Positions 1-46,578 of a stretch of DNA of 46,578 nucleotides are shown here, in pieces. Source of the DNA: Bacteroidales bacterium. GTDB taxonomy: Bacteria > Bacteroidota > Bacteroidia > Bacteroidales > UBA12170. A model generated the notes under the pieces. The model searched no databases. It was not told the origin of the DNA and saw only the letters and a list, made by a program, of their open reading frames with translations. The stretch covers positions 1 through 46,578 of the forward strand of contig JAGGWH010000078.1 of the NCBI GenBank assembly GCA_021157585.1, in the 5' to 3' direction. Each line of letters opens with the position of its first letter. The stretch's first letter is position 1. The position numbers were made by a program, and so were the translations under genes.

Positions 1-334
1 ATATAGTTGATTATTAAAATATTTTAAACCTTATAAACATAGTGTTAATATTAATAAAGTTAAAAAGTAATAGATAAAAATTGTATTTCAAATTGTTTAT
101 AAGTCAGTAATAAATCTGAATAAAATAGTATAAGTTTTATGTTTTATAGAATAATGTAGGAGGCTTGTTAATAAAAGACAATTTATAAACAATTATTAAC
201 AGGAAATGAACATTATGTTAAGAGTGTTTTTATTAATTGTGTATTTTTATTGAAAATAAAGTACATATAAATTATTTTTAAGTATTTACAAAGCTTAGCT
301 AAGCAATATCTTTAAATTTGCAAAAAAAAATATA
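1..334. other. AT-rich non-coding region upstream of rpiB
   Basis: No convincing ORF or RNA gene was seen in this very AT-rich stretch at the window edge. Two structures stand out. A 12-bp inverted repeat (AATTGTTTATAA at 91-102 and its complement at 183-194) encloses 80 bp. A perfect 12-bp palindrome, GCTTAGCTAAGC, lies at 293-304, about 30 bp before rpiB. A Bacteroidota-like -7 element, TAAATTTG, lies at 313-320, which would start transcription only a few bases before the rpiB ATG; no clear -33 TTTG accompanies it. The upstream neighbour lies outside the window. Confidence 0.5.
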
Positions 335-784
335 ATGATAGATAAAACCATTACACTTCCAATTGCTTCTGATCATGGAGGCTTTGCGATGAAAGAATTC
401 TTAATTGATAAACTTCAAAAAGCTGGTTTTAAAGTAAAAGATTTTGGTACTTTTTCTGAAGAAAGTGTAGATTATCCCGATATAATTCATCCACTTGCTA
501 AAGCTATAGATACAGGCGTTTACCCTCTTGGAATAATTATGTGCGGAAGCGGAAATGGTGCTCAAATTACGGCTAATAAATATGCCGGTGTTAGAGCCGG
601 ATTATGCTGGTCGGTAGAACAAGCAAAACTTATACGCTTACATAATGATGCTAATATTATTTCTATTCCGGGTAGATTTGTAGATTTTGATATTGCCTGG
701 AAAATGATAGAAGTATTTTTAAATACTGAATTTGAAGGTGGCAGACATAATACACGTGTTAAAAAAATTTCACAAACTCTTTAA
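335..784 (+). CDS. rpiB: Ribose-5-phosphate isomerase B
   Basis: Cytosolic enzyme of the RpiB/LacAB family that interconverts ribose 5-phosphate and ribulose 5-phosphate in the non-oxidative pentose phosphate pathway. The 149-aa length is the family norm. The N-terminal ASDHGG motif (residues 11-16) is the phosphosugar-binding start of the fold. C70 in MCGSGNG matches the catalytic Cys with its anion-hole loop, and H103 (LHNDAN) the ring-opening His. The C-terminal NTRV stretch supplies a conserved Arg. The first ATG follows an A-rich spacer with no strong ribosome binding site, which is usual in Bacteroidota. The LutB-like gene follows after 13 bp, so the two are probably co-transcribed although no pathway link is obvious. 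Confidence 0.95.
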   Translation: MIDKTITLPIASDHGGFAMKEFLIDKLQKAGFKVKDFGTFSEESVDYPDIIHPLAKAIDTGVYPLGIIMCGSGNGAQITANKYAGVRAGLCWSVEQAKLIRLHNDANIISIPGRFVDFDIAWKMIEVFLNTEFEGGRHNTRVKKISQTL

Positions 785-797
785 TTGAAAGAAAAAT

Positions 798-2180
798 ATG
801 TCGCTAATTGCAGAAAAATTTTTAAAAGAATCAAAACTAAAAGCCTTTGATCTGGAGCACAGAAAGAAGATAAATTTTAATATAGGAAGATATAATGAAG
901 CTTTTAAAAAGGGATTGTTGCAATATGATAATTTAGACTTAGCCAAAAACAGAGCCGCTAATATTAAAATAAAAGTAATTAACGATTTAGATCAATATTT
1001 AATAGAATTTGAACAAAATTTTACAAGAAACGGTGGTAAGGTTATTTGGGCAGTTGACGCTGAAGAAGCTAAAAACGAAGTGCTTAAAATTATAAAAACA
1101 CATAAAGCCGAGCACGTAGTTAAGATGAAATCGATGACTACTGAAGAAATAGAACTTAATGCCTTTCTTGAAAAAAATGGAATAGAATCATTAGAAACAG
1201 ATTTAGGAGAATATATTGTTCAGTTAGCCAACGAAAAACCCTATCATATTGTTACTCCAGCTATGCATAAATCAAAAGAGGATATAGCTCTTTTGTTTAA
1301 TGAAAAAATGGGGTGGAATGAAAATTTGAGTCCTGAAGAAATTACAAACAAAGTAAGATTAAAACTCAGAGAAAAATTTTATAATGCTGATATTGGTATT
1401 ACAGGAGCTAATTTTTTAATTGCAGATACGGGATCTATTGCGCTTACAGAAAATGAAGGTAATGGTGTTTTAAGCATGTCTATGCCACCTGTTCATATCG
1501 CTATTGTGGGAATAGAAAAAATAATACCAAGTATAAACGATTTAGATATTTTTTGGCCATTATTAAGCAGTCACGGAACAGGTCAGCGTATGACTGTTTA
1601 CAATAGTATTATTAGCGGTCCTAAAAAAGCTAATGAAAAAGACGGACCCTTAGAGAGTTATGTGATTATTTTAAATAATAAACGTAGCGAACTGCTTGCA
1701 CAAGAAGAACAAAGAATAGCATTATCTTGTATTCGTTGTGGAGCTTGTTTAAATGTTTGTCCCGTATATAAAAATATTGGAGGACATACTTATGAAGCAA
1801 CCTATAGCGGACCCATAGGTTCTGTTATTTCGCCTTGGTTATTGGGTATGAAGGATTATAAACACTTAAGTTTTGCTTCTACACTTTGTGGTGCCTGTAC
1901 TGAAGTTTGTCCGGTTAATATTCCCTTGCACGATTTATTATTATTAAATCGTCGAGATGCTGTTGCTCAGAAACATACCACAACAATAGAAAGAATAACG
2001 GTTAAAGGAAGTACTAAATTTTTAATGAATAGAAAATGGTTTGATTTTTTTAGTTCTAAAACAAAGAATTTTTTCATTTCGCTTTTCATAAAAAAACTTT
2101 GGGGAAACAACAGAAAATTTCCTCCTTTTGCCGAAAAATCTTTTCACGATCAGTGGATAGAAAAGAATAAGACAAATTAG
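798..2180 (+). CDS. lutB: LutB/LldF-type iron-sulfur LUD protein
   Basis: A 460-aa protein of the LutB/YkgF family, the iron-sulfur subunit of the LutABC L-lactate oxidation complex. An N-terminal LUD domain occupies roughly residues 60-295. It is followed by a ferredoxin-like segment with C311-x2-C314-x2-C317-x3-C321-P and a second cluster motif C364-x2-C367-x3-C371-P, which would bind two 4Fe-4S clusters. The lysine- and tryptophan-containing tail matches the family's C-terminal extension. The usual partners LutA (CCG domains) and LutC (LUD only) are not adjacent; the next gene is convergent and unrelated. It may therefore work with partners elsewhere, or with a different electron acceptor. 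Its stop overlaps the end of the convergent UPF0104 gene by 4 bp. Confidence 0.88.
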   Translation: MSLIAEKFLKESKLKAFDLEHRKKINFNIGRYNEAFKKGLLQYDNLDLAKNRAANIKIKVINDLDQYLIEFEQNFTRNGGKVIWAVDAEEAKNEVLKIIKTHKAEHVVKMKSMTTEEIELNAFLEKNGIESLETDLGEYIVQLANEKPYHIVTPAMHKSKEDIALLFNEKMGWNENLSPEEITNKVRLKLREKFYNADIGITGANFLIADTGSIALTENEGNGVLSMSMPPVHIAIVGIEKIIPSINDLDIFWPLLSSHGTGQRMTVYNSIISGPKKANEKDGPLESYVIILNNKRSELLAQEEQRIALSCIRCGACLNVCPVYKNIGGHTYEATYSGPIGSVISPWLLGMKDYKHLSFASTLCGACTEVCPVNIPLHDLLLLNRRDAVAQKHTTTIERITVKGSTKFLMNRKWFDFFSSKTKNFFISLFIKKLWGNNRKFPPFAEKSFHDQWIEKNKTN

Positions 2181-3238
2181 TTTTTTTTCTTACGAAACAC
2201 TCTATTTACCCAACGTGGTAAAATAATTGCTCCAATAAATAAGTATGGATAATAAGTAATTAAACGCCAAAGTAAAGCCATAGGAACAACCCAGTTTTGA
2301 TTAGGAATAAAATCACCTAAAAAATCGCTAAAGAAAATTTCTGCTAAACCGCTTCCTCCGGGTGTAGGACTAACCAAAAGCAATATCCACATACTTAACT
2401 GACGAGCATATATTAATAAATGTTCATATAATCCTAAACTTCCCATAAAGAACGCCATAAACATAAAATTAATTACTCCGTAACGACCCGTCCAAGCAAC
2501 AACAGTAACAAAAAAAGATTTAAGCCAAAACGAAAAACTTTTTGTCTTAAACCATTTAGAAGTTTCTATTAACTGATCGGATAATAAACAAACATTATCT
2601 TGCCAACGTTTTATTAAAGGAAAGCGGAAAAGCCATCTAAATATTGCTTTAACAACATAAGGGTTTATAAAAATAGCATATCCTAATAGTGCCGTATAGA
2701 TAAATATTAATCCGTAACCTAACCAAAAATAATATTTAAGCTGACTAAAATGATCTTGAAGAGGAAAAATATTATTTCCAAAAACAAGTAAAAGAATGGG
2801 TATGGAAATAATGAAAAAGATTTCATCTAAAAATATAGCCGTTAAAATAATAGCTGTACTTTTTCCTGCACTTATTTTTTCCTTAAAAAGAAAATAAATC
2901 GCCGGTGCGGTTCCCCCAACAACAGAAGGAGATATTGCCGAACTAAATTCCCAAAGTATAATTATTTCAAAAGCCTGGCGCCAACCTAATTTGTGACCTG
3001 TTAAAATTTTAATACGGATAATGTAAGCAAGATCCCGGACAAACATCATTAATACTGCGACAAAAATCCATAATGCCGCCCCTGCTGACCATTGAAAAAA
3101 AGAAAACTGATCGACATCAAAATTCCTAAATAATAAATAAGCCGCTACTCCTAAACCAATGACAATAGGTAGGATAATTCGGCTTGGTTTTAGAGAATCT
3201 AATATTTTTTTACCACTCTCGGTTTTAATCTTTTGCAT
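2177..3238 (-). CDS. UPF0104/lysylphosphatidylglycerol synthase-like membrane protein
   Basis: Polytopic inner-membrane protein of the UPF0104 (YbhN/MprF flippase-domain) family, with about eight hydrophobic segments. Family members move or transfer lipid-linked groups; the substrate here is unknown. Residues typical of the family include the SPSVVGGTAPA stretch in the first half and the SPTPGGSGLAE motif near the C-terminus. I start at the ATG at 3238 rather than the TTG at 3250. The longer form adds only four residues, and a -7 element TACCTTTG (minus strand, 3255-3248) covers its start, implying a nearly leaderless mRNA. A paralogue occurs at 24153-25157. The gene overlaps lutB tail to tail by 4 bp. 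Confidence 0.8.
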   Translation of the reverse strand: MQKIKTESGKKILDSLKPSRIILPIVIGLGVAAYLLFRNFDVDQFSFFQWSAGAALWIFVAVLMMFVRDLAYIIRIKILTGHKLGWRQAFEIIILWEFSSAISPSVVGGTAPAIYFLFKEKISAGKSTAIILTAIFLDEIFFIISIPILLLVFGNNIFPLQDHFSQLKYYFWLGYGLIFIYTALLGYAIFINPYVVKAIFRWLFRFPLIKRWQDNVCLLSDQLIETSKWFKTKSFSFWLKSFFVTVVAWTGRYGVINFMFMAFFMGSLGLYEHLLIYARQLSMWILLLVSPTPGGSGLAEIFFSDFLGDFIPNQNWVVPMALLWRLITYYPYLFIGAIILPRWVNRVFRKKKN

Positions 3239-3268
3239 AAATCTCAACAAAGGTAATCAAAGAATCGC

Positions 3269-3350
3269 TAGTCATAAATAAAAAAATAAAACATATAATA
3301 TGACAAATAGTCAGACAATATTTATAATTATTGACAAATAGTCATAAATA
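3269..3350. repeat. Repeated TGAC-N5-GTCA sites before the hsp20 gene
   Basis: The 13-mer TGACAAATAGTCA occurs twice, at 3301-3313 and 3332-3344, 31 bp apart start to start, which is close to three helical turns. Each copy is an inverted repeat, TGAC-N5-GTCA. The overlapping 12-mer TAGTCATAAATA occurs at 3269-3280 and again at 3339-3350. The array sits between the divergent UPF0104 and hsp20 genes, so it could be an operator for either. The binding protein is unknown. A possible -7 region for hsp20 (ATAAAATTTG, one base off in spacing) lies just downstream at 3361-3370. Confidence 0.5.
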
Positions 3351-3438
3351 ATATGTTGGTATAAAATTTGAAAAAAGGGAAAAGAAACAAGGGTAAAAAA
3401 ATATTAAATAATAAAATTAATTAAAGAAAGGAAATATC

Positions 3439-3843
3439 ATGTTACGTTTAGTGAAATTTAACAACGAACCAACATTTGGAAATTTATTGAATCATTTTTT
3501 TGAGGGTGAATTTAATCGTTCAACTTATGAGCCTGCAGTAAATATTGGAGAAACAGACAAGTATTTTGAATTAGATTTGTTAATTCCCGGATATACAAAA
3601 GAGCAAATCAACATTGAATTGGACGATAATGTATTAACCATTTCAGCAGAAGTTGAACCAAAAGATGATGATTTAGAATGGAGAAAAGAATATTCAATAG
3701 AGTCTTTTAGTCGTTCTTTTAGTTTACCAAAAACTGTTGATGGCGAAGCTATTAAAGCCGAGCAAAAAGATGGTATACTACGATTAGAAATACCTAAAAA
3801 GAAAGAAGAGCAAAAGCTTAAAAAGCTTATAGCTATTGCATAA
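3439..3843 (+). CDS. Hsp20/alpha-crystallin small heat-shock protein
   Basis: A 134-aa ATP-independent holdase of the small heat-shock protein family, which binds unfolding proteins in the cytosol. The alpha-crystallin domain runs from about residue 30 (YEPAVNIGETDKYFELDLLIPG) to 125, including the conserved YSIESFSRSFSLP strand pair and the GILRLEIPKK strand near the end. The tail KLIAIA carries an I-x-I-like motif that, in the family, docks into neighbouring subunits during oligomer assembly. An AAAGGA purine stretch at 3426-3431 supports the chosen ATG. The upstream region carries repeated dyads that may give stress control, and a terminator hairpin follows at 3877-3902. Confidence 0.93.
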   Translation: MLRLVKFNNEPTFGNLLNHFFEGEFNRSTYEPAVNIGETDKYFELDLLIPGYTKEQINIELDDNVLTISAEVEPKDDDLEWRKEYSIESFSRSFSLPKTVDGEAIKAEQKDGILRLEIPKKKEEQKLKKLIAIA

Positions 3844-3876
3844 ATTTTAGATTAGTTGATTGATTTGATTTTTTAA

Positions 3877-3902
3877 AACCGGGTTTTACTCGGTTTTTTT
3901 AT
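3877..3902 (+). terminator. Intrinsic terminator of the hsp20 gene
   Basis: AAAACCGGG pairs with CTCGGTTTT (nine pairs including one G-U), with loop TTTTA and a run of T after the stem. It lies 34 bp past the hsp20 stop. Confidence 0.8.
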
Positions 3903-3911
3903 GGGAATAAC

Positions 3912-3944
3912 AAAAAGAGACCGTCCTTTTGAGACGGTCTCTTA
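3912..3944 (-). terminator. Intrinsic terminator of queA
   Basis: A perfect 11-bp stem, AAGAGACCGTC (3915-3925) with GACGGTCTCTT (3933-3943), has a 7-nt loop. Read on the minus strand it ends in TTTTTG, so it terminates queA, whose stop is 20 bp away. It could also back up the hsp20 terminator. Confidence 0.85.
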
Positions 3945-3963
3945 ATTTTATATATAGTGTTTA

Positions 3964-5010
3964 TTATAAAATAAGCATAGCATCACCATAAGTAAAGAAA
4001 TTATATTTTTCTTTTATAGCTACTTTATAAGCATCCATAATAAAGTCATAACCACCAAAAGCAGTTACCATCATTAACATGGAAGAATAAGGTAAATGGA
4101 AATTACTAACCATCGAATTGGCAATTTTAAACTCGTAATTAGGAAAAATAAAACGATTTGTCCAACCATCAAACGGTTTAAGGTGGCTTGAAATAGATGT
4201 TGAAGATTCCATACCTTTCATTACCGTTGTGCCAACAGCACAAACACGACGTTTGGTATTAATGGCTTTATTAACAATATCAGCAGCATCCTGACTTATA
4301 AATAATTCCTCGGAATCCATTTTGTGTTTTGTAAGATCTTCTACTTCGATAGCACGGAAATTTCCTAAGCCCGCATGAAGTGTAAGTTCGGAAAAATTAA
4401 CACCTTGGAGTTCCAAACGTTTTAAAATTTCACGACTAAAATGTAAACCGGCAGTTGGTGCTACAACAGCACCTTCGTGTTTAGCATAAATTGTTTGGTA
4501 TCGCTCATCATCAATAGCCTCAATAGGGCGCATATGTACTTTGGGTAATGGTGTTTCACCTAAGCGTTTTAATGTTTTTTTAAATTCTTTGTAAGTTCCG
4601 TCAAACAAAAAACGTAAAGTCCTACCCCTTGAAGTAGTATTATCTATAACTTCTGCAACTAATTCATCGTTTCCGAAATAGAGTTTATTTCCGATACGAA
4701 TTTTTCTGGCAGGATCAACCAATACATCCCATAATCTAGACTCGCGATTTAATTCGCGTAATAAAAACACCTCTATTTTTGCACCTGTTTTTTCTTTTTC
4801 GCCATGTAAACGAGCAGGAAAAACCTTAGTGTTATTCAGCATAAACACATCACCGTCACCAAAATATTCCAATATATCTTTAAAGTTACGATGTTCTATT
4901 TTTTTTGTGTCACGATGTAAAACCATTAGACGAGATTCGTCACGGTTTTCTATAGGATAGTTAGCAATTAATTCTTCGGGTAAATTAAACTTGAATTTTG
5001 ATAGTTTCAT
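3964..5010 (-). CDS. queA: S-adenosylmethionine:tRNA ribosyltransferase-isomerase QueA
   Basis: Converts 7-aminomethyl-7-deazaguanine at tRNA position 34 to epoxyqueuosine, using the ribosyl part of SAM as donor. At 348 aa it has family length. Family signatures are present: FDLPEELIA-like start ([23 protein letters not shown]), [33 protein letters not shown] and the C-terminal [24 protein letters not shown] blocks. It acts on the GUN-anticodon tRNAs, including tRNA-Asn. The gene lies 155 bp downstream of the zinc-ribbon gene on the same strand but has its own promoter (5087-5117) and terminator, so it is probably monocistronic. Confidence 0.96.
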
Positions 5011-5086
5011 GTAAAGCTTTCTAATAAAACACTTTGTTTCCGTTTGCGCACCTAAAAATAGGAATTTAGCCTTTTAAAACGGGGTG

Positions 5087-5117
5087 CAAAAGTAATGTAT
5101 TTTTACGCACGTGTCAA
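5087..5117 (-). promoter_or_regulatory. Promoter of queA
   Basis: On the minus strand a -33 TTGAC (5117-5113) and a -7 TACTTTTG (5094-5087) lie with 20 nt between TTG and the -7 box. This matches the Bacteroidota sigma-ABfr consensus. Transcription would start near 5081, giving a 5' leader of about 70 nt before the queA ATG at 5010. Confidence 0.7.
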
Positions 5118-5165
5118 GGCATAAATGATTTATTTTAAAGTTGTTCTGTATGAGAGCTTTTTATT

Positions 5166-5528
5166 TCAGTTATCAAAATTATCGCGTTTAATAATCATAA
5201 CTTTATTTTCGCCCAATTTTAGATAACCATATTCATAACAAAAATAGTAAATATGACCTTTTTTTGTGGTATAAGAAGATGTGTAATAATTGAAGTTAAA
5301 ACCGGCATTAGTTAAAGAACCGATAGAAATAACTTTTTTATTAATCTTACCACTAGTATCTTCTAGTAGTTTTCTGTTTTTACGTAAAATACCATTAATG
5401 CGACGTACATGATTTTCTGCAGTTGCATTTTTTTCGTTATTGTAGGCGTTCCTGCATTGATCTGAGCAAAATTTTTTGTCAATACGACCACTGATAGGCT
5501 CTTGGCAATATAAACATAAACGTTCCAT
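5166..5528 (-). CDS. Small zinc-ribbon protein of unknown function
   Basis: A 120-aa soluble protein. The N-terminus has two cysteine pairs, C5-x2-C8 and C21-x3-C25, in a layout (CLYCQEPI...KFCSDQCRNAYNN) that resembles the treble-clef or FCS-type zinc ribbons used for nucleic-acid or protein contacts. A basic helix follows (about residues 37-57), then a hydrophobic-aromatic C-terminal half (NFNYYTSSY...HIYYFCYEYGYLKL) likely to form beta strands. I recognise the type as a conserved small Bacteroidota protein but know no function for it. Upstream, an 8-bp inverted repeat AATTCGAG (5540-5547 and 5569-5576) overlaps the likely promoter. Confidence 0.7.
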   Translation of the reverse strand: MERLCLYCQEPISGRIDKKFCSDQCRNAYNNEKNATAENHVRRINGILRKNRKLLEDTSGKINKKVISIGSLTNAGFNFNYYTSSYTTKKGHIYYFCYEYGYLKLGENKVMIIKRDNFDN

Positions 5529-5646
5529 GAGAAAAAATTAATTCGAGAATATCGATTTTAGCTTAAAGCTCGAATTTACAAAAAAAACAATACATTTTAA
5601 ATGTTTTTTGTCTGCATGCCTATTAATCTTTATACAATAAATCATA

Positions 5647-5677
5647 TTTGCGTTTAAGCGAAAAAAACTTACTTTTG
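5647..5677 (+). promoter_or_regulatory. Promoter of the wza-wzc export operon
   Basis: TTTG (5647-5650), 19 nt, then TACTTTTG (5670-5677) is an exact match to the Bacteroidota consensus TTTG-N19-TAnnTTTG. Transcription should begin near 5684, leaving an untranslated leader of about 140 nt before the ATG at 5823. A weak hairpin, ACCCT (5719-5723) with AGGGT (5739-5743), lies in that leader. Confidence 0.75.
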
Positions 5678-5822
5678 CCTATACTAAATTAGTCATATAT
5701 ATATGTTTAATATTCAATACCCTGAAACAGTTAGTAATAGGGTTTAGAGTTAAAAAAACAAATATTTTAATGTCTGACATTCCTTAAGAAATATAATTAA
5801 CGCAGTAGAAAACAAATTACAA

Positions 5823-6617
5823 ATGATAAATACACTTTATTCCTTATTCAAAACAGCGACTTTGTTAATTGTTCTAAGTCTGTTTTTTTCATCTTGTATT
5901 TCACAAAAAGAAATTAAATATCTTCAGCCGTCAGTGGAAGACTCACCTAATAGAAGTGAGTTCAGCAATGCAGATATTGAAGATTATCGATTTAATTATG
6001 GCGATAATATATACATCAATATCCGAAGTTTAGATCAAAAAGCAAGCGATTTGTTTAACTCTACTTCCGGAAGCCGCACAACAAATTCATATAACGATGC
6101 AAGTATTTATTTAAACAGCTATACTGTTGATGTTAATGGGGAAATAGATTTTCCTTTAATTGGAAAAATAAAACTTGTTAATTTAACTCAAAGTGAAGCC
6201 ATAAAACAAATTCAAAAAGCTGTAGATGTTTATTTAAAAGAAACCACAGTAATAGTAAAACTTGTAAACTTTAATATAACTTTTGTAGGTGAAGTAAAAA
6301 AACCGGGTGAATATAAAATCTATCAGGATAAAATAAGTCTTTTTGAAGCAATTTCTTTGGCAGGTGATATTTCTGATTACGGTAATAAAAAAGCGGTAAA
6401 ATTACTTCGTTCAACCAATGCCGGTCACGAAATGATTACTCTTGATCTTACCAGTGAAAACATTTTGGAATCACCTTATTTTTACCTTAAGCCTAATGAT
6501 GTAATTTATATTGAACCTCTACCAAGTAAGCAATATGGATTTGCAACTTTCCCTTACTCATTGTTGTTTTCAACTATTTCGAGTGTTATCTTAATCATCA
6601 CTTTTTTACAAAAATAA
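5823..6617 (+). CDS. wza: Wza-like polysaccharide export lipoprotein (OPX family)
   Basis: Outer-membrane-associated lipoprotein that should form the export channel for a capsule or exopolysaccharide. The 264-aa protein starts with a hydrophobic signal ending in lipobox FFSSC (C25). The Poly_export domain spans about residues 50-150 (YRFNYGDNIYINI; VDVNGEIDFPLIGKIKL), followed by an SLBB domain at about 155-235 (ITFVGEVKKPGEYKIYQ). It ends in a hydrophobic segment (about 245-262) that may cross a membrane. It is shorter than E. coli Wza (about 380 aa), as is usual in Bacteroidota. The Wzc-like kinase follows after 14 bp; no glycosyltransferase or polymerase genes are adjacent, so the polymer is made elsewhere. 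Confidence 0.9.
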   Translation: MINTLYSLFKTATLLIVLSLFFSSCISQKEIKYLQPSVEDSPNRSEFSNADIEDYRFNYGDNIYINIRSLDQKASDLFNSTSGSRTTNSYNDASIYLNSYTVDVNGEIDFPLIGKIKLVNLTQSEAIKQIQKAVDVYLKETTVIVKLVNFNITFVGEVKKPGEYKIYQDKISLFEAISLAGDISDYGNKKAVKLLRSTNAGHEMITLDLTSENILESPYFYLKPNDVIYIEPLPSKQYGFATFPYSLLFSTISSVILIITFLQK

Positions 6618-6631
6618 ATCCCCCTTAAGCC

Positions 6632-9112
6632 GTGAACGAGAACTTTAATCCGCAAGATATTTATCAAGAAGAGGCCATAGATTATAAAGCATTATTTTTT
6701 AAACTCTATAGACATTGGTATTTCTTTGTATTAACTATTTTTATTGCTTTAATAATTGCTTTCTTATTTAATAAATATACCAAACCCGTATACGAAGTTT
6801 CAACAACGGTATTAGTTGAAGATAGAAATAGTACAGATCCTCAAGCTCTGCTTGGGCTGGGATTTAGAAATAGTATGCAAAATGTTGAAAACGAAATAGG
6901 AAAATTAAAGTCTTATAGATTAGCTTATATTGCAATAAAACAACTTCCTTTTGATATTTCATATTATGGCGAAGAAAATTTTATCTCAAAAGAACTTTAT
7001 AAAGATACTCCTTTTAAAGTAGTTTACGACAAGAAACATGCCCAACCGTTAACTCTTAATTTTAATATTAATATTAATTCTGCCACAAGCTTTACAATGA
7101 GTGCCGAAGGTGAAAATATTGATCTTTACGATTATGTTGAAGATAAAAAAATTGAAGGTGACGGTCTTAAACAAATTAAATTAAAAGAAGAGTATTTTTT
7201 CGGACAAAATATAGAAACAGAGCATTATAAATTCCGTATAGAACTTACGGATAAGTTTGATGAAGAGAAAGACATAAACAAAAACATGTATTTTGTATTT
7301 AATAGTGTTAATAGTCTGGTTTCTAAATATAAAGGCTTTGAAATAGAACCTATTAATAAAGAATCGTCAATACTCGAAATAAAACTAAAAGGAAATAATA
7401 TTGAAAAATCCGTTGATTTTTTAAATACGCTTACCGAAGTTTATTTATCCAATAATTTAGATAAGAAAAATCAGATATCTCTAAAAACTATCGAATTTAT
7501 TGATAACCAATTAACCAGTCTAAGTTTAAACTTAGACTCTGCACAGCAAACAATTCAGGATTTTCGTGCCAAAAACGAAGTAATGAATATTGATTATCAG
7601 GCGCAACAAACTTTTGAACATATGAAAGAGCTTACGCAAAAAAAAGCGGAGCTTTTGTTAAGTGATAAGTATTATAAAAATTTGCGTGATTATATTCTTC
7701 AGGCACAAAACAATATCGACGATATAATTGTTCCCACAGCATTAGGAATTAACGATCCGGTAATTTCAGGATTTGTAAGTAACCTGTCCGCTCTTTACGA
7801 AGAACGACTATCATTATTATATCGTACAACCGAAAAAAATCCATCTGTAATTCAGCTCGATTTACAAATAAATAACCAGAAAAGAGCGATGCTGGAAAAT
7901 ATCGATAATATCATTAAAACATCCAAAATTTCGTTAAATGATATTGATGAGCGTATTAAAATTATAACAAGAGAAATAAATAAATTGCCGCTTACACAAC
8001 GTATGCTGTTCAACATGGAACGTAGCTTTAAGCTGAGCAATACTATGTATGAGTATCTGATTAAAAAACGCTCGGAAGCTCAAATTACAGCAGCTTCAAA
8101 TCAACCCGATAACGAAATTGTTGACCGAGCAAGGAAAGAATCTGCCGGCTCGCCGGTTTATCCAAAAAAATCGTTAAACTACTTAATAGCATTGGTATTA
8201 GGTGCAGTACTTCCTATTGGATATATTATGGGAAAAGATATGCTTAACGATAAGGTTATCGAGAGAAAAGATGTTGAATCGGTTACTAATTTACCTATTA
8301 TCGGACATACTATTCACTCTAATAAAGAATCTAAGATAGTAGTGGCTACTTCGCCAAAATCTTCAATTGCCGAGTCTTTCCGTTCTATTAGAACTAATCT
8401 GCAATACTTGGCTAAGGGAAAAGACCAGCAAACCATTCTTATTACTTCTGATATGGTAGGTGCGGGTAAAACATATACTTCTATTAACTTGGCAAGTATT
8501 TATGCTATGTACGGCAAAAAAACCTTACTGTTTGGCTTCGATTTACGTAAACCTAAAATTTATCAAGATTTTGGTTTGTCAAATACCGAAGGTATTTCTT
8601 CTTATCTGATAAATAAAAGTTCACTCGAAGATATTATTCAGCCTTCCTCTATAGATAATCTGGATATTATTATGGGTGGTCCTGTTCCTCCAAATCCCGC
8701 CGAACTTATTGCCTCGAGCAAAAGCACCGAATTATTTGCCAAAGTAAAAGAGATTTACGATTATATTATTATAGATACGCCTCCCGTTGGTTTGGTAACA
8801 GATGCTTTTCTTCTGATGAAATATGCTGATGTAAATCTGTTTATCGTACGTCAAAACTTTACTCATAAAAAAGTATTTGCTTCCATTATTAATGATGTTG
8901 AAAGTCGTAAAATACCAAATGTAAATATTCTGATTAACGATGTGCGATTATCAAGAAATGCATATGGCTATGGTTACGGCTATGGTTACGGTTATGGCTA
9001 TGGTTACGGCTATGGTTACGGTTATGGTTACGGTTATGGCTATGGTTATTATTCGGATGATAAAGACATAGAAAAACCCTCCTTAATAAAACGGGTATTT
9101 CAAAAATCATAA
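6632..9112 (+). CDS. wzc: Wzc-like polysaccharide co-polymerase / BY-tyrosine kinase
   Basis: Inner-membrane chain-length regulator fused to a bacterial tyrosine kinase (826 aa), partner of the upstream Wza-like channel. A Wzz domain follows TM1 (about residues 30-50). A long helical periplasmic region runs to about 500 and TM2 lies at about 518-538. The cytoplasmic kinase has Walker A (SDMVGAGKT, about 603-612), Walker A' (FGFDLRKPK, about 634) and Walker B (IIIDTPP, about 711). The tail holds (YG)14 followed by YY, residues 778-807, giving 16 tyrosines as autophosphorylation sites. Translation starts at GTG (6632); no in-frame ATG fits better, because the N-terminus must lie before TM1. A terminator follows at 9129-9158. 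Confidence 0.93.
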   Translation: MNENFNPQDIYQEEAIDYKALFFKLYRHWYFFVLTIFIALIIAFLFNKYTKPVYEVSTTVLVEDRNSTDPQALLGLGFRNSMQNVENEIGKLKSYRLAYIAIKQLPFDISYYGEENFISKELYKDTPFKVVYDKKHAQPLTLNFNININSATSFTMSAEGENIDLYDYVEDKKIEGDGLKQIKLKEEYFFGQNIETEHYKFRIELTDKFDEEKDINKNMYFVFNSVNSLVSKYKGFEIEPINKESSILEIKLKGNNIEKSVDFLNTLTEVYLSNNLDKKNQISLKTIEFIDNQLTSLSLNLDSAQQTIQDFRAKNEVMNIDYQAQQTFEHMKELTQKKAELLLSDKYYKNLRDYILQAQNNIDDIIVPTALGINDPVISGFVSNLSALYEERLSLLYRTTEKNPSVIQLDLQINNQKRAMLENIDNIIKTSKISLNDIDERIKIITREINKLPLTQRMLFNMERSFKLSNTMYEYLIKKRSEAQITAASNQPDNEIVDRARKESAGSPVYPKKSLNYLIALVLGAVLPIGYIMGKDMLNDKVIERKDVESVTNLPIIGHTIHSNKESKIVVATSPKSSIAESFRSIRTNLQYLAKGKDQQTILITSDMVGAGKTYTSINLASIYAMYGKKTLLFGFDLRKPKIYQDFGLSNTEGISSYLINKSSLEDIIQPSSIDNLDIIMGGPVPPNPAELIASSKSTELFAKVKEIYDYIIIDTPPVGLVTDAFLLMKYADVNLFIVRQNFTHKKVFASIINDVESRKIPNVNILINDVRLSRNAYGYGYGYGYGYGYGYGYGYGYGYGYGYGYYSDDKDIEKPSLIKRVFQKS
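8963..9052 (+). repeat. Tyr-Gly codon repeat tract in wzc
   Basis: Ninety bases encode 14 Tyr-Gly dipeptides plus a final Tyr-Tyr. The tract is built from near-identical 6- and 12-base units (TATGGT/TACGGC variants) and is prone to slippage or unequal recombination in whole-codon steps. Changes would alter the number of tyrosines without breaking the frame. Synonymous TAT/TAC and GGC/GGT mixing suggests selection for the peptide. Confidence 0.9.
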
Positions 9113-9128
9113 TACTTAAATTGATATC

Positions 9129-9158
9129 AAAAGGCTGTCCGAAAAGACGGTCTTTTTT
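9129..9158 (+). terminator. Intrinsic terminator after wzc
   Basis: AAAAGGCTGTC (9129-9139) pairs with GACGGTCTTTT (9146-9156) over 11 bp with two G-U pairs; loop CGAAAA; T run to 9158. It is also positioned to stop folA transcription arriving on the minus strand. Confidence 0.85.
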
Positions 9159-9208
9159 ATTTCATAACGAATAGCGGTTAGAATTAAAATAGGGATAAAA
9201 TTCTGTGT

Positions 9209-9697
9209 TTATTTCCTTAGAAGATTGATGAATGAAAAATCGTATTCATTCTTTTCTGAAGCTTTGTGCTGCGTTTCACTTTCTATTTCCCAATTTTTCA
9301 TATTTATCTCAGGAAAATAAACATTAGCATCAAAGCTATGATGGACACGTGTTAAATAAATTCGCTTAACAAAAGGCAATAAGCTATTATATAACTGACC
9401 GCCACCTATAATAAAATGTTCTTCGGAATCGCTTCCGTATTTTTCAATAATATCCTCAATAGAAAATATCATTTCGCAATTTTCAAAACGTAAATTTTTA
9501 TTTTTTGTTAATACAACATTAGTTCTGTTGGGTAATGCTCCTTTAGGTAAAGATTCAAATGTTTTACGACCCATAATAATGGTGTGGGATGTTGTTAAAG
9601 CCTTAAATCTTTTTAAATCGTCTGACAGATGCCAAATTAACTTATTATCTTTTCCTATGGCATTATTCTCGGCTACTGCAACTATTATTGATAACAT
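9209..9697 (-). CDS. folA: Dihydrofolate reductase
   Basis: NADPH-dependent reduction of dihydrofolate to tetrahydrofolate in the cytosol; the trimethoprim target. The 162-aa protein has the family blocks: IVAVAENNAIGKDNKLIWHLSDDLKRF with the catalytic acidic residue in the LSDDL helix, the cofactor site IIMGRKTFES, and IIGGGQLY. No thyA is adjacent, although folA often follows it in other genomes. A -7 element TATCTTTG (minus strand, 9773-9766) lies about 68 bp upstream, so the gene probably has its own promoter although ansA precedes it by 115 bp on the same strand. Confidence 0.96.
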   Translation of the reverse strand: MLSIIVAVAENNAIGKDNKLIWHLSDDLKRFKALTTSHTIIMGRKTFESLPKGALPNRTNVVLTKNKNLRFENCEMIFSIEDIIEKYGSDSEEHFIIGGGQLYNSLLPFVKRIYLTRVHHSFDANVYFPEINMKNWEIESETQHKASEKNEYDFSFINLLRK

Positions 9698-9812
9698 AGA
9701 CTTATTAATACTTTTAGTGTTAATTTATAATTCCTTACAATGCGAAACTTATCAGCTGCATTCACAAAGATATGTAATTTGCATTGAGTCGTTTTATTAA
9801 AACATCTCGAAA

Positions 9813-10844
9813 TTAATCTTCACGCATTTCGCCTTTTAAATTCTTTTCCATTAGTTTTTTGGCTTCTTCTTTAGAAATATCTAAACCTAATATCATCATC
9901 ATTTTTGTTAGTGCGGCTTCTACCGTTATGTCCTTACCGTTAATTAAGCCCATATCGGCTAAATCGAGACTGGTTTCGTATTTTCCCATTTCTACGGAAC
10001 CGCCTCTGCATTGCGAAACGTTTACAATTAAAATACCTGCATTAAGTGCAGCTCTTAATTCATTTAAAAACCATTCTTCCGTAGGTGCATTTCCTGCTCC
10101 ATAAGTCTCCAAAATAACACCTTTTATTCCATCGATAGAAAGTATTGCTTTAACTGTTTTAGGACAAATACCGGGAAATAATCGCAGCACAACAATATTA
10201 TTATCGAGCTTAGTATTGATTTTTAATCGTTTAAATTTTGGTTTTAAAATATTTTGTTCCCGATATTTAATATAAACGCCAACATCGGCTAATGCCGGAT
10301 AATTTACCGATTTAAAAGCGTCAAAATTCTCCGCATTAAACTTATGCGTGCGGTTTCCTCTAAATAATTGATTCTCAAAGTAAATGCATACTTCGGGAAT
10401 CATTGGAATATCGTCAGACTTAGCTCCGGCAATTTCCAAACTGGTAATAAAATTATCTCGTCCATCAGTTCTAACCATTCCCAAAGGTAATTGCGAGCCG
10501 GTTATAACTACGGGTTTATTTAAATTGTCGAGCATAAAACTTAAAGCCGAAGCAGTATAACTCATAGTGTCTGTTCCATGAAGAATAACAAAACCGTCAT
10601 ATTTTTCGTAGTTCTCCGAAATAACTTCAACTAATTTTATCCAATAATCCGGACTAATATTTGCCGAATCGATAATAGGATCAAAAGAGTAAGAATCTAT
10701 TTTAAAGTCAAATAATTCCAATGATGGCATATAATTATACAGCTCATCAAAATTAAACGGACGTAACGAGCCTGTTTCTATATCTTTAAACATCCCAATA
10801 GTTCCTCCGGTATAAATAACCAATATGGCTGCTTTCATATCCAA
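9813..10844 (-). CDS. ansA: Type I (cytosolic) L-asparaginase
   Basis: Hydrolyses L-asparagine to aspartate and ammonia. The 343-aa protein has no signal peptide, consistent with the cytosolic AnsA class. The first catalytic Thr lies in YTGGTIGM near the N-terminus and the second Thr-Asp pair in HGTDTMSYTASALSF. The C-terminal domain has the GVILETYGAGNAPT motif. It lies 9 bp after tatD on the same strand and so probably shares its transcript. Together with asnA at 15009-16013, the window holds both synthesis and breakdown of asparagine, though in separate transcription units. Confidence 0.95.
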   Translation of the reverse strand: MDMKAAILVIYTGGTIGMFKDIETGSLRPFNFDELYNYMPSLELFDFKIDSYSFDPIIDSANISPDYWIKLVEVISENYEKYDGFVILHGTDTMSYTASALSFMLDNLNKPVVITGSQLPLGMVRTDGRDNFITSLEIAGAKSDDIPMIPEVCIYFENQLFRGNRTHKFNAENFDAFKSVNYPALADVGVYIKYREQNILKPKFKRLKINTKLDNNIVVLRLFPGICPKTVKAILSIDGIKGVILETYGAGNAPTEEWFLNELRAALNAGILIVNVSQCRGGSVEMGKYETSLDLADMGLINGKDITVEAALTKMMMILGLDISKEEAKKLMEKNLKGEMRED

Positions 10845-10853
10845 ATATTTTAT

Positions 10854-11624
10854 CTATAAATTAAATAATTCTTCAGCATTTGCTGTTGTAATTTCTGCGA
10901 CTTTATCAATAGAAATTCCTTTTATTTCGGCTAATTTTTTCGCTATAAGCGGAATATATGCCGGTTGATTGCGTTTACCACGATAAGGTGTTGGAGCTAA
11001 ATAAGGAGCATCCGTTTCTAAAATGAGATGCTTTAGGTCTATATTTTTAATTTGCTCGGATAAACCCGAATTTTTAAACGTTAACACACCGCCTATTCCT
11101 AACTTAAAACCATAGTCATTTACAATTTTATGTGCTTGTTCCTCACTACCCGTAAAGCAATGAAAAACTCCTTTTAATTCGGGTGTGTGAATATCATCCA
11201 ATATATTAAATAGCTCATTGAAGGAATCGCGAGAATGAATAACAATGGGCAAATTATATTTCTTGGCAAGCTTAACCTGAAAACGAAAAGCCTCTTCTTG
11301 TTCAGAAAAAAACGTCTTATCCCAATATAAATCTATGCCTATTTCGCCTATGGCAACAAAAGTATTTTCATTTAAAAGTTTCTCTACAATAGCTAATTCC
11401 TCTTCAACATTTTCTTTTACCGAAGTGGGGTGTAATCCCATCATAGGGAAACAATTATCAGGATAATCTTTTGAAAGTTGAAGCATTGAGCCGATAGAGA
11501 AGCTGTCGATATTTGGCAATAAAAACTTTTCTACTCCAAGACTAATAGCCTCTTCAATTACGGTTGAACGATCCTGATTAAATTCGGCTAAATAAATATG
11601 ATTATGCGTATCTATAAAAGTCAT
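10854..11624 (-). CDS. tatD: TatD-family metal-dependent hydrolase/DNase
   Basis: A 256-aa TIM-barrel hydrolase of the TatD/YcfH family; characterised members are 3'-5' exonucleases on DNA. Metal-binding residues are visible in order: DTHNHIY at the start, GEIGIDLYW (E), IHSRDS (H), FHCFTG (H) and ETDAPYLAP (D). A -7 element TACCTTTG (minus strand, 11636-11629) ends only four bases before the ATG, so the mRNA may be leaderless. It is the first gene of a tatD-ansA unit. Confidence 0.93.
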   Translation of the reverse strand: MTFIDTHNHIYLAEFNQDRSTVIEEAISLGVEKFLLPNIDSFSIGSMLQLSKDYPDNCFPMMGLHPTSVKENVEEELAIVEKLLNENTFVAIGEIGIDLYWDKTFFSEQEEAFRFQVKLAKKYNLPIVIHSRDSFNELFNILDDIHTPELKGVFHCFTGSEEQAHKIVNDYGFKLGIGGVLTFKNSGLSEQIKNIDLKHLILETDAPYLAPTPYRGKRNQPAYIPLIAKKLAEIKGISIDKVAEITTANAEELFNL

Positions 11625-11732
11625 GGCGCAAAGGTATTTTATTTCTTATAAAAAATAGAAGAGGTGGAAAAAAAGACGTGGAGAGGTGGGTGATGGGTAA
11701 TCTATTTTGTATTGTTCTTGCTTTTTTGCATC

Positions 11733-11764
11733 TTTGAAAACCGAAAAGATTTGAGCTAAATTTG
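11733..11764 (+). promoter_or_regulatory. Promoter of the BNR-repeat protein gene
   Basis: TTTG (11733-11736), 20 nt, then TAAATTTG (11757-11764) matches the Bacteroidota promoter consensus. Transcription should start near 11770, inside a perfect 14-bp palindrome (11763-11776), and leave a 5' leader of about 55 nt. Confidence 0.65.
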
Positions 11765-11776
11765 ATTTTAAAATCA
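11763..11776. promoter_or_regulatory. Perfect 14-bp palindrome at a promoter (candidate operator)
   Basis: TGATTTTAAAATCA is a perfect palindrome that overlaps the last two bases of the -7 box and the expected transcription start of the gene at 11826. This position suits a repressor site. The regulator is unknown, and the palindrome is A/T-rich at its centre, so chance cannot be excluded. Confidence 0.4.
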
Positions 11777-11825
11777 TAAGACGCTTTCTCTTTTGTAAAT
11801 AAAACAGTAACCAAACACATAATTA

Positions 11826-14800
11826 ATGAAAAATTTATCTCTAAAAATTCGCTTTAGTTTTCTTTTTGTATTGACTTTATTATCGGGTATTTCTTTTGCT
11901 CAAAGTCTTACAATGGAACAAATTAATGGTATTAAAGCTCGTAATATTGGCCCAGCAGGAATGAGCGGTCGTGTTACGGCTATTGATGTAGTAACTTCAA
12001 AGCCCGATATTATTTTTATCGGAACAGCCTCTGGTGGTGTCTGGAAATCTGATAATGGTGGTGTTAGTTGGAATCCCATCTTTGATCATCAGGATTTTGC
12101 TTCTATAGGTGCGTTAACCATCGATCAAAGCGCAACAGATGTTATTTGGGTTGGAACGGGCGAAGGAAACCCGAGAAACAGCCAAAGTAGTGGAAACGGT
12201 ATCTATAAAAGTATGGATGGCGGAAAAACCTGGAAACATATGGGTTTGCCAAACTCGCGTAATATTTATCGTATCCTAATCGATCCAAGAGATTCTAAAA
12301 CTGTTTATGCCGGTGTTCAGGGTTCTGCTTGGGGTCCCAGCGAAGAGCGTGGTCTTTTTAAAACTACCGATGGTGGAAAAAATTGGAAAAAAATATTATA
12401 CATAAACGATAGAACCGGAGTTGGAGAATTAATTATGGATCCTTCTAATCCAAATAAGCTTTTTGTTAGTATGTGGCAGTTCGAAAGAGAAGCTTGGTTT
12501 TTTAAATCGGGTGGTTCCGGTTCAGGATTATATGTTACTCACGATGCCGGAGAAAACTTTCAACTTTTAACGGAAAAAAACGGTATTCCTAAAGGTGAAT
12601 TAGGAAGAATAGGATTAGGTATTTCACCAAATAATCCACTCGTTGTTTATGCTTTAGTGGAGTCAAAACATAATGCTTTATACCGATCAGAAGATGGTGG
12701 TCAGAAGTTTAAAATGGTTGCCGATAAAAATATTGGCGGTAGGCCTTTTTACTATGGTGAAATTCATATCGATCCCGAAAATGAAAATCGCATTTATAAT
12801 CTTCACTCTTTAGTTGATGTTAGCGATGATGGCGGCCGTACTTTTAAAACAATGATGCCTTATGCTAAAGCTCATCCCGATCATCATGCTTGGTATATGC
12901 ATCCAAAAGACGGAAGCTTTATTATTGATGGTAATGATGGCGGATTAACCATGTCGCGCGATAGAGGAAAAACTTGGCGTTTTATACGTAATTTACCTCT
13001 TGCTCAATTTTATCATATCAATTACGATATGGAAACTCCTTATAATGTATATGGCGGTATGCAAGACAATGGCTCTTGGCGCGGACCCAGCCAAGTGTAT
13101 AATGTGCAAGGAATACAAAACGTATATTGGCAAGAATTATCTTTTGGCGATGGTTTTGATGTTGTTCCCGACAGAGTAAATTCTCGTTATGGCTTCACTA
13201 TGAGTCAGCAAGGAAACGTAATGCGCTACGATTTAGAAACAGGGTTTAGCAAATTTGTTCAACCCGTTCATCCCGATGGTGAAGATTTACGTTTTAACTG
13301 GAATGCCGCTATAGCTGCCGATCCTTTTAATAATAATGGTCTTTATTTTGGAAGTCAATATTTACATAAAAGTAGTGATAGAGGCGATACTTGGACAATA
13401 ATTTCACCCGATTTAACCACTAACGATTCTACCAAACAAAAATCCATGGAGAGTGGAGGTTTAACTTATGATGCTACCGGAGCAGAAAATTATACAACCA
13501 TTATTGCCATTGCCCCAAGTCCGTTAAATAAAGATATTATTTGGGTTGGTACCGATGATGGAAATTTACAATTAACTACCGATGGAGGCAAAACATGGAC
13601 AAATAAAATTAAAAATATTAAAGGTGTTCCCGAAGGATCTTGGATTCCACAAATACATCCTTCTACCTATAACGAAGCTGAAGCTTTTGTTGTAATTAAC
13701 GACTATCGTCGTGATAATTGGGCTCCTTATATTTTTCATACTAAAGACTACGGTAAAAAATGGACAAATATTGTTAGTAAAGAAAAAGTAAAGGGTTATG
13801 CTTTATCATTTGTTCAAGATACTAAGGCTGAGAATTTATATTTTGTAGGAACAGAAAGTGGTTTATATATCAGTATTGATGCCGGAAAAACTTTTAGCAA
13901 ATACACCAATAAATATCCAACTGTTTCTACTATGGATATGAGAATTCATCCACGCGAAAACGATTTAATTATTGGAACTTTTGGACGTGCTGCTTATATT
14001 ATAGACAATATTGAACCTTTACGAGAATTAGCAAAAGAAGGTCTTGCTTTACTCAAAAAACCTGTTTATCTTTTTCCTATTCCGGATGCAGAAATGAATA
14101 TATTTAAACAGCCTCCGGGAATGCGATTTGGTGCCGATGCTTTATTTTATGGAGAAAATAAAAAACAGGGAGCAATGATTTCTTATATCGCTAATCCTGT
14201 TGAAGGAGTTAAAGACAGCGTTCTTATTGAGATTTTTGATGCTAAAGGTGATTTGATGACTACTATTCGGAAAAGCCCCAAGGAAGGGATTAACCGTTTT
14301 TATTGGAGATTCAATAAAAAAGGAGTACGTTTTCCTCAGCAAGCTAAGCCTAAGAATAATTTGCACGAACCAAGAGGTGGTAAGGTATTGCCTGGTGAAT
14401 ATGAAGTGAAGTTATCGTATAATACTAATAGTTGCACATCAAATGTAAACGTAAAATTTGATCATAGGATTGATTATGAAATAAAAAATTTAGAAGCGCG
14501 AGCAGCTATGCAAACAGCTTTTAATACCGAAGTAGAAAAGGCAACTAAAGCTGCCGATAAAGTTAGAGATGCACAAACCATTGTTAAAAATCTTTCGACG
14601 ATTATTAAACCTTTAGAGGGTGATGAAAATAAAGACATAAAAGATTTACATAAAAAGATTTCTAAGCAATTAAACGATTTTGCCGCCTTATTGAAGCAAC
14701 CTAAAGTACAAGGCATTTTCCGTAATCAGAAACTTCTACCAAATATTTTACGTCAGGCATCTTGGGGATTAATGGCTTATATTGATGCTCCGGGTTTACG

Positions 14801-14945
14801 TGAGGAATTAGCTGTTAAAAAAGCCCAAGAAGCCATTGATAAATACGTTGGTGATATTGATGCTTTTTTTGCAGGCGAATGGTTAACTTATCAAACAATG
14901 ATAAAAGAAAAGAATTTGGATTTCTTTTCTTCGTTTGAGAACTAA
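11826..14945 (+). CDS. Large secreted BNR/VPS10-like beta-propeller protein
   Basis: A 1039-aa exported protein with a Sec signal peptide (cleavage likely after SFAQ, residue 26). The first 750 residues carry about ten BNR/sortilin-type Asp boxes of pattern S-x-D-x-G-x-x-W/F, for example SDNGGVSW, SMDGGKTW, TTDGGKNW, SRDRGKTW, SSDRGDTW and TKDYGKKW. These predict one or two multi-bladed propellers. The remaining 290 residues include an Ig-like strand region and a helical segment. Similar proteins are annotated as glycosyl hydrolases or VPS10 proteins in Bacteroidota, but no catalytic residues can be assigned and the substrate is unknown. No type IX sorting domain is evident at the C-terminus. 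It has its own promoter and is divergent from tatD. Confidence 0.85.
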   Translation: MKNLSLKIRFSFLFVLTLLSGISFAQSLTMEQINGIKARNIGPAGMSGRVTAIDVVTSKPDIIFIGTASGGVWKSDNGGVSWNPIFDHQDFASIGALTIDQSATDVIWVGTGEGNPRNSQSSGNGIYKSMDGGKTWKHMGLPNSRNIYRILIDPRDSKTVYAGVQGSAWGPSEERGLFKTTDGGKNWKKILYINDRTGVGELIMDPSNPNKLFVSMWQFEREAWFFKSGGSGSGLYVTHDAGENFQLLTEKNGIPKGELGRIGLGISPNNPLVVYALVESKHNALYRSEDGGQKFKMVADKNIGGRPFYYGEIHIDPENENRIYNLHSLVDVSDDGGRTFKTMMPYAKAHPDHHAWYMHPKDGSFIIDGNDGGLTMSRDRGKTWRFIRNLPLAQFYHINYDMETPYNVYGGMQDNGSWRGPSQVYNVQGIQNVYWQELSFGDGFDVVPDRVNSRYGFTMSQQGNVMRYDLETGFSKFVQPVHPDGEDLRFNWNAAIAADPFNNNGLYFGSQYLHKSSDRGDTWTIISPDLTTNDSTKQKSMESGGLTYDATGAENYTTIIAIAPSPLNKDIIWVGTDDGNLQLTTDGGKTWTNKIKNIKGVPEGSWIPQIHPSTYNEAEAFVVINDYRRDNWAPYIFHTKDYGKKWTNIVSKEKVKGYALSFVQDTKAENLYFVGTESGLYISIDAGKTFSKYTNKYPTVSTMDMRIHPRENDLIIGTFGRAAYIIDNIEPLRELAKEGLALLKKPVYLFPIPDAEMNIFKQPPGMRFGADALFYGENKKQGAMISYIANPVEGVKDSVLIEIFDAKGDLMTTIRKSPKEGINRFYWRFNKKGVRFPQQAKPKNNLHEPRGGKVLPGEYEVKLSYNTNSCTSNVNVKFDHRIDYEIKNLEARAAMQTAFNTEVEKATKAADKVRDAQTIVKNLSTIIKPLEGDENKDIKDLHKKISKQLNDFAALLKQPKVQGIFRNQKLLPNILRQASWGLMAYIDAPGLREELAVKKAQEAIDKYVGDIDAFFAGEWLTYQTMIKEKNLDFFSSFEN

Positions 14946-14960
14946 ATTAAAATATTGATT

Positions 14961-14993
14961 AGTGAGAGTGCGGTTTTATGTCGCACTCCCACT
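14961..14993. terminator. Convergent-gene hairpin between the BNR gene and asnA
   Basis: AGTGAGAGTGCG (14961-14972) pairs with CGCACTCCCACT (14982-14993) with one mismatch and a 9-nt loop. Neither strand has a long T run, so it is a weaker intrinsic terminator candidate serving both convergent genes. Confidence 0.5.
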
Positions 14994-15008
14994 AAAATCA
15001 AAAGGAAC

Positions 15009-16013
15009 CTACAATAAGTGAACATTAGCTTTTAAAGATTCTTCTCTAATACTATCGGGCCAAAGACTAACTTGTACCTCACCAATGTGTTGTTTTTTCA
15101 ACATAAACATTACAACTCTCGATTGTCCAATACCGCCACCAATACTTTGTGGTAATTGATCGTTTAGTAAGAGAGAATGAAAATACAGGTTTTTTCTATC
15201 CGAGGCTCCTCTTTCTTCTAACTGATTCAATAAAGTAGTTTTATTAACACGAATCCCCATAGACGAAATCTCAAAAGCGGTTTTTAAAACAGGATTCCAA
15301 ACTATAATATCGCCATTTAGACCATAATAACCATCTTCATTTTCCGAACTCCAATCGTCATAATCCGGTGCACGACCATCATGAATTTTCCCATCACTAA
15401 GTTTACCTCCAATACCAATAATAAAAACTGCACCAAAGGCTTTTGCGATTTCCGTTTCCCTTTCTTTAGCACTTAGTTTAGGATATCTCTCTAATAATTC
15501 TTCGGAATGAATGAAAGTGATTTTTGTGGGTAAAACAGCCTGAAGATGAGGATTTACTAAAGCAAGTTGTATTTCGGTAGTTGTAAGAGCCTCGTAAATT
15601 TGTTCTACGTGTTTTTTCAAAACACTTAACGATCTGTCTTTTGCACTTATAGTTTTTTCCCAATCCCATTGGTCTACATAAATTGAGTGTATAGGACTAT
15701 AATCCTCATCCGGACGAAGCGCACGCATATCAGTTAATATTCCTTTTCCCTCTTCTACTTCTAATTCACTAAGACGTATTCTTTTCCATTTTGCCAAAGA
15801 GTTTACAACTACAGCACTTTGTTCTTTCAAAGCTTTAACAGGGAATTTAACGGTTCTTTCGCTACCGTTTAAATCATCATTAATGCCTGTGCCGTCCAAT
15901 ACCGCAATAGGTGATGATATTTTTGTCAGATTTAATTGTTTTGATAATTCTTGTGTAAAAATTTCCTTTACAAGACTGATTGCTTCTTCTGTTTTTAAAA
16001 TGTCGTTTTTCAT
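15009..16013 (-). CDS. asnA: Aspartate-ammonia ligase (asparagine synthetase A)
   Basis: Makes L-asparagine from aspartate, ammonia and ATP; cytosolic, with a class-II aminoacyl-tRNA-synthetase-like fold. From the ATG at 16013 it is 334 aa, close to the 330 of E. coli AsnA. Recognisable blocks include SPIAVLDGTGINDDLNG, VDQWDWEK, DYDDWSSENEDGYYGLNGDI and the C-terminal SIGGGIGQSR. The frame stays open to a GTG at 16091, but those 26 codons run through a terminator hairpin, so I reject the longer form. Upstream lie two Asn-rich leader peptides each followed by a terminator, which argues for attenuation by charged tRNA-Asn. The preceding gene on the strand is the MsbA-like exporter, ending 356 bp away. 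Confidence 0.95.
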   Translation of the reverse strand: MKNDILKTEEAISLVKEIFTQELSKQLNLTKISSPIAVLDGTGINDDLNGSERTVKFPVKALKEQSAVVVNSLAKWKRIRLSELEVEEGKGILTDMRALRPDEDYSPIHSIYVDQWDWEKTISAKDRSLSVLKKHVEQIYEALTTTEIQLALVNPHLQAVLPTKITFIHSEELLERYPKLSAKERETEIAKAFGAVFIIGIGGKLSDGKIHDGRAPDYDDWSSENEDGYYGLNGDIIVWNPVLKTAFEISSMGIRVNKTTLLNQLEERGASDRKNLYFHSLLLNDQLPQSIGGGIGQSRVVMFMLKKQHIGEVQVSLWPDSIREESLKANVHLL

Positions 16014-16038
16014 AATATAGATTGTTTTAGTTTTTTTC

Positions 16039-16074
16039 AAAAAAAAAGCCTGACCATCGACTGACGGACAGGCT
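16039..16074 (-). terminator. Second attenuator terminator (T2) of the asnA leader
   Basis: On the minus strand AGCCTG (16074-16069) pairs with CAGGCT (16052-16047), extended past one mismatch by CC/GG, and is followed by nine T. A competing hairpin exists: ATCATCGA (16081-16074) can pair with TCGATGGT (16060-16053), eight pairs with one G-U. It uses overlapping bases, so the two cannot coexist. T2 ends 25 bp before the asnA ATG. Confidence 0.7.
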
Positions 16075-16093
16075 CGATGATGATATAGCACGG

Positions 16094-16132
16094 CTAAGTA
16101 TTATTATTTATATTCAAATTGATTTGTTTCAT
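16094..16132 (-). CDS. Asn-rich leader peptide 2
   Basis: ATG at 16132 opens a 12-codon ORF, M-K-Q-I-N-L-N-I-N-N-N-T, ending in TAG at 16096-16094. Five of the 12 residues are Asn, at codons 5, 7, 9, 10 and 11, all AAT. The stop lies about 20 bases before terminator T2. As with trp, his or leu leaders elsewhere, the peptide is probably only a sensor of charged tRNA. Confidence 0.65.
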   Translation of the reverse strand: MKQINLNINNNT

Positions 16133-16151
16133 AATAGAACTGTTTTAAAAC

Positions 16152-16184
16152 AAAAAAGCCTTCCGAATTTCGGAAGGCTTTTTT
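16152..16184 (-). terminator. First attenuator terminator (T1) of the asnA leader
   Basis: AAAAAAGCCTTCCG and CGGAAGGCTTTTTT form a perfect 14-bp stem with a 5-nt loop, followed on the minus strand by GTTTTAA and preceded by an A run. It is a strong, potentially bidirectional intrinsic terminator placed 18 bp after the leader 1 stop. Its 5' arm (minus-strand 16180-16171) can instead pair with CGGAAGCTT at 16219-16211: nine pairs with one bulged base. Confidence 0.85.
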
Positions 16185-16201
16185 GTTATTTTTTTATATC
16201 G

Positions 16202-16279
16202 TTACACAATAAGCTTCCGTTTTCGCAATGTATTAACATTGGAATTATTATTGGAATTATTATTATGTACACTTGTCAT
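16202..16279 (-). CDS. Asn-rich leader peptide 1
   Basis: ATG at 16279 opens a 25-codon ORF with Asn at codons 6-8, 10-12, 14 and 16 (M-T-S-V-H-NNN-S-NNN-S-N-V-N...), all AAT, then TLRKRKLIV and TAA at 16204-16202. Codons 21-23 (CGG AAG CTT) are complementary to the 5' arm of terminator T1. A ribosome stalled on the Asn run would leave them free, while one at the stop would cover them. The peptide itself has no expected activity. Confidence 0.75.
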   Translation of the reverse strand: MTSVHNNNSNNNSNVNTLRKRKLIV

Positions 16280-16368
16280 TACTCTCTATTTAGACTACGA
16301 ATGTAAACTTATTATTTAATTTTTGAAGAAAAATTAAAAGAAAAAATCTAAAAAGTAAAAAATATTTT

Positions 16369-18198
16369 CTATTCAAAACTTTGTAACGCGTGCAAACGTG
16401 CATAAACACCTTGTTTTTTAATTAGCTCTTTATGTGTACCGCGTTCGGTAATTTTGCCATCATTTACAACCACAATTTCATCGGCATTCTTGATGGTAGA
16501 TAAACGATGAGCTATAACTAAAGAGGTGCGATTTTTCATCAAATTTTCTAATGCGTCTTGTACTAAACGCTCGGATTCGGTATCTAATGCTGAGGTTGCC
16601 TCATCAAGAATTAGAATTGGAGGATTTTTTAAAACGGCTCTGGCTATGCTTAAACGTTGTCGTTGACCTCCGGAAAGTTTTTGTCCTCTATCGCCAATAT
16701 TACTTTGATATCCGTTTTCCATTTGCATAATAAAGTCGTGTGCATTTGCAATTTTTGCCGCAGCAATTACATCTTCTTTACTTACCTTATCTTCAACACC
16801 AAGTGCAATATTATTAAAAACGGTATCGTTAAATAAAATAGATTCTTGAGTTACTATACCTAATAAAGAACGTAAATCATTAATTATCAAATCTTTAATA
16901 TCAATACCATCTATGGTTATTTTTCCTTGCTGTGGATCGTAAAATCTGGGTAATAAATCTACCAAAGTAGATTTTCCCCCTCCCGAAGCTCCGACAAGAG
17001 CAATAGTTTGACCTTTTTTTATTTTTATATTGATATTTTTAAGTACCGATTTATTCTTGATATAATCAAAACTTAATCCTTGATATTCTATTTCGCTTTG
17101 GAAATCTTTTTTTGCTATGGCATTTTCTTTTTCTACAATTTGCTCCTCGGCATTTAATATTTCTTCAATACGTTCTACCGAAGCCGCGCCTTTTTGTACA
17201 TTATAAAAAGCCGCTGTTATAGCTTTAGCCGGAGGTAAAATCTGTGAAAAAATGCCAATATAAACCAAAAAAGTAGCAGCATCGATAGATGCATTTTCTC
17301 CCAATATTAATCGTCCGCCAAACCATAAAATAGACACAACTACAGATACGCCCAAAAATTCACTCAATGGCGAAGAAAGATCGCGCTTTCGGTAAAGACC
17401 AATCATTAACCGGGTATAAATATTATTATTTTCTTGGAATTTGTGTTTAGCAGAATCAATAGCAGCAAAGCCTTTAATAATACGCAAGCCGCCTATAGTT
17501 TCTTCTATAATAGATAAGATATTCCCTAATTTTTTTTGTCCTTTTTCGGAGCTGCGTTTTAAAGACCTGCCAATAACACCAATTATTATAGCACTTATCG
17601 GAAGCATTATTAATACAAAAACTGTTAAAGCAGGACTAAGGAAAAACAGTGTAATTACAAATAAGATAATGGTGATAGGCTCACGAAAAACAGCCTCTAA
17701 AGAACTTAAAATAGACCATTCCACCTCAAGAACATCAGAACTCATACGCGAAATAATATCGCCTTTGCGTTGCTCAGAAAAATAAGCCAATGGAAGAATA
17801 AGTATTTTATTATACATATCGCTACGCAAATCTCTCACAACACCATTTCTGATAGGTGCAATAAAGAACATTCCCATATAACGAAATAAATTTTTAAAAA
17901 AATACAGTCCCAAAATCATTAAAGAGATATACATTAAAGTATCAATAGCACCATATTTATCAATCATAAAACCGGAATAATAATAGAGGTTTTCTTTAAT
18001 TGTATCGAAGTCCATTATATCTATTTCGGGAGCCGATTTAGGAAAAGCTTCCGTAGAAAACAGCATATTTAAAACGGGTAAAAAGAAAGTAAAAGAAACC
18101 AAAGAAAATATTACCGATAATAAATTACTGATAATATTTAACAGGGCATATTTCCAGTAAGGAATTACATATTTTAATATTTTTAATAAACTTTTCAT
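16369..18198 (-). CDS. MsbA-like ABC exporter (fused membrane and ATPase domains)
   Basis: A 609-aa half-transporter that should act as a homodimer in the inner membrane; MsbA homologues flip lipid A core, but lipid or drug substrates are equally possible here. Six hydrophobic segments lie in residues 1-320. The ATPase domain (about 365-605) has Walker A GASGGGKS, signature LSGGQRQR, Walker B ILILDEATSALD and the switch His in IAHRLSTI. It follows the SprT-like gene by 25 bp, but a -7 element TATCTTTG (minus strand, 18214-18207) just before the ATG suggests an extra promoter. The periplasmic loop between TM1 and TM2 is longer than in E. coli MsbA. Confidence 0.92.
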   Translation of the reverse strand: MKSLLKILKYVIPYWKYALLNIISNLLSVIFSLVSFTFFLPVLNMLFSTEAFPKSAPEIDIMDFDTIKENLYYYSGFMIDKYGAIDTLMYISLMILGLYFFKNLFRYMGMFFIAPIRNGVVRDLRSDMYNKILILPLAYFSEQRKGDIISRMSSDVLEVEWSILSSLEAVFREPITIILFVITLFFLSPALTVFVLIMLPISAIIIGVIGRSLKRSSEKGQKKLGNILSIIEETIGGLRIIKGFAAIDSAKHKFQENNNIYTRLMIGLYRKRDLSSPLSEFLGVSVVVSILWFGGRLILGENASIDAATFLVYIGIFSQILPPAKAITAAFYNVQKGAASVERIEEILNAEEQIVEKENAIAKKDFQSEIEYQGLSFDYIKNKSVLKNINIKIKKGQTIALVGASGGGKSTLVDLLPRFYDPQQGKITIDGIDIKDLIINDLRSLLGIVTQESILFNDTVFNNIALGVEDKVSKEDVIAAAKIANAHDFIMQMENGYQSNIGDRGQKLSGGQRQRLSIARAVLKNPPILILDEATSALDTESERLVQDALENLMKNRTSLVIAHRLSTIKNADEIVVVNDGKITERGTHKELIKKQGVYARLHALQSFE

Positions 18199-18223
18199 AC
18201 GGTAAACAAAGATAGCAATTCTT

Positions 18224-18838
18224 CTATTCGGGAAGCCTTTCTACTTCTGCTAATCCGTGAATAAGATATAAGCGTTTATTTTTTATATTTCGACATTGAA
18301 AACGAGTACGCATTTTTTTTACCACTTCAAAAGGAATATTTCTAAAAATAAATTTATCTCCTATAAGTAAATCATCCAATTGTGGATTTTCTGATTGTAC
18401 GTCAAAAGTTTTTAAAGCACGCATTAATTGCGGATCAGAAACACTGGATGCTTTTGGTTTTTGGAAATACCTTTTTACGGCAGGAAGAAGGCTTTCGGGA
18501 AAAATATTCTCATTTAAAAACGGTTGCATCATTTGAGAAAAAGTCATTTGCCATTCTTTTCCGTGGGGTTTTATTCGCTTAAAACGACTATTATTTTTAT
18601 ACACTTCGGCATGAGCCATTTCATGAACGAGAGTAATTAAAAAAGCATATGGATTCAAATTGTAATTTACACTTATACGCGGATAACCACCATTTTGTGC
18701 TGCTCTGAAATCGCCTAATTTAGTACTTCTAATATTGCTAATTTTTAGCTGTACATTATTCTTTTGTAACCACTCTACAATAGGAGTAACGGCTTTTTTA
18801 GGAATATAGTTGGCAATAATATTTTTGTTGTAATTCAT
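18224..18838 (-). CDS. SprT-like zinc metalloprotease-domain protein
   Basis: A 204-aa cytosolic protein with a SprT-like N-terminal domain. HEMAH at residues 72-76 gives the HExxH zinc-binding and catalytic motif, and H92 in PHGKEW gives the third ligand. The conserved W and the FRAAQNGGYPRISVNYNLN strand block are typical. The C-terminal 90 residues resemble the small beta-rich half of SprT proteins (GDKFIFRNIPFEV) but lack the clear zinc-ribbon cysteines of E. coli SprT. Eukaryotic SPRTN cleaves DNA-protein crosslinks; the bacterial role is not settled. Its ATG overlaps the stop of the upstream lipoprotein ORF (ATGA), indicating translational coupling. Confidence 0.85.
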   Translation of the reverse strand: MNYNKNIIANYIPKKAVTPIVEWLQKNNVQLKISNIRSTKLGDFRAAQNGGYPRISVNYNLNPYAFLITLVHEMAHAEVYKNNSRFKRIKPHGKEWQMTFSQMMQPFLNENIFPESLLPAVKRYFQKPKASSVSDPQLMRALKTFDVQSENPQLDDLLIGDKFIFRNIPFEVVKKMRTRFQCRNIKNKRLYLIHGLAEVERLPE

Positions 18839-19005
18839 ATTAAGCTAATAATAGGTAATACAAGTGAATTTGTGCTTTGTGAAAAAGAAGGGCAATTACA
18901 GTTTTTGGATGTTTTTCTCATACCTTTTATCGATGTAGCTTTACAGGAAGCAAATAAAAATAAACTTATCAATAAAATTATCCCGAAATATATATGTTTA
19001 TTCAT
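18835..19005 (-). CDS. Small lipoprotein, 56 aa, coupled to the SprT-like gene
   Basis: A short ORF from the ATG at 19005 to a TGA that overlaps the ATG of the SprT-like gene in an ATGA junction. The peptide has a basic start (MNKH), a hydrophobic core (IYFGIILLISLFLF) and a lipobox FASC, so C21 should be lipidated. The mature 36 residues are basic, then carry a C-N-C-P-S-F motif (C36, C38) and a serine-rich tail. Signal, lipobox and coupled stop/start make it a real gene rather than chance. I know no function; small Bacteroidota lipoproteins with a similar CxCP motif near sprT are my recollection only and should be checked. Confidence 0.75.
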   Translation of the reverse strand: MNKHIYFGIILLISLFLFASCKATSIKGMRKTSKNCNCPSFSQSTNSLVLPIISLI

Positions 19006-19149
19006 TTATAAATGCCTTTAATTTATAACTTCAAATCACGGAAAAAATTATCAGATAAAAAAAGAGTTCTTACTGTTTAAAAAAATTCTTCGCCTAAAGC
19101 GTTAACAGAAGAGGGTAATAATGCTTATTTTAGCAAAAATATTTTTTTA

Positions 19150-19890
19150 ATGAACCTGATTAAACATATTGGATCTTACTTGCTATTAATGTGGCAAGTG
19201 GTTTCTAAGCCCGATCGTTGGCGAATATTTTTTCAACGCCTTAACGCAGAGCTTTATGCTATTGGTGTTGATTCTTTTGGTATAGTAGCAATTATTTCCC
19301 TGTTTTCGGGTGCGGTAGTTGCCATACAGGTTGCATATAATATTGATAATCCTTTATTGCCTAAAACTCTTATTGGTTTTTCGACCAGACAAATGATTGT
19401 TTTGGAATTTGCACCCACTATGGTGAGCCTTATTCTTGCCGGAAAGGTTGGTTCCAGTATTGCTTCTGAAATAGGAACAATGCGCATTACAGAGCAAATT
19501 GATGCTTTGGAGATTATGGGGATAAATCCTGCTAACTTTCTAATTCTTCCTAAGCTTGTTGCGGCGGTCTTTATTATTCCTGCACTTATTATTTTCGGAA
19601 TATTTATTGGTATTATTGGCGGGTATTTAGTTGCTTTATTTACTCCTTTACTTACGCCCTCAGAATTTATTAGTGGCGTTCAGCTCGATTTTGAAAGCTT
19701 TACAGTTTTTTATGCTTTAATAAAAACAGCTGTATTTGCTATTATTATTGTTACTATGGCCGGATTTCAAGGGTATATTGTTAAAGGCGGTTCTATACAG
19801 GTTGGTAAAGCAAGCACAAAAACAGTGGTTTATGCCAGTGTTTTAATAATCCTTTTTAACCTTCTCTTAACTCAACTTTTATTAACATGA
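19150..19890 (+). CDS. mlaE: MlaE-family ABC transporter permease
   Basis: A 246-aa inner-membrane permease of the MlaE/TrbB-Ttg2B family, which with an MCE protein moves phospholipids between outer and inner membrane. About five hydrophobic segments are present. The family blocks VAIQVAYN, FAPTMVSLILAGKVGSSIASEIGTMRITEQIDALE and LPKLVAAVF are well kept. The stop overlaps the start of the ATPase gene (ATGA). The MCE substrate-binding gene (mlaD) that usually follows mlaEF is absent here. The promoter is unclear; TTATTTTAG at 19122-19130 is a one-mismatch -7 candidate. Confidence 0.93.
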   Translation: MNLIKHIGSYLLLMWQVVSKPDRWRIFFQRLNAELYAIGVDSFGIVAIISLFSGAVVAIQVAYNIDNPLLPKTLIGFSTRQMIVLEFAPTMVSLILAGKVGSSIASEIGTMRITEQIDALEIMGINPANFLILPKLVAAVFIIPALIIFGIFIGIIGGYLVALFTPLLTPSEFISGVQLDFESFTVFYALIKTAVFAIIIVTMAGFQGYIVKGGSIQVGKASTKTVVYASVLIILFNLLLTQLLLT

Positions 19891-20633
19891 TTGAGGCATT
19901 TAACATATCGAAAAAATTTGGAGAGGCACAGGTATTAAAAGATGTTTCTATAAAACTCGAACGCGGTAAAAATAACCTTATTATCGGTGCAAGCGGTGCT
20001 GGAAAAACGGTTTTATTAAAATGCCTTGTAGGTTTACACGAAGTAGATGAGGGTCATATTGATTTTGATGGTAGAAATTTTTCCTCTATAGGACATAAAA
20101 AACGAAGAGAAATCAGAAAAGAATTAGGAATGCTTTTTCAGGGCGGAGCTCTTTTTGATTATTATACCGTTGAAGAAAATGTAATGTTTCCGCTCAATAT
20201 GTTTACCCACCAAAGCCTTGAGGAAAAAAAACATCGTGTAAACGAAGTCCTTAAACGTGTTAATCTGGAAAATGTAAATAAAATGTATCCGGGCGAATTA
20301 AGTGGCGGTATGGTAAAAAGAGTTGCTATTGCGCGAGCTATTGCCAATAATCCAAAATATTTATTTTGTGATGAACCTAATTCGGGTCTCGATCCTAAAA
20401 CAGCTAATGTAATTGATGGTTTAATTGCTGAAATTACGGAAGAGTATAATATAGTTACCATTGTTAACTCACACGATATGAATTCTGTTCTAAAAATAGG
20501 TGATAATATTAGTTTTATACATCAAGGAAGACTTTGGTGGCAGGGAAATAAAGACACCATTTTAACTGATGATAATCCCGAATTAAACACTTTTGTTTTT
20601 GCCACAGAACTTACCAAACGATTAAAAAAATAA
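19887..20633 (+). CDS. mlaF: MlaF-family ABC transporter ATPase
   Basis: A 248-aa cytosolic ATPase partner of the overlapping permease. Walker A is GASGAGKT, Q-loop LFQGGALFD, signature LSGGMVKR, Walker B YLFCDEPNSGLD and switch His in VNSHD. The signature LSGGM and the Ser-Gly-Leu-Asp D-loop are typical of the MlaF group. It overlaps mlaE by 4 bp (ATGA), so translation is coupled. The cvpA gene follows after 3 bp in the same operon. Confidence 0.94.
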   Translation: MIEAFNISKKFGEAQVLKDVSIKLERGKNNLIIGASGAGKTVLLKCLVGLHEVDEGHIDFDGRNFSSIGHKKRREIRKELGMLFQGGALFDYYTVEENVMFPLNMFTHQSLEEKKHRVNEVLKRVNLENVNKMYPGELSGGMVKRVAIARAIANNPKYLFCDEPNSGLDPKTANVIDGLIAEITEEYNIVTIVNSHDMNSVLKIGDNISFIHQGRLWWQGNKDTILTDDNPELNTFVFATELTKRLKK

Positions 20634-20636
20634 ATT

Positions 20637-21188
20637 ATGGGAGTACTCGATATTATTTTTATCATACCAATTATTTGGCTTACTTATAAAGGATTTTCTA
20701 AAGGATTAATTATTGAATTAACCACATTAGCAGCATTATTTTTGGGCATTTATGTTAGCTTGCATTTTTCAACTTATACTGCTAATTTTTTGACTGAGCA
20801 TTTTGAAATGAATCAAAAATATCTAAGTATACTATCGTTTATAATTACTTTTATTTTGGTTGTAATAGTAATAAATCTTTTAGGAAAACTGCTTGAAAAA
20901 GTTATTGATTTAGTAGCCCTAAGTTTTTTAAATAAAAGTTTTGGCGGTTTTTTCGGTGTTCTTAAAGCAGTTATCTTTTTAAGCTTTATCATTTATTTTG
21001 TAAATAAATTTGATAAAAACAGATATATATTTAGTCCGTCACTGACTTCGGAATCAATATTATATACTTATATTGAAGATGTAGCACCAACAATTATTAA
21101 TTTGTATGATGGAATTAATGATGAGGATGGGATTTTAAAAGAAGTTAAAAACAAAGCCGAAGAAACAGTTGACGAAGTACTAAAATAA
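20637..21188 (+). CDS. CvpA-family membrane protein
   Basis: A 183-aa inner-membrane protein with four hydrophobic segments, of the CvpA family (named for colicin V production; linked in other bacteria to envelope and bile or stress resistance). Its start GVLDIIFIIPIIWLTYKGFSKGLIIEL and the GGFFGVLKAVIFLSF segment match the family. The C-terminal 55 residues are charged and cytoplasmic or periplasmic. It is the last gene of an mlaE-mlaF-cvpA operon and is followed by a terminator hairpin at 21190-21217, which suggests a role in envelope lipid maintenance; this is inference from context. Confidence 0.85.
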   Translation: MGVLDIIFIIPIIWLTYKGFSKGLIIELTTLAALFLGIYVSLHFSTYTANFLTEHFEMNQKYLSILSFIITFILVVIVINLLGKLLEKVIDLVALSFLNKSFGGFFGVLKAVIFLSFIIYFVNKFDKNRYIFSPSLTSESILYTYIEDVAPTIINLYDGINDEDGILKEVKNKAEETVDEVLK

Positions 21189-21189
21189 T

Positions 21190-21217
21190 AAAAGTGCAGC
21201 TTGCCTTCTGCACTTTT
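21190..21217 (+). terminator. Terminator of the mlaE-mlaF-cvpA operon
   Basis: AAAAGTGCAG pairs perfectly with CTGCACTTTT around an 8-nt loop, immediately after the cvpA stop. The T run after the stem is part of the stem itself, so strength is moderate. Confidence 0.75.
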
Positions 21218-21327
21218 AAACCAAAAATCAAAATTCAACTAATTTTAACGTTGATTAAATTTTATGAACTATGAGAAAATTCATTCAATTACAAAAGCAA
21301 AAGTACAGCAAACACTAAGTCGTAAAT

Positions 21328-21362
21328 GTTAAGGGCTTTTAAGAAGCGTTAAAGAAAGTTAA
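21328..21362 (+). promoter_or_regulatory. Four 10-bp-phased KTTAA half-sites upstream of rprX
   Basis: The pentamer KTTAA (GTTAA, TTTAA, GTTAA, GTTAA) begins at 21328, 21338, 21348 and 21358, exactly every 10 bp and all on one strand. Tandem direct half-sites at one-turn spacing are typical of OmpR/PhoB-family regulators such as RprY. A -7 element TATCTTTG follows at 21390-21397 without a clear -33 TTTG, as expected of an activated promoter. Autoregulation by RprY is inferred. Confidence 0.5.
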
Positions 21363-21416
21363 ACCCTTATTTACAATGTGTTTCAGCTATATCTTTGCTT
21401 TAATATTCTTTGGTTT

Positions 21417-22859
21417 ATGAATAAAAAAGTAATTTATTTTATTATTAGTCTAATGTCTTTTGCGCTAATTAGCCTAATGATAATTCAGGTTTATTGGATC
21501 AAAAACACGATTATGGTTAAACAGGCCATTTTTAATCGTGATGTTGATGCCGTTGTTTCCAAAACTATTTACGATTTGGAAAGAATAGACCGCGCTTTAA
21601 CTTATACACGACAAAAAGAATTACTTTCAAAAAATAAATTATTATTAAATAATGCTATCGATTCTGTTAATCAATCAATAATCTCCAGCCTTTTAAATTT
21701 TTCTCCTTCTCCAAGCATAAACGATATTAATTCCAGTGGTTTTAGCTCGCAACGTATTATAGAAAATCTTTTTTCACAATCAGAAAGATTGAGTATAAAT
21801 AATTTAGTCGAAAATCGTATCGACATTAAACAACTCGATTCTCTTCTAAAACGCGAATTCCGTCGTGCGAACATAAATACCAAATACGAATTTGCAGTTT
21901 ATAGTCCTAACCGAAATAGGTTGGTTATACAAAAAACCGGTAAATACCCTGAGCAGGTTTTACGATCACCTTTCAGATATATGCTTTTTCCGGGTGATAT
22001 TTTTTCACAACATGATATGTTGATGATTTATTTCCCTAATGAACAACAGTTTTTAATAACTCGTTTATGGGTTTTACTTGTAATATCGTTTTTTCTGATT
22101 TCAGCAATTATATTCTCGTTTACCTATGTGGTGTCAACAGTTTTTAAACAGAAAAAAGTTTCTGAAATGCGTAACGATTTCATTAATAATATGACACACG
22201 AATTTAAAACCCCAATATCTACTATTTCACTTGCTTGTGAGGCTTTATCAGATAAGGATATTGTTAAAACGCCACATCTTTACGATTCGTATATAAAAGT
22301 TATTTCTGAAGAAAATGGCAGATTATCAGGTATGGCCGAAAAAATATTACAAAGTGCACGTTTTCAAAAAGGTGAAATCATTTTAAATATCGAAAGTATA
22401 AATATTCATGATGCTTTAAATGATGCTATTTCTAAAATCAATTTACAAATTGAAAAGAAAGGTGGTGTAATTCATACTGACTTAAATGCAGAAAAAGCTG
22501 TTATACAAGCCGATAAAATTCATATTACAAATATTGTTTTTAACCTTCTTGATAATGCAAATAAATATACTCCTTGGGCACCAATCATTCATATTTCAAC
22601 AAAAACAATGGGTCAGGGAATTTTAATTTCAGTAAAAGATAATGGTATTGGTATTAGTAAATCTAATCAGAAAAAGGTTTTCGATAAATTATTCAGAGTA
22701 CCAACAGGTAATATTCATAATGTAAAAGGATTTGGATTAGGATTAAGTTATGTAAAAACCGTTGTTGATAAGCATAACGGAAAAATTACTTTAGAAAGTG
22801 AACTTAAAAAAGGAAGTAAGTTTTCAATTTATTTACCTTATAACACAATATTAAAATAA
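21417..22859 (+). CDS. rprX: RprX-like sensor histidine kinase
   Basis: Membrane histidine kinase, 480 aa from the ATG at 21417. The frame opens earlier (21378), but the -7 box at 21390-21397 lies inside that extension, so I choose the later start. TM1 is at about residues 5-25 and TM2 at about 216-238, enclosing a 190-residue periplasmic sensor. HisKA has H261 in MTHEFKTP. HATPase motifs are NLLDNANKYTP (N box), DNGIGIS (G1) and GFGLGLSYV (G2). The response-regulator gene follows after 7 bp. The pair resembles RprX/RprY, first described in Bacteroides fragilis; signals and targets are not known from sequence. Confidence 0.88.
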   Translation: MNKKVIYFIISLMSFALISLMIIQVYWIKNTIMVKQAIFNRDVDAVVSKTIYDLERIDRALTYTRQKELLSKNKLLLNNAIDSVNQSIISSLLNFSPSPSINDINSSGFSSQRIIENLFSQSERLSINNLVENRIDIKQLDSLLKREFRRANINTKYEFAVYSPNRNRLVIQKTGKYPEQVLRSPFRYMLFPGDIFSQHDMLMIYFPNEQQFLITRLWVLLVISFFLISAIIFSFTYVVSTVFKQKKVSEMRNDFINNMTHEFKTPISTISLACEALSDKDIVKTPHLYDSYIKVISEENGRLSGMAEKILQSARFQKGEIILNIESINIHDALNDAISKINLQIEKKGGVIHTDLNAEKAVIQADKIHITNIVFNLLDNANKYTPWAPIIHISTKTMGQGILISVKDNGIGISKSNQKKVFDKLFRVPTGNIHNVKGFGLGLSYVKTVVDKHNGKITLESELKKGSKFSIYLPYNTILK

Positions 22860-22866
22860 GCTTAAA

Positions 22867-23562
22867 ATGGAAAAAAAAGATATTAAAATTCTATTAGCCG
22901 AAGATGATAAAAATTTAGGAACTGTTTTAAAAGCATATCTCGAAGCTAAAAAATACAGTACTACTCTTCGCGTCAATGGTCAAGAAGCTCTTGTGGAATT
23001 TCAAAAAGAAGAGTACGATTTTCTTATTTTAGATGTAATGATGCCTGTAAAAGATGGTTTTACTTTGGCTCGTGAAATTCGTGAAACAGATAAAAATATT
23101 CCTATTTTGTTTTTAACCGCTAAATCACTGCAAGAAGATAAAATGGAAGGTTTTAAAATTGGTGCCGACGATTATCTTACTAAACCATTTAGTATGGAAG
23201 AATTGTTAGTTCGGATTGAAGCTATTTTACGTAGAACGCAAGCAAATAAAACAAATACTAATAAAGACTTTTATACTATAGGTAAATTTACTTTTGATGT
23301 AACACGACATATTTTATCTGCCGATGGAGATAGCCAAAAACTCACCTCTAAAGAAGCCGAACTTTTAAAAATGCTTTGTGCTCAAAGAAACGAAACATTA
23401 GATAGAAGCGTAGCTTTAAAGCAGATTTGGCATGACGATAGTTATTTTAATGCGCGTAGTATGGATGTGTATGTTACTAAACTAAGGAAATATCTTAAAA
23501 GCGATCCTACAATTGAAATATTAAATGTTCATGGGGTTGGTTTTAAACTGATTACGGAATAG
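22867..23562 (+). CDS. rprY: RprY-like OmpR-family response regulator
   Basis: A 231-aa transcription regulator. The receiver domain (about residues 6-120) has acidic pocket EDD, phospho-acceptor D56 in LILDVMMP, the Thr of FLTAK and the Lys of TKPF. The winged-helix DNA-binding domain (about 135-230) has the family's LTSKEAELLKML and VYVTKLRKYL blocks. The FLTAKSLQEDKMEGFKIGADDY stretch is characteristic of the Bacteroidota RprY group. It is co-transcribed with the sensor gene, and direct half-sites before rprX may be its own binding sites. Confidence 0.92.
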   Translation: MEKKDIKILLAEDDKNLGTVLKAYLEAKKYSTTLRVNGQEALVEFQKEEYDFLILDVMMPVKDGFTLAREIRETDKNIPILFLTAKSLQEDKMEGFKIGADDYLTKPFSMEELLVRIEAILRRTQANKTNTNKDFYTIGKFTFDVTRHILSADGDSQKLTSKEAELLKMLCAQRNETLDRSVALKQIWHDDSYFNARSMDVYVTKLRKYLKSDPTIEILNVHGVGFKLITE

Positions 23563-23584
23563 ATTGAAAATGTGTAAATAAGTA

Positions 23585-24148
23585 TTACTTTTTCACTCGC
23601 TTTGGATTTTTACTGACGAAACTTTTCCAGCCCGTATAGCTGTCACTTTCGATAGAAGGATTTTTTTGTAAGTAATGACAAACGGCAGCCGCTAAACCAT
23701 CGGTAGCATCTAAATATTCTGCTTGTTCTTTTATTTTTAAAAGATTGGTAAGCATTGCCGCAACTTGTTCTTTAGATGCCGTTCCTTTTCCGGTAATAGC
23801 CATCTTGATTTTTCGCGGAGCATATTCAAAAATAGGCACATTGCGATACAATCCTGCCGCCATAGCAACACCCTGAGCTCGCCCTAATTTTAACATCGAC
23901 TGCACGTTCTTACCAAAGAAAGGGGCTTCTAAAGACATTTCGTCGGGTTGATATTCATCAATAAGAGCGAGTGTTCTTTCAAAAATTTTCTTTAATTTCA
24001 TCGGATGATTAGAATAGCCCCCAAGTTTAAGAACACCCATAGTAATCATATCAATTTTATTCCCCTTTTGGTGAATAAGACCATAACCCATTATATTTGT
24101 ACCCGGGTCGATGCCTAAAATTATTCGATCTGTTTTTACAATAGCCAT
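23585..24148 (-). CDS. ruvC: Holliday junction resolvase RuvC
   Basis: Endonuclease that resolves Holliday junctions with RuvAB. From the ATG at 24148 it is 187 aa, beginning MAIVKTDRIILGIDPGT; an 11-codon upstream extension to 24181 is hydrophobic and runs into the divergent gene, so I reject it. The acidic catalytic residues are visible in GIDPGT (D), SLEAPFFGKN (E) and the DATDGLAAAVCH pair (D, D). The KMAITGKGTASKEQVAAM block is also typical. A -7 element TATCTTTG (minus strand, 24165-24158) lies within the first codons of the divergent gene, whose ATG is only 4 bp away. Confidence 0.94.
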   Translation of the reverse strand: MAIVKTDRIILGIDPGTNIMGYGLIHQKGNKIDMITMGVLKLGGYSNHPMKLKKIFERTLALIDEYQPDEMSLEAPFFGKNVQSMLKLGRAQGVAMAAGLYRNVPIFEYAPRKIKMAITGKGTASKEQVAAMLTNLLKIKEQAEYLDATDGLAAAVCHYLQKNPSIESDSYTGWKSFVSKNPKRVKK

Positions 24149-24152
24149 ATAG

Positions 24153-25157
24153 ATGAACGCAAAGATAAAAAAAAGCATCAACCTTCTTTTACGTACAATG
24201 ATTGTACTTGCTACTTATGGCTTTTTATTTTATGAGCTTTTTGTGAAAAATAAATTTAGCGACTTAAATTTAAATATACTTGATACTAATTTATCGATTT
24301 ATATTTTAGGTGTAGTATTTTTCCTTATGCCTTTAAATTGGGGTTTAGAAAGTATTAAATGGCAATTTCTAATCCGAAAAGTAGAAAAAATCAGAGTTCT
24401 TACTGCTTTTAAGGCAGTACTTACCGGATCGGCAATTAGCTTTTTTACTCCAAATAGAATAGGCGATTTTTTTGGTCGAGTATTTATATTGAAAAAAGGC
24501 GATCGTATTGATGGTATTTTTGCAACAATAATTGGTAATATTGGTCAACTCTTCATAACATTAATTTTAGGATCAACAGCTCTACTATTTTTTCTTCCAA
24601 ATATAAATAATGCCTATCTTAATTTTAATAATTTAAGTCTGATATTAATTGCTATTTTGGTGATACTGATTAATTTATCTTTGGTATTGGTGTTTTTGAA
24701 TATTGGGATATTACATACCTTTTTTAGTCATTTCAAATTCCTTGAACGCTGGCGCTTTGTTAGACATCTGAAAATCTTACAAAATTTTGAGACCCACGAA
24801 TTATGGAAAGTTTTAGGCCTGAGCCTTTTACGGTTCTTGGTTTATTCCTTTCAATTTTATCTTGTTTTTTACAGCTTTGGGATTCCCTTGCCTTTTCTTT
24901 CCGGACTTTTAATTATTTTTATTTTATTCTTTACCCTTACTACTGTTCCAACGATAGCAATTGCCGAATTGGGAATTCGTGGTTTGATAAGCTTATTTGT
25001 TTTAAAAACATTTGGTCCTGCTGAATTATCTATAAATATTATAGAAGCTAATGTAATTGCCGCCAGTAGCGCACTTTGGCTTATAAATTTGGCTATTCCC
25101 GCTATTTTCGGAACCTTCTTTGTGTACGAACTAAAATTCTTTAGAAAGAATGATTGA
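24153..25157 (+). CDS. UPF0104/lysylphosphatidylglycerol synthase-like membrane protein (second copy)
   Basis: A 334-aa polytopic inner-membrane protein of the UPF0104/AglD-like family, with about eight hydrophobic segments. The FTPNRIGDFFGRV motif after TM3 and the AIAELGIRGLISLF motif near TM7 are family hallmarks. It overlaps the following GT2 gene by 8 bp, so the two are co-translated and likely act together, for example in moving and extending a lipid-linked sugar; this is inference. It is divergent from ruvC with only 4 bp between start codons. It is distant in sequence from the copy at 2177-3238. Confidence 0.8.
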   Translation: MNAKIKKSINLLLRTMIVLATYGFLFYELFVKNKFSDLNLNILDTNLSIYILGVVFFLMPLNWGLESIKWQFLIRKVEKIRVLTAFKAVLTGSAISFFTPNRIGDFFGRVFILKKGDRIDGIFATIIGNIGQLFITLILGSTALLFFLPNINNAYLNFNNLSLILIAILVILINLSLVLVFLNIGILHTFFSHFKFLERWRFVRHLKILQNFETHELWKVLGLSLLRFLVYSFQFYLVFYSFGIPLPFLSGLLIIFILFFTLTTVPTIAIAELGIRGLISLFVLKTFGPAELSINIIEANVIAASSALWLINLAIPAIFGTFFVYELKFFRKND

Positions 25158-26295
25158 GCAAAGTTTTTTTCTGCTGTTTTCTGTTCTAATAATTTTGGCT
25201 TATGTTGGATTTATCCTATGGTTAGTATTAGTTTTTATACTCAAACAAAAAAAGCAAAAACAGACTGATTATGAGCCGTTTATTAGTTTGGTCATAATAT
25301 TTCGTAACGAAGAAAAAGCGCTTCCTTTATTGCTTCAATCTATACTAAAACAAGATTATCCGAAATCTAAAATGGAAATTATTTTTGTTGATGATTCAAG
25401 CAACGATAATAGCTTAAGTTTAGTCAGAACGTTTCAAAAAAACCAAAGGGAATATCCCGTAAAAATATTTGAATTGGGTAAAGAAAAAAATAATGCTTTT
25501 GGTAAAAAAGAAGCTTTAACTTTAGCTTATTCTAAAGCCGAAGGCGATTATATTTTACTTACCGATGCCGACTGTCAATTCGATACAAAAAATATTAGAA
25601 GTCGTATTCAATCTTTCCAAAATCCAAAAATAAAAATGGTTTCGGCTGCCGTTTTGATAAATAAAGAAAAAACAATTTTTTCTCTATCTCAATCTCTCGA
25701 AAACTTAAGTCTAATTGCAACAACAGCCGCAACTACTGCGGCAACTATTCCAATTTTAAGTAATGGAGCAAATTTAGCTTTCGAGCGAAAGTCTTTTCTG
25801 AAATTATCTGCTGATGCTTTATTAAAAGAAGAAAATTCCGGCGATGACTTATTTCTTCTACATAGTTTTAAAAAACATTTTGGAGCAAAGAGTATTGCTT
25901 TTGAATTTGATAACGATAGCGTTGTTTATACGCAGGCACAGCCTAATATTAAATCGTTTTTCAATCAGCGTAAACGTTGGCTTAGCAAATCAAAATCGTT
26001 TAAAGATTTTTGGCTAATTACGATTTCTCTTTTAGTTTTAATAGTAAATATAAATATCCTAATTGCTGCAATCGCCTGCATTTTTAATGCTAAATATCTA
26101 ATTGTCTTCTTACTTTTGTTTGGTCTTAAATTTTGCGTTGATTTTCTTTTCTTATCTATTGTTGCACAGTGGTATAAACAAAAATATTTACTCTGGATAT
26201 ATCCTTTAGTTCAGCTTTTTTATCCTTTATTTGTTGTTATTAGCAACTTATCTGCGCTATTTTTCTCGTATGAATGGAAGGGAAGAAAATATTAG
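25150..26295 (+). CDS. Membrane-anchored family 2 glycosyltransferase
   Basis: A 381-aa glycosyltransferase. TM1 (about residues 7-30) precedes a GT-A catalytic domain (about 45-275), and two or three hydrophobic segments follow at 290-375. Catalytic features are FVDDSSNDNS, the DxD-type TDADCQF that binds the metal and nucleotide sugar, the acidic pair in NSGDDLFLL, and QRKRW, the Q-x-x-R-W motif of processive or lipid-linked-acceptor GT2 enzymes. The product should be made at the cytoplasmic membrane face. It overlaps the UPF0104 gene by 8 bp. Sugar and acceptor cannot be told from sequence. Confidence 0.88.
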   Translation: MIEQSFFLLFSVLIILAYVGFILWLVLVFILKQKKQKQTDYEPFISLVIIFRNEEKALPLLLQSILKQDYPKSKMEIIFVDDSSNDNSLSLVRTFQKNQREYPVKIFELGKEKNNAFGKKEALTLAYSKAEGDYILLTDADCQFDTKNIRSRIQSFQNPKIKMVSAAVLINKEKTIFSLSQSLENLSLIATTAATTAATIPILSNGANLAFERKSFLKLSADALLKEENSGDDLFLLHSFKKHFGAKSIAFEFDNDSVVYTQAQPNIKSFFNQRKRWLSKSKSFKDFWLITISLLVLIVNINILIAAIACIFNAKYLIVFLLLFGLKFCVDFLFLSIVAQWYKQKYLLWIYPLVQLFYPLFVVISNLSALFFSYEWKGRKY

Positions 26296-26344
26296 TTTTT
26301 TAATCTTATGAAATTATTATAAATAAAAGGTAATCCGATAAATT

Positions 26345-27025
26345 TTACGAAATACTCTTATCGTTTTTTACTTCATCGCTGATACTGATAGATTTAAATA
26401 GTAGTAAAAGAGTGATAATAGCACTTCCTGCAAGAAACATAACCATAAGTTTAAAATCGCGAGTTTCTATAATAAATTGATAACTGCCGTGAAAAAAAGC
26501 AGCACCTATTAAACCGGTAGAAGAATCTACAAATCTATTATGACGTACTTTACCCATACCAACAAAAAAGCCCATAAGTACCGCAAAAATGATGCTTACA
26601 AACACATTAGCAATAAGAATATATGGTGGTATTTCAGGAAAAAGAATCAGACTTAAGATGCTAAGTAAACTTAAACTCCCAAAATTTATCATTAAACTAT
26701 ACAATATGCCATCAGAAGGACCACGGAAATTCGAGGATGGTAATACTAAATACCTAAGGATAATAAATTTCCCAAATTCCTGACCAAAACCAATCCCAAC
26801 AAAGGAGTAAAATAAAATTCGCCTTAAATTACTAAGTGCTGTATACCCTTGAATATACAGGATTAGATAAATTATTGCAGGGATAATAACGCTAAGTATC
26901 CCCCAAAAGTAGCTGCGATAAAAAAGGGCAATATCACCACGTTTAAATCTGTAACGCACATAAAAAAACAAGAGTAAACCCATTAAAGGAGCAAGCAAAA
27001 CGGAAATAATTAAAAGAATATTCAT
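26345..27025 (-). CDS. PrsW-like membrane protein, probably catalytically degenerate
   Basis: A 226-aa protein with about seven hydrophobic segments. Its order of motifs recalls PrsW-type intramembrane proteases (M82): GQEFGKFIILRYLVL stands where PrsW has E-E-x-x-K, GPSDGILYSLMINFG where it has the DG-x-x-YG...GF-x-x-E block, and AAFFHGSYQF where it has the conserved His. Here the first Glu is Gln and the Glu of the second block is missing, so proteolysis is doubtful. PrsW cleaves anti-sigma factors; no anti-sigma gene is adjacent. It is divergent from rsgA and convergent with the glycosyltransferase gene. Confidence 0.6.
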   Translation of the reverse strand: MNILLIISVLLAPLMGLLLFFYVRYRFKRGDIALFYRSYFWGILSVIIPAIIYLILYIQGYTALSNLRRILFYSFVGIGFGQEFGKFIILRYLVLPSSNFRGPSDGILYSLMINFGSLSLLSILSLILFPEIPPYILIANVFVSIIFAVLMGFFVGMGKVRHNRFVDSSTGLIGAAFFHGSYQFIIETRDFKLMVMFLAGSAIITLLLLFKSISISDEVKNDKSIS

Positions 27026-27106
27026 AATGAGGATAATTTCTAAAGCGAATATACATATAGTTTGTAAATTTACCGCTGAATATATAGTATATTAATTTAC
27101 AATAGT

Positions 27107-28036
27107 TTGGAAGGAATAGTAATAAAATCGACAGGTAGCTGGTATCTTGTAAAAACAATAGAAGGAAATATCTTTAAATGTAAAATAAAAGGACGTTTCA
27201 AAACTCAAGGTATTAAAAGCACTAATCCTATTGCTGCCGGCGATAAGGTATCGTTTATTGTACAAAAGGAAGAGGGGGTTGGCTTTATCAATAAAATTCA
27301 TACTCGACAAAACTATATTGTTAGAAAAGCGACAAAGTTAAGCAGTCGTAGTCATATTATTGCAGCTAATATAGATTATGCCATTTTGGTTATTTCTTTA
27401 GCCTTCCCAAGAACTTCAACGGGTTTTATCGATCGGTTTTTACTTACCGCAGAAGCTTATCATATTCCTGCTGTTTTAGTATTTAATAAAATTGATTTAC
27501 ACGATAAAAAGCTAAATGAACAACTGGAAAAGTGGATGAGTTTATATCGAAAGATTGGTTATCAATGTTTTGCTTTATCAGCTAAAAATAAAGAAGGAAT
27601 AGAACCCTTGAAAAAACTTATTAAAAATAAAACCAGTTTATTTAGCGGACATAGCGGAGTGGGGAAATCGGCTTTAGTAAATACTATTCAACCCGGCTTG
27701 CAATTAAAAACATCCAAAGTATCCGAATCTAATGAAAAAGGAACGCATACTACTACTTTTGCCGAAATGCACCCATTAGATTTTGGTGGATATATTATTG
27801 ATACTCCCGGTATTAGAGGATTTGGATTGGTGGATTTTATTCCCGAAGAAGTACCAAACTATTTTCCGGAATTTCGGCAATTTTCTTCAAGTTGTAAATT
27901 TAGTAATTGTACACATACCCATGAACCCGAATGTGCCGTAATAAAGGCTGTTAACAATGGTGAAATTGCCGAATCGAGATATAATAACTATCTTGCCATC
28001 ATTAAGGATGATTATTTTTCCGAAAAACCATATTAA
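27107..28036 (+). CDS. rsgA: Ribosome small-subunit-dependent GTPase RsgA
   Basis: Circularly permuted GTPase that checks late 30S subunit assembly. The 309-aa protein has an N-terminal OB fold (EGIVIKSTGSWYLV), then the permuted motifs in order: G4 FNKIDLH, G1 GHSGVGKSAL, the G2-region KGTHTTTF, and G3 DTPGIRGFG. The C-terminal zinc site is C-x4-C-x-H-x5-C (CKFSNCTHTHEPEC). Translation starts at TTG (27107): no in-frame ATG occurs before the OB fold, and the first residues match the family. It is followed after 1 bp by the CBS-domain gene. Confidence 0.94.
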   Translation: MEGIVIKSTGSWYLVKTIEGNIFKCKIKGRFKTQGIKSTNPIAAGDKVSFIVQKEEGVGFINKIHTRQNYIVRKATKLSSRSHIIAANIDYAILVISLAFPRTSTGFIDRFLLTAEAYHIPAVLVFNKIDLHDKKLNEQLEKWMSLYRKIGYQCFALSAKNKEGIEPLKKLIKNKTSLFSGHSGVGKSALVNTIQPGLQLKTSKVSESNEKGTHTTTFAEMHPLDFGGYIIDTPGIRGFGLVDFIPEEVPNYFPEFRQFSSSCKFSNCTHTHEPECAVIKAVNNGEIAESRYNNYLAIIKDDYFSEKPY

Positions 28037-28037
28037 A

Positions 28038-28700
28038 ATGCTCGCGATAGAATTGATAAGTGAATATATTGTACCATTAAAGACTTCTGATACCGCATTA
28101 ACGGCATTAAGTTTAATGGAAGAATTTAAAGTTAAGAATCTGCCCATTGTAAACGATAAATTGTTTTTAGGACTTATTTCCGAAAATGATATTTATGCTT
28201 ATAATCAATTTGAAGAGGCTGTGGGAGCACATCCAATTGCCAAATCTCAGATTGCAATTACAAAAAACAAACATATATATGATGTATTAACTGCTTTTCA
28301 ACAAAATAATTTAAGTTTATTGCCCGTTATTGATGGAGAAAACCAATATTTAGGATCTATACATTCATGGACTTTAGTAAGTCGATTAGCAGAAATTACC
28401 GGAGTTGTTAACCCGGGAGGAATTATTGTTTTAGAAATGAATATTCATGATTATTCCTTATCACAAATTGCACAAATTATAGAATCAAATAATTCAAAAC
28501 TTATTAATTTATATTCTCGCACCTACCACGATTCCACAAAAATGGAAGTAACATTAAAACTAAATACCATGGACATTGAAGCGATATTACAAACCTTTGA
28601 TAGATATGACTATAAAGTAAGAGCGTTTTATTCACATGAAAATCTTAATGCCAAATTGCAAGATAATTACGATGCCCTAATGAACTATTTGAACATATAA
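28038..28700 (+). CDS. CBS-domain protein
   Basis: A 220-aa cytosolic protein. Two CBS motifs occupy about residues 1-125 (ISEYIVPLKTSDTALTALSLM and the second repeat from about 75, KNKHIYDVLTAFQQNNLSLLPVID), which usually bind adenine nucleotides. An ACT-like or divergent half follows (GGIIVLEMNIHDYSLSQIAQIIE...TMDIEAILQTF), so it may sense an amino acid or nucleotide. I start at the ATG at 28038, 1 bp after the rsgA stop; a longer open frame overlaps rsgA and adds unrelated residues. It is joined to the BamA-like gene with a 1-bp gap. Confidence 0.85.
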   Translation: MLAIELISEYIVPLKTSDTALTALSLMEEFKVKNLPIVNDKLFLGLISENDIYAYNQFEEAVGAHPIAKSQIAITKNKHIYDVLTAFQQNNLSLLPVIDGENQYLGSIHSWTLVSRLAEITGVVNPGGIIVLEMNIHDYSLSQIAQIIESNNSKLINLYSRTYHDSTKMEVTLKLNTMDIEAILQTFDRYDYKVRAFYSHENLNAKLQDNYDALMNYLNI

Positions 28701-28701
28701 G

Positions 28702-30120
28702 ATGAAGCGTTTTATTGTCCTTTTATTTCTACTCTTTAGTATAACTTTTCTTTTTGCTCAAAAAACGAAACCCTCTTGTGCCGATTCTGCAAAAATGGTT
28801 TACGTTAACAAGATTTATCTTAGTGGAAATAAAATTACACGCGATAAAATTATTTATAGAGAGTTAACTATTCATGCGGGCGATAGCTTATGTTATAAGG
28901 CTTTTAAAGAAGCCTTAAAAAAAAGTAAAGAAAACTTAAATAACAGCTCTTTATTTAATTTTGTAGAAATTCGTGATGTCCAAGTTGTTTCTAATGGAAA
29001 AATACATGCTAATGTACATATAGATTTAAATGAGCGTTGGTATATTTGGCCTATGCCTGTCGTGGAATTAGCCGAAAGAAATCCAAACGCCTGGTGGGAA
29101 ACAAAAGATTTATCTAAAATTAATTATGGTTTATTTTTTACTTGGGAGAATTTCCGGGGTCGGAGAGAGGCTTTGAAACTTATTCTTCAGGGTGGATATG
29201 ATGAACAGTTTGGTTTTCATTATGATATTCCGTTTATAAATAAACCGCAGACTTTTGGTATTATTTTAGGTGCCGGTCTTAAGCGAAATCATGAAGTTAC
29301 CTACCAAACCATTAACAATAAACCCGTTCGCTATCGTGGTGAAGATTATCTTAAAGAAGAGTATTATGCTTATGCTGCTATAAATATTCGTAAAAATATT
29401 CATACGTCGCATTATTGTGCATTAGAATATAATAATCATCAATATAACGATAAGGTGTTTCAGTTAAATCCCGATTTTGATCCGGATCAAAATAATGATT
29501 TCGAATATTTCTCATTAACGTATTTTTATAAAAATGATCATCGCGATAGCCGTACTTACCCATTAAAAGGTTATTATTTAGATGCTATTTTGGTAAAACG
29601 GGGGTTGGGTATTTCCCAAAAATCAAATATTGACTTATTATCGCTTACCTCTAATTTACGTAAGTATTGGAATTTAGGTCATCAATTGTATTTTGCCGGT
29701 GGTTTTACCGGTCGTATTGCTAATACCGGACGTAATCCTTATTTTTTAAATACCGGCTTAGGATATGGAAGAGACTTTGTGCGAGGCTATGAATATTATG
29801 TAGTTGATGGTCAGAATTTTGGACTTATAAAAACTGATTTAAAATATGCCTTATTTCAAAATCAACTAACTAACCTACCTATTCTTCCAAGTAAATTTAA
29901 TAAAATTCACTGGTCGATTTATTTAAGTCTTTTTACCGATTTGGCTTATTCCACAACCGAACTTCCTCAACTTTCAAATACTCTGCAAAATGAAGTGTTA
30001 TTGGGTTATGGTGCGGGATTAAATTTTGTTTCGTATTATGATATTGTGATTCGTTTTGAATACTCATTTAATAAACTAAACGAAAGAGGCTTTTTTATCA
30101 GTTTTATGGCATCAATATAA
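28702..30120 (+). CDS. BamA/TamA-like outer-membrane protein (Omp85 family)
   Basis: A 472-aa exported protein with a Sec signal peptide (cleavage near FAQ, residue 20). One POTRA-like domain spans about residues 33-112 (VNKIYLSGNKITRDKIIYREL). A surface-antigen beta-barrel fills the rest, with alternating aromatic strands and the GLGYGRDFVRGYEYYVVDG loop that corresponds to the Omp85 VRGF/Y lid motif. It is much shorter than BamA (five POTRAs), so it is a single-POTRA Omp85 relative of unknown cargo. It follows the CBS-domain gene by 1 bp in a three-gene run with rsgA. Confidence 0.85.
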   Translation: MKRFIVLLFLLFSITFLFAQKTKPSCADSAKMVYVNKIYLSGNKITRDKIIYRELTIHAGDSLCYKAFKEALKKSKENLNNSSLFNFVEIRDVQVVSNGKIHANVHIDLNERWYIWPMPVVELAERNPNAWWETKDLSKINYGLFFTWENFRGRREALKLILQGGYDEQFGFHYDIPFINKPQTFGIILGAGLKRNHEVTYQTINNKPVRYRGEDYLKEEYYAYAAINIRKNIHTSHYCALEYNNHQYNDKVFQLNPDFDPDQNNDFEYFSLTYFYKNDHRDSRTYPLKGYYLDAILVKRGLGISQKSNIDLLSLTSNLRKYWNLGHQLYFAGGFTGRIANTGRNPYFLNTGLGYGRDFVRGYEYYVVDGQNFGLIKTDLKYALFQNQLTNLPILPSKFNKIHWSIYLSLFTDLAYSTTELPQLSNTLQNEVLLGYGAGLNFVSYYDIVIRFEYSFNKLNERGFFISFMASI

Positions 30121-30217
30121 AATCAAATACAGTCTACTAAAACAACAACCAACACTTTAATTTTCTTTTCAAGTATTATCCCTTTTTGCTTTCATTAAGA
30201 CATTTCTTATTGCAAAC

Positions 30218-30330
30218 ACATTATAATGTTTCATAAAATGCATTTGTATTTATCTTAAAATCAAATAATTATATTGTTATAAAAATAATATTTAATAATT
30301 ATTGTCAGGTTTTTAAAAAGTAGCGACAAT
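30218..30330. promoter_or_regulatory. Dyad symmetries upstream of hvfA (candidate regulatory sites)
   Basis: A perfect 12-bp palindrome, ACATTATAATGT, lies at 30218-30229. A second dyad, ATTGTC (30301-30306) with GACAAT (30325-30330), encloses a TTTTTAAAAA palindrome (30310-30319) 33 bp before the hvfA ATG. Copper or ECF-sigma control is known for related clusters elsewhere, but no recognised box is seen and no standard -33/-7 pair is clear here. Confidence 0.35.
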
Positions 30331-30362
30331 TCCTGCAAACAAATCAAACAAAAATTACAATC

Positions 30363-30761
30363 ATGAAAAATACAAAAAAGAACATTTTTAGAGGCGCATT
30401 AGTAGCCGGAGCAATTGTAGCAGGATCAGCATTTAGTGTTAATGCATCAAATGTACTTTCTTTTGATGAATTAGGAAGCGGTTCTGAGATTCGTGCCAAG
30501 CTTTTAAATACTACTGATTTTGCATTCAATACTTTTGAAGCCAAGTGTGGTGAAGGAAAATGTGGCGAGGAAAGTAAAACGAAAGAGGCTACAAAAGCAA
30601 AAACCACTAAAGCTGAGTCAAAAGCAAAAGAAGCTAAATGTGGTGAAGCTGACAAAACAAAAAAAGATCCAAAAGCAAAAACTACTAAAGCCAAAACAGA
30701 AGCAGAGTCCAAGTCTAAAGAAGCTAAGTGTGGTGAAGGAAAATGTGGCGAGAAAAAATAA
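30363..30761 (+). CDS. hvfA: HvfA/bufferin-type RiPP precursor with five Cys in KCGE motifs
   Basis: A 132-aa exported, low-complexity precursor. A signal peptide (residues 1 to about 28) ends in SVNAS. The segment FDELGSGSEIRAKLL (34-48) looks like the recognition part. A Lys/Glu/Ala-rich core follows with cysteines C62, C67, C93, C123 and C128 in KCGEGKCGE, KCGEA and KCGEGKCGE contexts. In characterised relatives (Haemophilus HvfA, Caulobacter bufferins) such Cys are converted by a DUF692 enzyme into copper-binding heterocycles. The enzyme and partner genes follow directly. The first and last Cys blocks are a 33-bp direct repeat with one mismatch (30537-30569 and 30720-30752), suggesting growth by duplication. 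Identity of the modification is inferred. Confidence 0.85.
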   Translation: MKNTKKNIFRGALVAGAIVAGSAFSVNASNVLSFDELGSGSEIRAKLLNTTDFAFNTFEAKCGEGKCGEESKTKEATKAKTTKAESKAKEAKCGEADKTKKDPKAKTTKAKTEAESKSKEAKCGEGKCGEKK

Positions 30762-30791
30762 GTATCAAATTATTTATACTCTAACATTTTA

Positions 30792-30840
30792 AGCGCAGTC
30801 GAAAAATCTTTATAAAATACATAGATTTTTCGGCTACGCT
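30792..30840 (+). repeat. REP-like hairpin between hvfA and hvfB
   Basis: Two 18-nt arms (30792-30809 and 30823-30840) pair with one mismatch and one G-U around a 13-nt loop. The outer GCG-AGTCGAAA type sequence resembles dispersed palindromes I recall from Bacteroidota genomes (TTTCGACTGCGCT-like). It has no T tail. It ends 21 bases before the hvfB ATG, so it may stabilise hvfA mRNA or lower hvfB expression. Confidence 0.65.
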
Positions 30841-30861
30841 CAATATGAAAAACAACAACAA

Positions 30862-31692
30862 ATGGTAGGAATAGGATTTAGAAAAGATTTTTCGGAGGAG
30901 TTCTTAGAAGGAACCTTATTGAAGCCCGATTTTATTGAAGTCGCTCCCGAAAACTGGATGGGCATTGGCGGTTACTGGAAAAAGATTTTCAAGGAACTTA
31001 CAGAAAAACATCCGCTTTTCTTGCATGGATTATCGCTTTCTATTGGTAGTCCCGATGAGTTGGATTACTCTTTTTTAAAATCAGTAAAAGAATTTATACA
31101 AGAGTATAAACCCTTGGTTTATTCAGAGCATTTAAGCTTTTCTAAATGCGATAATGCCCACCTCTACGATTTACTTCCCATTCCTTTTACCGGAGATGCA
31201 GTAAAACATGTGGCTAATAGAATACGTCAAGTACAGGATTATTTGGGGCAAAAAATTGCTATCGAAAATGTAAGTTATTATACGTCTGTTGCCGCTGAAA
31301 TGAGCGAAATAGAATTTATCAATGCCGTTTTAGCTGAAGCGGATTGTGATTTGCTTCTTGATGTAAACAATGTATATGTAAATAGTTTTAATCATCAATA
31401 CAATCCTAATGAATTTATAAAACAGCTTCCGCTGGAAAGGGTAAAATACATCCATATGGCGGGACATACAAAAGTATCCGATGATCTTATTATTGATACT
31501 CATGGCGAAGCTATTATCGATACTGTTTATGATTTATTCGACTTTACCTTAAAACAAATTCAACGTGATGTCCCGGTTCTTTTAGAAAGAGATTTTAATA
31601 TTCCCGAGTTGCCGGAATTACAAGAAGAAATTATGCGATTGAAAGCCATAATAGCAAACGCAACTAAAATACCGACTTATGCAACTGCTTAA
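30862..31692 (+). CDS. hvfB: DUF692 multinuclear iron oxidative enzyme (MNIO), HvfB/BufB-like
   Basis: A 276-aa cytosolic TIM-barrel enzyme of the MNIO family (MbnB, TglH, HvfB, BufB), which uses two or three non-haem irons and oxygen to oxidise peptide cysteines. Likely metal ligands follow the family order: FLHGLS (H), VYSEHLS (E, H), AIENVSYY (E), LLLDVNNVYVN (D), YIHMAGH (H), IDTHGE (D, H) and VLLERDFNIP (E). Its substrate should be the upstream Cys-rich precursor. The hvfC start lies 14 bp before the hvfB stop, so enzyme and partner are translationally coupled. Confidence 0.92.
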   Translation: MVGIGFRKDFSEEFLEGTLLKPDFIEVAPENWMGIGGYWKKIFKELTEKHPLFLHGLSLSIGSPDELDYSFLKSVKEFIQEYKPLVYSEHLSFSKCDNAHLYDLLPIPFTGDAVKHVANRIRQVQDYLGQKIAIENVSYYTSVAAEMSEIEFINAVLAEADCDLLLDVNNVYVNSFNHQYNPNEFIKQLPLERVKYIHMAGHTKVSDDLIIDTHGEAIIDTVYDLFDFTLKQIQRDVPVLLERDFNIPELPELQEEIMRLKAIIANATKIPTYATA

Positions 31693-32422
31693 AACCCATA
31701 AATATCAAAGTAATTTAGCGCAGTATTGCCGTAGTGGAAATTACATTTCCATCCCCGGTGTAAATGAAAAAAGGGTGGACAGATACCGTAATCTTATTTA
31801 CAGCATTGTCGACGACAGCCTGCAATCTGCTTTTCCGCTTACTTATGATCTTTTGGAAAAACACGAGTGGAATAATATGGTAGATAATTTTTTCAGCAGT
31901 CATAAATGCCAATCGCCATTGGTTTGGAAAATGCCAAAAGAACTGCCCAACTATCTACAGGAGGCTAATTATCCCCTTCTTCATAAATATCCTCAACTTA
32001 AAGATTTACTCTTATTGGAGTGGTTTGAAGTTGAAATATATATGATGGAAGATAAGGAAGTCGAAATCCATGTCACAACGGGTACTCTGAGCACGGATAA
32101 TTTTGTAATAAATCCTGAACTAACCATTATTCCATTGTCTTACCCTGTTCATCTAAAAAACGCATCAAATATTACGGATAAAGATGCGGGACAGTATTTT
32201 GTTTCCTTACATAGAGAGCCGAAAACGGGAAAGGTTCTGTTTACAGATATCAAATATCCACATTTGGAAATTCTTGAAAAGCTTGCTAATGAAAAGGCTG
32301 ATTTTAAGGCTTTGCTCGAAATATTTAAAAAATATGCTTCGGAAGAAAATGCTATAATTGCTTTAAGGCAATTTTTAAAAGCGGCTTTGAATTCCAAACT
32401 TATTCTTGGGTTTACGAAATAA
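31679..32422 (+). CDS. hvfC: DUF2063 MNIO partner protein, HvfC/BufC-like
   Basis: A 247-aa protein with the DUF2063 N-terminal helical domain (about residues 8-95: YQSNLAQYCRSG...VDRYRNLIYSIVDDSLQSAFP) followed by a mixed C-terminal domain (about 105-240) with a short-consensus RRE-like role in presenting precursor to the MNIO enzyme. It overlaps hvfB by 14 bp. Its last 11 bp overlap the convergent hipT stop. The 57 bp at 32353-32409, encoding the last residues up to LILG, recur exactly at 34027-34083. The two copies then diverge, GFTK-stop here against GFAIN-stop there, so the present C-terminus may have been rewritten by insertion of the hip module. Confidence 0.88.
   Translation: MQLLKTHKYQSNLAQYCRSGNYISIPGVNEKRVDRYRNLIYSIVDDSLQSAFPLTYDLLEKHEWNNMVDNFFSSHKCQSPLVWKMPKELPNYLQEANYPLLHKYPQLKDLLLLEWFEVEIYMMEDKEVEIHVTTGTLSTDNFVINPELTIIPLSYPVHLKNASNITDKDAGQYFVSLHREPKTGKVLFTDIKYPHLEILEKLANEKADFKALLEIFKKYASEENAIIALRQFLKAALNSKLILGFTK
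32353..32409 (+). repeat. 57-bp direct repeat, copy 1 (within hvfC)
   Basis: This copy starts at TATAATTG and ends at CTTGG, and is identical at all 57 positions to 34027-34083. The two copies bracket the hipBST module, with 1674 bp from start to start. See the matching entry and the hvfC remnant. Confidence 0.95.
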
Positions 32423-33338
32423 GTCTTTTATATCTTTCCTCAAATAATTCAGTATATTGTTTTTTCATTTCTGTGGATAGAAATGAAATCTGAATCAGGT
32501 TTTTTAGCTCCTGTTTTTTGATAAATAGATTTTCTATTTCTGACAATATTGTTTTTTCGCTTAATTTCAATCTGTCTTTTCCATAATAATCAAACAGTAA
32601 TTCTTTTTTAATTTTTCTTTTTTTTCCATTGATAGGCAGAGCCAATTCTTCGGTGGCTGTACCCATAGAAATAGTGGAATTAAGCAAGTCGTAAGCCGGA
32701 CTTAGTTCTATTTTATTGTTGCGCCCTATCAAGCTGAAATTTTTGAGGTGCATATCTTCATTTCCTGTTAGAAAACAAAATAGCACTCTTCGAAATAACT
32801 TTCTTTTTTCGAGCAAAGGAAATGTACAATGGCTTTCTATAACGGGAATTAGCCTTTCCATCGACCAATCATACTTGGTTTCTCGCGTATTCCCCGTTAA
32901 TTGAGCAAAATCTTCTTGATGACGTTTTTTGTTTTTTGCGTATCTGTCAAAGCGTTTAATAAAATAGCTAAGACTCCCATCTTTAGAATATACCAAACCG
33001 CTGAGAGGAACTTCTATTCCAAAAGATTTAGCCATTTTCATAGTTAAATCTTCATTTTCCGGAACTTCTCTAAAAATATCGCTTTGTGGTTTGATTATAA
33101 AAGTACCTCTGTTATCTACAATCTCAAATCTTCTATTTTTTATTGATAATTTAGCACTAAGTTTGGGTTGAACACCTTGTATAGACATCTTACCAGACCT
33201 TGAAGCAGCCTCTTGTCTTTGTTCTTGAGCCGTAAAAGGCAAATCTGTTAAATCTGTCAAGCGTGGTGACAGTTTTGCAAGACCGGATTTACTGTATTTA
33301 TCTTGACATAACTCGTATGTTATTGGACATCTATTCAT
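32412..33338 (-). CDS. hipT: HipT/HipA-like serine/threonine kinase toxin
   Basis: A 308-aa toxin kinase that lacks the N-terminal HipA subdomain, which is encoded separately by hipS. Features: Gly-rich-loop region GKMSIQGVQPKLSAKL (about residues 49-64), ATP-binding K83 (FIIKP), catalytic loop GNEDMHLKNF with D195, and metal-binding D217 in SPAYDLLNS. Ser52 in the loop is the likely autophosphorylation site. In E. coli HipBST the kinase phosphorylates tryptophanyl-tRNA synthetase and HipS is the antidote; the target here is unknown. The start overlaps hipS by 8 bp. The stop lies within the last codons of convergent hvfC. Confidence 0.88.
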   Translation of the reverse strand: MNRCPITYELCQDKYSKSGLAKLSPRLTDLTDLPFTAQEQRQEAASRSGKMSIQGVQPKLSAKLSIKNRRFEIVDNRGTFIIKPQSDIFREVPENEDLTMKMAKSFGIEVPLSGLVYSKDGSLSYFIKRFDRYAKNKKRHQEDFAQLTGNTRETKYDWSMERLIPVIESHCTFPLLEKRKLFRRVLFCFLTGNEDMHLKNFSLIGRNNKIELSPAYDLLNSTISMGTATEELALPINGKKRKIKKELLFDYYGKDRLKLSEKTILSEIENLFIKKQELKNLIQISFLSTEMKKQYTELFEERYKRLIS

Positions 33339-33657
33339 CTGCGGAGTTGATTTTTTCTACGGTTACAGCCCCTACTAAATCTTGTCCTGTCACTAATAAT
33401 TGTTCAAAATAATCTTTCCTATCTATTTTATATTTTTTTAATAATCCCTCTAGCTGTACACCTTCGGGTAGTAAACCATCAAAGAATGGGGGAAACGAAT
33501 CAAATACATAAGACGTATCCCTTACCGGCATGGTAAGTGATATTGGAGCACCTTCGTAAGCCTGATCATATTGAAAAATGTAGTGGTTCCGGCTTTCTTC
33601 CTTTAGAATTCCGGCTATAACATTATGTGTTTTTATTAGCGCTTTTTTCATAATCAT
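33331..33657 (-). CDS. hipS: HipS-like antitoxin (HipA N-terminal subdomain)
   Basis: A 108-aa protein equal to the stand-alone N-subdomain 1 of HipA (Couple_hipA type). The AYEGAPISLTMPVRDTSY and FPPFFDGLLPEG motifs are characteristic; in single-chain HipA this region precedes the kinase core. In the HipBST arrangement it neutralises HipT. The ORF opens at the ATG at 33657, with another ATG two codons on (33651). It overlaps hipB by 35 bp and hipT by 8 bp, which keeps the three proteins tightly coupled. Confidence 0.85.
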   Translation of the reverse strand: MIMKKALIKTHNVIAGILKEESRNHYIFQYDQAYEGAPISLTMPVRDTSYVFDSFPPFFDGLLPEGVQLEGLLKKYKIDRKDYFEQLLVTGQDLVGAVTVEKINSADE

Positions 33658-33865
33658 CCATTAAAGGGCTTTGAAAATGTATGTTTATATTCAGGGCTTC
33701 TAGAATCTTTATTATAGTTGACCACCGAGCAGTTTTTTTGCCTTTTTCAAGATCGTAAATCACTGTTTTACCCAAGCCTGCTAATTCCGCCAGTTCGTTT
33801 CTACTCAATTTGGCTTGTTTTCTATGAAAAAGAATTATCTTATGTAATTCGTATTTTACTGTCAT
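33623..33865 (-). CDS. hipB: HipB-like Xre-family DNA-binding antitoxin
   Basis: An 80-aa protein with one Cro/C1-type helix-turn-helix at about residues 8-62: the first helix HKIILFHRKQAKLSRNELAELAG, the recognition-helix region LGKTVIYDLEKGKK and the tail helix TIIKILEALNINI. It should repress the operon as a dimer. It is the first gene of hipB-hipS-hipT. The palindromic ATATAATATATTAAT region just upstream (about 33870-33890) overlaps the likely promoter and may be its operator. Confidence 0.88.
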   Translation of the reverse strand: MTVKYELHKIILFHRKQAKLSRNELAELAGLGKTVIYDLEKGKKTARWSTIIKILEALNINIHFQSPLMDDYEKSANKNT

Positions 33866-34026
33866 AGCAGCAAATATAATATATTAATAATAAGAATGCA
33901 AGATTTTTATTTAAAATCAGACAATAATTACCGCTATAGAGGGAAATAATGACTTACAAGATTGCTATGATTACAATACAAGGATATTTTATTGTTATTA
34001 CCGTTACAGCAGTAAAAAGGAAGTGT

Positions 34027-34083
34027 TATAATTGCTTTAAGGCAATTTTTAAAAGCGGCTTTGAATTCCAAACTTATTCTTGG
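34027..34083 (+). repeat. 57-bp direct repeat, copy 2
   Basis: Identical to 32353-32409. Beyond the repeat the sequences share only scattered bases (GGATTTGC here against GGGTTTAC). No terminal inverted repeats, transposase or integrase gene accompanies the copies. Confidence 0.95.
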
Positions 34084-34099
34084 ATTTGCAATAAATTAA
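34028..34099 (+). pseudogene. Remnant of the hvfC 3' end
   Basis: In the hvfC frame this stretch reads the last 23 codons of a DUF2063 protein (IIALRQFLKAALNSKLILG, then FAIN and TAA at 34097-34099). Nothing upstream continues the gene. It is the displaced or duplicated end of hvfC on the far side of the hipBST module. The FAIN ending may be the ancestral C-terminus. Confidence 0.8.
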
Positions 34100-34136
34100 C
34101 GGCTTTCGGAATAGATACTGAGAAGCTTGGAATTAT

Positions 34137-35153
34137 TTATCTAAGGCTATCAAACAGTTTTAAATTATCAAAACCGGGTTTTATTTTACCGTCTTCCATT
34201 TTATGAATAATGTCAACAACCATATCATTATATGGTGTTGGAAAATGATATTTTTCCCCGTATTTACAGATGATTCCATTTATCTCATCAATTTCACATC
34301 TTTTGCCTTTTTCAAGATCCTGAAGCATACTGGCTTTTAAAAGTCTGTGTTTTTTAATAGCAATAGGTATTATTAAAAAAGAAATGTATTCTTTTATTTT
34401 TGTTTTATAATCAAGCAATTTGCGAATATCTTTACCTTGAACAGGCTCTATTTTAATATTTGCTTTATCCGAAACATCAATACATTCTTTAATTATTCTT
34501 TGAATGCATAATCTTGAAGCTTTGTTTTTTGCCGCTTCGCCGAAAGTGCAGCCTAAAACCGCAGACATACCGCTGAATGAACTATTAATTAATAATTTTG
34601 ACCATCGAGCACCAATAAAGTTGTTTTCAACTTCAACGCGACCCATAGATTCTAAAATATTTTTTATAGTATTAACTTTATTTACATCAGCATTTTTGCT
34701 GAACGAACCCAAGCTAAATGTTATACTATCGGGCTCTGATGTTAGTTCGCATACGCCATTTCCAATTAGTGTTGCTCCCCAGGCAACAGAACACCCAAAG
34801 GTTTTATTTTCGCCTATTATCTCTGCTACTGAAATTTCGGGTAATCCGTTTTGCATTGTACAGATAACACCTTCATTAGTTAGCATAGAAGCACATTTTT
34901 TAATAGTGTTTGTATTATCTATGGTTTTGGTCATTAAAAATATGATATCATATTTTTTTGATATTTCTTCGGGAAGAAGTGCCTTTACAGCAACAGTCAT
35001 TTCAACAGTGCCAATAATATGAGCTCCATTTGCTTTTAATCCGGCAATATGAGATTTGTTACGACTAATTAAATCGACATCTATTCCTTTTTTAGTGATA
35101 TATGCACCTAAAATGGTTCCTAATGAGCCTGCTCCGTAAATTGCTATATTCAT
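34137..35153 (-). CDS. panE: Ketopantoate reductase family protein (PanE/ApbA)
   Basis: A 338-aa NADPH-dependent reductase. PanE reduces 2-dehydropantoate to pantoate in coenzyme A synthesis, but the family also holds enzymes of other substrates. The N-terminal Rossmann fold has GAGSLGTILG (residues 7-16); TKTIDN and CTMQNGL (a conserved Gln-Asn) follow. RWSKLLINSSFSGM carries the catalytic Lys and Asn, and the C-terminal helical domain includes KGKRCEIDEING. A -7 element TAAATTTG (minus strand, 35213-35206) lies about 53 bp upstream. No pantothenate genes are adjacent, so true substrate is uncertain. Confidence 0.85.
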   Translation of the reverse strand: MNIAIYGAGSLGTILGAYITKKGIDVDLISRNKSHIAGLKANGAHIIGTVEMTVAVKALLPEEISKKYDIIFLMTKTIDNTNTIKKCASMLTNEGVICTMQNGLPEISVAEIIGENKTFGCSVAWGATLIGNGVCELTSEPDSITFSLGSFSKNADVNKVNTIKNILESMGRVEVENNFIGARWSKLLINSSFSGMSAVLGCTFGEAAKNKASRLCIQRIIKECIDVSDKANIKIEPVQGKDIRKLLDYKTKIKEYISFLIIPIAIKKHRLLKASMLQDLEKGKRCEIDEINGIICKYGEKYHFPTPYNDMVVDIIHKMEDGKIKPGFDNLKLFDSLR

Positions 35154-35308
35154 AATCTTTTATTTAATTAGCATCCGTTCAATGATATATATGTTGTTGT
35201 GCATTCAAATTTAAGGAAGATTTCTTCTTCTTTATAATATTTGTGTGTTTTGTAATTTAGGATGATAATTTATCGTGTGGAAAAACAAAAATATATCTGT
35301 GAATAGAA

Positions 35309-36154
35309 TTAAAAGGTATTTGATTTTTTTAGTTTTTTGTAATTTATGATTAAATAGATAAACATTGCAATAAAAGGACTAAACCCAAGTATAATCAGAA
35401 GATTTCCTCCTTCTGATATTTCCCCCGCAACAGCTGTGATAATCAATATTGATAATACTATATAACTTTCGATATATTTAAAGTGTAACGCCCACTTTTT
35501 CTTTTTAAAGAAGGCAAAAGTTACAACAAGATGTAAAATGAAAATCACAGAGCTGAATATTATATAATACATTGCAAATGAACGGTTATTATCAGCTGTT
35601 TCCTTTGGTATAAAAAAACTACCAATAGCAGAAGATGCTAAAAAAAATAACAATATTAAACCAACTACCTGAAAAGCCTTGAGTAATTTAAATATGCCAT
35701 TCTCAGGTGTAATCAGCTTCTTTTGTGTTTGCTCTTTTTTGTCTGAATCATCAGATATATCTTTTTCCTTAGCACAAATAAAAGTTGAAATAAGCAATAA
35801 AAAGCCGGCAAGTATAATGTAAACATACAATGCTGTTGCATTATGCAGTAATATGCCCATTATTATACTAATAATCCCCAAAATGATAGGGAAATAATAT
35901 TTCTTTTTATTATCATTTTGAATCATACGAATTGACAAGCCGGAGAATATTAGTATAGGTATTGTTGCTAAATAAGATGTGCCTATAATTAGTCCTCCCA
36001 AAAATGACCAACCGTCTCCTCGAAATTGTTCTATTGCCAAATAAGCAATATAGATATTAAGTATTACCAAGCCAATAAAAGAAAATAGTGACATTGTTAG
36101 TAAAAACCAACACCTTGTGGCGGTCGTTTTATATGGATTAGATTTTATTGCCAT
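35309..36154 (-). CDS. Polytopic membrane protein of unknown function
   Basis: A 281-aa protein with about eight hydrophobic segments in two groups of four, separated by a charged cytoplasmic loop (about residues 128-150, KEKDISDDSDKKEQTQKK). The halves may be related by duplication but share no clear motif. No catalytic or transport signature is visible and I do not recognise the family. It lies alone between panE and the DoxX gene, divergent from the latter. Confidence 0.65.
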   Translation of the reverse strand: MAIKSNPYKTTATRCWFLLTMSLFSFIGLVILNIYIAYLAIEQFRGDGWSFLGGLIIGTSYLATIPILIFSGLSIRMIQNDNKKKYYFPIILGIISIIMGILLHNATALYVYIILAGFLLLISTFICAKEKDISDDSDKKEQTQKKLITPENGIFKLLKAFQVVGLILLFFLASSAIGSFFIPKETADNNRSFAMYYIIFSSVIFILHLVVTFAFFKKKKWALHFKYIESYIVLSILIITAVAGEISEGGNLLIILGFSPFIAMFIYLIINYKKLKKSNTF

Positions 36155-36539
36155 TTTATAATTCTTATGAAAAATATACTTATTCTCCTCAAAATATTAT
36201 TTGTTTTAGCAAGAGGTGTAACCGCTATTGATTAAGGCGAAAACCGTTTACTTGATTACCCTACATTAGTTTTTTTTATTAGGTTTACAATTACTTTAAT
36301 CATTGTTTCTATTGTATATATTTTGCTAATGTTTTTTTAAAAACATGTATATATCTCTTATATTTGGAAGGATATATAGTACCGTATTTACTTCCTTTTT
36401 CCAAAGATAAAACTTTTATAGATTATAAGAAAAATCTACGGCTTGTTTTTAAGTTGTTTTTTTAAATCTCGATGCTGTCAGGAAATCCATTTTTGCAGAC
36501 TAATAATAAAAAACAATTAATATTTAAAAACATATAAAA
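36155..36539. other. Non-coding region upstream of the DoxX gene
   Basis: AT-rich, without a convincing gene. A 22-codon hydrophobic ORF (36167-36235) reads like a signal peptide fragment but has no support. A dyad pairs GGAAG (36367-36371) with CTTCC (36391-36395), and TTTGGAA just before it with TTCCAAA just after it. CATTTTTG at 36488-36495 is a one-mismatch -7 candidate for doxX without a clear -33. Confidence 0.45.
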
Positions 36540-36980
36540 ATGAATGTATTAGCAATTTATCAAAAAGCAATAGCCAGTTTATCGGTTTTAAACGACATTC
36601 CGGCCTTATTTTTCCGTATTATTTTAGCCTACGGCTTCTATGGTCCGGCAACTATGAAATGGGGAAATATCAGCGGTATAGCCGAATGGTTTGCTTCTAT
36701 GGGAATACCATTCCCAATACTTAATGCTTATTTAGCAGCGAGTACAGAAATGGCAGCCATAATTTTATTACCTCTTGGTTTAGCCACGCGTTTTATTTCT
36801 ATTCCTTTAATCATTACTATGATTGTGGCTATTGTTACAGTTCATTTTAGTAATGGCTTTGAAGCCGGAAATAATGGTTTTGAAATTCCACTTTATTATA
36901 TGCTTATGCTTTTCGCTTTGCTTATTAATGGTGCCGGGAAAATAAGTATCGACCATTTAATTTCTAAACGCTTACAATAA
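36540..36980 (+). CDS. DoxX-family membrane protein (HvfX-like)
   Basis: A 146-aa inner-membrane protein with four hydrophobic segments. FFRIILAYGFYGPATMKWGN and WFASMGIPFPILNAYLAASTEM match DoxX proteins that accompany DUF692/DUF2063 clusters, and HFSNGFEAGNNGFEIPLYYMLMLF is also typical. In Proteobacteria such a gene often completes hvfABC or the bufferin operon. Here it is on the same strand as hvfABC but 4.1 kb downstream, separated by hipBST and two minus-strand genes, which suggests a split cluster. Its role is not established; the link to hvf is inference. A terminator follows at 37025-37053. Confidence 0.8.
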   Translation: MNVLAIYQKAIASLSVLNDIPALFFRIILAYGFYGPATMKWGNISGIAEWFASMGIPFPILNAYLAASTEMAAIILLPLGLATRFISIPLIITMIVAIVTVHFSNGFEAGNNGFEIPLYYMLMLFALLINGAGKISIDHLISKRLQ

Positions 36981-37024
36981 ATGAAAGAACCGGAAATTTT
37001 GATTAAATGGTAAGACATCAAAAT

Positions 37025-37053
37025 AAAAAGGCAGATATTATTTGTCTTTTTTT
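37025..37053 (+). terminator. Terminator after the DoxX gene
   Basis: AAAAAGGCA (37025-37033) pairs with TGTCTTTTT (37043-37051) with one G-U and a 9-nt loop, followed by more T. It lies 45 bp past the doxX stop. Confidence 0.7.
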
Positions 37054-37067
37054 GTTTTCTAACCGTA

Positions 37068-37082
37068 CCTGTTTATAGTAAA
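37068..37082. promoter_or_regulatory. 15-bp dyad upstream of the CHASE kinase (candidate operator)
   Basis: TGTTTA-TAG-TAAACA is a perfect 6-bp inverted repeat with a 3-bp centre, 146 bp before the kinase ATG and just after the doxX terminator. The binding factor is unknown. Confidence 0.35.
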
Positions 37083-37227
37083 CATATCGGGGAAATCCTG
37101 ATATCGTGTTTTGTATTTGAAAAATAATTAGTTTTGAAAACGAAGCATAATAGTTTATTTAGTATCAATGATTTACTTTTAACAAAAACACGAAGCAGGG
37201 AATTACTTAAGGTCAAAATACCTCAAT

Positions 37228-39186
37228 ATGAAACAAATCAAGCTTAAAAATAGGATTCAAAAGATATTACCTTTTCTTATTGCGCTATTTTCTTTTTCAA
37301 TCCTTACCATAATGGCATTAAGCTATTCCAACTATAAAAAGGATTATTGGGAAAAAGATGTAAAAACACGTTTGCTTGAAACCTTAATGACCAAAAAGAC
37401 CTCTTTAGAAAGAGCCTTGTATTCTCGGGTTTATTATACAAAAAGTGTTGCAGCATATGTTTCGTTAAGACCTGATATATCCACTAGTGAGTTTTATAAT
37501 TTAGCGGCAGAACTTATAAAAAACGATTCTGTAATTAGCACAATGGCTCTGGCGAAAGACTGTATTATTGATGCTATATTTCCGAAAAAAGGACATGAAG
37601 CCGCCATAGGTTTAAATTTGTTGGCACATCCTAAAAGGAGAGAGATTGTTGAAAAAACCATTGAAACCCAGAAGACTTTTGTTGCAGGTCCCGTACAACT
37701 GGTGGAAGGTGGTATTGCCTTTATCAGTTATACGCCTATTTTTGATAAAACAAAACCAAAAGGTAGTAACTTTTGGGGAGTAACCGATATTGTTATTCGC
37801 CGAGATAAGCTACTTGAGGAGACTTCGCTTTTAGAGCGTGAGGCGGGCTTTTTATTCTCTATTCGAGGGTATGATGGCAAAGGTGATCAGGGTGATATTT
37901 GGTGGGGAAACGAAAGTGTTTTTACAAAAAATCCCGTTACGGTAAATATTGATTTACCCTACGGAAATTGGGTTCTTGCTGCCGTTCCCGAAATAGGTTG
38001 GTCTTCTTATCTCAATCAAGATCATGTATTGCTATATTTTTTACTACTTAGCACTTTTATTATCAGCGTATTAATCTGGTTTATAAGTCGGTCTATTATT
38101 AAAATAAAAGAAAATGAACAGGAATTAAGAGCTATATTTCACTCATTGAACAGTTTGATTATTGAATATGATGAGGAAGGTAGATATATTAAAATTCCTA
38201 CTTCAAATACAGCACTGTTAATACGTCCAAAAGAAGAGATGCTTCAAAAAACTATTTCCGATATTTTCAATAAAGAAGAGGCTGATTTTTTCCATAGTGC
38301 AATAAAAAAGTGTTTAAAAACAAAAAATCTGGTGCAAATAGAATATTCTTTACAAATTGGAGCTGATAAGAAATGGTTTGCAACAAGAATATCGTGGAAA
38401 TCGGAACATCGTGTTATTTTTCATGCGGTTGATATTACAGAACAGAAAAATGCTCGCGAAAAAATTATTGAGTCGGAAAAAAGACTTAAAGCCCTAAATG
38501 CTACAAAAGATAAGCTATTTTCTATAATTGCTCACGATTTAAAAAGTCCGTTTAATATTATTCTTGGCTATAGCGATTTATTAAAATCAGAATATAAACA
38601 ATTCGAACCCCATCAAAGAACAAAACTGATAAACAACATCTACGAGTCATCAAAAAACGCTTTCAATTTAGTAGAAAATTTATTGCTTTGGGCTAATTCT
38701 CAAAGTGATAATATTAAATTATCTAAAGAATCATTGAATTTAAAAAAACTAATTATTGAGTCTATTGAAGCCCATCAGTTTGCAGCCGAAAACAAGAATA
38801 TTACTATTGAAATAAATGTTCCTCCTCAATTAAATATCAATGCTGATAAATTTACACTACAAACTATAATTGCAAACCTTTTTAATAATGCTATTAAATT
38901 TACGTATGCAAAAGGAAAAATTATAATTGATGTTAAACAAATAGAAGGCGCCGTTGAGATTTGTATTACTGATAATGGCATTGGTATTTCGGAAGAAGTA
39001 CTTCCCAAGCTTTTTCAGGTTAATGATAATATATCAACCTTAGGTACTGAGAATGAAAAAGGAACGGGATTAGGATTACTGCTTTGCAAAGAGTTTGTAG
39101 AAAAATACAATGGAAAAATTTGGGCTGAAAGTGAGCCGGAAAAAGGAAGTAAATTTTGTTTCACAATACCTATCTCTAAAGGATAA
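37228..39186 (+). CDS. CHASE-PAS sensor histidine kinase
   Basis: A 652-aa hybrid-free membrane kinase. TM1 lies at about residues 13-32. An extracytoplasmic CHASE domain spans about 70-215 (SLERALYSRVYYTKSVAAYV; VEGGIAFISYTPIF), and TM2 is at about 267-288. A PAS domain covers about 295-405, then a short coiled coil, HisKA with H436 in SIIAHDLKSPFN, and HATPase (NLFNNAIKFT, DNGIGIS, GTGLGLLLCKEF). CHASE domains bind small extracellular ligands such as cytokinin-like compounds in plants and bacteria. No response regulator is adjacent, so it is an orphan kinase. The sugar kinase gene starts 25 bp later and may be co-transcribed. Confidence 0.88.
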   Translation: MKQIKLKNRIQKILPFLIALFSFSILTIMALSYSNYKKDYWEKDVKTRLLETLMTKKTSLERALYSRVYYTKSVAAYVSLRPDISTSEFYNLAAELIKNDSVISTMALAKDCIIDAIFPKKGHEAAIGLNLLAHPKRREIVEKTIETQKTFVAGPVQLVEGGIAFISYTPIFDKTKPKGSNFWGVTDIVIRRDKLLEETSLLEREAGFLFSIRGYDGKGDQGDIWWGNESVFTKNPVTVNIDLPYGNWVLAAVPEIGWSSYLNQDHVLLYFLLLSTFIISVLIWFISRSIIKIKENEQELRAIFHSLNSLIIEYDEEGRYIKIPTSNTALLIRPKEEMLQKTISDIFNKEEADFFHSAIKKCLKTKNLVQIEYSLQIGADKKWFATRISWKSEHRVIFHAVDITEQKNAREKIIESEKRLKALNATKDKLFSIIAHDLKSPFNIILGYSDLLKSEYKQFEPHQRTKLINNIYESSKNAFNLVENLLLWANSQSDNIKLSKESLNLKKLIIESIEAHQFAAENKNITIEINVPPQLNINADKFTLQTIIANLFNNAIKFTYAKGKIIIDVKQIEGAVEICITDNGIGISEEVLPKLFQVNDNISTLGTENEKGTGLGLLLCKEFVEKYNGKIWAESEPEKGSKFCFTIPISKG

Positions 39187-39211
39187 AATAAGACCGCTGG
39201 CACATGAAATT

Positions 39212-40276
39212 ATGAGTATAGAAAGTATTTTTAATCAGTTTAATCACGAAGGTGTTTTTCAAAAAGCCGAAGCAATTGAAAGCGGACATATAAATACTAC
39301 CATACTTATTCGTACACTTAGTTCGGCTTCGCCCGATTATGTTTTACAAAGAATAAATTCAAACGTTTTTAAAAATATTCCCGACTTAATCAAAAACAAA
39401 GTTTTAGTTACCGATTTTTTACGAACGAAAGTGCAAGAAAATATCATCCGCTTAATTCCAACAAAAAGCGGAGAATATTATTTTGTAGATACAAATAATG
39501 ACTATTGGAATTTAATGGTTTTTATATTCGATAGTCGTGTGTATTTAAAAGCACCCAATACTAAAATTGCAGAAGAAGCAGGGCGTTTATACGGACAGTT
39601 TTTTTATTTACTCAACGATTTTGAATCTGAAAAACTAACAGAAACAATCCCTCGCTTTCACGATATGCATTATCGCCTTAATCAGTTTGAAAGTGCAATT
39701 AAACAAGCCAGAGATAAGCGATTGGAATCTGCAAAGGCAGCTGTTGAATTTGTAAATAAAAACAAAGCAGAAATACTCGTTTTGCAAAAACTAAAAGATA
39801 AAGGAAAGCTTCCATTAAGAGTAACACATAATGATACCAAATTATCGAATGCGCTTTTTGATAAAAATGAAAAAGCTATAGCTGTTATTGATTTAGATAC
39901 TCTTATGCCGGGCTTGGTACATTATGATTTTGGCGATTCGGTAAGAACAATTTGTTCTTCAGCAGAAGAAGATGATGGCGACCTTAGTAAAGTGTATTTC
40001 CTTACGGAAAATTTTGAAGCTTTTGCTAAAGGATTTCTTCATTCTTGTAAAAGCATCTTATTAAAAGATGAAATTGAAAGTTTGGTTTTAGGAACAAAAT
40101 ATATGGTGTTTATTATGGGGCTTAGGTTTTTAACGGACTACCTTAATAACGATATTTATTATAAAATTAAATATACAGAACATAACCTAATACGCGCAAA
40201 AAACCAATTTGCTTTACTTAAAAGTATGAAGTTGCACGAAAGAGAAATGCAAAAAATTATTCAGAAGACAATATAA
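39212..40276 (+). CDS. NahK-like sugar kinase of the aminoglycoside phosphotransferase fold
   Basis: A 354-aa kinase of the APH superfamily, most like N-acetylhexosamine 1-kinases (NahK), which phosphorylate GlcNAc or GalNAc at C1 for salvage. ATP-site YVLQRINSNVF lies near the N-terminus, the catalytic loop is THNDTKLSNALFD, and the metal-binding loop is VIDLDTLMPGLVHYDFGDSVR. I choose the ATG at 39212, giving NahK length (359 aa in Bifidobacterium). A longer frame to 39110 overlaps the histidine kinase by 77 bp and adds 34 unrelated residues. The substrate is a family-based guess. Confidence 0.82.
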   Translation: MSIESIFNQFNHEGVFQKAEAIESGHINTTILIRTLSSASPDYVLQRINSNVFKNIPDLIKNKVLVTDFLRTKVQENIIRLIPTKSGEYYFVDTNNDYWNLMVFIFDSRVYLKAPNTKIAEEAGRLYGQFFYLLNDFESEKLTETIPRFHDMHYRLNQFESAIKQARDKRLESAKAAVEFVNKNKAEILVLQKLKDKGKLPLRVTHNDTKLSNALFDKNEKAIAVIDLDTLMPGLVHYDFGDSVRTICSSAEEDDGDLSKVYFLTENFEAFAKGFLHSCKSILLKDEIESLVLGTKYMVFIMGLRFLTDYLNNDIYYKIKYTEHNLIRAKNQFALLKSMKLHEREMQKIIQKTI

Positions 40277-40294
40277 GAGAATCTTATATTAAAC

Positions 40295-40330
40295 AAAAAA
40301 GCGACTCCATAAACAGGAGTCGCTTTTTTT
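40295..40330. terminator. Bidirectional terminator between the sugar kinase and DPP7-like genes
   Basis: GCGACTCC (40301-40308) pairs perfectly with GGAGTCGC (40316-40323), flanked by six A on one side and seven T on the other, so both strands have a T run. It lies between convergent genes. Confidence 0.9.
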
Positions 40331-40348
40331 GTTTTGATAAAAACCTGA

Positions 40349-42505
40349 TTATTCAATAATTGTTAATTCATCAATAATATTTTGAGCTCCACCAAGTTTA
40401 TCGATAATAAACATAACGTAACGTATATCCACATTAATAGTTTTCTGTAGTTTGTTATCAAAAGAAATATCGCCACTCATAGCTTCCCAGTTACCATCAA
40501 ATGCAAGACCAATTAACTGTCCGCGAGCATTCATAATAGGACTTCCGGAATTACCACCGGTAATATCGTTATTACTTAAAAAGCCAACAGGCATTTCACC
40601 TTTTTTATTAGCCCATCGACCAAAATCTTTTTTCAGAATAAGTTCTTTTAGTTTAGCCGGAACAACAAACTCTGGATTTGTTGGGTCTTCTTTTTCTAAA
40701 ATACCGTCTGTAGTTGTATAAAATTTATATTCAACGGCATCAGAAGCACGATACCCACCAATTTTTCCATAAGTTAAACGCATGGTAAAGTTAGCATCGG
40801 GATAATATTTTTTATTTGGATCTTTTTCTCTTAAACCGGCAACATACAAACGTTCAGCTTTTGCTAATTTTTCATAAGCAGGAGCAGCTTTTGGTTGCAT
40901 AGTACGATAAGTTTTGAAAAAAGCATTCCAAATTTTTATTGCAGGATCGGAATTAATTTTTTCTGCAGTAGGATTATCTAAAAGAGCATTTACTTTTTCA
41001 GCAGAAGTAAAAGAAGATTTTTTAAATATTTCGTCTGCCCAGTTTTCAAATTTACCCTCAAATTCTTTAGCGTGTTTGCTTAAAATTGCAGGAACTTGAT
41101 CGGAAGGAACGCCCCAATAATATAAACGCATAGTTTCACCAAGCATCTTTTTATCTAAAGGCATATAATAGTTTTTAAAATGATCTTTAATGCCTTCCCT
41201 TAAATGAGTAATTGTTTCGTCTACTTTTTCCTGATCAACAGTATCGGCAGCTAATAATCTGCCTAACTTAGCAAAACGTGCACCATAAGGCAATAATTCG
41301 GAGCCACGGTAAAAAGCTTCTCTGAAATACCAATTGCTTAAATTAAATTCTTTTAAACTTTCGTAGGCCTCTTTATATTCGGTCATTACGTTGCCGTATT
41401 TAGCTTTGCGATTTTCATCGGCATCGGCCCAAGCCTGAAATTCAGTTTCAATCTGACGTTTTATATCGGCTACTTTATTTGCTTTTAAGGCTTTTGTTTG
41501 ACCTTGAAAATATTTCCAGTAATTAGCAATACCGGCAAATTTAGATGCATATTGTAATCTAACAACAGGATCGGCATCCATAAATTCGCGCATAATATTT
41601 AATTTTTCTGTACGTATTTTCACTATCGTAGGATTACTTTCATTAATAGCTAAATCAATACCGTAAGAAGTTAAATAACGCTGAGTGCTTCCCGGATTAC
41701 CCATAATAAAAACAAAATCGCCGGGTTTAGTATCTTTAATAGAAATAGGTAAATGCCATTTCGATTTCATTGGAACATTTTCTTCAGCAAATTTTGCAGG
41801 ACTTCCATCGGGAGCAGTATAAACACGGAAGATAGAAAAGTCGCCGGTATGACGAGGCCACATCCAGTTATCTGTATCGGCACCAAATTTTCCAACAGCT
41901 TCGGGAGGTGTTGCTACTAAGCGAATATCGGTAAACACCTCATAGACAACCATATAATATTCATTTCCTGCGAAGAAACTACGAATAATAGCTTGATAAT
42001 CATTTCCATCTGTAGCTTCTTTAATAAGTTTAGCTTCAATCTTAGCTAAGGCAGCAGAGCGTTCGCTTTCTGTCATAGTATCGCTAACACCGGCAAGCAT
42101 TTGAGCAGTAACATCGCTCATGCTTCTCATAAATTTAACGCTTAGGTTGTCAATAGGTATTTCTTCATCTTTGTTCTTAGACCAAAAACCATCGCTTAGA
42201 TAATCGTGTTCTATGGTACTTACTTTTTGAATTGAACTATAACCACAATGGTGATTAGTAAAAATCAAACCTTCAGGCGAAACAATTTCACCGGTACAAC
42301 CACCACCAAAAATGATAATAGCATCTTTTAAGCTGGCTTTGTTAATGCTGTAAATATCTTCTGCAGAAAGCTTAAAGCCTTTTTTATGCATATCTTTGAT
42401 ATTTAGCTGTTTGAGGAACATAGGAACCCACATACCCTCATCGGCTTTAACACTGGATTGGAATCCAAGGCTAAGCACAAAAATAAAAATGAGTAATTTT
42501 TTCAT
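40349..42505 (-). CDS. dpp7: S46-family dipeptidyl-peptidase, DPP7-like
   Basis: A 718-aa periplasmic or surface exopeptidase that removes N-terminal dipeptides; common in amino-acid-using Bacteroidota. A Sec signal peptide (residues 1 to about 21, SVKA) is followed directly by DEGMWVP, the mature start of S46 enzymes. The chymotrypsin-like double barrel carries His in TNHHCGY (H85/H86), Asp in the NWMWPRHTGDF region and Ser653 in GGNSGSP. Residue G671 (AFDGNW) stands where DPP11 has its Arg that binds acidic P1 residues, pointing to DPP7-type preference for hydrophobic P1. The helical insertion (about 330-560) is present. It is monocistronic with the terminator shared with the convergent sugar-kinase gene. 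Confidence 0.92.
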   Translation of the reverse strand: MKKLLIFIFVLSLGFQSSVKADEGMWVPMFLKQLNIKDMHKKGFKLSAEDIYSINKASLKDAIIIFGGGCTGEIVSPEGLIFTNHHCGYSSIQKVSTIEHDYLSDGFWSKNKDEEIPIDNLSVKFMRSMSDVTAQMLAGVSDTMTESERSAALAKIEAKLIKEATDGNDYQAIIRSFFAGNEYYMVVYEVFTDIRLVATPPEAVGKFGADTDNWMWPRHTGDFSIFRVYTAPDGSPAKFAEENVPMKSKWHLPISIKDTKPGDFVFIMGNPGSTQRYLTSYGIDLAINESNPTIVKIRTEKLNIMREFMDADPVVRLQYASKFAGIANYWKYFQGQTKALKANKVADIKRQIETEFQAWADADENRKAKYGNVMTEYKEAYESLKEFNLSNWYFREAFYRGSELLPYGARFAKLGRLLAADTVDQEKVDETITHLREGIKDHFKNYYMPLDKKMLGETMRLYYWGVPSDQVPAILSKHAKEFEGKFENWADEIFKKSSFTSAEKVNALLDNPTAEKINSDPAIKIWNAFFKTYRTMQPKAAPAYEKLAKAERLYVAGLREKDPNKKYYPDANFTMRLTYGKIGGYRASDAVEYKFYTTTDGILEKEDPTNPEFVVPAKLKELILKKDFGRWANKKGEMPVGFLSNNDITGGNSGSPIMNARGQLIGLAFDGNWEAMSGDISFDNKLQKTINVDIRYVMFIIDKLGGAQNIIDELTIIE

Positions 42506-42786
42506 GTGTTGATTAGTTTTGATTTAATTTATTTGTCTTTTATAATAAATATTTTGTTAGTTGTGTTTTTTGTGATTCTAAAATTGTATTGCAAATAAAC
42601 TGAATTTTTTGCAGTTTCAAAAATATTTAAGCCGTCAAACAGCTTGATTACCAAATTTTTATTAACTCTAAATTGCACGATAATGAACGCTGGGTTTATA
42701 ATCTTCTCATCTATGGTAAGATGGTTATTCCAATTTTAAGAAAAAGATAAACCCATTTCTCACTAACACATTTATTTTCTGTAAAA

Positions 42787-44019
42787 CTATTTTTTCGTTT
42801 TATTTGAGGCAATAATTCTGTTTAAGCTGTCCCTTAAAGAATAAAAATCTTGTAAATGCAATGAGTCTACAGGTTTTGCTGATGGTGATTTCAACTTCAA
42901 AGGATCGATAGCATGACCATTTTTATAAACCCTAAAATCGAGATGAGGACCGGTAGCTAATCCCGTTTGCCCGACATAGCCTATCAAATCGCCTTGTTTT
43001 ACTGTTTTTCCTACAGAAATTCCTTTAGCAAAACCTCTAAGATGCATATATGTTGTAGAATAAGTTCCGTTATGTTTGATAGTAAGATAATTACCACCAC
43101 CTCTTTTTTGGTAGCCTTTACGAATAATTACTCCATCACCAATAGTGTGAACAGGTGTTCCGGAAGCTGCTGCATAATCAACTCCATGATGAGGTCGGCG
43201 AATTTTTAAAACAGGATGATAACGACTATTTGAAAAACGCGAGCTGATACGTTTAAATTTTAGTGGTGCTTTTAAAAATGTTTTTCTTAAGCTTTTACCT
43301 TCTTCATCAAAATATTCTCCAACAGAATCCTGTTCAAAATAATAAGCATTATAGTCGGTTCCAATATGATTAAATCGAGCAGCAAATATTTTTCCAATGC
43401 CAAAAGTATCTTTATCAACTATCATTTTTTCGTAGAAAACACAATACGAATCACCTTTTTGAATTCCAAAAAAGTCGATGGTCCAACTGTAAATGTCCGA
43501 TAACTCATTAGCTAATTCAGGATTGACCTTATTATCAATCATAGAATTCCATAAGGAAGAGTTTATAGTGCCTTCAATAGTATCTAATACGCGGATTATT
43601 TCTTTTTTTCCGGCAGTTACACTAATAGTATCACTTAAATCAAAAATAACATACTCAACTCTATTTTTTTCATAAGCAAAATAATGAAGTGTTTGTAGCG
43701 AATCCAGATCTTTAAAAAGGTAATAATTATTTCCTGCTTTTATTTTCCGAACATCACAAACGGGTTTTGCCACCTTAACCAATTGTGCAATTTTAGAATA
43801 AGACACATTTTGTTTAAGTAAAATATCCGATAGGTTTTGATTACGTTTTACCTTTTCTTTTTCAACTAAAAAAGAATCTATTGGAATATTAAAAAGCAAT
43901 ACGGGTTTGGCTAATACAGTTTCTTTTTCAGAATTATTGATTTGTTTTTGTGGTGAATTACAAGATACTGCAAATACTATTACAGTAAATAATAAAATAT
44001 ATATAAAAGATTTATTCAT
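42787..44019 (-). CDS. M23-family peptidoglycan peptidase lipoprotein
   Basis: A 410-aa lipoprotein (lipobox AVSC, C20) with a MepM/Csd3-like layout. An OapA/LysM-like region lies at about residues 45-120 (NQNLSDILLKQNVSYSKIAQL), then a linker domain, and an M23 domain at about 275-385. Zinc and catalytic residues are HHGVDYA (H-x3-D) and TYMHL (H). The last motif reads GPHLDFRV, so the second His of the usual HLH ligand pair is Asp. Such HLD variants may be a subgroup rather than a defect, but activity is uncertain. It should cut peptide crosslinks during wall growth. A -7 element TACCTTTG (minus strand, 44046-44039) precedes it. Confidence 0.88.
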   Translation of the reverse strand: MNKSFIYILLFTVIVFAVSCNSPQKQINNSEKETVLAKPVLLFNIPIDSFLVEKEKVKRNQNLSDILLKQNVSYSKIAQLVKVAKPVCDVRKIKAGNNYYLFKDLDSLQTLHYFAYEKNRVEYVIFDLSDTISVTAGKKEIIRVLDTIEGTINSSLWNSMIDNKVNPELANELSDIYSWTIDFFGIQKGDSYCVFYEKMIVDKDTFGIGKIFAARFNHIGTDYNAYYFEQDSVGEYFDEEGKSLRKTFLKAPLKFKRISSRFSNSRYHPVLKIRRPHHGVDYAAASGTPVHTIGDGVIIRKGYQKRGGGNYLTIKHNGTYSTTYMHLRGFAKGISVGKTVKQGDLIGYVGQTGLATGPHLDFRVYKNGHAIDPLKLKSPSAKPVDSLHLQDFYSLRDSLNRIIASNKTKK

Positions 44020-44369
44020 TCTTGAAAAATTTGAGTTGCAAAGGTAAGAGAAAAGCTTATTTTTTGGCAGATTGGATTTTATAAATTTACAGCTCCATAG
44101 GAGCGAAATGCAGGGTTTAAGAATTTTACAAATTTTACCATCCTAAGAAATTATAATGTAAGAGTGTTTTTCAAGATGGGGAAATAATTAAGATTCATAT
44201 TCTTGTTATTTACCGTCATATTTCAGCTTTATTTTAACAAATTATTTTGATTTTCAATATTTTTCATATAATTTTGGCTGTATAACACGTTGAATCGGGA
44301 GGAGAAATAGTATTTATCATTTAATTAAAAGTTTGTGGGGAACTTTTAGACGAATTTTATAAGACTATT
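44020..44369. other. Non-coding region between the M23 and LytS-like genes
   Basis: No gene is seen. It holds the minus-strand -7 box of the M23 gene (44039-44046), a GCTCCATAGGAGC palindrome (44092-44104) and a Shine-Dalgarno-like GGGAGGAG at 44298-44305 that is not followed by a usable ORF. No clear promoter for the plus-strand kinase was recognised. Confidence 0.5.
44092..44104. repeat. REP-like palindrome GCTCC-ATA-GGAGC
   Basis: A 5-bp inverted repeat with a 3-nt centre followed by GAAATG. I recall GCTCC-N3-GGAGC-GAAAT as part of dispersed elements in Bacteroidota genomes; only one copy is in this window, so this is a weak call. Confidence 0.4.
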
Positions 44370-46502
44370 ATGAACCTTTCTAAAAATGATTTCCTCTCCA
44401 AGCTTTTTCATCCAATAACTTTAGCTCTTCTTGTAAGCCTTGTTTCCGTTTGGTTTATTTTTCCTCAGTTTGAAGTCTATGTTTTAGAAGAAGTTTCAAA
44501 TACCTATTTGAATACCGATCAAAAAAAATCAACTTTTTTTGCGGATTTAAATCACGACGGACAAGCCCAAATAGTGAATTTGATGAACCCCTCAGCTTAT
44601 GCCCCAACGTGTATTTATTATAATTCAAGAGAAGGTGGATATGGTATTGATCAATTTAATTATCGTGGTCACTGGTTAAAATACGGCCAAGTTATTATTG
44701 GAGATTATAATAACAATATCCAAGATGAAATTTATGCTTTTAATCGTGTAGAAGATTCTGTATTTTTAAATATTACGGAAGTAATGTTGAAGAACGGCTT
44801 AGATAGGCGTGATATTTTTATTGATTTAGTCCCCGCTTTTAAAGAGAATGAATATGACGTAGCGTTAGCCGGAGGAGAACTGCACGATATTGATAATGAC
44901 GGGAATAAAGAATTATTATTTGCTCTTCTTGCAGGATATTCCAAAAGCCCAAGAGCGTTTTATGTCTATGATATTGATGTGGATAGTATTTATCGATCGC
45001 CAAAATCTGGTTCAGGACTCATAGGCGGACTCAAGTTTAAAGATGTAAATAATGATGGTTTCCCGGAAGTATTAGGTGTTATAACGGCGCCCTATAATTA
45101 TCATTTGCCAATTCCTTATCCAGATAGCAGTTCTTGGTTAATGGTTTACACCAAAAATTCGGAGTTTTTATTTCCTCCTGTTGAGCTGCCGCACCCATAT
45201 TCTAATTTTATCTCTGACTTTATAGAACTTGAAAATGAAACCTATATTTTAAGTTTATGTCAGTATCAGTTACTAAACGAGAAAATTTACACTAACGAAA
45301 TCAGACTCTATGATTTGCAGGGGAATTTGCTTAAAACGAGGATTCCGGCAACCAAAAATCCGCAGGAAAAAATAAGTGCCATTTGTTTTGATAAAAGAAA
45401 AAGCGAAACACGTTTAATATCTAATAAAGGGGGCGTTTTTGAACTTGATAAAAAATTAAATTTGAACAAAATCCACCAATTATCTATTGAAGATGACGAA
45501 ATCATATCTTTATTTTATAATCAAAGTATTGATTTAGATGGTAATGGGTTTAATGAGTATATATTGAAATCGAGCAAAGGCGACTTGATGATTTTGAGTG
45601 ACGATTTAAAACACCTAAATCGACTTAAGATTAATGCTTTACCAATTCGACCTAAAATCTCTGTAGCCTTAATGCCAAATGAAAAAGCTGTTCTTGGAAT
45701 TTCCACAAAAGATGCTTTTATAGAATATCGCTATTATAAAAATCCTTATACTTGGTTGAAATTCCCTACAATTACATTCGTTTTTTTATTGAGCTATTTG
45801 TTATTTTATCTTTTGGTTAAAGTTCAGAAGCAAAAATTGGAAAAGAGGTATAAAGCCGAGAAACAAATTAGCAAATACCAATACCAAGGTTTACGCAATC
45901 AGTTAGACCCTCACTTTACTTTAAATATTTTAAATGCAATCCAATCTCTGTTCTATCAAAAAGATTTTGACAAGGCAAAAGGCTTGCTTTCTAAATACGG
46001 AAAGCTAAATCGCAACGCCTTGCAGAATGCAGAGAAAATAGCTATTTCTTTAGAAGATGAATTGGATTTTGTAGAGAATTTTTTGGCTTTAGAAAAGTTC
46101 CGCTACGAGGAGCGTTTTGATTATTTCATTAAAGTGGATAAAGCAATTGATACGGAACAGGTTCAGCTTCCGCGAATGCTTATCCACACTTTTGCTGAGA
46201 ATGCTATTAAGCACGGTCTCTTCCCGAAAGGTAAAGGCGGTTTTTTGAAGATTGAAGTCAAGGAGAATGAAAAAAACATCCAAATAAATATTGAAGACAA
46301 TGGTGTAGGAAGAGCTAAAAGCAAAGAGTTAAAAACCACCAATAACGGCAAAGGATTAGGTATAATTAAAGAACTTGTTAAACTCTATAATAAACTACAA
46401 AAAACAAAAATAACTTACAATACCATTGATTTATTTGAAGAGGAAAAAGCGGTAGGTACAAGGGTTGAAGTTTTACTGCCGACTAAAGCACAAAAAAATT
46501 AA
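44370..46502 (+). CDS. LytS-type histidine kinase with FG-GAP-like extracytoplasmic repeats
   Basis: A 710-aa membrane kinase. TM1 lies at about residues 15-33. The extracytoplasmic part (about 35-465) contains at least four calcium-binding-like motifs of FG-GAP/VCBS type: DLNHDGQAQIV, DIDNDGNKELL, DVNNDGFPEVL and DLDGNGFNEYI, suggesting a beta-propeller sensor. TM2 is at about 468-488. A short coiled coil leads to a His_kinase domain with H515 in NQLDPHFTLNILNAIQS, then a HATPase domain (IHTFAENAIKHGL, DNGVGR, GKGLGIIKE). LytS-type kinases usually pair with LytTR regulators, which may lie just past the window. The stop is 76 bp before the window end. Confidence 0.87.
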   Translation: MNLSKNDFLSKLFHPITLALLVSLVSVWFIFPQFEVYVLEEVSNTYLNTDQKKSTFFADLNHDGQAQIVNLMNPSAYAPTCIYYNSREGGYGIDQFNYRGHWLKYGQVIIGDYNNNIQDEIYAFNRVEDSVFLNITEVMLKNGLDRRDIFIDLVPAFKENEYDVALAGGELHDIDNDGNKELLFALLAGYSKSPRAFYVYDIDVDSIYRSPKSGSGLIGGLKFKDVNNDGFPEVLGVITAPYNYHLPIPYPDSSSWLMVYTKNSEFLFPPVELPHPYSNFISDFIELENETYILSLCQYQLLNEKIYTNEIRLYDLQGNLLKTRIPATKNPQEKISAICFDKRKSETRLISNKGGVFELDKKLNLNKIHQLSIEDDEIISLFYNQSIDLDGNGFNEYILKSSKGDLMILSDDLKHLNRLKINALPIRPKISVALMPNEKAVLGISTKDAFIEYRYYKNPYTWLKFPTITFVFLLSYLLFYLLVKVQKQKLEKRYKAEKQISKYQYQGLRNQLDPHFTLNILNAIQSLFYQKDFDKAKGLLSKYGKLNRNALQNAEKIAISLEDELDFVENFLALEKFRYEERFDYFIKVDKAIDTEQVQLPRMLIHTFAENAIKHGLFPKGKGGFLKIEVKENEKNIQINIEDNGVGRAKSKELKTTNNGKGLGIIKELVKLYNKLQKTKITYNTIDLFEEEKAVGTRVEVLLPTKAQKN

Positions 46503-46578
46503 AAACAAATCATAACACCTACCATTTTCGTAAAGACTTCATTATATTTTTCTGTATTTTTACCGCTGAAAAAAATAA

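Follow-up and report, generated by a model that had tools for sequence, protein, structure and literature searches.

The Bacteroid-trp element is a tryptophan attenuator. It appears as entry RF01692 in a table of PMC2864571, and leader-peptide attenuation in the Bacteroidota is already indicated by two further reports: the transcriptome sections of PMC9723704 describe strong clues for it upstream of amino-acid operons of Flavobacterium psychrophilum, and the relevant part of PMC7366714 describes short ORFs in 5' UTRs of Bacteroides thetaiotaomicron that are reminiscent of leader peptides. The logic of the trp/his type, in which the ribosome's position on a codon-run leader ORF decides between an antiterminator and an intrinsic terminator, is set out in section 11 of PMC3641672 and the abstract of PMC1183508. 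Serial arrangements have also been described: the passages of PMC3641672 on the Salmonella mgtCBR leader report units that sense ATP and proline, act additively and are unlike intrinsic terminators, and those of PMC2965389 on the rimP leaders of several Gammaproteobacteria report a second, tandem terminator.

The window (the whole stretch of 46,578 nucleotides that was analysed) carries a gene for aspartate--ammonia ligase (asparagine synthetase A, asnA), whose product matched TIGR00669 at 413.5 bits (cut-off 292.8). The preliminary description had reported two Asn-rich mini-ORFs upstream of asnA, each followed by a T-tailed hairpin, and both pairs were confirmed. Leader ORF 1 encodes MTSVHNNNSNNNSNVNTLRKRKLIV (8 of 25 codons Asn) and leader ORF 2 encodes MKQINLNINNNT (5 of 12), each ending in a stop codon, and the hairpins past them, T1 and T2, both have a U run. 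Coordinates are collected in the table, and ORF1 with T1 and ORF2 with T2 are called units 1 and 2. The predicted fold of the leader region had z = -6.95 against shuffles, with none of 100 shuffles as good. All 13 Asn codons of the two ORFs are AAT; this means little, because AAT already makes up 79% (148/187) of the Asn codons in eight window genes and 13 of 13 has a chance probability of 0.048, and the uniform codon choice was rejected as a signal.

Table. Features of the asnA leader in the window (minus-strand features read from the higher to the lower coordinate)
Feature	Positions	Strand	Basis
asnA	15009..16013	-	TIGR00669 match
Leader ORF 1, 25 codons, 8 Asn	16202..16279	-	ATG start; counterparts in relatives
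Leader ORF 2, 12 codons, 5 Asn	16094..16132	-	ATG start; counterparts in relatives
Intrinsic terminator T1	16153..16183	-	Sequence feature; U-rich tail to about 16147
Intrinsic terminator T2	16046..16075	-	Sequence feature; U run to about 16039
Unit 1 antiterminator strand CGGAAGCUU, within ORF 1	16211..16219	-	Duplex with T1 5' arm; covariation
Candidate segment 1, UUCC	16253..16256	-	Predicted fold
ATCATCGA, earlier-proposed T2 antiterminator strand	16074..16081	-	Pairing possible, without ribosome gating in the model
Likely -7 promoter element TACATTCG	16298..16305	-	Differs from TAnnTTTG at one position; transcription predicted to begin near 16293

Two other genes of the window were noted in passing. 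A type I asparaginase (9813-10844, minus strand; TIGR00519, 317 bits against 260.5) lies about 4 kb from asnA, so that genes for asparagine synthesis and breakdown are near each other. A polysaccharide tyrosine autokinase (TIGR01007; 6632-9112, plus strand) ends in a long Tyr-Gly repeat (AYGYGYG...), as if a phosphorylated tail had been expanded.

A gene-restricted scan covered a sample of 1.0 Mb from the window's genome, the window itself among it. There, 448 genes had 80 nt or more upstream, and six of them were preceded by an ATG ORF and then a terminator. The asnA leader had the strongest codon enrichment of the six (Asn, p = 6e-5 for ORF1 and 3e-4 for ORF2); a Trp, a Met and a Tyr/Phe leader, each upstream of a gene described below, came next, and the last two (L315, Leu; L265, Met) had no evident tie to an amino-acid gene. 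A laxer strand-wide scan of 1.23 Mb, in which genes were ignored, placed ORF1 sixth, returned many matches without a gene link and had as its top-ranked match a sequence inside a coding gene.

The distribution of asnA itself is patchy: the gene was found in 26 of 60 relatives, and searches at wider ranks found it in 23/395 genomes for the class, 158/393 for the order and 22/395 for the phylum. Relatives were represented by the best 80 of 588, and the order-level loci by the best 30 of the 158 genomes with asnA. Altogether 164 asnA loci were collected (L001-L155 and L190-L198; a weak match, L199, lay outside the asnA count), and removal of three with less than 250 nt upstream and of one duplicate left 160 distinct loci, an uneven sample consisting mostly of best matches. 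An automatic rule, which called an ATG ORF with at least four Asn codons including two in succession (NN) and then a terminator, found at least one unit in 33 of the 160 loci and at least two units in 12, as against none in 160 reverse complements and none in 3,200 dinucleotide shuffles (20 rounds). The comparison with relatives that had been proposed as a check of the mini-ORFs and terminators thus came out in their favour.

Classification by hand gave 32 leader-bearing loci from several Bacteroidota families, all with U-tailed hairpins accompanying the leaders, and bore out the reading of two units in series: 16 loci are tandem (L001-L006, L013, L026, L037, L038, L112, L117, L131, L132, L133 and L136) and 16 are single. 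The first six tandem loci are every asnA locus found among 11 genomes of the window's genus. The single unit lies further upstream in seven Hymenobacteraceae-type loci and L014, and adjoins asnA in L007, L083, L118, L134, L137, L139, L142 and L155. Of the 160 distinct loci, this leaves 128 outside the leader-bearing class, ten of them with at least 60% AsnA identity. A tree was built from 71 AsnA proteins, including 39 picked as leaderless and two on long branches; in it, 27 of the 32 leader-bearing rows fell within one supported group of 34, and L013, L014, L026, L117 and L118 fell outside it. No Asn leader with a terminator was found at 30 asnB loci (best matches of 118/119 genomes with a match) or at the asnS gene of the window's own genome. 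At a locus of another class of the phylum (L193), a longer ORF with an Asn-rich end, VNANLNSNLNLNANNNAMTAGG, stands upstream of asnA and is followed by a terminator; it may be a divergent Asn leader beyond the class.

The unit further upstream showed a conserved antiterminator strand. As had been proposed, codons 21-23 of ORF1 (CGGAAGCTT, 16219-16211) are complementary, apart from one bulge, to the 5' arm of T1; the duplex was predicted at -11.2 kcal/mol, and one of 200 shuffles was as good. In the relatives the complementary strand of unit 1 is likewise the end of the leader ORF (for example GGGAAGGCU in L002, in place of the window's own strand), except in L117, where it consists of the bases just past the ORF. 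In L013, CCGGAGG stands opposite CCUCCGG, so that both sides have changed, and the encoded peptide as well. Against shuffled sequences, the leader ends of unit 1 reached p ≤ 0.05 in all but one of 24 units; the exception, L033, had its segment boundary set at a late Asn codon, a boundary error that also affected unit 2 of L026 and is corrected in the comparison of representatives.

The complementarity also covaried. Cognate leader/terminator pairing in unit 1 exceeded permuted pairing in every one of 20,000 permutations, with all 24 units or with 15 representatives, and the cognate partner ranked first in only 7 of the 15 because many terminators share a core. The antiterminator pairs were formed in 90.1% of the alignment cells, a value that none of 500 shuffles reached, and versions slid along the alignment gave 39-69%. 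Four of the eight pairs showed changes on both sides, a pair count reached by 31 of 500 shuffles, and the number of cells changed on both sides was reached by two of 500. The parts of the leader, their conservation and the covarying complementarity are what sequence and comparison demonstrate.

Folding of unit 1 predicted that the ribosome gates this duplex. With the 3' arm of T1 not yet made, the window's free RNA was predicted to fold with -10.6 kcal/mol when the ribosome had stalled at the last Asn codon and with 0.0 kcal/mol when it sat on the stop codon, and a difference of at least 5 kcal/mol was predicted in 23 of the 24 units, with L117 as the exception. In the predicted ribosome-free fold of the window's sequence, the candidate segment UUCC pairs with GGAA at 16218-16215. 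Because finished T1, at about -26 kcal/mol, greatly exceeds the antiterminator, at about -11 kcal/mol, in stability and won in every ribosome position tried, antitermination would have to be kinetic: for unit 1 to work, the antiterminator would need to form first and then hold. In its tested features, both of sequence and of predicted folding, unit 1 looks like a textbook attenuator of the trp/his type.

The leaders also appear to lie on a single transcript. The -7 element consensus TAnnTTTG, placed at -12 to -5 in PMC9723704, was present in the 80 nt before the first leader at 17 of the 32 leader-bearing loci, compared with 200 of 6400 background windows (3.1%), and in its strict form it was absent between the leaders of all 16 tandem loci. 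The window itself has a one-mismatch form only.

The best explanation of these observations is a two-stage, ribosome-mediated transcription attenuator through which the supply of charged tRNA-Asn would control asnA. Transcription would start just upstream of ORF1. When Asn is scarce, the ribosome would stall in the Asn run of ORF1, and the exposed 3' end of the ORF could capture the 5' arm of T1 while T1 is still being made, so that the polymerase reads through; when Asn is ample, a ribosome at the ORF1 stop codon would cover that strand, T1 would form and transcription would end. A polymerase past T1 would then face the second Asn leader and terminator, and because these lie before asnA, expression of asnA would require that both stages be passed. 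From this architecture we infer termination at the two hairpins, translation of the ORFs and a response to Asn, and two stages could give a steeper response or a lower leak. Judged from sequence, we put the probability that asnA is under Asn-responsive attenuation through at least unit 1 at about 0.85.

The role of the unit adjoining asnA is less straightforward in the window. The preliminary description had proposed that ATCATCGA excludes T2 by pairing with TCGATGGT (16060-16053). The pairing is possible, and its partner is the 3' arm of T2, not the 5' arm. The model puts the edge of a ribosome positioned at the ORF2 stop codon at 16084, and the segment, which starts at 16081, lies just past it; neither this ribosome nor one stalled for want of Asn covers the segment. 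Since it pairs with the 3' arm and is free in both states alike, its proposed role as antiterminator of T2 is unsupported. The trp/his-type logic that had been assigned to both units is supported for unit 1, with its complementarity, covariation and predicted gating, and its antiterminator step is unsupported for the window's unit 2, where no gating was predicted.

Gating was predicted in 22 of the 24 units adjoining asnA, and the two failures were the window and its genus mate L002, with differences of -0.1 and 0.0 kcal/mol. In the other 22, the 5' arm of the terminator has a partner strand at, near or before the end of the ORF, frequently CAGG or GGCGG at or soon past the stop codon, opposite GCCUGC or GCCCGCC; among the 24 units compared, the window and L002 lack such an ORF2-proximal strand. 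The leader ends of unit 2 beat shuffles at p ≤ 0.05 in 15 of 24 units, a weaker result than for unit 1. Cognate pairing was matched by none of 20,000 permutations with 24 units and by one of 20,000 with 16 representatives, of which three had the cognate partner in first rank. The window's own cognate duplex ranked 9 of 16 and was no better than shuffles (p = 0.73).

It is therefore a real possibility, if one short of an even chance, that only unit 1 senses Asn here and that ORF2 and T2 are degenerate or form a constitutive partial terminator that lowers basal expression, as the want of predicted gating in the window and L002 would lead one to expect. This possibility is compatible with the best explanation as far as unit 1 is concerned. 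It has to be set against the Asn codons that ORF2 still has (5 of 12, p = 3e-4) and against the retention of both ORF2 and T2 in the two genomes. Unit 2 of the window may have been remodelled, may have degenerated in part or may serve as a second filter that is always on, and, going by the sequence, we lean towards some Asn response of unit 2 in the window's genome.

Four relatives depart from the simple model, which does not explain them: the ORF2 frame runs through T2 in L005, L006 and L013 and ends inside T2 in L026, and for these four the ORF2 end in the gating model was set nine codons past the last Asn instead of at the stop codon. Their ORF2 carries PPP, PPG or PPPP past the Asn run, and these Pro runs could do the work of a stop codon by slowing the ribosome. 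The Pro-Pro end of many second leaders was considered as a ribosome-holding motif and set aside, since L038 has the complementarity (CUACC/GGUAG, by eye) without Pro.

The same four relatives are what would be expected if the leader ORFs acted on asnA translation, or via Rho, instead of on intrinsic termination. We regard such a mode of action as improbable, because U-tailed hairpins accompany the leaders at all 32 leader-bearing loci and a complementary strand lies at or near the leader end in most of them.

It is more improbable still that T1 is the plain terminator of the upstream ABC-transporter gene and that the Asn-rich ORFs arose by chance in AT-rich DNA. The ABC-transporter gene does lie on the same strand, its end 186 nt before T1, and in a simple scan T1 came out as a terminator on the opposite strand. 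However, a homologue of this gene was found, within the available flanks, at only 1 of the 32 leader-bearing loci, so that the leader and terminator go with asnA while the upstream gene differs, and T1 as the terminator of the ABC-transporter gene is disfavoured. A chance origin of the ORFs was rejected on the empty shuffle and reverse-complement controls, and the covariation between leader and terminator argues against both parts of this explanation. Least probable of all is a T-box or another direct RNA sensor of tRNA-Asn or asparagine: Asn genes are T-box-controlled in the Firmicutes, but neither the T-box, nor Bacteroid-trp (RF01692), nor any other Rfam family matched the window at the gathering score, and conservation falls on codons that share a frame with a start and a stop.

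A covariance model built from unit 1, R1, was used to search the window's own genome and 395 genomes of the class. In the own genome it scored 109 bits at asnA, a training member, and 42.8 bits at the next place. No new asnA leader was found over the 395 genomes, and the five best matches (109, 106, 105, 99 and 63 bits) fit by construction because all are training loci. Weaker matches, 36 loci in all (L201-L207 from the own genome and L208-L236 from the class, the latter including training loci), were scanned for Asn-rich ORFs. Five of the weaker loci were viewed closely: they comprised a tandem Met leader, a tandem Phe/Tyr leader, a Met/Cys ORF and two places with nothing clear. The Met/Cys-rich ORF, MNNKAKNILNTINNTMMCCMMCI, lies in another genome (L228, minus strand, 1476) and is followed by a terminator at a contig end; it is probably a Met/Cys leader of a gene past that end.

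The 42.8-bit place (G000:C170:9193-9507; L201, L307) holds tandem Met leaders upstream of a gene for O-acetylhomoserine sulfhydrylase (TIGR01326, 625 bits against 495). The first ORF, MKKQNTIMRSMMMCEEILAKSPLV, ends in a stop codon and is followed by a terminator, and the second, MTTKYSVSNTESMRMMMQTMHWYCLD, also with a stop codon, is followed by a U-tailed hairpin recognized by eye, outside the rule. Among 21 sulfhydrylase loci (the best 21 of 30), a Met/Cys leader with a terminator was found by rule at four, the own locus included. Two Met/Cys units each were present at L368 and L382, from two other genomes, and L377 had one unit and a second Met/Cys ORF.

Two Tyr/Phe-rich ORFs precede an aminotransferase gene of the own genome (L298, upstream of 12873 in G000:C161), for which no curated cut-off was reached among the families listed. 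The first, MKIYAYRYFFYWFIRP with a stop codon, has a terminator by rule; the other ends in FYYFWNYYYLFY and a stop codon and has, by eye, a weak U-tailed hairpin only. A leader was found by rule at 5 of 20 aminotransferase loci (the best 20 of 30), the own one included, and among these 20 a second aromatic leader was seen in the own genome only. In a genome of the class, a tandem Phe/Tyr leader (L213, 1500-1757; R1, 55 bits), with its second leader and hairpin recognized by eye, precedes a gene that we take from its appearance to be pheA-like, and then an aminotransferase gene. The Trp leader of the own genome, MNLNNWWWRNIDSEMEK with its terminator (L314, minus strand, upstream of 12601 in G000:C177), looks single, a later ORF there having one Trp and no terminator found after it; the gene downstream is presumably trpB.

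On balance we consider it somewhat more probable than not, from these sequences, that serial ribosome-mediated attenuators sensing one amino acid twice are a general design of the Bacteroidota, the putative cases being Asn at asnA, Met (with Cys) at O-acetylhomoserine sulfhydrylase and Tyr/Phe at an aminotransferase or a pheA-like gene. If so, the design would provide a multiplicative, low-leak gate from leader ORFs and terminators alone. The Met and Tyr/Phe cases in the own genome suggest that amino-acid control in the phylum may often be built in this way, from leaders that plain annotation misses. For asparagine, a correct reading would add this amino acid to those under leader-peptide attenuation and would supply a natural example of one sensor repeated in series. 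The race model in the abstract of PMC1183508 ties the sensitivity of attenuation to leader design, and because of this link the single-unit and tandem-unit asnA leaders of related bacteria would amount to a natural experiment on the effect of the second stage.

Among the literature matches listed, with subscription papers and supplements out of scope, neither an Asn leader-peptide attenuator nor a tandem for the same amino acid was found. A comparative attenuation study by Lopatovskaya and colleagues (2010), cited in PMC4833913, may list some of these leaders. The reports on Bacteroidota leader peptides concern the same phylum, and their relevant parts (PMC9723704, PMC7366714 and PMC2864571) name no Asn element and no tandem; asparagine, asnA and asnB are absent from the main text of PMC9723704, supplements being outside the comparison. 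The predicted leaders of Actinobacteria (PMC1262725) and the hisS leaders of Firmicutes (PMC2965389) resemble the present case, in the portions that describe them, as comparative predictions of leader peptides outside the Proteobacteria, and the main texts of both papers contain no mention of asparagine or Bacteroidetes. The rimP leaders with their second tandem terminator, as far as that paper's account of them goes, are a different system from the asnA leaders.

The mgtCBR leader, in the passages cited above, is alike in that two leader ORFs lie in one leader and one of them senses a charged tRNA. In the asnA leader, in contrast, both ORFs are Asn-rich and a U-tailed hairpin lies past each, and the features of an mgtCBR-type leader were not found. 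In comparison with the trp/his attenuators of the Proteobacteria, the asnA leaders share the codon-run leader ORF, the competition between antiterminator and intrinsic terminator and, as predicted for unit 1, the decision by ribosome position; they differ in the amino acid (Asn), the gene (asnA), the phylum (Bacteroidota) and the presence of two serial units in 16 of the 32 leader-bearing loci.
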